Assembly: GCA_009602725.1 (NCBI GenBank)
Contig: WELB01000100.1
Span: forward strand, 134,370-183,749
Direction: 5' to 3'
From: Spirogloea muscicola
Taxonomy: Eukaryota; Streptophyta; Zygnematophyceae; Spirogloeales; Spirogloeaceae
Length of the DNA stretch: 49,380 nt
A program made the translations under genes and the position numbers. The notes under the pieces were generated by a model that worked only from the letters and a program-made list of their open reading frames with translations, was not told where the DNA came from and ran no database searches. Shown piece by piece: positions 1 to 49,380 of the stretch. The stretch's first letter is position 1. Each line of letters opens with the position of its first letter.

Positions 1-392
1 CCCCCCTCCTCCCTCTCCCCCGACTGCTCGAGTGGGTGCCCACTCGGGCAACCAGACTCGGCGCCACCCGGCTCCGCTCCCCCTCCCATCTCCAAGCCTG
101 CCACGCTGTCCCGCCGTCCAGACCAGTCCCGGCGAGCAGGCGCATGCGCTGCAGCCGCAGCTCGGGCTCCCGGCACCACCAAGGGCCCCATGCGGCGGCA
201 GCAGGCGGGCACGGGCCACGCCTGAGGGTTCCGCCCCAGCCCAGCTGAGCGCTGAGCGCTTAACGCCAGCCTCCATGGTGGCGGCATCGCGCCAGCCGCT
301 CCAGCGGCTGTCCCTCTGACAGCTAGCCTCTCGAGAGAGGCAGCTGCCACAGCATTGGTGCCTTCTGAGCTTGCGCACTGCTCACTGCTTCC

Positions 393-3276
393 ATGCTACG
401 GGCCACTTGTCATGAGCATGATGGCAGTGGCCATCGGCAGCAGTGCGACCGCTTCATACCCAACCGGCGGTCACTGGACCTGGACATCGCACAATTCAGC
501 ATCCTGCGCGAGTGCACCAAGGACAACATCGGCGGCAGCAATGACCCGGCATTGGCTTCGCCGCCGCACCTTGCCGTCACGTCGCCCGTCAAGGTCAGCG
601 GGAATGGCTGCTGGCTCTGCGGCTGCTGGGTTCTGCAGTGCTTGTGAGCCAGGCCGCCGTGGCCAAAGTGCTGATGCCTGGTGGCAGTGTTGTTGGACCG
701 CAGGAGGAGTACAAGCGGAAGCTGGCGGCAAATCTGCTGCGGAATTCCGGTGGCGGAGGCGTTGGTATTCAGAGCAGGGGCAGCAGCCCCATCCTCTCCT
801 TTAAGAGCCCCGCACGGCAGCCAACATCGGCGTCAGTGGCGGCGTTAGCAAACCTGGACCTGCAGGCCGGGGCTGGCGATGGCACCATCGCCTCGCGTCG
901 GCCCTTCCGCCACGTCCCTGAGGTACCAAGCCGCTTCTGATGGCGGAGCTGTGCTCAGCCTTGTTTAGATAGTCAGATTCTGCATAAGGTTGAGGATCTG
1001 CCAGTGCCGCAGGCCATAGCCTGGTTTGTTGCAGGGCCAATCTCTGTGCTTTGTGTGAAGTGAAAGTCGTCTTTGTGAATGCATTTCCTTGACACCACCA
1101 TGATTCCAGATATTCATTGCCTCTGTACAGGCTTATGAGACCTCTGAATCACTCTTATGTGTCCATTTGACAACATCAGCATCGTGATCATGTGGGGCAG
1201 GGGTCGGAGCGCATCCTTGACGCGCCAGAGCTTGTGGACGACTACTACCTCAACCTCCTGGACTGGAGCTCGTCCAATGTCGTGGCTGTCGCCCTGGGCA
1301 CTGCTGTGTACCTGTGGGAAGCCTCGGGCGGCACCATCCAGCAGCTGATGCAGGCAGACGAGGGAGGTGGCGGCAACGACTACGTGACGTCTGTCGCGTG
1401 GGCTGCGGATGGCCGCCACCTTGCCGTTGGGCTCGACTCCGCTGATGTCCAGCTATGGGATGCCTCCCGCCTGCGCCAGGTTCAACCTCCTGCATGCATC
1501 TCCCTCCTTCAGATCTCTCCCTGCCTCGCTCCATCGCTATCTCTGGCAGCCTCGTGCTCCCTCTTGATGCCAGCCATGCCTGCCCTCATCCAACCTGCTC
1601 CGCCTGATGCCTCTGGACTGGGGCGCGTCCTGTTGCAGGTGCGCACCCTGCGGGGTCATGGGGCCCGCGTTGCAAGCCTCGCCTGGAGTTCGTCGCTGCT
1701 CACCACCGGCGGCCGCGATACGCTCATCCTCAATCACGATGGTATAGAAAGTCTTTGCGACTGCCCTTCAATGCTGCCTATACTTCAATCTGGCTGAGTC
1801 GATCCAAAATTTCCACTATACATCTAGCAGCCGCTTTCCATTGCTGCTTCTGTACTCTTGGTGCCACTTGGCTCCATTGCTGTGTGTGCTTGCTTAACTC
1901 CCTGACACTACTGCATGGCGTGGCCTGTAGTAAGGGTGCGGGAGCACGTCGTCTCCCGCCTAGCTGGCCATGACCAGGAGGTCTGCGGCCTGCGGTGGGC
2001 TCCTTCGGGCCGCCAGCTCGCTAGTGGCGGCAATGACAACCGCCTGCACATCTGGGATGTATCAGCCGCGTCGTCATCACAGCCGCCGTCTGGCGGGCGG
2101 CTAGGCGGCGCCCCTATACGGCCGCGCTACCTGCACCGCCTTGAGCAGCACACCGCAGCCGTCAAAGCCCTCGCCTGGTGCCCATTCCAGGTGCAAATTA
2201 CGCCGCTGCTCGGGCATGCCCGCCACCGGCGTTGGCTGAAATTGATGCCGCCTGATGATGACAGCAGCTTGCTCCGTGCACAACAAGAGGCAGCGTTTGT
2301 GAAGACTGCAGGCCATATCTTGTGCTTCCAGCTCTTGTGTTCGCACTCCCAAAACCATTGCCGGTGTCGTTACCGCTGCCGCGGCATGTCGCTGTGCACA
2401 GAGCAATTTGCTGGCATCTGGCGGCGGCACAGCAGATCGCTGCATCCGATTTTGGAATACCACCAATGGCACGTGCCTCAACTCCCTCGATACGCACTCT
2501 CAGGTTCGCTGAAGTCATCCACAGAGCTTGATATCCCCGGCCATTTGATAGCTGACAGCTGAGAAATGTGACTCACATGCAGCAGTGGTGGCGGGTGGCA
2601 TTTGATGATGGCGTGCAGGTATGCGCCCTACAGTGGTCGACGCACGAGCGGGAGATCCTGTCATCGCACGGGTTCAGTCAGAACCAGCTCTGTCTCTGGC
2701 GTTATCCGACTCTCGCCAAGCTTGCGGAGCTGCGGGGCCATTCGGCGCGCGTCCTCCACCTGGCGCAGGTGTACTGCCTGTGCATGTTGGACTCCCCCCC
2801 ACTCCCTACTTTCTCTGGCCTACCACTGTCTTCCTCGCCTGCTCTCCGCCCCAGTCTGCCCTGCACGCCAGCCCTCTCCTTTGCGCCCTGCCTTCCCTCC
2901 TCCCTCTCCTTGTCTCTCTCGAATTGCACACCCACTACCACCCCCCACTACCCCCAATCCTGCTCTCCTTCCTCCCCATGGTGTACACGTTGCTATGTAT
3001 CTCTCTCTTGCCAGTTCCCCGCTTCCTTCTCTGTGTAGCCAGTAGGGCCACTCTCTATGGCGCTATACTCATTGCTGCTGCTGTGGTAATGTGCGCCGAG
3101 CTTCATCGCAGAGCCCGGATGGACACACAGTGGTCTCGGCGGCTGCAGACGAGACACTGCGCTTCTGGCAGGTCTTTGGCCAGCCCGGGGTCAGCAGCCG
3201 GCGGCTCCTCCGCTTTGGCCGTAGCAACGGCAGCACTGCATCACCCCTTGCAGCGCGCTCTTTCAACATACGCTAA
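393..3276 (+). CDS. CDC20: CDC20, WD40 activator of the anaphase-promoting complex
   Basis: CDC20 recruits mitotic substrates (cyclins, securin) to the APC/C ubiquitin ligase. Exons, phased by GT-AG junctions and homology: 393-593, 704-922, 1201-1479, 1639-1741, 1931-2190, 2402-2503, 2619-2768, 3112-3276, giving about 492 residues, normal for the family. Visible marks are the C-box DRFIPNR at residues 19-25, a KILR-like segment (ILSFKSPAR), the plant-CDC20 block [17 protein letters not shown] that opens the propeller, WD-type signatures such as [14 protein letters not shown] and [22 protein letters not shown] late in the propeller, and the C-terminal Ile-Arg (FNIR) that docks on APC/C subunits. 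SSHGFSQNQ and [10 protein letters not shown] resemble plant CDC20 more than the CDH1/FZR paralogue. The ATG at 393 is the first in frame, but only 18 residues precede the C-box, so an upstream exon may exist. The fourth junction splits Asp-Val (gat g|ta). Identity is very secure; the N terminus is less so. Confidence 0.95.
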
Positions 3277-5090
3277 GAAGGTTTGCCCAGAGGCACTTAT
3301 TTGTGGGCTCTGCTTTAAATTGAGTCACTTTGCAGCACAAAAGAGATGTAAGTATGCCCCCCTTGTTGCAAGAGAAAGTAACACTTGCTGTCCTTTAAAC
3401 TTGTGCATTCCAACCTTTGCCGTAAATATTTGCTGCTTGCTTTTCAAAATGTTTGCATCGAATATGCATAAAATCATGTCGATATATCTCGCCTGTATAT
3501 GACTATCCTGAGGGCTTCTGGCTCCTGCGAAATCTGAAAGCTCGTTCGACTTGATACTGACTGTCCCTTGCTTGCGATGTTGACTGGCCAACACTTTGTG
3601 AAACTGGTGTTCCAATGGATGATGAGCTTGGCGAGCTTCGCGGCGGTGAGTTTCATCAATGCTGCCAAGAGGATAGCTCGTGAGCTGACCAGCAGAGGAT
3701 GGCAAGCTTGCTCCGCGGCTGTGACTAGGCTGTGACCAGGCCCAGGTATGGGTGTTATAGCAGGCAAATGACCAGCAATCAAAGCCATGGTCAGCTCGTC
3801 TTAGCAGCGGTACAGCTTCTGGCTAGCGGTCTGCGTTGCGGCGCAGGCAAGCTCACTGCAGTGGGTCTGCTTAGGAGCTCCTGATTGCCATCATGGCAGG
3901 TGAAGCCTCGTTACTGCCTGCCTTGAAAACAGCTGGGCATAGCGTTAACATGCTTGTCAATTTGGGAATGTAGAGCAGTTGTAGAGCTGCAAGCATTAGG
4001 CCAGATACTCAGCAGGCCTCTCTTTGCAGATACCATGTATCAACCTTTCATTATAGCATGCATGCGTAGCCATGCGTGGCTGGGCAATGCACACGAGTGG
4101 GAATAAAAGCAATATTTTTGACTATTGCATACATGTTTGTCTGTGTGAGCATGATGTTCCTGGACTGTAGAAGTGCAAGAAGCCCAGGGCAGGACAGCTT
4201 TTCTTGACTTTTCTTACTTGTCAGATTCATCAGATACATTACCTACCGCATGGCACTTCTCTGTCAAAGAAATACCCCGAAGAAGTGAGAAAATACCCTG
4301 ATCCTTGGGTGTATGTATGCCATGGACCATCTCATTGTTCATCAGGGGCTATTCAATCTGTATGAAAAAGGTGGGGCCAAGCCCGTTTCCCTTTGGCTTG
4401 CACGAGGGCGGGCAGGCTCTTAACTTGCAATATGATCCTAGCTCGCATCTTGGCGTCGGTCGCTGTCACAAGTCGTGCCGGGAATTTGCAGTTCGTTCTT
4501 CTCCAGCTTGCCTCTCTTTCTCTGGCCGGAGATGGATCGTCCTCCAGCGGCTCGTGTGGCGAGCGGCGGCCTGGCCTCAAGGGCCGCCTAGCGAGCAGCC
4601 TTGATGTTGCGAATTCCCAGTCCCTTGCTGAGGTTTGCCACTTGTGCCACTCCACCTCGCTTCAGTGATCCCGTGCATTCTGCGCGTATTAACAGGCTGG
4701 CAGCATTTTGGCTGCCGCCTATGAATTTTGCAAGGTGAACGTTTTCTGCTGCTACTTATTGCAGCTAGCGGCTGTTGACCAAAAGTAACTGAGCAGCCAT
4801 GCATGGTGTTCACTTGCTTTGCACTCTTGTTTACCTTTTCGCCGGACTATTGGCAGAAGAGAGGAGATCATCATAATCACACGAAGGTTTCCCATGAGCA
4901 GGTTGTATCCCTTTAAGCAAAAAGTGTCCAAACGCAATCTGACTATATGGAGTACCAAAAGCTAGCATAACATTGTCATATATGTACAAGCCTATCTGGA
5001 TATAAGTCTTTGTGTCCAGGCACTCTAGCTACACGTGCTTGAGATTCTCTTGATGTGCTATTTGTCTACTTGGCCACTCTGGCCCTCCAT
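3277..5090. other. Intergenic, no gene recognised
   Basis: This AT-richer stretch follows the CDC20 stop. Its open frames are short, lack recognisable motifs and do not join across plausible splice sites. It holds the 3' UTR of CDC20 and spacer. No RNA gene or repeat was recognised. Confidence 0.5.
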
Positions 5091-5221
5091 ACACTCATTA
5101 CAAGGATAGCCTCGCAACTTCTCTACGCTTTCGCATCTTGTTCATCCTTTTGTGGGCTGGCATTCCTCTCCCTCGCCCCCTTTTCTGTGGACTGATTCTT
5201 AATACGGGGCTTTTTGTGTTC

Positions 5222-5500
5222 TAGTGCTGAGCCTCTTGACCCTGTTTGCTACACCACCTTGTCCCGCCGGTGGGGCTCGCAGGTTGACTTCAATGCCGTT
5301 GGCTCGCTAGCGTAGGGGTTTTGTATGCGGCTGTCCATCTCCCTCCAATGCTCCTTGGCCCACACCTTGCATCTGCGAGCTGGCTGTGCTCTAGCTGCCG
5401 CTCTGGTTATTGCCAAGGGGACTGCTTTTTGGCAGCAAGTCGTTTATCAACCTTGTGGTTACTTACTAAGGTAAAAGTTAGTGACCAATCCTTCGTGATA
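5222..5500 (+). mobile_element. Decayed 3' end of a non-LTR retrotransposon
   Basis: The DNA aligns by eye with the last ~250 bases of the better copy at 22240-22495. It has the same order: LDLL-like stretch, the GACTTCAAYGCCGYTGGCTCG box, the CTGTCCATCTCCCTCCA box, the CTTGCATCTGCG box, then a run to the degraded equivalent of the terminal LLTRGY. Stops and frameshifts interrupt it, so it is a fossil. It is followed directly by tail modules. Confidence 0.75.
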
Positions 5501-6600
5501 CTTGCTAAGTTGTGAGTTTTCCGGCCCCCTCGGATTTTGTTCATCCTGTTCGGGCTGGCTTTTCGCAGCCCTCGGATGAGCTTACTTCTTCATCACTTCC
5601 TTTCTTCACAAGGGACATTCCGCTGGGTCGTCTTGACGGTGCCATGCCCCCGAGGCTTGCCCAAGTAGGGGCCGGGCTCCCTGCTGTGCCGGCCCCAAAC
5701 CTCCACTTGCACGGGCTCACTTCTACTACCCCCCGAGGGCGTTGCGACAAGGGGCTCCACCTGCATGCAAAAAAGAAGCTTCCAGGAGAGGGCGGTGGCC
5801 AGGGTTAGCCACTGCAACTGCCCAATCCTCGTCCTCTGGCAGCCTTACATACAAACATTAGAGTGTCCTCCACGCTTCTTTCCGGCTCCTCTGGACCTTG
5901 GTCATTGCTTTGCGGGCTGGCTTTCCAAACCCTCACCTCCTTTTGGTGTAGCTGCTTCTTCTTTCTTGGCCCCTTCCGGCTGCTGGTCTTTCTGACTTGC
6001 GGCTGCTTACTAGGGGTTATTACTAGGCGACCATTCCTTGTGGTACTCGCATAACTGTGTACCTTAGCGCTTTCCGGCCCCTTTGGACCTTGTCCATTTT
6101 GTCGGGCTGGCATCTCACAGCCTCGCCCCCTTTGCACGAGCTTATTACTCTGATTGAAAAATGAAGTAACATCTCCTTTCAAACGAAGATATTTTTGCCA
6201 TCTACTTTCTCTAGTAAGCACTGGTGACTAGAGGTTAGTGAGCAACCATTCGCAGAAGTCACGCGCCGCATTTTTCCGACCCTTTTAGACCTTGTTCACC
6301 TCTTTGGGCTTGCCTCTCATAGCTAGTGCATTACATTCTTTTCTATTTATTGGGAGAGCTATTTCAGGCTTTCTTTGGTTTCTTAGTTTTTGTTTATTGG
6401 GCTGGCCTTTTACAGCCATCGCTTTACTTACGTAGAGCTGTTTCACATTTTGAAGTGGACTCGCCCCTGTGAAAGAGCCACTTGCCTTCTGTTTGGGCAG
6501 CCCTCTCACAGCTATCGCCTTACTTGAAAAGGTGTATGTATCTTTTCAATTCCAAGAGAATGATGCAGGGAGTACAAATATACCAGCTCTTCCAGGCGTC
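5501..6600 (+). repeat. Cluster of retrotransposon 3'-tail modules
   Basis: Diverged copies of one module: a CC..TTT/CGGACCTTGTCCATTCTTT box, then a hairpin starting GGGCTGG and ending CAGCC or similar, then CGCC and a GAG/GAGC box. Hairpins start near 5552, 5914, 6104 and 6409, with a weaker one near 6305; a first, poor one lies at 5154. Between them lie remnants of the ORF end (CTGCTTACTAGGGGTTA at about 6004). No protein is encoded. They look like stacked, very short 5'-truncated insertions. Confidence 0.75.
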
Positions 6601-7985
6601 TAGCGCTCCGCAAATTCCTGCTGCAGTTGGTATTGGTGGCTCAGACTTACGAGCTTAAGACGGGAGGGAGCGGAGAGCGAGTGAGAAGGAAGGGGAAGAA
6701 GGCCTCGCTCATAGAGGACAGGGGCTGGACAAGGCCAGCCCAAAAAAAAGAACAAAGTGCGAGAATTAGCCAGGACTTTTCGTGTAATTGAAACAACAAA
6801 GGCCCAATGGCCAACTAGGATGGCAAGCACATCTAGAGGCGTACATCACCTACAGCAGATTGACCCGCTCAGTGACCACGGGTCAATACATAAAGGTCGC
6901 TAATCGATGCCTGAATACTAGATGGCAGATATGAAACCTTTCTAACACCAACTAGAGCAGCTTTCTGGTGCAAAGCATTAGCCTGAGCACGCTGCAAACA
7001 GGCCGAAACGCGTCGTCGCAAGAATGACAGATATGCAGCCGGCAGGCCCATCTCAGCCGGACACACATCCGCAGGTCGTGCGTAGCCTAGATTGGCAATA
7101 TTCTGAAGGAGTGTTGAAAACGAGGACCTCAACAGCCAAAGATGTCAACTGCAGCTGGCAGGAGCTGAATGCTGGACCTCTATACGCCTCCATAACAACA
7201 ACATCGACCAATGCCCGTGGTCCTCCACCAGGTTGCACGCCCACAAGGTCAAGTGTGCGGCGATGATGACGTCCCTGGGCACTCCGTTGTGATAGGCAAG
7301 ATGTTGTTCACTTCCACGACCGCACGGTACTTAGCGTCGCGCATCAAACCCGCCAGGGCATCACGGAGGAGGTTGTGGATGCCCACCACTTCCGGTCCAT
7401 TGGGGCGACGCAGCATGTGAGTGGCGAGCTTAGCACCCTCAGCACGGAAGCCACACTCACACTGGCGCACCCCAATCAGGCAGTGAGGTGGGATGCCGAG
7501 GAAGAGTTGAAGCGACGTCCGAAAGGCCTCGGAGCTGAAGCTAAAGGCGTTAGCGACGGCGTGTGAGGTGATCCAGTCTGTGGCACCAGGTGTGGCGAGA
7601 GAAGTAAGTCTTGCCAGGCTCCTTGAATTGTTCTGAATCTCTGACAGTCTCCTCAACCTTCTGCGGCGCTCATCTTCCACTGCCGTAACCAGTCTATATT
7701 GTGCCCCTCTATCAGAAGTTTGGGCGAGGTCTGAGAACGGCGTGAGTAGGGATTGTAGAGAGGGAAAAGAGCCGACTGCTGAGTCGCGGATGCTCCTCAG
7801 ATCCGCTTGGAAGGGAAAGGAGCCTTCCTCCACATTGCGTACAGGGTTGTGGAGGCAAGGGAAGCGCATGGGAAGCAGAGAGGCGGTCTGGTGCCAGCAG
7901 CCCAGGAAGGTCAGGGGCCAGGGGAAGCACTAAGGAAAGCAAGCACAGAAAGAAACTAAGCAGCTACGAAACTCCCAGTAACCCC
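6600..7985 (-). mobile_element. 5'-truncated non-LTR retrotransposon, divergent subfamily
   Basis: Read on the minus strand. 7869 to 7249 encodes a stretch with CLIGVRQCECG and AAHML-like residues, matching the Cys-His knuckle (CLVGVPQCECG) of the full copy at 19537-19600, then LLRDALAGLMRDAKYRAVVE. 7244-7053 continues in another frame with GVQPGGGPRALVDVVV, matching the endonuclease core PPGGGPCIIADVV. 7132-6869 ends SDLYVLTRGH. At least two frameshifts separate the pieces, so this copy is dead. The ending SDLYVLTRG differs from the commoner SDLRLLTRGY and recurs at 20700-20745, marking a subfamily. 6600-6860 is its 3' tail. 7880-7985 is the tail of an older copy into which it appears to have inserted. 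Confidence 0.8.
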
Positions 7986-7989
7986 GGGA

Positions 7990-8337
7990 GGGGATGCCTT
8001 ACGCAGCCGTTGACCCCTCTCTCTGAAGGCGAAGTTGGCCGGCCATAAGAGCTGGAGGCATTGCCACTTCGTCTGAGAAAGATGTCTTGCAGTCCACCGT
8101 CATCACGCAACTTGCTGTACGGGCCACGCTGACCGATGAACAGTGGAGAGCGTTCAACGGAGTGTTGACCAGAATATGGTGTGGAGCCGGGCGGCAGTTC
8201 CACTGGGGTACTCTGGCCCGCCCTGGAACCTCCAGCACTTCAGGCACGTGGAGGAGCCTGGTACAAGTCGCGGTTTCGCTTTCGAAACAGCCATTCACTG
8301 GCACTGCCTCTTGTTGAAAGACCTGTTGTGTGAGCTC
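7990..8337. other. No recognisable gene
   Basis: This lies between retrotransposon pieces. Both strands have open frames of 60-180 codons without motifs I recognise. It may be unrecognised 5' sequence of the minus-strand element. Confidence 0.35.
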
Positions 8338-8545
8338 ATCCACAAGGGGGGCGAGGGCTGTGAAAAGAAGGAAAGTGGCTCTCCCAATGGGGGCAAGGGC
8401 TGTGAAAAGCCAGCCCGAAAAACACTGGACAAGGTCCGAAGGGGCCGGGCAGTGAGAAGAAGTGGCTCTCCCAAGACATTGTCCATTCTTTGTGGGCTTG
8501 CTTTGCCAGCCCCTCTTCTCTATGGGCGAGCACTTTCCTCCCAGC
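8338..8545. repeat. Facing retrotransposon tail modules
   Basis: Two minus-orientation tails (GGCGAGGGCTGTGAAAAG near 8350 and GGGGGCAAGGGCTGTGAAAA near 8391, followed by ACAAGGTCCGAAGGGGCC) directly abut a plus-orientation tail (ACATTGTCCATTCTTTG, then a GGGCTTGCTTTGCCAGCCC hairpin at about 8494, then TATGGGCGAGCACTTTC). Together they form a fold-back of about 200 bases. Confidence 0.75.
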
Positions 8546-9419
8546 ACAGTTCAGCCGAGCAGTGCCCACCAGCCGGGCGGGCGACCCACGCCCGCGCGGG
8601 GGCGGGGGCCGGGGTGGGGGCAGCGGGGCGGCTTGGGCGGCATAGCCGGGGCGGCGCCTGGAGCTTGCCTGTCAAGTCCCGTCGTTCGTTCCAGCTTTCT
8701 GAGCAGTCTTTCTCAGCAGTCGCCAACACACTGTTCAGGCACAAGCGCGCGCGCACATTCGCTCGCGCATTCCCAGGGCGCCGGCATGGCGCCGGGGCGC
8801 TCGTGGGCCGCCCGCGTGCCCGCAGCGCTGGTGTGGGCGCGCATGCGAGTGGCACCATGGCGGCGCACCCAGCGGCGAGGAGGATAGACGCGGCTGCTAA
8901 ACCCTGGCGGTGGAGGGGGAGCGAAATGATGCGGCTGCTGATAATAGAAGAGTGGCTGTGAACCCAGCCAGATGCATACCCAGGGGTGTTTTTATGACTA
9001 TATTACAGGGCCAGACAGGGAGGTGGAGGGCAAGGCCCCCACCGACCCCCTCGAACGAGTCCCGACAACGCGGCGCCGCGCACACCTGAACATTCCACGT
9101 GCCCCCGCGGCCCCCGGGAGAGTTTAGCCGTAGCTTGGCGCCTAGCGGCCCGCTTTCCACCTGCCAGCTCCGCTCAGCCGGTTGCACCGGCGCGTGTGAC
9201 ACGTGCTGGCCATGTGCTGTGGCGGCCGCGTGGCCGGCACGCGCGCGCGCCCCTTCCTTGCGCCGCGCTCAGCGCACTAAGCGACAGGCGAGGCCCCGCT
9301 GCCCGACCCCGTACTCAGCGGATGGAGCAACACCAGAGGACATTAACGGCGGTTAGGGCTCTTACTGATGTACTAACGTGATCTCGCTGTGTGGGTACTT
9401 GCTTCGCCGAATGTTTGAG
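8546..9419. other. GC-rich stretch without a confirmed gene
   Basis: GC-rich sequence with CpG-dense runs. The only start in good context is ATG at 8857 (ACCATGGCGGCG), opening a 34-codon frame ending at 8961. It could be a first coding exon, but no partner exon was found. Promoter or CpG-island character is possible but unproven. Confidence 0.35.
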
Positions 9420-9660
9420 CCTCTGTTCAATCTTTGCGGTGCTGTGCCTTTTCCAACCCCTGCCGTCTATGGGCGAGCCCTTCCTTTCAGCCCATTTGGA
9501 CCGTGTCGACTCCTTCTCTAGTGCCAAGCGAGCACGAGGGGGTTTGCTGGGAGGCTCGAATCGTGCGTAGATGAACAAGTGGCTCTCCCAGTGGGGGCAA
9601 GGGCTGTGAAAAGACATCCCGAAAACGAATTGACAAAGGTTCGAAGGGGCCAAATGATGG
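9420..9660. repeat. Facing pair of retrotransposon tails
   Basis: A plus-strand tail (CCTTTTCCAACCCCTGCCGTCTATGGGCGAGCCC, split here as CCTTTTCCAACCCC and TATGGGCGAGCCC, about 9447-9483) is followed by a minus-strand tail (GGCTCTCCCAGTGGGGGCAA, then GGGCTGTGAAAAG, then GACAAAGGTTCGAAGGGGCC; 9580-9650). No coding sequence remains. Confidence 0.7.
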
Positions 9661-9797
9661 AGGGGTCCTAGAAAGCGCTAAGCGTAGATTGCCAAATAGG
9701 CGAGCTAACCTGAAGGTCAGCGGCGCCCACGGCCCCCCCGTCCCTATGAAAAGGCGCCCCTCAGCATCCCCGCCCAGCTTCCAAACAGCCACGACTG

Positions 9798-9870
9798 CCG
9801 CAGCCAACGCCGCCAGCGCCACCGCCGCCGCCGCCGCCACTGCCGCCGCCGCCGCCGCCGCCGCCGCCTC
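9798..9870. repeat. (GCC)n trinucleotide tract
   Basis: Imperfect GCC/CCG repeat of about 70 bases ending at an ambiguous base (N at 9871). The N suggests the repeat was hard to sequence, so its length here may be wrong. Confidence 0.85.
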
Positions 9871-9908
9871 NCGCGCTTACTCAGACGTCTAGCGGTCGCT
9901 GACATTGA

Positions 9909-10319
9909 CACTGGCGGCGAGGGGTCGCGTTCCCACTGCCGCTGCCGGCCCGGCAAAGGCCCTGGCCCGACCTTGTTGGGGGGGCTTGGGGGTCGGAAAC
10001 AATCCACGATTGGTCGGAACGAAGACAGGAGGGGGCCGCCGAGGCTGGTCCGGGAGTGCCCTCCCGCCATGCCGCCGGGCCCGCCGCCGCCGCCGCCGCG
10101 CCGCCGCCGCGCCGCCTCGGCGAGGCCGAGCCCCAGGTGGCGGAAGCCGTCCACCACCTCCTGTGGGACTGAGCATTGCGTCGCCACCACCGTCTCGAGC
10201 CCAAGAAGGACGCTCCCACGGCGGCACTGCCGCCAGACCTGCTGCTCCGATCTTTGCCGCTGCTGGACGAGCGCCCGTCTCTATCGACTGCCTCCACCCG
10301 ACATGAAGTCAATCATAAT
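9909..10319 (+). other. Coding-like frame broken by one TGA
   Basis: One plus frame is open for 87 codons (9909-10169) and again for 49 codons (10173-10319), with a single TGA at 10170-10172. Both parts look protein-like: RPWPDLVGGAWGSETIHDWS and EPQVAEAVHHLLWD before the stop, LEPKKDAPTAALPPDLLLRS and LPLLDERPSL after it. I recognise no family. It could be an exon pair of an unseen gene, a pseudogene, or a chance open frame in GC-rich DNA. No initiating ATG is in this frame. Confidence 0.25.
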
Positions 10320-10322
10320 TAG

Positions 10323-12609
10323 GCAAGCAGCCCCAGCTCGCCTCGCTACCGCGGCCCCATCATTGGGCCCCCCGTTAATTCCTGTGGGGAGGACTGGGAT
10401 CCTCCTTTCTTATGTTCACAGCCACCCCCGCGCCCATGCGGGCTGCTGTTTTTTCTCCGGCGCCTGGCTGCCTAGAGCCGGGTGTCAGGACCTTTGTAGA
10501 ACCACTGCCCCTTCTGGCGTGGCCCTAGCTGCCACCCGCCAGCCCGGTTGCAGGGCCTAGTGTGACCACTTGCTCTGTGGGTGAATGCCCCACCAGCATG
10601 ACCTTCTGCACCTGACGGCCACCCCCCTAGTCCCCCTTAGGCCCATGTTGTTGTTCTCTTCCGCCATTTTTAGAGCTGCAACAGCGCAGCTGCTGACAGC
10701 CGCCTGCTGCTTGCTGCTATACATCATTTGTCCAGGCCCCGTGAACAAATAAATGAGTCTCGGGGGTAGGTTTCCTTGCATTCTGCTGTAGACTCTTTAC
10801 AATCTTCATACGGCATTGCAGCCGTCACGACCACCTACGGCTCGTTCACTGTCTGACAAGCATCAATGCAGCTTCCTGCTAGCTTGGTGATGAGTCAGTG
10901 ACCAGATCACCGGTTGCTGTGACAATTACAATCCATCATCTGCACAATGTACCTTGCACGTGTGCCGCCACTTCTGTGATTGTCTTGTCTTTGACTGGTT
11001 GTCTGTCTTTGACTGGTATTTCAGCAGACTGGTATGGTCGTGTGGCACTCCCAAGTCCATTGTGCATATTAACCTCGTGGGTCTTGACCTGAGTAACTCT
11101 TGAGTAACTTAGCTGGCAAGGTCCTTCCCATGCAAAGATCTCACCTTGGCAAGGCTCAGCAAGCAGTTGCAATTTGCTGCTTGATTGTCGTGCTTGCTTC
11201 TACTCGATGGCCTGCGGGCAGCTTTTTGACTATTTTGATATGGAGATGGCAAAACCTATCGCTCAATGTTGGAGATGCTTGCAAAGGAGGCAGTGCCCAT
11301 TGAAACAGACTTGCGCGACAATCTTTTGGCAACTCTTGCTTGGCAATCAGCTCAGCAATTTAGCACAGCCAGCAGGTGTGGTTTGAGTGAGGCAATGGCG
11401 CGCAGAATGAAAGCCGTGTCGTGCATTACCATGTCGAGGCTTGAGCATGTTGATCTGACTCAGAAGCCGATCTGACTGACGCGAGAATGGTACTGGTAGG
11501 CTTACTCATACTGATCTTCTAATCGCGTCGAGCGCGGGGGCCCCCTTCCTGATAAGGTCAAGATGAAGTGCTGAACAAAATCGTGTAGGAATGGCAGCAC
11601 AGCGACGACGAACGGTCCCGCGTGCGCTTATTCGTTCAGCCAATGAAGACCTTCCAAGGTGCAACAACGAGGGAGCCCACGAAGAGGGCACCTCAGCCAT
11701 CACGAACTGTGTAGGTGGGCGCTGCAGAAGCGGTGGCAAGGAAATGGCAGAGCGACGCTGAAGCCAACAATCCATGGTCCAAGAAAAGCACTGGGCTTGA
11801 TGAAGGATCAAATAAGGGGCAACCGGCCATAACACAGCCTACTGAAAGATGCTCGTCGAAGAAGTCACCTCGACGAGACCAGCAGTGCAAGGGAAGGGAC
11901 CCTCACTCCAAGCAGTCTGCTTGGCAAGCCTCAGCCTCTAGCTGAGAGCCGCACCTGCGAAAGCGCCGCACTTTGGTCGCCGAATTTTGGCATTGCTAGT
12001 GAGCCTTCACTGGACCTGCATGCGATGCGCAAATGGACACTTGCGGTGCGCAGCCTCAGCCTCAAGTGTTGTGCTCTCCTTGTGAGCTGCTACATTGTGA
12101 GTGCCAGTCTTCAGACCCGGTCAGCAAATCTTATGGGTCAGGGCTGAAAATGGGTCGTGATCAGTTTGACAAGCGCCGATGTCGCACACATTATCCTACT
12201 GTGGTCGGGTGCATTGCACACATTGCTTGTGTTGACGCCTTTCCATCTTTGTTGCATTGGGTCGCCAAGGGCTAGGTTGTCGAACTTAGCCTGTTACAGC
12301 TTAGCCTAAGAGGTAGTTCTCTTGGAAAGTCTCTTTGGCTCAGGTCACATATCGAGCTCGGAGGATCTGTTTGGCTCAGGTCACGCACTAAGTCTGTCTC
12401 AAAAGGATCTCTTTGGCTCTGATTGCGGAGTATGATCTCCTCTTTGGACCATCTCTTCGGCTTGGGTCCATCCACCAGCCTCTGTTCTGCTTGTCAGCAC
12501 CTGCTTCAGCGAATTAGGCAGTCTACTTCTAATTCTCTGCTGACTGCTTTCTGCTTGGTTTCGTTCTTCTCGTACTTGTAGATACCACGTCACTTTTGCA
12601 TGCAAGGTA
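10323..12609. other. Intergenic, no gene recognised
   Basis: Short open frames only and no motif recognised. At 12330-12430 a short phrase, CTSTTTGGCTCWGRT, recurs three times about 36-43 bases apart, each followed by CAC or TTG. Otherwise I see nothing. Confidence 0.45.
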
Positions 12610-12645
12610 GACAGCCTCCGTGGTCATCTATATAAGGAGGCTGTC
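12610..12645. other. Perfect 10-bp inverted repeat enclosing a TATA-like box
   Basis: GACAGCCTCC at 12610-12619 is the exact reverse complement of GGAGGCTGTC at 12636-12645. The 16-base loop contains CTATATAA. It could be a promoter operator, an RNA hairpin or chance. No gene is recognised downstream before 13.4 kb. Confidence 0.45.
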
Positions 12646-13471
12646 AATCTGACCCCTGGGATACAATGTTCCCTCTGGTTATCTTGCCACGTCGTCTCTC
12701 TACACATCAGCATCAAAGGCTGGAGTGGCTTATCAACATCACCTGGCACGCAACTCCACTTGCTTGAAACCGCATCTCTCAATCACTACCTCCACAGCAA
12801 GAGCTCAGTACTGAAGTACTGCACGCCCCATGTTGCAAGTGGTCCTTGGACCCGTCGGCTAGCCCATAGAAGCCAGCCCACAGCATGAGGCGTAGATCCG
12901 ATTAGTACGCAAGGGCCTGTACGTCAGTACAGCCAAGTGGCAGCTCACAAGTCTTGGGGCCAACATTCTTGGGGCCAACATATTAGCTTGAGGAAGGTCG
13001 GAATGTCGCTGAACAAGACAGATACACGCTGCTTCGATGTGCTACCGAGCTCCCAGATGAATCATTGCAATGTGAGCGATAAGCTTCTCACTCGATGGAC
13101 CAAGTGAGCAGAAGTACTGCAATTGACACTTTAACAACACTGCTCAGAAACATGGTCAACTTGGTCAGATGTATACTGGTCGCAGCAGCGACAAAAAGTT
13201 TAGTGTTGGGTGACATGCTGTACAGGAATGACCATTCTGAGGCCAAGTGCTAGCCACTGCGGGCTGCTGCCAAGGGTCAGATGCGTACTCCGACCATTCT
13301 TGGGCAGCCGGGAGTCGGCCAGCCGGCATGGTCCATACTTTGACGGCACACATGACTCTTCCTACGGCAGGCACAGAGGGCCCGGCTGCGGCAAAGCTAA
13401 GCGAGGAGGAAGCGAGGGGACAGTGAAGCCAGAGTGGCTCACTGGAGCCCCGCCGAAAAAGGGTCTGCGCG
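12646..13471. other. Intergenic, 3' flank of the tubby-like gene
   Basis: No gene recognised. The part near 13200-13470 is probably the 3' UTR of the minus-strand gene that ends at 13472. Confidence 0.4.
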
Positions 13472-14431
13472 CTACGAGGAGGCTGCAGTGGCGGTGGCGT
13501 CGGCGGCGGCGGCCGAGAGGCAAGCGGCGAGCGCCTGGAGGGGCGTGATGGGCTGCCGGAACGTGAGCTCGAAGCAGCCGCCGGCGGCCGGGGCAGCGCG
13601 CATGACCACGTCGTTGGCGCCGTCCTCCGAGTCGGGCTCGACGACCAGGAGCTCGAAGCCGGAGCCGGAGCTGGCGCGCACGGAGCGGCCGAGGAGGGTG
13701 ACCGTCTGCTCGTCCCTGGCGATGGCCGCCCACTGCACGGGCCGCAGCGCGCCCCGGCCGCGGCCGGCCTTGCTGTCGCTCGGCGAGAAGCCGAAGGAGC
13801 CGAGGAGGCCGCCACCGCAAGCTCTGCCTTCTTGCGCAGCCCCGGCCTCCGCCATCAGCGCGTACGCGTTGCCCTTGGTGCGCGGCGCCAGGCGGGCCAC
13901 GGCCAGGGCATCGCCGCCGTCGTCGGCGCCGCCGCCGGGCTGCGCGATCCAGAAGCCGCGGCCAGATGGGTCCCGCCCGGCCGTCAGGATGGGGTCCGCG
14001 TCGGCGTCGGCGCCGAGGACGAGGGCGTAGCCGCCGCCGGGCTGTGGCAGAACGCAGGCCGCCATTGTTGTATCGATGCTGGAGGCGCTGGCTCCGCTGG
14101 GCTGGCAGCGGTCGGCGAGCTCGCAGGCGTCGCACACCGAGCTCCGTCGGCTGCCGCTGCTGCCGCCGTCGCTGCTGCGGGACGCCGGAGACGGCATCTC
14201 GACGTCCTTGTAGAGCCAGGCGTGGAGCGCGGCGCTGTTGCGGCGCGGCGGCGAGCCGCTGGGCGACGCGGCGCCGGAGGAGCAGCACGAGGAGCAGGGC
14301 TCCGAGGCGGCCGCCGACGGAGGCTCCACGGCGATGGCGGCCATGTCGCCGGACGGCAGCTGGCTCCAGCTGAGCGAGCGCGCGAGCTCCGGGCGCCGCA
14401 GGCGCGCGGCGAGCTTGCGGACGAGGCCCAT
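13472..14431 (-). CDS. Tubby-like protein, intronless
   Basis: Tubby-like proteins carry a C-terminal beta-barrel around a hydrophobic helix and often bind phosphoinositides. The 319-residue frame starts at the ATG at 14431 (MGLVRKLAARLRRPELARS). An upstream in-frame ATG at 14752 would add a low-complexity Pro/Arg/Gly run and is less likely. The strongest evidence is the end: FELTFRQPITPLQALAACLS matches the pattern of the tubby C-terminal helix (F..DF..P.S.LQAFAI.LSSF). Earlier segments fit weakly: GGYALVLGADADADPILTAG, GFWIAQPGG, and KGNAYALMAEAG where the family has NFLGT-F. Residues 45-100 are Ser/Ala-rich, with a Cys-rich patch CDACELADRC near 100. Coding GC is very high. The domain is divergent, so the family call is moderate. 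Confidence 0.55.
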   Translation of the reverse strand: MGLVRKLAARLRRPELARSLSWSQLPSGDMAAIAVEPPSAAASEPCSSCCSSGAASPSGSPPRRNSAALHAWLYKDVEMPSPASRSSDGGSSGSRRSSVCDACELADRCQPSGASASSIDTTMAACVLPQPGGGYALVLGADADADPILTAGRDPSGRGFWIAQPGGGADDGGDALAVARLAPRTKGNAYALMAEAGAAQEGRACGGGLLGSFGFSPSDSKAGRGRGALRPVQWAAIARDEQTVTLLGRSVRASSGSGFELLVVEPDSEDGANDVVMRAAPAAGGCFELTFRQPITPLQALAACLSAAAADATATAASS

Positions 14432-15012
14432 GGCGGCAGCGGCGACGGCGACGGTGGCGGCGGCGGGGCTTGGGGTGGGGGAGGAAGGGGCTTGCGTGTG
14501 GTGGGAGAATGGTGGGCCAGAGCGGCCCAAGTAGCACGGCAAGCTCTGCCGGCTGACGTCCCTTGAATCCGCGCATCCGCAGACCGGCGGGGGGCCGCCA
14601 TGGCTGCCGGGCCAAGCAAGCAAGCGACAGGGGCTGCCCCCCTCCTCCCCCCCTCCTCGCGCCCCTTGGCGGGCCCCCCGGGCGGCGCTACGCGACAAGC
14701 CACGTGGCCCCGCCGCGGGCCCGACGTGCCGCGGGCGCCGGGCGTCGACCAATGAGCGCGCGCCGAGACGCGGCGAACCGACGCCGCTAAGCCGCCGGCC
14801 ACGGCTGGCTGGCGGGGCGCGGGACGGACGGCTGCGATGAGCGCCCTCCCCGCATCGGACGGCTCACAGAGGGGTGGACGGCAGGCCGGGGGGCGGGAAG
14901 CGGGGCGAGTGCGCGTGCGGCTCGTGCGGCAGGCTGTTGGCGCGGCGGCTCGAGTGCTCGAGCGCCCCCCCCGCCGGAGGGCGCCACGTGGCGTCTCCCC
15001 GTCACACTGACT
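14432..15012. other. GC-rich upstream region of the tubby-like gene
   Basis: Extremely GC-rich and CpG-dense, without a convincing gene on either strand. It presumably holds the 5' UTR and promoter of the minus-strand gene starting at 14431. Confidence 0.4.
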
Positions 15013-15523
15013 GACCGTTCTCTTGTGGGAACCACTGGAAGGCAGCCACGTGGACTGGAGGAGACGCGGCGCCCCGCCCCCGGGCTCTGCACGTGCGCGG
15101 GTGGCTGTCCACACGGATGGGGTGCCGCCCGTCGGGCCGCGGCGCGCCGCCGCCGCGTCGACCCCGGGAGAAATTTGTTTTTGTGTGGTCTAACCTTGTC
15201 TATTTATTGATTTCCGGCTGGCATTCAGCAACCCCCGGCCCCCCTTTACAAGAAGGAGATGTTCCCAGGAGAGGGCGGTGGCTGTGAGAGGCCAACCCAG
15301 AAAAGAACAGACAAGGTTCGACCACAGCATCGCCAGGAAATTTCTCGGGGTAGTGCGGCGGCGAGGCGCCGCGGCCCGCCGGCCGGCACCATCTCCGTGT
15401 GGCCGGCGCCGGCGGACCGTCGCCACCTGCACGTGCAAGCCCCGGGGGCGAGGCGCCGCGTCTCCTCCAGTAGTGGAGGAGTCCACGTAGTGGCCTCCGA
15501 GTGGCTTCCCACAAGAAACGGTC
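15013..15523. repeat. Large inverted repeat of a GC-rich dispersed element
   Basis: Left arm about 15013-15225, right arm about 15270-15523 in reverse complement. Both read, from the outside in, GACCGTT-CTTGTGGGA, CCACGTGGACT/TACGTGGACT, GGAGGAGACGCGGCGCC, a CACGTGC box, CCACACGGA, GGCCGCGGCGC, CGAGAGAAATTT-like, AACCTTGTCTATT and a GGCTGGC/GGTTGGC tail hairpin. The inner end is therefore the same 3'-tail module seen throughout the window. Partial direct copies of the GC-rich part lie at about 16110-16240 and 21040-21170. Confidence 0.75.
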
Positions 15524-15699
15524 GGGCCACAACAGAGGGGGGCTGAGCCCAAAAACAATCCCAAAGTCCAAAGAGCCTGAGAAAACGGTGCCGAAAAGAA
15601 AGCTACACATCTATAGACACGAGACCTTTTTGGCTCACCCGGGGGTATTGAGCTTCCTGTGATTTCGTCGTGTCTTCTTCTCTAGCTGCCTAGCTGTGT

Positions 15700-15800
15700 G
15701 TTTTTTGTTTTTGTGTTTTTTGGCTTTTGACATTGTCCATTCTTTCTGGGCTGGCTTTGCTGGCCCCCTTTCTCTATGGGCGCGCTCTTTCTTTCCTTCT
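15700..15800 (+). repeat. Retrotransposon tail module
   Basis: ACATTGTCCATTCTTTCTGG leads into the hairpin GGGCTGGCTTTGCTGGCCCC and then CTCTATGGGCGCGCTCTTTC. This is the same tail as at 20320-20400. Confidence 0.8.
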
Positions 15801-16104
15801 TTTTGAAGAGCTGCTCCTATTCCTTTCTCCTTAGGGATGGTTTACACCGGGTCGGTCGGTCGCAAATTGCCTCGTATTGGCCTTGACTTTGACCCCAAGT
15901 GTCCATACAATGCGCGACACGTTTTCCTCGGCCGCGTCCACCCGACCCGGTATAAACTGGCCCTAAGCTTAGTGGGTCGTTCGTCTTCCTCAGTCGCCTT
16001 AAGGCCGTTCCCGAAAAGCTTCTACCTGTCAACATTTCTAGGCTGGCCACACGAAGGATTTGAAGTGTGACAAAGTGATGACGGGCCAGAGTGGCCAAAT
16101 ACTA

Positions 16105-16265
16105 AGCCACACGGCCACACGAAGAGGTGCCGGCCGCGGCGCCGCGGCGCCCCGCCGCCGCGTCGACCTCGAGAGTTTTCGGGGCGCGATGCTGTAGTTG
16201 AAACCCAGGTTCATTCCATTTTCTCTTCTGGGCTGGCATTCGGCAGCCCTCGCCACCTTTGAAAG
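16105..16265 (+). repeat. GC-rich dispersed repeat with tail hairpin
   Basis: CCACACGGCCACACGAAGAG, GGCCGCGGCGCCGCGGCGCC and CCGCGTCGACCTCGAGAGTT are followed by the hairpin GGGCTGGCATTCGGCAGCCC (about 16218). It is a direct-orientation relative of the element at 15013-15523 and of 21036-21175. Confidence 0.75.
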
Positions 16266-16334
16266 AGCTCCTGATGATTCATCTTCGTTGGACGGCTGCT
16301 TCTTTCCGCAGCTCCGCTTCATCGCTTCGCCCAC

Positions 16335-16715
16335 TTGCTTGTACTCTGCTCATTCTTCTATGGGCTGGCTGTTCCAGCCCCTATCCTCAATGGGCGAGCT
16401 CTTCTACTTGCTGACGCCTTTGGGGTCTGCTCTACAATGGCCCGTGCGCTGCACCTGCGTGCCGGCCGAGCCCTCGCTGCTGCCTCTGGCTCTGGCCAGG
16501 GGACGTCCTTCCAGGAACATAGCCTCTCAGACCTGCGACTGCTTAGCAGGGGTTACTGAGTAGTTAGTAGCTGCTTTGTTTCTTCTTGTGTGCTTCTTTC
16601 TTAGTGCTTCGCCTTAGTGCTTCGCCTGGCCCCCCTTCTTCTTGGGCTTCTTGTACTCTGCTCATTCTTTTTTGGGCTGGCTGTTCCAGCCCCTATCCTC
16701 AATGGGCGAGCTCTT
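16335..16715 (+). mobile_element. Short 5'-truncated retrotransposon end between two near-identical tails
   Basis: 16440-16560 encodes the last ~40 residues of the element ORF (ARALHLRAGRALAAASG, then SDLRLLSRGY and stop). It is flanked by two nearly identical tails of about 66 bases at 16338-16404 and 16648-16714 (TTGTACTCTGCTCATTCTT, hairpin GGGCTGGCTGTTCCAGCCCC, TATCCTCAATGGGCGAGCTC). The first tail belongs to an older copy; the second is this copy's own. The nearly full-length element begins directly after it. Confidence 0.8.
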
Positions 16716-16895
16716 TCTTCTTTAGTCCTTTGGGCTGGCACTGGGGGCTGGCCTGGCAAGCTGGAGCGAGCGCCGCCGCAGCTGCAGCAAGCGCGCGGCA
16801 TGGCGGCCACCGCCAACCTAGCCGGCCCCCGCGGCAGCGCGGCGCCGCCCTCCCCTCGGCCCCTCGAGTCAAGCCGCAGCCGTCGCGCGTCCCTT

Positions 16896-17093
16896 NNNNN
16901 NNNNNNNNNNNNNNNNNNNNNNNNNNNNNNNNNNNNNNNNNNNNNNNNNNNNNNNNNNNNNNNNNNNNNNNNNNNNNNNNNNNNNNNNNNNNNNNNNNNN
17001 NNNNNNNNNNNNNNNNNNNNNNNNNNNNNNNNNNNNNNNNNNNNNNNNNNNNNNNNNNNNNNNNNNNNNNNNNNNNNNNNNNNNNNNNNNNNN
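16896..17093. other. Assembly gap (198 N)
   Basis: A run of 198 N inside the N-terminal part of the retrotransposon ORF. The true length is unknown, so the apparent frame continuity across it is not evidence. Confidence 0.99.
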
Positions 17094-20000
17094 CCTCACT
17101 CGCCCGAACCACTGCTGTGCAAGCACTGCTTGAGGACCTTCACCTCGCGGTCCGGCCGGGCCAACCACGAGCGAGCCTGCACGAGCAGTAACAACCGTGC
17201 AGCACAGGCGCGGAGCGAAGCGGCAGCGGGTGGTCGTCGGGGCAGACCAGGCAAGCCTCCCGCATCGTCCCCGCCCACACCTCAACACTGGCAGTGGCTG
17301 GCTGGCCTCGACCTGGCCGCAGTCCACCGCCAGGCGGCCCTGACGCTCCTCCGCCACGTTCCGCGTTGGGTGCGCCCGCACCTCCGCCGCGCGCTCCGCC
17401 CGGTGACGCAGCGTCTCGTCGCGGACCACCGGGACGAGGCGGCGTGGAAGCTCTTCCTCCTCTTCCCCCGGCTGCTGCTCGGGCGTGCCTCTCCCGATAG
17501 CCGCATGCAGGGCCAGCAGCCCCTGCTGGAGCGCGTCCAGTTGTTCGAGAGCGGGCACTGGGAGGAGCTTCTGGCGCGTCATGACGCCGTGGCAGCCTCT
17601 GCGGCCAATCGTGGGGGCACAGGGGCAGAGCCTGACAGGGCCGCCAACGTCCGGCGGGCACTCCGCTTCGGCCACGCGGGTGAGCTTTCCAGGGCTGTGC
17701 AGGCCCTCGACGATGCGATGCTGGCGCCGACCAATGCGGCGACTCGGGCGGCCCTGGACTCCCTGCACCCCCCAGCGAGCTCCCCTCTGCCACCGTGGTT
17801 GGCCGCCTTCGCACCGCCGGAGGAGGTGGTCCTCGAAGCCCACGCCCTGCGGAGGGCCCTGCAGAGCAGCCGCCGCGCGGCCGCGGGAGGTCCTTCCCAC
17901 ATGCTCACCGAGCATCTCCGGGAGATCTTCCTGGAGGGCGACCCGGCCGACTTCCAGGCGCTCCACCAGGTGTGCCAGCTTCTCGCTCGCGACCAGGTCC
18001 CGGCCAGCGTTCGCGGCGTCCTGTGCACCAGTACATTGCTGGCGCTCAGCAAGGCCGGCGGGGGGGTCAAGCCCATCGCCATCGGTGAGGTGCTCTACCG
18101 CCTGGTGGGGCGCGCGCTTTGGCAACAGCACGCAGGGCAGGCCCAGGCACACCTGGCGCCCCAACAGTTTGGTGCGGGGCTGCGGAGCGGCGGTGAGACA
18201 ATCGTGCGCGGCGTACGGGCCGCCCTGGACCTGCATCCCGAGTGGGTGGCCATGGCGGTTGACGTCCGCAATGCCTTCAACAGCGTTGACCGTGGTGTCT
18301 TCGCGGAGGAGCTGAGAGAGGCCTTCCCCAGCCTTCTACCCTTCTTCAGGCTGGGGTACGGTCAGCCCTGCGAGCTGCAGTGGCGGGCGGGGGGTGATGG
18401 GCTGGTGACCCTCCACTCCACCAGGGGCGCGCGCCAAGGGGATCCACTGGCGGGGTTCTACTATGCGTTGGCACACCACTGTGCGCTCCAGGCAACGGTC
18501 GCGGTTCACCCCGGCGTCCTCGTGCCGACTTACGCTGATGACACCACGCTGGTGGGGAAGCCAGAGGATGTCACAGCTGCCTTCGACACCCTCCAAGTAC
18601 AGCTGAACGCGATCGGCCTTTATATCCGGGCGGACAAGTGCAGCGCCTGGTCCCCTCAGGGCCTGCCAGCCCACCTGCGCCTGCCCGAGGGTTGCCAGAC
18701 ACCAGCCGGGGGCCTCACCCTCCTCCGCGTCCCCCTAGGTGCACCTGCCTTCGTGACGGAGCAGCTGCAGGCGCGGCTGCAGGAAGACCTCCGGCCAGCG
18801 GACCGTCTCCACACGCTGCACGACATGCAGCTTGCGTCTGCGATGCTGACTCAGTGCATTGCGCAGCGGCCACAATATCTGGCCCGCACCATCCCCCCCT
18901 CGTCGGCGGTGAAGGCAGCGTATGCGGCCTTTGACTCCGGCATCCTGGCGTCCGCGGCCACCCTGGTACAGCACCCCGCGTTCCTCACCACACCAGCAGC
19001 GCTGTTGCAGGCCAGCCTGCCGATCAGCCGTGGCGGCTTGGGATGCCGCTCAGTTGCCCGCGGCTGCGAGGCGGCCTACATGGGTAGCTGGGCTCAGGTG
19101 GCAGCCCCAATGAGCCAGAGGTTCCTCGTGGACGGCCAGCGCGTCCTGGAGCGGGTGGCAGCTGAGGTGGAGATCGGTCAGCTGCCTTTTCAGGTTGCCC
19201 TCCGCTCTGCCCGCGACGGGCTCCTGGCAGTCCACCCCCGCATGTCGGAACAGGCTGTTCCTTTCATCCACCTCGCCCACACCCCAGACCAGCGTGCCCA
19301 GGCACGCTTCTCGGCGTTGGTTGATCAAGCGGCCTCCGACCAGGTGGTGGAGCTTCTCCCCCCAGCTGACCTGCGAGGGCGCGCCCGGCTGCTCTCAGCC
19401 TCCTCCCCTGGGGCGGCGGCGTGGCTATCGGCGCTTCCACTCCACGCGGCGCTCACAATGCCTGACGAGGTCTTCCGGACGCCGGTCCACCGGCTCTTGG
19501 GCCTCCTTCCCCCCTGCCTCGTGGGCGTCCCTCAATGCGAGTGCGGTGCCCGACACGATGATCCTGCGGAGCTGGCCGCCCACATGCTCCGTTGCGCCCA
19601 CGGGGGGGAGCGGACCGCTTCCCATGACCTCCTGCGCGACGGTATGCAGGGGGTGTTTTCGGAGGCGGGATTCAAGGTTGCGGTAGAGAACTCCTCAATC
19701 ATGCCCATTCAGCTGGGCGCGGACGGCCAGCCCCATACGCGACGCGCTGACCTGGTCGCCATCCCTCCCGGCGGCGGTCCCTGCATCATCGCTGATGTGG
19801 TGACAACAGACTGCATCGACTCCGCCAACCCCACCAGATCGGCGTCGTTTGCAGGGCACGCGGGCGGCCCGCGGCAAGGAGCGAAAATACGCTGATCACC
19901 CGGTGGGGGATGAATTCGCGGCCCTGGCGATGGATGTACACGGGGCTTTCTGCAGCCGCTGGCGGATCTCATTCAGCGGCTTGCTCGCCAGGCCATTGAC

Positions 20001-20143
20001 CGGCGGCCGGGTCTGCCAGGGGCGATGCCCGGCTTCAACGCCGCCGGGTCGCTCGCACAAGTCTTCCGCATGCGCCTGGCCGTATCGCTTCAACGCTCCC
20101 TTGCCCACGCCGTCCATACGCGCGCAGGCCGTGCTATGGCCGC

Positions 20144-20192
20144 CGCCTCTGGGTCTCGGCGGAGCGCCTCTGGGTCTCGGCGGAGCGCCTCT
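20144..20192 (+). repeat. 21-bp tandem duplication in the retrotransposon ORF
   Basis: The unit GCCTCTGGGTCTCGGCGGA followed by GC occurs twice in direct succession (GSRRSAS twice in translation), where other copies have one GFRQGD-type segment. It preserves the frame, being 7 codons. Confidence 0.85.
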
Positions 20193-20399
20193 TTCCCTGC
20201 AGCGAGCTACTCAGACCTGATGTTGCTCACTCGTGGGTACTGAGCTTTCCTTTGCATTGTTTCTGTGTTCTGCAGTATGTTGTAGTGTAGTCCTTTCTCC
20301 GGCTCCTCTTGCTTTGGCTTTGGACATTGTCCATTCTTTTTTTGGGCTGGCTTTGCCAGCCCCTCTTTTCTATGGGCGCGCTCTTCCGGTGCATGCGGG

Positions 20400-20816
20400 A
20401 ATCCGACTACTCTGACTACCCCCGCAGCGATCACCTCCTACCGGCGGCATTTTACACTTTCGGCTGCATGAGTCCTCGCTACCGTACCGTACTGGAGAAT
20501 ATTGCGAGTTTGGGATATGCTCGACGTGAGGATAGGCTTCCAGCTCAGATGGGCATGCGGGCAGCCTACTTGTCATTCGAGTGCGACGTCGAGTGTCAGC
20601 TTGTCTGCAGCGAGCTCGGGCTCATTGGTTGCATCAGAAAGCTGGTCGAGCCTTAGCTGGTAGCTCAAGAGCTTGTCGATTGCCGTCCGGTATCCGGGCA
20701 TCAGTTAGCGACCTCTATGTGCTGACTCGTGGTTACTGATTGTCCATTCTCATTGTCCACTCTTTTTAGGCTGGCTTTGCCAGCCCTCTTCTCTACGAGC
20801 GAGCACTTTCTACTTT
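20400..20816 (+). mobile_element. 5'-truncated retrotransposon of the divergent subfamily, with tail
   Basis: The copy starts within the end of the previous tail (GGGCGCGCTCTTCC at 20383-20397). It encodes ENIASLGYARREDRLPAQMG and RAAYLSFE, homologous to the minus-strand copy's NIANLGYARPADVCPAEMG, and ends SDLYVLTRGY at about 20742. Its tail has the hairpin GGCTGGCTTTGCCAGCC (about 20769) and then CGAGCGAGCACTTTC. A stop at 20654 shows it is not coding. Confidence 0.8.
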
Positions 20817-21035
20817 CTTTTACTGAGCGGGTCAGCTTAGCAGCAGGTGACGTACACTTGTCAATGTGCTTGCCTTTGTACTTGTCCACACAGGCCCTCC
20901 ATCTCTTTAATGCACATTCATTTTCCCTTTGAAAGAGCTCCTCCTGATGATTCTTCCTTATTGGACGGCTGCTTCCCTTTCCTCAGCCATCGCTTTTCCG
21001 AAAGGCTTCCATCTTTTTGCCCATGATTTTCGAGG

Positions 21036-21175
21036 CTGGCCACACGGAGACGTGCTGGCCCCCCGGGCCCGCGGTGCGCCGTCGCCGCGTCGACCCCGAG
21101 AGTTTTCCTGGCGATGGTGTGGTCCAGCCTTGTCTATACTTTCAGGGCTGGCGTTTCGCAGCCCCCCCCCCTCCA
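21036..21175 (+). repeat. GC-rich dispersed repeat with tail hairpin
   Basis: GGCCACACGGAGACGTGC, CCGCGTCGACCCCGAGAGTT, GGCGATGGTGTGGTCCAGCC, TTGTCTATACTTTC and the hairpin GGGCTGGCGTTTCGCAGCCC. It has the same order of boxes as both arms at 15013-15523. Confidence 0.75.
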
Positions 21176-21189
21176 TCTCCCTTTCTCCA

Positions 21190-21609
21190 CCTGCTGACAA
21201 TTGAAGGACTAGTATCCTGCTTTCTGCGCCTTCTGGCCCTCTCACACCTTGTCCATTCCTTTGGACCGACGTCTCATAGCCACTAGGAGAGCTACTATGT
21301 CTCACAGCCACTGCTGTCAACAGAAGAAGCTATTTCCTTCCTGCCCTTTCAGACCTTGTACAATCTTTTGGGCTGGCCTGGTTCTCACACCATTGCCATT
21401 AATCAGACGAGCTATCCTTTGGAAGAGCTCACCTCCTCGCCCCCTCCAACAGAAGCAAGGGCTCTTTGAAAGATGACTAGGTCTACCAATTTACGGCAAT
21501 GGCTAAAAAAGCGACAAGGGATGTGAACAGCCAGCTCGACAAAATTCGACAAGGTCCGAAGAGGCCGAGAAGCGCTTAACCCAGAGCTAAGAGCACTTTC
21601 TTTCTTCTT
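21190..21609 (+). repeat. Run of degraded tail modules
   Basis: Tail boxes (CTTGTCCATTCCTTTGG near 21250, a hairpin relative near 21370, a minus-orientation GACAAGGTCCGAAGAGGCCG near 21548) lie between two coding copies. The run ends GAGCACTTTCTTTCTTCTTT, a CTTT microsatellite, just before the next copy. Confidence 0.7.
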
Positions 21610-21646
21610 TCTTCTTTTTTATCATGAGCTAGCCTATCCCACAGAC

Positions 21647-22495
21647 GTGCGAGGCCATGCTCGGCTGCTGTCGGCCGCCTCCCCTGGCGCGGCAGCCTGG
21701 CTGTCCGCGCTCCCCCTGTACGACGCCCTCAGGATGCCGGACGAACTCTTCCGTACGGCCACCCATCGCCTGTTGGGTCTTCCCCCGCCCTGTCTGCTTG
21801 GCGTGCTGCAGTGTGAGTGTGGGGAGCGGTCGACGGACCCGGCGGAGCTAGCGGCGCATATCCTTCGCTGCGCCACTGGCGGCGAGCGCACAGCCGCTCA
21901 CGACCTCCTCCGCGACGGTATGTTCGGCATCTTTCAGGAGGCCGGATACACAGTTGCGATGGAGAATACTTCTGTCATGCCCATCCTCCAGAGGACCGAC
22001 GGACTCCACACGCGCCGCGTCGACCTGGTGGCGTCCACGACGGGCGGTGGCGGGCGCATCATTGCCGATGTGGTCACCACTGATGTGGTCGACCGCTCCA
22101 ACCCGGGGCTTTCTGCCTCGCGGGCTGGCCACGCTGCGGCAAAGGCCGCTCGCAGCAAGGCGGCCAAACACGCCGACCACCCGGCTGCCGACGAGTTCGT
22201 CCCCCTGGCTGTGGACGTGCATGGGGCTCTCGGATCCCACTGGCTCGACCTGTTGGCCAGGCTTGCACGGCGCGCTGTGTCCCGCAGGCGCGGTGAGCCG
22301 GCTGACTTCAACGCCGCTGGCTCGTGGGCTCAGGTGTATCGTATGCGCTTGTCCGTCTCCCTCCAGCGGTCCATGGCCCACGCCTTGCATCTGCGTGCTG
22401 GCCGTGCTCTCGCTGCGGCCTCCGGCTTTCGTCAGGGGGATAGTTTACCGGCAGCTAGTCTGTCGGATGTGAGGCTCCTCACTCGTAACTACTAA
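21647..22495 (+). CDS. Intact C-terminal third of the retrotransposon protein (endonuclease region)
   Basis: An open frame of 282 residues without frameshift: LLSAASPGAAAWLSALPLYD, the knuckle LQCECGERSTDPAELAAHIL with a following Cys, LLRDGMFGIFQEAGYTVAME, the endonuclease core RRVDLVASTTGGG and IIADVVTTDVVDRSNP, then a C-terminal extension DEFVPLAVDVHGALGSHWLD and SDVRLLTRNY before the stop. It is a 5'-truncated insertion that begins right after the previous tail, so it has no RT and no promoter of its own. It is the best reference in the window for reading the decayed ends. Its own tail follows at 22550-22645, with the hairpin GGGCTGGCTTCTCACAGCCC. Confidence 0.85.
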   Translation: MRGHARLLSAASPGAAAWLSALPLYDALRMPDELFRTATHRLLGLPPPCLLGVLQCECGERSTDPAELAAHILRCATGGERTAAHDLLRDGMFGIFQEAGYTVAMENTSVMPILQRTDGLHTRRVDLVASTTGGGGRIIADVVTTDVVDRSNPGLSASRAGHAAAKAARSKAAKHADHPAADEFVPLAVDVHGALGSHWLDLLARLARRAVSRRRGEPADFNAAGSWAQVYRMRLSVSLQRSMAHALHLRAGRALAAASGFRQGDSLPAASLSDVRLLTRNY

Positions 22496-22649
22496 GTGGT
22501 CCATCCTCCCCCGTTCTGCCATAGCCTCTTCAGGCCCCGCAGTCGCTGCTTAGCTCGTAGTTTGGCCCCTTCGAACCTTGTCAATTCTTTTCGGGCTGGC
22601 TTCTCACAGCCCTTGCCCCCATTGGGAGAGCCACTTCTTCTTCTATCAC

Positions 22650-23095
22650 AGCCGTCGCCCCCTTCCAGGAAGACCCTTTCCACTGGGCGTTTGGGACTCG
22701 GTGGGTCGACCTGCTCCAGCAACTTCGCGGCGTGCAGTGTCCTGCCGCCAAGGACAGCAGAGCGAGCAGCCCGGCATCAATGCCGCCAGGTCGCTTGCTC
22801 AAGTGTACAGGATGCGCCTGGCAATCTCCCTGCAGAGGTCCTTAGTCTTTGCCGTCCACTTGCGTGCAGGCCGCGCCTTGGCTGCTGCCTCAGGTTTCCA
22901 TCAGGGCGACGCTTTTCCGCCGTCTAGTTGTTCTGACTTGCACTTACTGACTAGAGCTTATTGAGGGGCCCACTTACTGACGTCTTGGAGACTAGTATCC
23001 TGCTCTTTGCGCCATCCGGCCCTTTCAGACCTTGTAATTTCCTTTGGGCTGGCCTCTCACAGCCATTCCCGTCGTTTTGGAGAGCTGTTTCTTTC
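22650..23095 (+). mobile_element. 5'-truncated retrotransposon end with tail
   Basis: The copy starts after GGGAGAGCCACTTCTTCTTC (about 22625-22645). It encodes INAARSLAQVYRMRLAISLQ and SDLHLLTRAY before the stop at 22962-22964. Its tail (CCCTTTCAGACCTTGTAATT, hairpin GGGCTGGCCTCTCACAGCC, then GAGAGCTGTTTC) ends near 23090. Confidence 0.8.
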
Positions 23096-23745
23096 TATTT
23101 GACTCGCTATGTAAAGCGCTCTTCTGGCTGGGGCTCTCGCTTAGATTGCAGCGCTTCCAAGCTTTGGCTATGCATCAGAGTGCTGGGGGCGCTCTATGTC
23201 AGGCCACCGGCTTCCATGGCGGAGCTTCGGCACCTCAAGTTAGCCTGTCGAAATTGTAAGTGCACCTGTTGGTACTAATGTCAACTGTTACCTTCGCCAA
23301 CTTAGAGTTGGGCTGCGACTGATGTTGCCCCACTGTTTGCACTAGCTTTTGCCTGAACAAATAATCGGCGTCAGATTGGCCACCCTTTCATTCAAAATGC
23401 ACAGCGTGCCTTCTCTCTTTTCTGGGCCCTTCGACCTTCTTCTTCTGTTCTGGGCTGGCAAATTACAGCCATCGCCTCTACTGGAAGAGTCTCTCTCCCT
23501 TGCCTGCCCTTTCAGGTCAATTTGCAGTAGGTGATGTACGTCACGAGATGTGCATGCCTTTGTACTTGGCCATTTTGGCCTTCGTTTGTTTTAAATACAC
23601 GCATATCCTTCCCTTGTACCACCCGGGCCCGTAGGGTGGGGATGCGAGCATCACGTCGGTATATATGCGGAAACTCTGACAAGTAAATTCCTTTGGGCTG
23701 GCTACTCACAGCCATTGCCTTACACTGGAAGAGCTTTGTCATTCC
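23096..23745 (+). mobile_element. Strongly decayed retrotransposon ends and tails
   Basis: 23140-23280 aligns in order with the ORF-end boxes of the preceding copy but is full of changes. Hairpin modules follow at about 23455 (GGGCTGGCAAATTACAGCC) and 23696 (GGGCTGGCTACTCACAGCC). The phrase GGTCAATTTGCAGTAGGTGA at 23514 matches the tail phrase of the divergent subfamily near 20830 and, reversed, near 6850. Confidence 0.65.
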
Positions 23746-24579
23746 ATCGAGACGGAAGGGTTAAGTCAATTCTTCACCCACCCTCGGACCCCTGGACCTT
23801 GCCCCGTGCAGTATCCGTTGTCATCTTACTGTTGTAGCCCCAACCCAGTGCCTTTCCCGCTTTTCTTGCAACGCTAGCAGCCTGGGCTTGGCAGTGCGCA
23901 GCAACCCTTGCAGCGTTGCTTGATTTGCTGCCCACAGTGTGCCTTCATGAGCATATAGTACGACCTTGTCTGGGGCAAGAACACTGCAAGAGCAAAGAGG
24001 TGATGCTGTGTGCGAGAAGCAAGTCAACTCGGGTCTGGTGCAGGGGAAGGGAGAACTCATGCCTGTTTGGTGCTTTACCGGCCAATCGTAAGACCCATGC
24101 TCGTCAGAGTAGAAAAGTACACCACGCAGGTAAATGAGCGATCATCAAGAATGGCCGCTCAGTAACCCCTGGTTCGCAGCCGCTTTCTTCTCATGGCCCC
24201 ATGATGCCTCCAAGTCATTGCATGGCGCCTCTTGAGCTGCAACGCCCCGCACTGAGGAGCCGACTAGGGCGGCTTGCCGACAGAGCTCCACATCCAGATG
24301 CTGCCGCTACCGCTGTGCTGCGATGTGAGATGCCGCCAGCTGCCGCTGTCCGCCACGTTCGCCTCGTGTTGCTGCGCAGGCTGGCCGCCAGCGGCAGGCT
24401 TGGCCGGCTGCCGAGCCGGCGGCGAGAGGAGGAGGAGGAAGGGCCAAGTGGGCAGCGGCGGCTTCGCTTCGGTGGGAGCGCGGGGTTTGCGCAGACGGCC
24501 AGGTGCTGCTGCTACAGGGCCGGAGCACGAGGATGCGGCCACAGCCAGGGGTCTTGGGAAGCCGCCATCAGCTAACAGG
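23746..24579. other. Spacer and possible 5' region of the NFKBIL1-like gene
   Basis: No gene recognised in 23746-24240. A minus-orientation trace of the retrotransposon ORF end (CAGTAACCCCTGG) lies at about 24161. In 24298-24579 the frame of the downstream gene stays open from an ATG at 24298, so a longer N terminus is possible. Confidence 0.4.
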
Positions 24580-25933
24580 ATGCAAAGCCAGGAGGCCATG
24601 GCAGGAGCCACCAGCCACGACGGTGCTAGTGCTCAAGCTGACGGTCGCGAGAGCAGCGTGGACGAAGGCGGAGGTGGCGGCCGCGACGACGGCAGCGGTG
24701 GCAATGGCGCCAGCGGGGGTGGTGGGGAGTCAAAGGACGGGCTCGGTGGTGACGCCGAGGCAGGGCCCCCGTGGCGCGGCTGGCGACTCTGGGCGGGCTC
24801 CGTCCTCATGCAGAATCTCGTCCTCCTCGCGCACGTCGGCCTCGCAATGCTGTCGCCGCAAAGGCGGGACCGCATGCGCTCGCGATACGACAATCTCTGG
24901 GTGCGTGCGGTCTTGAGCACTAAAACATATTGGTGTTGCTCGGCTATCTCTGAACCTTGGGGCGGCCAGCGCAAGTCAGCTTCGAGTGGCTCAGTCATGC
25001 AGGGGACTGCTTACTAAAGACATGTTATATATCTGAACCCCGTAGTCTAATTCCTGAACCCTCTCGCAGGAGGGAGAGGAGAGGGAGGACAGACAGAGGA
25101 GGAAACGCAGGGGGCGGCAGCAGCAGCAGCGCCGACGACGACGTGCCGCTGCTGACGAGGCAGACCAGGAGGAGCAGTGGCGGGCACGCCGGAGGTACTG
25201 GCGGGCTTACCGGGAGATGCTGCGGCAGCGCGAGAGGGCGCAGAGGGCACACGAGTGGCAGCAGGCAGAGCACGCTGCTGCAGATGGGGCCACAGGCAGC
25301 GAGGGGCAGCGAGGTATACATCATCAACCTCTACATACCTTGTGGCTTTCCATGTCAGGCTCAAGGGGCTCAGTGCCAGTAGTAGGACTTGGACATTGGC
25401 CTCTTACATTATCAAATGCAGCTCCCACCTCGAGCCTCAGTGCCACTTGGAGGCAGTGTGCCTGGGCCTAAACCCCACACTGGCCGCCTGACTCCACTTT
25501 GGTGCGCCTTGACTCCGACATAGTAACAGCAACATCTTGAGGCTTGCACTTGCTCAAGGGTCTGATTGTGGCTCCGCATGCACGTGGGTGCTGACCAGGC
25601 AATGCTTTCCCCGTGACAGGAAAGCCGGAGGGGCCAGAAGTCACATATCGACAATACGTGGCAAGGTGGGCGCGAATTATGAACTGCGACAATGAGCAGC
25701 TGACATTCTTGGACATCCCATGGCCGCCCCTCTGCAATCCATTGTTCCTCGAGTCTGGCGACTCAACGGACGTCAAGCGGGTCAAGCTGCGGCGCGCGCT
25801 GCTGATGTGGCACCCCGACAAATTTGCGGCGCGGTTTGCGGGCCGTCTCGACCAAGGCGAGCGTGAGCGCATTAGTTGCGAGGTAATGCGGGTGGCACAG
25901 GAGGTAATTCGCCTCAAGGAGAGGCTGGCGTAA
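24580..25933 (+). CDS. NFKBIL1-like protein with J-domain-type HPD motif
   Basis: Three exons: 24580-24900, 25070-25313, 25620-25933, giving about 292 residues; junction phases agree (phase 0, then cga g|ga). Exon 1 encodes an acidic Gly/Ser/Asp-rich region and ends RMRSRYDNLW. Exon 2 encodes a strongly charged, probably helical stretch (RARRRYWRAYREMLRQRERA). Exon 3 has VTYRQYVARWARIMN, LTFLDIPWPPL and RRALLMWHPDKF, the hallmark of plant NF-kappa-B-inhibitor-like 1 proteins, which share WPPL and a degenerate J-type WHPDKF block. The ankyrin repeats of the animal protein are absent, as in plants. In animals the protein is linked to spliceosome or RNA roles; the plant and algal function is not established. 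An ATG at 24298 in the same frame is an alternative start. Confidence 0.82.
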
Positions 25934-26555
25934 GCCATGTCAGATGGGAGGCCAACATTATCTGGTCGTAATTTGAGATTGCTTTACTTGTCGTTGAGCT
26001 ATATGAATGTGTTGGAAGACCAGCGAAAAGCCGTGACGGTAGCAGTGGCGCTCCTAGCAGCGACTGGACGTCTCTGCACACCTGGTGTAACTCCAAGCCG
26101 TGAGCAAATACTAGCCCTTCACAGCACTTTGAAGCGTCTCGAGTTGCCGCAAGAGTCTGGGAGCGACTGGCTCATGCAAGACATTGCCATTGCGCTGTTG
26201 CGCTGGGCAGCCTTGGCACAAATGGCCACTACCCGAGTGCAACATGACGACAACTGTTGAGTCTTTGAGTCTAGCAGAGGATGGACTCCTTCCCCACTGC
26301 AGCACCGCGCTTGCGCCAGAAAGTGTTCCACAAACTCAGCGCTCGACACCTCTTACTCAGATAGCAAGCTCGAATGGTGGGCAGGCTCTTAGAGCCTATG
26401 TTCGGGCCACCTTACTCACATAAGTCCACGACCAGCTCACTGATCCTAGCATTGTACGTCAAGAAGTATGTAGGTGTTGCCTTTGGCTGGTGTCCTTAGA
26501 GATGCACAGTCACACTCAAAGCCTCATGGTCTAGTAATATCCAGCTTCGTATCTG
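25934..26555. other. Intergenic, no gene recognised
   Basis: 3' flank of the NFKBIL1-like gene. Open frames up to about 107 codons are present without recognisable motifs. Confidence 0.4.
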
Positions 26556-26650
26556 ATGTTGAGGTTTCCGGGGACCCTTGTTCACGCTTTTGGGCTGGCC
26601 TCTGCAGCCATCGCCTTGAAAGAGCTGTTTCTGTTTCTTTATATGTACTT
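26556..26650 (+). repeat. Solo retrotransposon tail module
   Basis: GGGGACCCTTGTTCACGCTT, hairpin GGGCTGGCCTCTGCAGCC, then CATCGCCTTGAAAGAGCTGT. No ORF end lies beside it. It sits just upstream of the ABC-transporter gene. Confidence 0.7.
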
Positions 26651-26808
26651 GCAAAAACGTGTTGCAAATAGAACTTCAGAGTTGCAGCAATCTTCTTACA
26701 ACTCCTTGCCGTCAACATGGCCGAGCTGTTTCATATAGACGCGAGCGCAGCTCTGCAGTAGTGCTCATTGTCAAGCACTTGCATGCAGCATAAGCAGATT
26801 GTGGCTAG

Positions 26809-29800
26809 CGGTCTGCAATCGACTGTGCCGTGGGCAGTCTGGGCGCAGCCGCCGCCGGCGCCGTCGCCATTGGCGCTGGTGCTGGCCAGCCGCCCCATGT
26901 GCAGCTCGCGGCCTGCGAAAGCCGCGGCGAGCCTCCTGCGCAGCTGCCTGCGCCGGTGGTGGGCGCCGGCGGCGCCGCCCGAGAACGCGCCGCTGCTCGG
27001 CCAGCGGGCTGCCAGCCGTATCGACGCCGCTGGCGGCCTGACGACTGGCGCTGGCGCCAAGGCGCGCTCGAGGAGGTCCGCAGCGTGGCCGCCATCCGGC
27101 AGCCATGGCGGCTCTGTCGCCAACCTCGCGTCTATGTCTTGGCGGTGGCCGTGCCTGACGTCCTGCACAGCATCGCCGCGCTCAGGGAGGACGGACAGCG
27201 GACTTCTGCTGCCGCCGCCGCCACTGCCGCCGTCGACTGGTCGTTCGCCCTCCGCCTGCTGCGGCTCGCACGGCTGGCACGAGCTCGCGTGAGCACTGCA
27301 GCCATCACGCTTAAGTTTGGGCTGTAATGGGCTGGACTTGGGCATCAGAGTCGAGGCCTGCAGTCTGAGGCCTAGTCTGGACCTCTTTGACATTGGCGTG
27401 TTTGCATGTGCGCACTGGCAATGACTTCACCGTGGCTCCGGCGCTTAGCTACCGCTGACCATCTGCAAGTCGTCTGAAGTAGAGGCATAGTGACGTCGCG
27501 CTCTCAGCTCAGTAGCAGGAAGCCTTCACCTTCATCTCCTAGTCCTAGCCCCGCAGCCTAGGCCCTTAATAATACGCCGGAGTGCCAACGGCTGTTACAG
27601 GGTGCTCTGCTCCTGGTGGCGCTGGCCCTTGCCCACGTGCTCGTGACTGCGCAGGTCGGCCAGCTGGCTGGCCTCTTCTACAAGGCGCTGGTGGATGGGA
27701 ATGCTTCGGTAGCTGCCCTGATCCCAGGACCCAAATGCCAAGCACCTCAGATTGACATTCCATAGCTAGCCTCATAACCGCCATTGTCAAAAGCCAGATT
27801 GGTTACGGGAAGCCCCAATTTGCATTTGTTCCTCAAGTTCAGGAGCACTAGCAATGGTATCACTTATTGGATGATGGCTCAAAACACAACACAATACCAC
27901 CCGAAACCTGTGCAGAAGCTGACAGTCGAGGAACTAAATTTGGCCTTGTGGATTACGTTGCAACACCTAAGCTTCAGCATCGGCCGTGAAGCCACTTCCA
28001 GGCCCTTTTCTTTATATTAGAAGTAATATGAAAGTCTACATGTTGCTCAAGCTGCTGACATACCTGTGCAAAGTCTGTGCAGCTCTTCTGGCGGGCAGTC
28101 AAGTGCAACGTGCTGTGGTACGGCCTGGCAACGCTTGGGAGCGCGGCGCAACAATGGGCGGCCGAGTGGCTGAGTCTGGGGTGGCGCCGCAACCTTACGC
28201 AAGCTGCGCATGAGTCCTACTGCCGCAATGCCAATGTTTACCGCGTTGGCCTGCACTTCCAGGAGCTGGACAATCCGGATCAGCGCATCGCGCAGGTAGT
28301 GACTGACATCAAGCAGCTGCAAGTTGCCACAAGTCGCCACTTCACAACCCTCAGCTTCTGGTGGACCCATCTTCTGATTATTGCCTAGACCTCTGCAGCA
28401 TTTACTTTGACATCCCAATCAAGATTTGTGGCTCTGTTGCTAAAGCGCACACACACAAGCTTTGCAGGAGATCAGCAGCTTCTGCAGAGGGCTGGCTGAT
28501 TTTCTGGCAAAGACGGTGGCTGCCCCATTCATGGTCCTATATTACGGATGGTGGACCTGGTCCCGCATGGGGTGGTATGCACCTGCCGCCGGAGCCCTCT
28601 TCTTTCTCATGGCTGCAGCCTTGACAAGACGAATCATCTCGCCCATCGCCGCACTGGTGGCCAAGCAGGACCGGTTGGAAGCTGACTTCCGCATGTCCCA
28701 CTTCAGGTAGCACCATGGGCAGCGGTAATGACTAGATGACAGACTTGCCAGCTAGCTAAGAGAACTGCAACTTCTTCCGGGCTACTTGTTGTCAACGTTG
28801 CTGGTAATTCCTATGTAAATCAGGGGCTTCATAGGTGCAGTTGTCCCTGTGGACTGCCATTATTGACTGCCGAGATCCTTCACAGGCTGAAGAAGTACGC
28901 CGAAGAGGTGGCTCTCCATGGTAGTGGCCCCACGGAGGCGCACTACCTGGACGCGGACCTTACGAAGGTCCTGACTAACCAGAGGCTCCTTGCAGACCGC
29001 CACTTCCTGCTCAAGCTCGCCACCGGTGCCTGTGACTACTGTGGTTCGTAACCTGGCTTATCATGCTCTCCTAGTTCACAAAGTGTTAAGAATCTTTTTC
29101 AGAGACCTCCTTGACAAATGGCCGCACGTGTATTCCTCACTAAGTGTGCAGCATCGTGTTAGAACAAAGAATGAAGATGAAGGCGACAAGTGATCTTATG
29201 CTTGTGCTCTACTTCTAGCTGAACAACTAGCCGGCTTTGTGCTGCTACCAGGGTCTCTTTCAAGTTACTTGGTGCTGGCGCTGATGATCTTCGGAGGACA
29301 AGTTGATAGGACCATGGACAAGGGCGCCATGGCTCAGCTAATCAGCAACTCTGCTTTTGCAATACTACAGCTTATTTACAGGTAAGAAAGTAGCTCCAAG
29401 GCTGTGCTGTATTTGTCTACAACTCGTCTTTGTGATAACAAAATTACATCAAAATTCGCTGGCCGGTCAGCTTCCTCATGATGTTGTCAACATCCTTACC
29501 AGAGTCGCCTCGTGCTTATGAAACAGGACAGCTTACTTGCCTTTATAACTTGCGTATACATGGTTCACTTCAAGCACTGAGCGAGAGCTTTCTTTCCAGC
29601 TTCTCTCAGGTCATTGACGCTTCCAAGGTTCTCTCAGAGGTGGCCGGCGCAGCCTCAAGAGTGGCAGAGCTACTGGAAGTGTTTGACACCATGTCAAGTG
29701 ACTTGAAGGAGCCGTCAAGTGCTGATCAAACACTGGATATAGCCAGCTTCCCAGCTAAATCGGATGGCAGCATTGGCAGCTACGCGCTGGCTATGATGGA

Positions 29801-32156
29801 GAACTCAGAGCTCGCCTCCAATGGGCTTCTCATTGGCCCTGTGTCTGTGACCCTCCCTAGTGGCGACGATCTCGAGTTCTCCATCCACCGGGCCCCAGTG
29901 GAGCTCCTGAGCTTGCTGGCTGCAGTTTTTCCCGGGGTCTCGCCAAATGACATGCTCATCGTTCCAACGTTTCAATGCAGTGCGCTCGACCTTTGTGCTG
30001 GTAACGCTGACGACCAAGACGAAGTTGCGGAGGAGATGGACCGGATGCTGGCCGCATTTCTCAGCTTCCAGATCTCAGTCTGTGAGTTTCTCAGAGGAAG
30101 GGGCCATTGGGCGGACGCAGTCGACCCCAAGTCCGGGCATGCGCTTGCGCCCAGTCCAGAGCGCCCAGTCCGGAGCCCCCAGTCCTCAATCGAGGATGGA
30201 CAGGCAGCAGTCCTAGAAAGCCGGCTGCCGTACAGTGAAGCATACGCAGCGAGTGTCCTGCTGGCTTATGCGACAGTGGAGGCTGGCGCGTGCATCGTGA
30301 CACGCCACCCAGTGTTGGGCACCCGCTGCTACCCGGCGTCGCTCTTCACTACGGCCCCACTGCAGGACCTGCTTCTTGCCATTGACCAAGTTGCTCCACA
30401 CAGCATTCGCACTGAACGAGCTCGAGTGACAGGCAGTTATAGTATTGGTGGTGGAGGATGTCATGAGGAGCGGATTGGAAGTCACAGCATATTGTATATG
30501 TGCGACAGCGGATCTGCATCTGCCGATTTGGCCCATGAAGACTGTCGTCCAGATACAGAGCCAATTTCAAGAGAAGCAAGATGCAATGTGGAAGCCTCAA
30601 GTCAACCTATCCTTCTGGGGATTCATCACTTGACCTTGTGTGCACCCAGATCCGAGCTGCTTCTCATCAAAGACTTGTCGGTCACTGTGGCTGCTGGGAG
30701 ATCCTTGCTCGTGATAGGAGACAGCGGGGCCGGCAAGTCCAGCCTCGTTCGCGCCATTGGTCGCCTGTGGCCGCTTGCGGCAGGTCCTATTCCTTGCTTG
30801 CTCACCTGTTGCCCCTGATGCACCACTGCAAATCAAAAGCCACCAGAGTGACTCAAAAGCATACCAAGAGCCACAAGCTGTCCTTGTGCAACTATGGTGA
30901 CTGCATGACAATGTTGAGCTCTTCGCATTCCATACTGTGCAGCGCAGGGCCAAGTCGAGTTGCAATACAATGTGTTCTTGCTAATTCGTCGGAAGAGCTT
31001 ATATTGCTGTTATGTTGTAGTTGAGATCAGATTGAGCTTCTTCTTGACAGGCGCGGTAAAGAGCACCCCTGGCCTCCGGACCTTGTACGTCACGCAGAGG
31101 CCCCTGCTTTGCCGGGGTGGCCTTGCTGCTCAGATCCTGTACCCAAGGGAGCCTGACTCAATGTCGTCCAATGAGGGTACTGCTTTGTGGCTGGAGCCTT
31201 TTCTCGAGATGGTGGGCCTCCAGGACCTACTCCGCCTCACCGGCGGCGACTGGAAGGTAAGACTCAGATAGGTGGCAGCAGATTATGTGATTCTTTCAAG
31301 CATTTGCGTGGCCACAGAATATCTTCATGAGCATGGTTACAGGACGCATGCCTCACACATATGCACGTACATATTGTAGTATGCGCACAGATGTGCCAGG
31401 ATCTCAAATTTATCGGCCAATTGCGTGAATGCACGATAAGTCCTTCCTACGGTGTTTGAGGTGTCTTGCTCATTTTGGGCAGAGGTTCATCGTGAATCTG
31501 CTGTGGACTGATGTTATGCTTTGCCCAGGTTCCTCTTGACTGGAGCCGGGAGCTGTCACCAGGCGAGCAGCAGAGCCTGGTGCTTGCTCGGGTCCTGTGC
31601 CATCGCCCGCAGCTTGCCATACTGGACGAGGCAACGACCGCCATAAGCAAGCAGGCAGAGGTTGGCTGCTAGCTAATTCGATGCTTCCTGTTGAGAGACA
31701 ATTGGCATGATGTCCGGCGTCTTCTGGTTCCTCTGCTTCATCTAATCCTCCTACTATTGCTTCTTCTACTTTGAAAGCCACAACCAGGAGCTGATAAGAG
31801 TCCTGCTTGTGGTAAGGCAAGCGATAGCAACATATAGGTCCTCATTCATACTACCGGCAATGCCTGTATGAGCGGCAATTGCCACTGCGAGACTCTGTTG
31901 GCAGTTGTTTCCTCAACGAGCTGTAACCATGTGGGCTCTATTTGCTCATTTGCACAACAATGTGGACTTTCTTTGCTCACAGGCACAATTTTATGGGCAC
32001 CTGGTGGCAAGTGGTACATGTTTTGTGAGCTTGTCTCATGGCAGCTCGCTGGAAAAGTGGCACCACAGTGTGCTCACGCTGTTGGGCGACGGGCGGGGTG
32101 GCTGGCGCCTTCGGCCGTCGACCAACGCCCCTTCAGACAGCTCCCGGGCCACTTGA
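26809..32156 (+). CDS. ABCD4-type cobalamin transporter fused to an MMADHC (cblD)-like domain
   Basis: Exons: ~26809-27288 (start not found), 27562-27708, 28083-28295, 28468-28706, 28886-29025, 29231-29381, 29600-30783, 31051-31256, 31529-31660, 31983-32156. All internal phases agree, giving about 1020 residues against ~600 for animal ABCD4. The membrane half resembles ABCD4: LDNPDQRIAQ|EISSFCR, RLEADFRMSHFR, then SFSQVIDASKVLSEVAGAAS. One exon then encodes an MMADHC-like domain (29817-30400; GHWADAVDPKSG, CIVTRHPVLGTR) and runs into the ATPase half: Walker A GDSGAGKS (30717-30740), VTQRPLLCRGG where ABCD4 has its LPQKPFF segment, signature LSPGEQQ (about 31553), Walker B LAILDEAT, and a switch His in FVSLSHGSSLEKWHHS as in ABCD4. 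Animal ABCD4 moves cobalamin out of lysosomes. The first coding exon has no ATG in its frame, so the true start lies in an unseen exon or a neighbouring frame. Land plants lack this pathway; B12-using algae do not. Confidence 0.9.
29817..30400 (+). other. MMADHC (cblD)-like domain inside the ABC-transporter gene
   Basis: This is a domain within the larger CDS, about residues 530-725 of the fusion. The order matches animal MMADHC: an N-terminal strand region (NGLLIGPVSVTLPSGDDLEF), LLAAVFPGVSPNDMLIVPTF, an acidic stretch before EMDRMLAAFLSFQISVCEFL, the most diagnostic piece GRGHWADAVDPKSGHALAP (family: AEGYWADFIDPSSG.AF), and AGACIVTRHPVLGT followed by SLFTTAP (family: CKVIRHSLWGTH followed by SIFTNA). 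A Ser/Pro-rich insert of about 25 residues lies where the animal protein has a short loop. A Cys is kept in the VIRH segment, in or next to where human MMADHC carries the Cys reported to contact cobalt. MMADHC itself has no enzymatic activity; it is a B12 trafficking partner of MMACHC. Confidence 0.85.
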
Positions 32157-32934
32157 ATTTAACCCAAGCTTCAGCTGCGCTACAACTGGGCTGCAACTTG
32201 CAGCTGACAGGGGAAGGAGGCGCTGGCTTGCATGCAGCTGCTTACTAGGTCAAGAGCAGTGGTTGCAAGTTTCAACTATGCTCTGCCACTTTTCCCAGAC
32301 CTACAACAGTGATGGAGTGATGGACCAACAGCATGCCGCCTTGACAACCAGTAGTCTCCTGCATCAGCTAGTTCAAGTCCTGCTGATTTGAAGCATACGC
32401 ACTTTCCATCAATCTCAACAAATCTTCCCCCCCGCCCTCCCCAAACACCCCCCTCTGTCTCTTCCTAGAACGGGTCCACTTCCGTCTATTCTTCAGTCAC
32501 AAGTCGCTGAAGTTGGACAAGCGTAGCGCACAACTTATGATATAGAGTTGGTAAAGCGTCAAGCACAACAGGTGCCAATAGAAGATGCATTCTAAGCTCC
32601 AAAACGACAGGAGCTGAGCGCAAAGATGGCACGCTAGCTGGCCCCAGGTTCTCGCCAGCACAACCCAATTCACATGTCAGTGAACGCAGGCAAGGCTTGC
32701 CATATTACCACCTGACTTGAGGCCTCAGCGGTCTTCCAAAACCTCCAATATGCAAGAGAAGTGTACAAGGGGCCGACCAGGGAGCTGCCGGCTATGGTTC
32801 CACTGTACCTCTGCAACAAAGCCTGCTAGTCGAGCTACGGACTTAACATAGGCTTGAGCAGCACCACAGCAGGTGCCAGGTCTAGTCACAATGGCTGGAT
32901 ACCTCGGGTGCGCACACACTCAGGTCGACGCTGG
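32157..32934. other. 3' flank of the transporter gene and spacer
   Basis: The transporter and the next gene converge here. No coding exon was recognised; a C-rich, T-rich tract lies at 32425-32465. Confidence 0.4.
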
Positions 32935-33231
32935 TCAGGCCTCGTGCTTGAACGCCGTCTCCTTGGTGGCGTTGCGCGCGTGCTCCTTCTCAGCGACCTC
33001 CGAGCCCTGCTCTTGGTCGCGCTCCTTCAGCGGGTCCTTGGCGAGGACGTCGCCCGTCGACTCCTGCTCGCCCGTGTCCCACGACGCCGGCGCGTTTCCC
33101 GTCCTGAACGGCGCCACGGCAAGGAGCTCAGCGGCAGATGATGGCCGCGACGACCCGGTTGCCGTCACGGCGGCGGCGCTGGTGCTGCTGTGCTCACTTG
33201 CCAACGGAGGTGCTGGTGACGGGCTCGCCAT
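32935..33231 (-). CDS. Small hydrophilic protein, unknown function
   Basis: I do not recognise the family. The minus frame from ATG 33231 to TGA 32935 gives 98 residues, with a Ser/Ala-rich start and a charged end (LAKDPLKERDQEQGSEVAEK, then ARNATKETAFKHEA), reminiscent of disordered stress proteins. Directly upstream, in a frame shifted by one, another protein-like stretch runs from an ATG at 33295 (MNDSYGDGYASRSSDEGFGQ, then IYGEPVTSTSVGK) and stops where this one is already open. One gene with an indel or an unusual splice at about 33194-33205, joining the two frames, is therefore possible. Confidence 0.4.
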   Translation of the reverse strand: MASPSPAPPLASEHSSTSAAAVTATGSSRPSSAAELLAVAPFRTGNAPASWDTGEQESTGDVLAKDPLKERDQEQGSEVAEKEHARNATKETAFKHEA

Positions 33232-33619
33232 AGATCTGGCCGAACCCCTCGTCGGAAGAGCGGCTGGCGTAGCCGTCGCCGTAAGAGTCGTTCATGTCGT
33301 CCCTGCCACAACGACGGCAGAGGCGCGTCATGAGCCGCGTTGCAGCGCGCCGATCGACGCGGCGGAGTGGTGGCGCGGCGGAGACGGGCACCTGTACTCC
33401 TGACGCTCCGCCGCCATGGCGGCCGGCGGAGAGGAGGCGGGCGCGGCGCGGGCGGCGCTGGCGGCGGCGCGCGGCGGCGGCGAGGTGGCGGGGGCGCGGA
33501 GCCTGGAGGGCGGCGGAGGCGGAGGGGACGACAAGTGGACAAGCGCCTTACCCTGCTGACTCGGCGTCACTAGGCTCCCGCTCGCTGCAGTCCCGTGCAT
33601 TGAATCCTCAACGGAAGAA
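33232..33619. other. GC-rich upstream region of the small minus-strand gene
   Basis: CpG-dense GC-rich sequence with low-complexity open frames on both strands. It probably contains the promoter and 5' end of the minus-strand gene. A frame open to 33391 precedes the ATG at 33295. Confidence 0.35.
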
Positions 33620-33790
33620 ATGATGAAGGGCTCGCCCATTGAGGATAGGGGCTGGAAAAAGCCAGCAGAAAAGAAGGAACCAAGTACGAGAAAGGCGGCC
33701 AGGGGAAGCGCTAAGAAAGCAAGCACAAGAAACAAAGCAGCTACGTATCACTCAGTAACCCCTGCTAAGCAAGCAGCCTCAGGTCAATGG
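33620..33790 (-). mobile_element. Retrotransposon end, minus orientation
   Basis: Read in reverse: the ORF end (GACCTGAGGCTGC, AGCAGGGGTTACTGA at about 33755), then GTAGCTGCTTTGTTTCTTG, CTTAGCGCTTCCCCTGGCC and the hairpin CTGGCTTTTTCCAGCCCC, then TATCCTCAATGGGCGAGCCC. It is nearly the same tail as the plus-strand one at 16560-16714. Confidence 0.75.
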
Positions 33791-33839
33791 AGGACTCTCT
33801 CTCGATGTCTCGCGGTGTGTTGCAGTGTTTTGTGGTATA

Positions 33840-34340
33840 GTCCTTTTTCCGGCTCTTCTTTCTTTGGCTTTGGACATTTTCCCATCTTTCTTAGGCTGGC
33901 TTTGCCAGCCCCTCGTCTCTATGGGCGAGCACTTCCTTCTTTCCCAGCGGCGAGTTATTCGGACTTGCTGCTGCTCACTCGTGGGTACTGAGCTTCCATC
34001 TGCGTCGTCTCGTGTCTAGCTGTGTAGTTTTGCGGTTCGGCACCTCCGAGAGATCTTGTCCATTCTTTTTCCGCCAGACCTTGTCCATTCCTTTGGGCTG
34101 GCCTCTCACAGCCACCAGTCAATCTGGCCGCGCTTTCTTTTTGGGCTGGCCTTTCCCAGCCCCTCTTCTCTATGGGCGACCACTTTCTTCGACCCTTGTT
34201 CATTGTTTCTGTGCTGGCTCTCCACAGACAGAAAGGAAGTGGCCTATCTCGAAGGGGGCAAGAGCTGTGAACAGCGAGCCCGAAATAACGTGACAAGGTC
34301 CGAAGGGGCCGAAAAGCGCTTTCCCAGAGCTTTCCCGGCA
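33840..34340. mobile_element. Minimal retrotransposon end plus several tails
   Basis: A plus tail (TTTCTTAGGCTGGCTTTGCC, then AGCCCC, TATGGGCGAGCACTTCC, 33885-33935) is followed within 20 bases by only the last ~12 codons of the ORF (SYSDLLLLTRGY, stop at 33989-33991). Further plus tails have hairpins at about 34097 and 34143; a minus tail (GACAAGGTCCGAAGGGGCCG) lies at 34292. The ORF fragment shows how short an insertion can be and still carry the ORF end with its tail. Confidence 0.75.
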
Positions 34341-34346
34341 GGATAA

Positions 34347-34610
34347 TCACTCAGTACCCACTATTGAGGGGCCGCAAGTCGGAAAGACTAGCCGCCGGAA
34401 AGCAATTCCCCTTGCGCACCGCGCGCCTTCTCTCTCTTTCTCCTTGACGAAAGCCGTTGGCTGCACCTAGAGCACGGCCACCACGCAGATGCAAGGCGTG
34501 GGCCATGAACTGCTGGAGGAATATGGACAAACGCATGCAAGACACCTGCGCTAGCGAGCCAGTCGGCCTGCTCGCCCCGCCAGCGGGACACAGCTCGTCG
34601 CGCAAGCCAG
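34347..34610 (-). mobile_element. 5'-truncated retrotransposon end, minus orientation
   Basis: The minus frame reads GSLAQVSCMRLSIFLQQFMA, HALHLRGGRALGAANGFRQG and ends SDLRPLNSGY at 34351. Compared with other ends it has a small Arg/Glu-rich insertion (GERERRRAVRKGN) before FPAAS. It faces the plus-strand remnant at 33840-33991. Confidence 0.8.
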
Positions 34611-35771
34611 GTTATGAAAGTCTAATGACTCTAAATTATGGAGATTATTTGAATGGGATGTTGATGTGGATAGTAGGGTAGACTATGGTAGCCTGGACAT
34701 TGAGGCATGCAAAGCTATACGGTGTAGAAGAGGTTCATGAACTTCCTCATGAAGCTCTGGATGAATTCGAACTTGACGGCAAGTGAGGGTTAGCAGGTAA
34801 AAGACGAATAACCCCCAAAACGACGAATAAACCCCAAAGGTCTGAGACAGTCCCTCAGCTGCACTTTACACCCCGCTCGTCCCAATTCTGCTCGTATATT
34901 CAAGTAAAAGCACGTCGGCATTGTGCATGTTTTGACAGTTCCCGCATCCACCCGCACTGGGCCTATTCATTTCATCGCAAGTCCCGTCAGACCAGCTTTG
35001 TGATCTAGACAAAAGTCCAGTCATCAGCAGAGTGAACCCAGGTCATGTAGCAAACCATCTGCGCCGCCACCACCAGCAAATTGCAGTAACAGAAGGCCAA
35101 TCCTCTCTTTCTCTGTCACTCGTGGTGACCTGCTGGGCGTGCCCAGAAGACTCAGGCTGGCCCCCAGATCATCTTTGCTGGCCACTGGATGCTTGGCTGC
35201 CCGACAGTGGCCAGCCAACAGATTCACCAAAAGACGAATCTGTGTGAAGACACTAGTGTCGTGCACAATGGCGACCGAAGTTGGGTGCCTGACCAATCGC
35301 CTCAAGCTGAACAAAATGAATTGGATGCCAATAAAAATCCACGAAGGCCTCACTGTGACTCGTATGCTTTAATTACTACTCTCACGGACCTGACTAAATC
35401 TCCACTCATTGTGGTCACTCTGCATGTGTGTAACATATATATGGCAGGACAAAGTAGTCATGGACGGAGCTATATGTCATAACACCAAACATAATCTGCT
35501 CTCTGATTCAGCTCAATCTCAGCTCCTATCACGCTGTGGAAGGGGTGCTGTTTCGTTGAGAGAGAGTCTGCTATTGCGCTGGTGACAAGTACTTTGTGTT
35601 GGAACGAAACTTTGTAACAAGCATGACGATGCATCACAAGTGAGTAGGATGCCAATCTTGTAGCCAGGGTTGGAGGACGGCCCGTGAAGTCTGGTGCAAA
35701 ATGGCCTCTGCAAAAACTAGCGTAGTTACCTGGTGTCATCATTCTCACATCAACTCGGGACAGGTTGCTCC
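34611..35771. other. Intergenic, no gene recognised
   Basis: AT-richer sequence with no convincing coding frame. It holds the 3' flank of the endo-beta-mannosidase gene. A near-duplicate phrase, AAACGACGAATAA / AAAGACGAATAA, occurs at 34798-34832. Confidence 0.45.
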
Positions 35772-38700
35772 TCATCTCATTGAGGCTCTGCTGACTTGTA
35801 TGGGCACCTCCATCTGCATGACATTCCAGCCTTGGAGCACAAGCCTCGGCACCTGGCCATCCTTCACACGGAACATCACCCTGACAGTTCGCCGCTCTCC
35901 AGGCACGAGGGTTAGGTAGTTGTCCGAGTAGCGCACGGGCAAAATTCTGCCGTCTCCCAAGGTGTCGCTGCCGGCAGGTCCCCTGGCAAAAACGGCCAGC
36001 TGAAGCCAGAAGGCTATGCGGGGTGAGCTGTAACCGCCAGCCTCCTCGCTGCTGCACCGGACACTCATTTCGGCAGGCGTGCACGGCGCCAAACGCTGCC
36101 TGTGATACTCAGTAAATCGAGCTTGCTCATCCCCAGTCGATGCCTCAGTGGACGGACGTGTGCAGCCACCGTGGCAGACCAGGGGCACCGATTCTTGCAA
36201 TGCAATGCACCCCCTGCTTTTGAATGTATTCTCAAGGGACACAGCAACCTCGTACTCATCACCATTGACGCTCACAGTCGCGATAGCAGATACTTTGGCC
36301 TTTCTCTCTCTGAATGTGCCCTGCAGGGCAGTGTAGTCAGCGCCCTTCTTGTGCAGCCAATAGAAGTTGCGCGACAGAGTGTGGCCCGTGGAGGTCTCAA
36401 GAGCCAAGCTGAGGAAGTACACAGGGCTGACCCCAATACACGAGCAACTTGGCACCTGCACAAGGACAGAGGTGGGATGGGCAACCTTCCTCAACTTCAG
36501 CACCCTGCAAGAGCTTGTATCGTACACAGGCTATTGATGTGCATTACGCAGCCCAGCAGCTGAGGGCTGGACGACTGAGTCTGAGGCATCCGCAATCCAT
36601 GGCAGGTCTCTTGTCCCTTCAATACCTACTCTACATCAATGTTCTGCATCATTTAGCACGTGTTTTGTAAGACTAATTCCACATGTGCTTGCTTAAGTGC
36701 AAGCATCTCCGCAGTCATCCTCCACCCGAAAGTGACTCCACACACCTGGGAGATCCTTGAGCTGGTGTAGGCTGGTATATCAATGTCCTTGTACAAATTT
36801 CCGCTAGGGCAGGAACCATCGAGATTGAATATGTTAGCCCGCACTTTGGCACTCCTCAGATGTTGTCGCGTTGTGTTGATGACCTGAACAGATACTCAAG
36901 TGCCATTATACAGGTGGACAATTTGCAGTATGATGCCCTTCAACTGAACAGCATCGGGCGGCTTTCTTTGTCATGCATCCTGTCACAGACAACCTCTTTC
37001 AAATTAGAATAATGGCTCTCCTTGTGACGCAAAGAAGACCTGAGTCATGCACAAAGAGTGGTTAACGTGACAATCTTCATGGCCATAACATATGACTAGA
37101 ATGTACCTCTACAGCGCACTTATGAGGGTTGTACTGAATATGAACGGGCTCCGCTGCAAGTTTGGTACCAAAGAAGCCACCAGTCACATCAAGAAGCGAG
37201 TCATAAAGCTGTCCTCTTAAACCTGGCCAAGGATTCTGAGTCTTCCAGATGAGTAGACCTGTGTATGATGTCCACATGCGGGAGTTCCATGACTCAACCA
37301 ATGCTCGGTATTGGACATAGTTGACCAGCTGTGCCTGAACGCCAGATTGACACAACTTTTTAGCGACAGAGACAAGCTGTAGCGTTGCAGATAATAACAC
37401 TCTGTAGAGGTTGCATCTTTGCCATGTACAGTCTTTGTTATGACAGGGTGCAAGAAAGTGAAAACAGCAACATATGCGATCTCCAGTGTTTACCTTCAGT
37501 CTTGTACTGTACTGACAATCTTGAGATGCTCTTGGATGCAAAAGTCAGAGGATTATAAAATCCCTCACACTATACGACATTCAGCAATAGCATATAAGGC
37601 ATGACTGACCTTCTCGCAGAAGTCATCGAGGTCTGCATAAGAACCATACTGAGTTATCTGATTGGGCACCACATTTGGTTGTGAATAAGGTATATAAGTG
37701 TGTTGCGTCCATGTGTCATTTGGCACCTCAATCTCTCCTCCTCCTGGGAGTGCCATAATGACAGGAGGGCTCCATGCTTCGATAGGCATGGTCGCTCTCA
37801 CTGTGGCTGCTACTGGCACACCCACGGAGCCTACAGTGCATGCAGAACAAGGCAGCTTGTCAGCCCTCTCCAGACCTTGCGGGTGCACTAATGCATGCGT
37901 GTTGTACATAACAACATTGTGAGTTACACATGGGTTGTGGATTCACCAATCTCGGGGTTAAAGGCGTACGGGTAGAAGTTGTCCTTGAAATATGTTTCTG
38001 GTTCCTGGATTGTGTATGGCCCATCGCAAAAGTCCCCATTCCCCTTTGCAAAGCCTCCCCAAAGAGAACCCTGGATGTAGATCCTGCTGCCATCCAAGCA
38101 CCTGCTGGGGTCATCCTTCTCACCAGGCTGACTACCACAAAAGGACGACGTGCCTGATGGGTGATCTGGTTGACGGTGTGCCAGGTGACAGCATATCCAT
38201 AGTGAGGAGGGCAAGGCAGAAGGTGGTGCTCCATTGGAGGTCAGCCCACTGGTCCGATTTCGTGAAGAAATCGTTTCGTTTGAGGGCATCTCACTTTCTG
38301 CCTCTATACTCTTGTCCATGATTTTCTTGTGGGAGCTACCATGCAAGTGCAACCATCTTAGCAGGGCGTCATTGATATTTTTTGCTGGATGCTGCTCATT
38401 CCCTCCGACCCACAGAGCAAGGCTGGCATGGTTTCTGAGCATCTTGATTGTGTCTTCGGCGGATTGAAGGAACAGGGCGTGATCAAGTGGCCAACTTGAA
38501 TCTGATGGCGGAATGCCTCTTCCATTGCAATCTCCGGTGATCCAGAACTCCTGCCACACCTGAAGACCAGAAGCAAGCAAATGAGAACCTACCCACAAGC
38601 ACACAGGGTGGACAAGGCATAGCCTGCAGCAATCATCTAGGTCCACCTCATAAGTGGTGTAATTGCTTGATTGAAAGTATGCCTCTGTCATGTTGGAAAG

Positions 38701-41700
38701 AAACGCTTGTCAACCCGAACACTCTTGCAGCCAAAAGGGCGACAAATTTAACATGGCCTTATTGCGGGTACTTCTAAGTCCCATGCTATCAGCATGACCT
38801 AGAACAGGGTGTATTTGCTCACAAGGAGACCAAGCTCGTCACAAGCATCATAGAAATCGGGACGCTCTGCAAGGGCGCCTCCCCAGATTCTCATCATGTT
38901 GAGGTTCATATCGGCATGGAACTGCAGCTCAGTCTTGTACCTGTCTTTGGACAGCCTTAGCATGCCATCTGACACTATCCAATTTGCACCTCGGACAAAA
39001 AGAGGCTCTCCATTCACAAAAAACTTCCTGTAATTATGTTCCACAACGATGACACAGTCATGACCTGCACTGCTTACGATTTCTCACGACGCAACAATAA
39101 CAATGCCCATCTAGGTTTCATGACCGTGATCCCACCTTGGGCCTCCTGATAGAGATCATCCTCAAACCACTGACCACAGGAACATGAGGACAAGCAAGCA
39201 CAGCAGAATCAGCAGCATGTACTTATGTCTCAATTCAGCTGTCACCGCAATAGGTGTCGCCTGCTTGCTAGCCTGTCTTTGAGCCTCGAGATGGCTCAAG
39301 GACAGTATGCAAGACGCTAACCTTCCCCCAGTGTCATCATCAATCACACTCTCAATATGACGGAAACCAAATTTTCCCATCCACGTGTCACTTTCTCCAT
39401 AATGTCTGATGTCTAAAATGATCTGAACTGAGTAGAGCGCTTTAGAGCCCATCCCATTGGGCCACCAAAGCCTAGGCTTCCTGAAGGTCAGCTGAATAAG
39501 AGGCATACAAGACATCACACTAGGTACCATTAACACCTGGCCCTCTTGCCAAAGTTGTTTCTCACATGAGATGCAGCAAATACACATGCCAGCGCCTACA
39601 CATATTAAACCTTTCAGCTAAGCTGGGATACTTGTGTATTATATTTTGTACCAATCATGCAGTCGCAAATGAGCAAAAATGGGGAAGGCTATCTCAAGAA
39701 CATTCAGAAAGCAAAAGCAAGACCTGAACCGGCATCCTCACAGGACTCACCGGACGCAAAGTATGGAGGACAGACTCGTGAGCATTCAACGTGATGTCCT
39801 CCGCATAGACATGTTCAATGCACACCAGGCCGCCTCCTTCTGGATCATCCAAAGAAACCTCAACAGTGAGGGTCCCCTGGCATGAATGAGGCAGATGGTT
39901 GACTAGCATCGCTGAGATGTGCAGCTTTGCTGTCTGGTAGGACCTCCTCGCTTGCCTCTCATCCTCCTGAAATACTGCCACCAAGTGGGGGTCTCGCAGA
40001 ACCGCCGGCTGGAAGATAAGGATTGACATTGACAAGGTTGCTTGTCAATCCTTTTTGACTGACGATGAAAATTGTTTCAGTCAGGAGCTCAGACGCTACC
40101 ATGCAAGCAAATCCAGCAGTCTGCGAGCCAATGACCCAACTCACCCCTGAGACAGAGAGCACAACCTTGTCCCAGATGCCAGTGTTCCGGTCCCTGCACA
40201 ATATCAAGGTGGCTCTAGATAATAAGGTCATGAACTTCTAAGCTTCTGCGTAGCCCTTTGATAAGCGCCAGACGCAAGCACTAGACTTTGCCAACAACCC
40301 CAGAAAAGCCACATTTAGCTTGATGGACACGTTGCTTCCAGCGCGATGAGGAACTGCTGTAATGAGATAAAGCAGCCTAGGATGCATGACTGCTACATGG
40401 TGTAAGACATTCTGATGACGTGGTAAGATAATATTCTCATGTGAATTCTCGTGTCCAGCAAGAGATGCTAAGTTGCTGGAAAGTGCGCCAAGGATGACCC
40501 TGCCAGATGGCTCGTACTCAGCTGACGTACTAGAGACCTTTGAGTATTAGTGCTTGGAAGCACCGCTTTGACCAATATTTATCAGGAAACAAGCGTCACA
40601 ATGTTGGGCAATTCCATCATCGGCGATAGTGGGTTTTCCAGATTGGCAACAGCTCGGAATGTTGAGACTTCCAACAACTCAGAACGGTCAGTCTGGAGGC
40701 TGACCTGATGGGAATGATCCAGTCCCAGCCCTCAACATACTGGGCAGTTACATCCTTGGCTATCTGCAAATCGTCAGACCACAAGATCAACATGAACACC
40801 GAACAATTGTTGCACAGATTTGAAGCACAATGTAGCATTTCATAGCATTTTATCATTGAGCGAGCCTATTAGAGCAGAGGAGACTCACATCGTGGTCACC
40901 ACCCTGGCCCCCACCTTGGACATCGCCAGGGTGGTCAGGCGGGTGCACAAGTACAGCGAGTTGGTTGGTCCCCCCCCAGACGACATCGGTGATGTCAGCC
41001 TGGTGCCTGAGGAACATGCCCTTTGTCTCTGCAACCTTGAAGCCGTTGACATATATTTCTGCCGAATAGTTGACGCCCCAAAACTCCAACCATACCCTGG
41101 ATGTGAGCTGCTCCAACATGCTTCAGAAAAGGAAGTCAGCCCATCTTGTCATCTGCAAGAGCTACACCAACTCAAGCAGCACTGCCGATATATTGAGATT
41201 ACCGTGAGGTGGGAGATGGGCGACCCCGGCAACTCAAAGGAGGTGCAGAACCAGAACGTGTAAAAGTCGCGGCCAGTGGTGTGGATGTCAGGGATTTGCT
41301 GGTTGTTGAGACCGTAGAACGGGTCTGGAAATATCCCGTTGTGCACCAGGGTGGTCAAGACTCTGCAGGGTCTTGACCAGGACATGGTCAAGGGTGCTGC
41401 GCTCACGTGCATGCAGCCTGGCTTAGGTGCAAAACTCTTGCATGAGTTGGAGCTAAGGTCCCGCTGGGGGTCCGCAACCGCTCTACTCTGCTGCTCTGTG
41501 GTGCTTGAGGCCAGGCAGCCAAGCTTCTCCTCTATTGATGTATCGCAATGACAGTTTTGAAAAATCCTTTCTACTTTCTTTGAGCTGCCTTTGGTCCTCC
41601 GTCGTATAGTGCAGATCGATAGGGCAGGTGGGATAGCCATTGGCACTCACGTGCCAGGCACCACGGCTGCAAGCCAGGTCCCATCACTGGAGGTCGGAGC

Positions 41701-41740
41701 ATGTCGCGAGCTGAGCTCTGACCCATTGTGCCGCACCTCG
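35772..41740 (-). CDS. Mannosylglycoprotein endo-beta-mannosidase (glycoside hydrolase family 2)
   Basis: The plant EBM family cleaves the Man-beta-1,4-GlcNAc bond in processed N-glycans. Exons, 5' to 3' on the minus strand: 41740-41651, 41362-~41203, 41107-40889, 40763-40705, 40193-40145, 40008-39751, 39491-39322, 39027-38823, 38559-37947, 37830-37610, 37334-37107, 36883-~36744, 36504-35772. Phases agree at nearly every junction. Diagnostic parts: [135 protein letters not shown], the acid/base motif [61 protein letters not shown]. The first exon (before 41740) was not found. About 50 extra residues after [10 protein letters not shown] (38340-38120) have no plant counterpart and may be a retained intron. 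Confidence 0.93.
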
Positions 41741-42189
41741 CTGCAACAGCATTTGATGCCCAAGATGAGACCACTGAGAAGGTGCACAAAGTCGACAATT
41801 GCCGCTTATTCTACAACTACAAAGCTCAGCCTGCCAACTTGATCAGCAGCTGCTAATCAAGCCGGAGACAGTGAGCAATCGTGCAGCAAACAACAAGAAA
41901 GCAAACAGAAGTGCATCACGAGCAGACTCTGACACGGCAAGCCTCAGGGCTGGCGATGGTTCAGCCAGCCGTTCGCTAGCTTGCATGTCGACTGTACTGC
42001 TGCACCAGCAGAGCCGCTAGCCACCGAAGGCCATGCAAGCTGCAGCAGAGGCTCCTCGTGGCTGCGCTTCCCGCGCAGGCAAAGGAGCGATGGAACTCAA
42101 GCTAGGCCAGGGGCTGAGGGCTTCTCAGGGTCCGCCGCACCTGGCTCGCTTGGCCACCCAGCCGTGGTCAAGGTTGCGCCGCATGGCGC
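41741..42189. other. Probable 5' region of the endo-beta-mannosidase gene
   Basis: The missing first exon and promoter of the minus-strand gene should lie here. No unambiguous start codon and donor pair was found. Confidence 0.4.
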
Positions 42190-42206
42190 CGGCTTTCCGC
42201 CGCCGC

Positions 42207-42237
<31 letters not shown>

Positions 42238-42265
42238 GTCGTCGCCGTCGCGGCGACGGCGGGGC
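42190..42265. repeat. GCC/CGG trinucleotide tract
   Basis: GC-only imperfect trinucleotide repeat (CCGCCG units, then GTCGTCGCCGTCGCGGCGAC). It lies just upstream of a retrotransposon end. Confidence 0.8.
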
Positions 42266-42339
42266 GAGCGGATGCCCTGCCCTGCTTACCCCGCGCCACT
42301 TGGCAACCTCGACAATAAGAAGCAAGCGCGGCCAGCCCA

Positions 42340-42600
42340 ACTGGTGGGTGGGAGAGGCCGTCTCTTTGCAGCGGTCCCTAGCTTTTGCGGTCCACTTGCG
42401 CGCAGGCCGCGCTCTGGCGGCGGCCTCCGGCTTCCGTCAGGGCGACGTCTTTCCGCCTGCTAGCTACTCAGACTTGCATCTACTGACGAGAGGTTACTGA
42501 GAGTTCGCTTACTGCTGTCTCAGTCCTTAGCACTCCGACTCCTTCAGACCTTGTCCATTCTTTTGGGCTGGCCTCTCCCAGCCACCAGTTAATCTGGCCG
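42340..42600 (+). mobile_element. 5'-truncated retrotransposon end with tail
   Basis: The frame reads VSLQRSLAFAVHLRAGRALA, AASGFRQGDVFPPASYSDLH and LLTRGY before the stop at 42498-42500. The tail (CCTTCAGACCTTGTCCATTC, hairpin GGGCTGGCCTCTCCCAGCC, CACCAGTTAATCTGGCCGCG) is nearly identical to that at 44305-44360 and close to that at 34080-34130. Confidence 0.85.
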
Positions 42601-42716
42601 CGCTTGCCCCTGAAAAGGAATGGACAAGGCCTGAAGGAGCCGGAGTGCTAAGGACTGAGACAGCAGCAAGCGGATTCTCAGAAACCTCTAGTCAGTAGAT
42701 GCAAGTCTGAATCTGA
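42464..42716. repeat. Near-perfect palindrome made from two facing retrotransposon ends
   Basis: The left arm (about 42464-42563) contains GACTTGCATCTACTGACGAG, GTCCTTAGCACTCCGACTCC and CCTTGTCCATTC. The right arm (about 42618-42716) contains the reverse complements (GAATGGACAAGGCCTGAAGG, GGAGTGCTAAGGACTGAGAC, CAGTAGATGCAAGTC). Arms of about 100 bases with few mismatches flank a centre of about 55 bases that itself holds a tail hairpin. Confidence 0.85.
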
Positions 42717-42775
42717 GTCTCGATAATAGGAAAGTGAAATGGACAGTGGCATGATGCCCGCTCCAGCGCGACTAG

Positions 42776-43018
42776 GTGTTGTGACAGGCACCGCAGGCAA
42801 GTCAGAAGCTAGACAAAGAAAGAGAGAAGAAACAGCTCTTTCTCCAAAGAAGAAAGAAGCGGCTCTCCCAAGGGGGCAAGGGCTGTGAGAAGCCAAAAAA
42901 AGAGGTTCAGGGTGTACGGATTAGGGTTCAGGGTTGAGTGTTGGAGTGTTGTGACAGCCACCGCAGGCAAATCAGAAGCTAGACGAAGAAAGAGAGAAGA
43001 AACAGCACTTTCTCAGAA
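42776..43018. repeat. Direct repeat of about 68 bases
   Basis: Unit 1 at about 42778-42844 and unit 2 at about 42951-43018 share TGTGACAGNCACCGCAGGCAA, TCAGAAGCTAGAC and AAGAAAGAGAGAAGAAACAG, with few differences. The sequence between holds a minus-orientation tail (GGGGGCAAGGGCTGTGAGAAG). Confidence 0.8.
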
Positions 43019-43029
43019 AAAGAGGTAAG

Positions 43030-43580
43030 AGATGGATCTGGAAAAGTAACAGGAGGCGAGGGCTGAGTAAAGCCAGGCCCAAAAACAACTAATGGACAAG
43101 GTCCAAAAAACAGGGCCGAAAGGCGCTATTACGATTCAGTTTTGCCAGGTGGCAACAGCAATGGCTGCTGCAGCTCAGTAACCCTAGTCAGCAGCCGCAA
43201 GTCGGGAAGTACACCAGCAGCTTGTAAAGAGTCACCCTAGACGAAGCCAGAAGCATCTGCCAAAGCGCGGCCTGCCTGCAAGTGCACTGCATGAGCCTAG
43301 GAACGCTGGAATTAGACGGAGAGCTGCATTCGCTAAGTGACCCGGCCGCATTAAAGCAGGGCAGCTCACCTTGCTGTCCCTGACGACAATGGATTGCCCG
43401 CCGTGCAAGCAGCTGCAGGAGGTCCAGCCACCGACTGCCAAACGCCCCGTGCACGTCTATTGCCAGCGCCACAAATCGTCGCCGGCAGGGTGGTCCTCGT
43501 ACTTGCGCTCTCTACCGCCTGCACCCTTGCCACACGTCTGCCCTGGCTCCACCGCCGATCTGGTGGGAAGAAGAAACAGC
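43030..43580 (-). mobile_element. 5'-truncated retrotransposon end, minus orientation
   Basis: Read in reverse: a frame with RRVARVQAVE, then (frameshifted) VALAIDVHGAFGSRWLDLLQ, LLARRAIHCRQGQQGELPCF and NAAGSL, then decayed boxes to the ORF end at about 43170 (CGGCTGCTGACTAGGGTTACTG). This is the C-terminal extension that follows the endonuclease in the coding copies. The tail in the same orientation lies at 43030-43130. Confidence 0.75.
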
Positions 43581-43589
43581 TCGTCCTTA

Positions 43590-44595
43590 TAGTAAGGCGA
43601 TGGTTGTCAGAGGCCAGCCCAGAAGGAATGGACAAGCTTTGGAAAGGAAAGGAGTCGCCCCGCCCAAGTCCGAGGCAGCAGCCAGGCACGACCAGCACGT
43701 GAATGCAAGGCATGTGCCAACAATCGATGCATCTACATACTTGACAGCACAATCGTATCACACTATCATAACGTAAGCATCATTGCTCTGTACGAGGAAA
43801 TGACTTGTTCTCAGAAGGGGGCGATGGCTGTAAAAGCCAGCAGACAAGGTCTGAAGGAGCCGGAAAGCGCCAGACCGTATAGCTACACAAGTGGCTGCTT
43901 CGAATGGGTGCTCGGTATTGAAGAGCAACTGCTTCTCCCAGGCACGGTGGCGACGAGGCCGGCGCACACGGCGTGTAGAGATGAACAGAGCTCGGGCCCC
44001 GAGCCGGATCATCGGCGGGCGTCCCACTTCTTCTTGATCATTGGCAAGGCGGGCGTCTGATCGAGCTCACTTTGCTGCCTGGCCGACGTCCTTTGGCAGC
44101 CCGTTGGCCCCGGGGAGCGGGAAGGCCAACCGCCGCGCTGGGACGGGGCGAAGGGGGACCGATATCCCCGGCCCCTCCGAACCTTGGCATTTTGCCCGGG
44201 GCTGGCTGTTCACAGGCCGAGACCTCTACTTGCAGACTTGCATCTACTGACTAGAGGTCACTGAGAGCCCGCTTGCTGCTGCCTCGGTCCTTAGCACTCC
44301 GACTCCTTCAGACCTTGTCCATTGCTTTGGGCTGGCCTCTCCCAGCCACCAGTTAATCTGGCTTACTTCTCTCAGGAGAGCCACTGAAACAATAAAGAGG
44401 AGAAAGACTCTTGATTGACGAAGAAAGAGACTCCTCCATGAGAGGGCGATGGCTGTGATTGGCCAGCCCAGAAGAAGAATGAGCACATTTCGAGGGGACC
44501 ACGAAAGCGCTCAAGCACACGGCGACTCCAGTGGCCACTGGGTGCTCATTATCCCCTGTCGAGCAGCCGCAGGTCAGAGAAACTCGTCTCGAAGT
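43590..44595. mobile_element. Cluster of retrotransposon tails and ORF ends in both orientations
   Basis: Minus tails lie at 43590-43640 and 43815-43870 (GGGGGCGATGGCTGTAAAAG, then ACAAGGTCTGAAGGAGCCGG). A plus ORF end with tail lies at 44235-44360 (GACTTGCATCTACTGACTAG, GTCCTTAGCACTCCGACTCC, hairpin GGGCTGGCCTCTCCCAGCC). A minus tail and ORF end lie at 44435-44585 (GAGGGCGATGGCTGTGATTG, then CCTGTCGAGCAGCCGCAGGTC). A GC-rich segment at 43940-44220 between them shows nothing recognisable. Confidence 0.7.
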
Positions 44596-44725
44596 AACCT
44601 CTCCCTCTCTTGATCAAGAAAGTGGCTCACTAAAACAAGAGGAAACTCGAAAACGGCCTGCAAGTTCCCCCCCCCACCTCCCCCTTGCGGGCCAGAGGCC
44701 AGGCTGCAGCTCCGCGAGCGGCTCC

Positions 44726-46595
44726 ATGGCGGCCGCCGCGCCGCGCGCGCTCGCCGGCCCGCTGCCGCCGCCGCCGTTGCTGTTGCTGCTGCTGCTGCTG
44801 CTGGCTCCCGCGCCGCCCGGCCGCGGCTCGCCCGGTCGGTCGCGCATGGCCGACGCCGTCTCGTGGCCCGAGAAGAGTTCTTACGGTTCCGTCAATGTTA
44901 TGTTGCGAAGGTGCAAGCTCGTCATTGATAGCGCTGACGTCGGACTGATTGCTCTTTTCTTGGCCTCCTGTGTCCCGCGGGCCTGCAGCTCCTGACTGCA
45001 GGCCGCCGAGCGTCGCCGTGCGCCGCAGCGGAAGCGTCTACTGCCTCACATGCACGGCTGATCAGACGCTCCAGGTACTTCAGGAAGTCCCGTCCTCTCG
45101 AGATCTCATGCGTGCTGCCTTTCCGCGGTATGATTGATCCACAATATGCAGGGTATGCCTCTTGAAAGGAATAATGCATGATTGTCAGCAGCTTGGCACT
45201 GTCGCAGTGGACGCTTGTCAAGTCAGGCCCATGTGCACACATGCATCATAGTAGCTGGTATCGTATGAGTGTGGGGAACGCTACAATATTAAGTGAAGTA
45301 ATTGTGCTGCTTGATTGCGCTTCCATGCAAAGGTGGTGGATGACGTCGGCTACTGCGCAGCCGTCGACTGCACAGCCAAGTATGGCAGCGCCAAGCCACG
45401 ATGGGACGCAGTGGCGGGCCTGTGCCAGGCCTTGGAGCCGCCGACCGTGACCTGCCTTCCGGGCTTTGTGAGAGGCCAGCTCTGCTTTGACGTTGACGCG
45501 CTCGACGCCTCAAGCCAAGTCCGCTGAATGTCATGGCAATACGAAACAACACAATGGCAGTTGTGCCGTGTTCTCAAATGCCTGTCTCTGATATTATAAA
45601 ACACTGTCATTATTATAATTTTATAGTGTTATGATATCTTATCATTTCGCAGGCATGCGAGACGCCGACGTGGCCGTCTCCACGGGCAGCGCAGCCAAAT
45701 GGCGCTCTCGTGCCCAAGCCGCCAATTGCACCTGGGCCGCCAGCGCCTCGACCTACGCCTAGTATACCGCAGCCACCGGCACGTCCTCGAGCAAACCCAC
45801 TGCCAGCGCCAGTCACGCACCCCCCACTCGTCGTGCCCAACTCTCAACAGCCATCGCAGTCGCCAGGACCAGACTGCAGCGGCCATGGAAAAGCCAATGC
45901 CGATGGCGCAGGCTGCGACTGCAGTGCCGGCTGGTCGACCAACTCTGCACAAGTGAGCGCCCGGCCCAGAGGTAGCTGCAGCATCCGCACCACACTCTGT
46001 GCAATATGTCAGCATGGAATTGTGCACAGCGCCAAGGCTGACGGAAGATAAGAGCGCCGCAAGGCAGGGCATGACGGGCGTCGTCTTCTGCAACGTTCCC
46101 ATCGGTACACTCGTTGACCCTCCCGGCACAAAGCCGTATCCAGTAGCCCCCGCAGCTACAATGGGGAGCAACAGTTCAGTAGCTGCACCCTCACCGACAG
46201 ACACAAGCAGTTCCTCTGACCTCGCCGACTCATCGTCTCAGCCCTTCCTCTCAAGGGTAAATTCTGCCCTGTTCGAGAATCTCGCACTGACATGCCGCAA
46301 ACCGTCGTCGCCTGTATAAAGATGCTTGCTTAGGACCTGCAACTGGCTTAAGACCTGCAACTACTGGCCTATTGAATCTCTTCCCGGAAGGCATCAACTC
46401 ACGAATGTGGCTCGCATGTTACAGTTGGTAGGGATCGTTGTGCTTGTCGCCATCCTCCTCTGCTGCTGCTGCTGCTGCCGCAGACTGTGTTGCCGCAGAA
46501 GCAAGCCCAGTCGTTCAGAGGTGACAACACGGCTTGTCTTTGAGGTTCGCTTCCTGAAGCCTGCTCTTAGCTCCATGGTGCAGCCAAATGACTAG
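44726..46595 (+). CDS. Predicted secreted/membrane Cys-rich protein with EGF-like motif
   Basis: Family not recognised. Exons supported by phase: 44726 to about 44885, 44989-45074, 45333-45518, 45653-45952, then less certain 3' exons about 46000-46255 and 46397-46595. The ATG at 44726 starts a signal peptide (MAAAAPRALAGPLPPPPLLL, then a Leu run and a Pro/Gly cleavage region). Next come a Cys-rich region (DCRPPS, VYCLTCTADQ, VGYCAAVDCTAKYG, VTCLPGFVRGQLCF), a Pro-rich linker (PPIAPGPPAPRPTPSIPQPP) and an EGF-like loop (CSGHGKANADGAGCDCSAGW). The last exon has a hydrophobic segment MLQLVGIVVLVAILL followed at once by CCCCCCRRLCCRRSK, resembling a type I membrane anchor with a palmitoylation-type Cys cluster. 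Whether that exon belongs to this gene is inference. Reading through the donor at 45952 instead would end the protein at 46051. Confidence 0.6.
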
Positions 46596-47377
46596 CAACA
46601 TGTGCCTCGCACTTACACATACAATCTGTGACCCTAGTCTTCTGCTGGCACATCGCGAGGCTGCATGCCCAAGCCATGCACGTCCTTACCAGTGCTCCTC
46701 TTACTTCTCTCATCCAGCCCAGCGGGGTCGCTCCAGCCCGGGACTTTGTGACCCCCCATGATGTCCCACGGCGAGCCTGGGCGCGAGAGAGGGCGGCCAA
46801 CTGATTAAGGCCAGGAGGTGAGCATTCGATGCCATTCATTCAGGGACGGCTAGACAAATACGCCAGACGAACTCTTCAATAGATATAGCGCGTCAAAGTA
46901 TCACAATTCATGCTGCCCCTACTTGGCTCTAGCAGCTGTGTTCCTCCCAGCAAATTTTTATGTCAGAAGAAGTCCACAAATGTCGAGCATGTTGATACTC
47001 TTGTTGCATGAATTCTGCAACTGCTCTTACCACACCACTTGCAAGAACGAAATTAAAGCTGTGATTTCACAGCCAGAGTATCTCATCAGGGTTACTCTTA
47101 GAACCAAGATTTGGAGATCTAGGCGCACCTTCGAGCTACAGGGCTTGCGCAGCGTGTGCTCAAACTAACCCAACTAACACGTTTCTAACTGCTGATTCTC
47201 GCCACACATCAGCAAGCAAATGGGCCAATGCTTTGCCATGATAGCAACCGTCATGGAGCAACCAGAATAAGCTCCTTCAAATATGGTGCCCTTATGCATG
47301 TCAGGTTGCAAAAGTAGAGCTTGACTGAGGTCTACTCAGGTGCTGCACAAAGCTTTTGCCAAGCGTTTAGTTGCGCT
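46596..47377. other. Convergent intergenic region
   Basis: The 3' ends of the Cys-rich gene (+) and the ureidoglycine aminohydrolase gene (-) face each other here. No gene recognised in the region. Confidence 0.45.
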
Positions 47378-49160
47378 TCAGGTGCGATGGAGCGGGTCGC
47401 GATTGGTGTCCTTGTAAAGCAGATACCGAGACCTTGTCGCACCCAGTGCGGCGTACCTGTGGCAGGGTACGGGCATGAGGTGGAACAAGCAGAGGGCATC
47501 AGAAGGCTTCCAGTGCCGGACACTTGCAAGGTGTGATGGGGGGCAAAGCGATCAGATCATCCCTGAGCCTATAACGTGAATGGCTACAGATGCAATGGTG
47601 GCAGACACCTGCAGACTTAAAGGACAATGCATTATACAGTTTTTGGCAACCAGGTGTTGCTGGCAAGCCCAGCTTTGCCATACATAAGTCGTGATCATCA
47701 GCATTGATGATGGCTGAGCAGCTCAAAGTGACCGCATGCACGAATACACAAAAGGCTGTGACGAGCAGGGCGCACCACTGCGGCACAAACGGTGCCATCC
47801 AGATGACATCCCCAGCCTGCACGGGGTACCTGGTCACAAGAAGGGTGGACTCAAAGTATCAGCTGTCAGGTAGTACTCTGAAGTAGTACTAGCTACAAGT
47901 GAGGCAAAGCTGTTGCTTAGATTGCGTCACGCTGCAGGACGCCGCCTGAGTCTGCCATCTTACCACTGATCATCCAGCCGGTAGATGCCTCGTCCCTCGA
48001 GGAGCAAAAGGCCGTGCTGATTGTAGTGCACTTCCTGAAGCACAGAGCGAATGCATGAGGCAAGTATGAGGATGGCCGAAAGCTGTGCAACACTATGAAG
48101 GATGGCACATACGATCTCCATGTCTGGCGCTAGGTTGCCATCCCATCTGGCAACGTATCAGCAACAAGGAGGCCTTCGTCTGCTCGATGTAATGGACTGC
48201 AGCAGGTTGATGCAGAGCTTGCAGCTCGCACCAACTGAAGATTGTCTTGAGCTGCGTACCCAGACTATATCCATCTTATGATTGCCTGTTGCCTTTGCAA
48301 AGACGAGTAGAGCGCCTGTCACTAGCGCGTCAGACAATAATGCAGCTATTGGGGGAGGACGAGCACCTTGACATTCAGGTACTCGCCAGGCTCAAAGTCC
48401 ATTATCTGTGCATGCCAGCAGTTGAAAAGCATGCCGCGGCCTGAGATGCTCACGCAACTTGCAGGCTTGGTTGGCACAAAGGAAGCTGGCACTCACTGCC
48501 ATCAACACTCAGGAGCTTCACGCTATCCTTCTGGAAGAGCTCAGCGTCTCTGCAGCTGCCAAGCATGCTGCTACACTGGGTCCTGACGCACGTGGATGTT
48601 GAAGTCGTAGGCGGGCCCCGTGGGCAGCAGCTTCCGAAGTACAAAAACCTGCAGACGAGCGGCAGATAGACCATACAGACCCCATCATGCATCTGGACAG
48701 CTGGATGAAGGCATACCAGAGACAAGCGTACGTCTCAAATTTCAAGATCAACAGGGTCCAAGTCGAAAGTGAGCTTCAGGCTGACCTCGCCTGGCACTGC
48801 GACTACGGGCTGCTCATCTGTCGAGCCCACGGCGGCCTCCGGGACGTCGTCTGTGCCGTAACCCGGCTGGTACCTGGCGCAACGGCAGCCCAAAACATGC
48901 TGAGAATGGCAATCGAAGCAGCCTATTTGAAGTACAAGGTGCACGGCATGCTTAGGTAGCAGTTACTGCATTTGGGTCTCATCTTTGGACTTCCTTTGCT
49001 TCTTGTGTGGACGGCGTATGAGCTCAGCTTAGCCAAATGTGTGTCAAGCGCACCGCGTGCCTTACTCTTCTTACATGCGTTCAAAGACAGCAAGCACGGC
49101 TCCCGAGGGCGACGCCAGCGCGTGGGGCTGGCCAGCAGGGGCGTAAGCAAACGAGTCTGC
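47378..49160 (-). CDS. UGLYAH: (S)-ureidoglycine aminohydrolase, partial (5' end beyond window)
   Basis: This bicupin enzyme of purine (allantoin) breakdown converts (S)-ureidoglycine to (S)-ureidoglycolate and ammonia, with manganese, in the plant ER. Exons on the minus strand: 49160-49076, 48873-48786, 48648-48592, 48405-48367, 48034-47964, 47829-47776, 47456-47378. The spliced reading follows the plant enzyme throughout: DSFAYAPAGQPHALA, AVGSTDEQPVVAVPGE|, VFVLRKLLPTGPAYDFNIH|, IMDFEPGEYLNVK|, EVHYNQHGLLLLEGRGIYRL, DDQW|YPVQAGDVIWMAPFVPQ, W|YAALGATRSRYLLYKDTN and RDPLHRT, then stop. The metal-site pattern (H..QHG....EG.G) of the C-terminal cupin is intact. Six of seven junction phases agree; the first (49076/48873) is off by one, so a sequence error, a frameshift or a different donor is likely there. 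The N-terminal cupin (WTNSLGAYL region) is missing and should lie past 49380. Confidence 0.93.
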
Positions 49161-49380
49161 CTGTCAAGGGCGACAGGAGCGCAATCAGGGGGTTGATAAG
49201 AGCACGGAGCTGGAACTGCTGCGAGCGGCTCCAAACGACCGGCGTGTTACATATGGTGGCTGGCAGTCGCCATGGAGCTGAAGCATCGCCAGAGCAAGCC
49301 AAAGGGAGGGGGATGCAGAATGGCTAAAATGAACGCGGCTGCTGATATCAAATGGATGGGGATAATGTAGAGGGAGGGGG
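49161..49380. other. Intron or upstream sequence of the aminohydrolase gene
   Basis: No exon of the N-terminal cupin was recognised. This is probably the intron before the exon that begins at 49160. Confidence 0.4.

Follow-up and report, generated by a model that had tools for sequence, protein, structure and literature searches.

Gene structure

The window, a stretch of 49,380 nucleotides from the green alga Spirogloea muscicola, contains a single gene whose product appears, from its domain matches, to unite a B12 export pump with the B12 carrier protein of the next step. In animals, the B12 exporter and its chaperone are separate proteins. The ten-exon model (Table 1) covers 27229-32156 of the forward strand, exon 1 being counted by its 3' part, and yields a spliced product of 867 aa from a coding frame of 2604 nt. 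Its exon boundaries were picked by hand with ABCD4 as a guide, and the boundary at 27229 is a working choice; the AVDWSFALRLLRLARLARAR segment of exon 1 resembles the ABCD4 N-terminal segment. The gene start at 26809 given in the preliminary description is not retained: from there to about 27229 the three copies present in the genome (see below) differ by indels of lengths not divisible by three (e.g. 14 nt in L009), and no Met occurs in this region in the frame of the window. Other details of that description hold. LDNPDQRIAQ lies at the end of exon 3, SLEKWHHS occurs in the last exon, and exon 7 has the boundaries proposed for it (29600-30783), with GHWADAVDPKSG, CIVTRHPVLGT and the Walker A motif GDSGAGKSS in one open frame. 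The MMADHC (CblD) domain and Walker A are thus encoded by the same stop-free exon of 1184 nt.

Table 1. Exons and domains of the fusion gene (positions within the window)
Feature	Position	Strand	Observation
Exon 1, 3' part only	27229..27288	+	AVDWSFALRLLRLARLARAR; donor GTGAGC
Exon 2, first membrane segment (ABC_membrane_2)	27601..27708	+	Pfam E 0.1 alone, not significant; matched in the spliced protein
Exon 3, ABC_membrane_2	28083..28295	+	Pfam PF06472 E=1.3e-13; LDNPDQRIAQ at end
Exon 4, ABC_membrane_2	28468..28706	+	Pfam PF06472 E=6.8e-14
Exon 5, ABC_membrane_2	28886..29043	+	Pfam E=3.6e-4 alone, below cut-off; matched in the spliced protein
Exon 6, last membrane segments	29252..29381	+	No Pfam family alone; in the spliced protein, covered by the match to ABCD4
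Exon 7, 1184 nt, uninterrupted	29600..30783	+	Last part of the membrane domain, linkers 1 and 2 flanking MMADHC, and first part of the ATPase including Walker A GDSGAGKSS
MMADHC (CblD) core domain, inside exon 7	29829..30392	+	G-Ala-Cys where human has G-Cys261-Cys262
Exon 8, ATPase, Q-loop region	31051..31256	+	YVTQRP; no Pfam family alone; matched in the spliced protein
Exon 9, ATPase signature and Walker B	31529..31660	+	LSPGE, LAILDEAT; Pfam PF00005 E=4.6e-7
Exon 10, H-loop and C-terminus	31983..32156	+	VSLSHG, SLEKWHHS; no Pfam family alone; stop TGA at 32154-32156

The transporter is of the ABCD4 type

The spliced protein matches PF06472 (ABC_membrane_2) with E=8e-53 over profile positions 17-269 of 269, and PF00005 (ABC_tran) with E=3.5e-14; the latter family is also recognised in separate open frames at 3.1e-5 and 4.6e-7. 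In the comparison with PDB chains, the top-ranked match is a full-size protein of 1337 residues, 'ABC transporter D family member 1', whose 363.5 bits result from the summing of two halves (~198 + ~172). Judged by sequence, the closest half-transporter among the matches listed is ABCD4, over both halves, with 299.5-300.9 bits for its chains, at most 190.3 for ABCD3 and at most 177.3 for the ABCD1 half-transporter, and with no ABCD2 among them. Walker A, LSPGE, Walker B with its glutamate and the H-loop are present in all three copies, and the Q-loop region is present too. The fusion and ABCD4 (CblJ), the lysosomal exporter of cobalamin, share the half-transporter order of domains. However, the stretches matched in human ABCD4 (chain 24ve) are only 33 residues apart (355 to 389), whereas in the algal protein about 270 extra residues, among them the CblD domain, separate the ATPase from the membrane half. 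This arrangement, an ABCD4 half-transporter interrupted by MMADHC, had been proposed in the preliminary description and is borne out by Pfam and PDB matches in one frame, a frame that all three copies share. It is from kinship with ABCD4 that we infer a probable lysosomal location and cobalamin as the likely substrate. ABCD4 lacks the N-terminal H0 peroxisome-targeting region, according to the part of PMC5059523 available. The best NCBIfam match of the protein is a peroxisomal fatty acyl transporter model, at 269 bits against a cut-off of 919.

The inserted CblD domain has one of two key cysteines

The segment predicted to contain MMADHC gives a clear match to the corresponding Pfam model (PF10229; cut-off 27), with 50.1 bits and E=4.1e-13 in the exon frame and 47.7 bits and E=2.2e-12 in the spliced protein, scores which rule out a chance match. 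The best match spans profile positions 122-211 of 272. The fused domain shares with MMADHC, a B12 chaperone of cytosol and mitochondria, the D-P-x-S-G motif and the equivalent of Cys262, which is conserved in 3/3 copies together with a second cysteine 12 residues further on. It differs in its location within a membrane transporter, in an insert ahead of the cysteine hairpin, and in two substitutions: alanine occupies the position of human Cys261 in every copy, and glycine that of Trp189 in the window copy. The hairpin alignment is gap-free and weak, at 3.6 to about 10 bits against MMADHC PDB chains (9-10 for wild-type mouse and human), and its register is backed by a good alignment with the separate MMADHC encoded elsewhere in this genome, which has cysteine at the 261 position. 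MMADHC has a modified nitroreductase fold; a single-sequence structure model made here has a pLDDT of 38.6.

According to the available part of PMC12272874, the core of human MMADHC by itself binds aquocobalamin via Cys261 and releases it onto methionine synthase using Cys262; PMC13376404 ascribes binding and loading to both cysteines. Since Cys261 is the cobalt ligand in the former account, the fused domain is without this ligand, and its binding of cobalamin is therefore not assured. The same account of the isolated core implies that a CblD domain is able to act on B12 without MMACHC. The stretch of MMADHC that forms the interface with MMACHC comprises residues 182-189, as given in the portion of PMC4705923 available. 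The window copy departs from this stretch, with Thr182 replaced by Ser and Trp189 by Gly.

Three copies maintained by selection

The genome contains two further copies of the fusion (L009 and L010), at 86-88% DNA identity. The same 2604-nt frame is found in all three, with 0 exon indels; in the introns, any two copies are set apart by 27-49 indel events. The exon chain is the same throughout, and the modelled introns are GT-AG in 27 of 27 cases over the three copies. Three copies with an intact common frame rule out an assembly or pseudogene artefact. Pairwise dN/dS values among the copies are 0.20-0.26 for the MMADHC domain, indicating purifying selection, 0.21-0.23 for the ATPase and 0.32-1.62 for the linkers. 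Within the MMADHC domain an excess of third-position changes (p=3.5e-6) reveals that the segment evolves as coding sequence, and each part of the protein, membrane half, MMADHC and ATPase, separately shows selection of the coding type. The purifying selection acting on this insert implies that the fusion has been maintained.

Other B12-related genes

A human MMADHC query recovers all six MMADHC loci of the genome. Three of these (C26, C18 and C11) encode separate MMADHC with both cysteines (GCC), 34% identical to the fused domain over 160 aligned columns and sharing with it the stretch YPAxLxTxAP and the motifs D-P-x-S-G, Y-S-E and G-x-C-x-V-x-x-H. The separate protein is free and carries GCC, in contrast to the Ala-Cys of the fused domain. 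The presence of a two-cysteine MMADHC implies that the fusion provides an additional, tethered CblD and has not replaced the free one. No separate ABCD4-like gene was found with a membrane-domain query of the genome, which returned the 3 fusion loci and two matches near E=1e-3. MMACHC, the usual partner of MMADHC, was found in the genome neither by the Pfam model nor by the human protein; neither search has a positive control of its own, and in one of them nothing matched in any control genome, although the same kind of query with human MMADHC worked. B12 clients are represented by MetH at 2 loci and methylmalonyl-CoA mutase at 3 loci. The B12-independent MetE is present as well, and the B12 route may therefore be dispensable. 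LMBR1-family matches, possibly representing LMBD1, occur at three loci; the one exon examined has no PDB match. The RuBisCO large subunit was not found in the assembly, from which plastid contigs are therefore probably missing.

Possible function of the fusion

On balance, it seems probable that a single polypeptide combines an ABCD4-type, cobalamin-exporting half-transporter with a CblD domain in its cytosolic linker. Human ABCD4 is a homodimer. The algal half-transporter would probably be homodimeric likewise, exporting cobalamin from a lysosome- or vacuole-type compartment into the cytosol. Loose tethers of ~45 and ~69 residues would connect the CblD domain with the membrane half on one side and the ATPase on the other, placing two CblD arms per dimer at the cytosolic exit, where each could catch cobalamin leaving the pore or dock a carrier. 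In the reading that we prefer, the fused domain would be a tethered arm, serving as an acceptor with a single cysteine or for docking, from which B12 would be passed on to free CblD. The earlier interpretation as exporter and chaperone joined for direct transfer stands in its domain reading, but is qualified by the loss of Cys261 in the fused domain, the additional presence of free MMADHC and the failure to detect MMACHC. It is plausible, in an altered form, that cobalamin leaving the membrane is handed over directly. As a specific and rather speculative version, which we think has a limited chance of being correct, an MMACHC-independent relay could operate: the single-cysteine arm would take cobalamin as a cobalt-thiolate directly at the exit, and a thiol exchange would then transfer it to the free CblD with its two cysteines, the vitamin never being free in the cytosol.

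The arm may instead have ceased to bind cobalamin and have become a docking platform for free MMADHC or methionine synthase, or a device coupling their state to the ATPase. We regard this as possible though somewhat unlikely. It would fit the replacement of Cys261 in a domain which is still constrained, and the contact of human apo-MMADHC with apo-methionine synthase described in the available part of PMC12272874; retention of Cys262 and of the conserved cysteine 12 residues on suggests, however, that thiol chemistry may persist. The missing cobalt ligand, the glycine at the Trp189 position of the MMACHC interface and the absence of MMACHC from the search results could also point to a role unrelated to cobalamin, such as structural or regulatory control of the ATPase. 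This is improbable in our estimation: the host transporter is of the ABCD4 type, two domains of the B12 pathway are unlikely to have been paired by chance, and the three motifs common to the separate MMADHC are retained. Least credible, and indeed very doubtful, is an artefact of the gene model, in which neighbouring or alternatively spliced products never form one protein. The manual choice of exon boundaries with ABCD4 in mind leaves room for such an error, but MMADHC and Walker A lie in one uninterrupted exon, arrangement and splice sites are identical in three copies, and each of the three parts is under coding-type selection.

A natural fusion of ABCD4 with CblD would constitute Rosetta-stone evidence that both proteins act at one site, and would offer a single-chain system for studying the transfer step. 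The pairing of a tethered Ala-Cys domain with a free Cys-Cys CblD suggests that the roles of the cysteines may be split between them, a sharp and testable chemical prediction.

Searches beyond this genome

A literature search found no report of a fusion of CblJ with CblD. A plasmid tblastn search with the MMADHC core gave no match, and the A2 pattern scan of genome contigs gave 307 matches with 0 confirmed relatives. In the viral-contig pattern scan 7 stretches matched and 1 locus (L022) passed, with 22 residues at 64%, which was judged to be chance. Gene fusion in algal B12-related metabolism likewise occurs in haptophytes, which have a fused MetE (Rao et al. 2024, as cited in the part of PMC11439496 available), although the proteins are unrelated and methionine synthesis is concerned there, B12 trafficking here.

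Domain architecture of the fused gene

The gene was modelled with ten exons, whose boundaries were set by hand with ABCD4 as a guide; the start of exon 1 at 27229 is a working boundary. The 2604-nt spliced frame encodes an ABC_membrane_2 domain (residues 22-273, E 8e-53), an MMADHC domain (best stretch 392-485, E 2.2e-12) and an ABC_tran domain (residues 660-802, E 3.5e-14; all Pfam). The preliminary description had proposed that an ABCD4-type half-transporter (CblJ) is fused here with MMADHC (CblD), and had asked for an HMM search for the latter. That search, run on the spliced protein, returned the MMADHC match, and the presence of all three domains in one spliced frame bears out the fusion. 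Because one exon holds both the MMADHC domain and Walker A, joining MMADHC to the start of the ATPase needs no splicing assumption. The fusion is real and striking.

Features of the window (window coordinates)
Feature	Positions	Strand	Remarks
WD40 exon	1906-2559	+	best model CDC20/Fizzy, below its cut-off
tRNA-Ser (AGA)	11881-11969	-	
Retroelement, 1096-aa open frame	16605-19892	+	reverse transcriptase domain, RVT_1 E 1.2e-10
ORF with RRALLMWHPDKFAARF	25595-25930	+	upstream of fusion gene
ABCD4-MMADHC fusion	27229-32156	+	ten exons
Exon with MMADHC and Walker A	29600-30783	+	
Short tandem repeat	30147-30185		14 bp, 2.8 copies, within MMADHC loop

In a PDB sequence search with the spliced protein, ABCD4 was the closest half-transporter among the matches listed (299.5-300.9 bits, best stretch spanning query residues 22-335), with ABCD3 and ABCD1 at no more than 190.3 and 177.3 bits, respectively. 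The top-ranked match, full-size ABC transporter D family member 1 (1337 residues), reaches its 363.5 bits only as the sum of two halves (~198 and ~172 bits). ABCD4 also matched the ATPase start when the exon sequence was used as query, and the MMADHC core matched solved MMADHC chains (5a4r, E 5.9e-10; 5cuz, E 5.5e-9).

No description of an ABCD4-MMADHC fusion was found in the accessible portions of the open-access literature; in the available main text of one paper, 'fusion' occurs twice, both times for haptophyte methionine synthase and never for ABCD4-MMADHC. The architecture may be catalogued in subscription papers, preprints or protein databases outside the search. In Chlamydomonas, BLAST gave putative ABCD4 and LMBD1 homologues (PMC10828217).

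Copies and selection

Two further contigs, C3 and C315, carry the same locus, flanks included, with 86-88% DNA identity across the gene and a dS of 0.16-0.18 between copies over the fusion frame. Under one exon model, the 2604-nt frame is free of internal stops in all three copies, and GT-AG borders occur at 27/27 introns. The three pairwise comparisons revealed no exon indel events and 49, 27 and 37 intron indel events. dN/dS (region limits set by us; ranges spanning the three pairs) was 0.08-0.10 for the membrane domain, 0.20-0.26 for MMADHC, 0.21-0.23 for the ATPase, 0.32-0.48 for linker 1, before MMADHC, and 0.99-1.62 for linker 2, after it. Variable MMADHC sites numbered 13, 12 and 38 at codon positions 1, 2 and 3, of 188 each (p=3.5e-6). 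In this pattern MMADHC varies as a folded domain does and the linkers as loose tethers, and the fusion is maintained.

For several searched genes there are two or three divergent copies (C100/C3/C315, C26/C18/C11 and C12/C30/C95), as in an allopolyploid or long-diverged hybrid genome. The window spans bases 134370-183749 of C100.

The cysteine pair and the MMACHC contact

The cysteine stretch of the fused domain aligns with PDB MMADHC chains without gaps, at a weak score (3.6-9.7 bits). Residues are numbered from chain 9mrs, in which Ser262 presumably represents an engineered C262S form. The register is supported by the separate MMADHC of the same genome, in which G-C-C-K-V-V-L-H occupies the place of the fusion's G-A-C-I-V-T-R-H. 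At the Cys261-Cys262 position, G-Ala-Cys is present in all three fused copies and G-Cys-Cys in all three separate ones; the tethered CblD domain has lost Cys261. In human MMADHC, Cys261 binds cobalt and the adjacent Cys262 displaces it to load methionine synthase (PMC12272874); both are also named in PMC13376404. Thr182 and Trp189 lie at the MMACHC contact (PMC4705923), and the window copy differs from human MMADHC in having Ser and Gly, respectively. The short tandem repeat falls within the loop PSPERPVRSPQSS, an insertion that separates DPKSG from the cysteine hairpin.

B12 pathway genes in the genome

The assembly searched comprises 471 contigs (153 Mb). One of its light-harvesting exons has 102 PDB matches at E<=1e-30; the 60 listed are chlorophyll a/b-binding and other light-harvesting proteins, a group found mostly in plants and green algae, and we regard the organism as a green alga. 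When exons 3-5 of the membrane part (204 aa) served as query, nine of the 11 matches fell at the three fusion loci; the other two (C109 and C313, E ~1e-3) were taken for other ABCD members. No separate ABCD4 was found with this query, though one could lie in assembly gaps or in stretches withheld from the search. Human MMADHC matched six loci (E 2.9e-6 to 1.9e-4). Three are the fusions; at the others (C26, C11 and C18), joining the exons by eye gives what reads as a separate MMADHC bearing the GCC pair. Whereas the human MMADHC query thus recovered all six of its loci, neither the Pfam model nor the human protein gave any genome match for MMACHC, which is likely absent; Mucorales fungi retain CblD without CblC (PMC8085122). 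MetH (two loci), methylmalonyl-CoA mutase (three) and B12-independent MetE (two) together suggest a facultative B12 user.

A possible hand-over at the transporter exit

In ABC half-transporters, the region that links the membrane domain to the ATPase is cytosolic. Since ABCD4 moves cobalamin in the direction of the cytosol (PMC11311337), the CblD arm would lie on the side where it leaves. The core of human MMADHC can take up aquocobalamin unaided (PMC12272874). The arm might capture cobalamin, or dock, at the transporter exit, and cobalamin could then be transferred to free two-cysteine MMADHC. The direct hand-over at the membrane exit put forward in the preliminary description is still a hypothesis, and becomes a sharper one because the tethered domain lacks Cys261.

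Upstream open reading frame

The small ORF upstream of the fusion gene matched no Pfam family at E<=1e-3; we take it to resemble the C-terminal portion of a J-domain-like/NFKBIL1-type protein. Both further fusion loci (L009 and L010) have similar ORFs.
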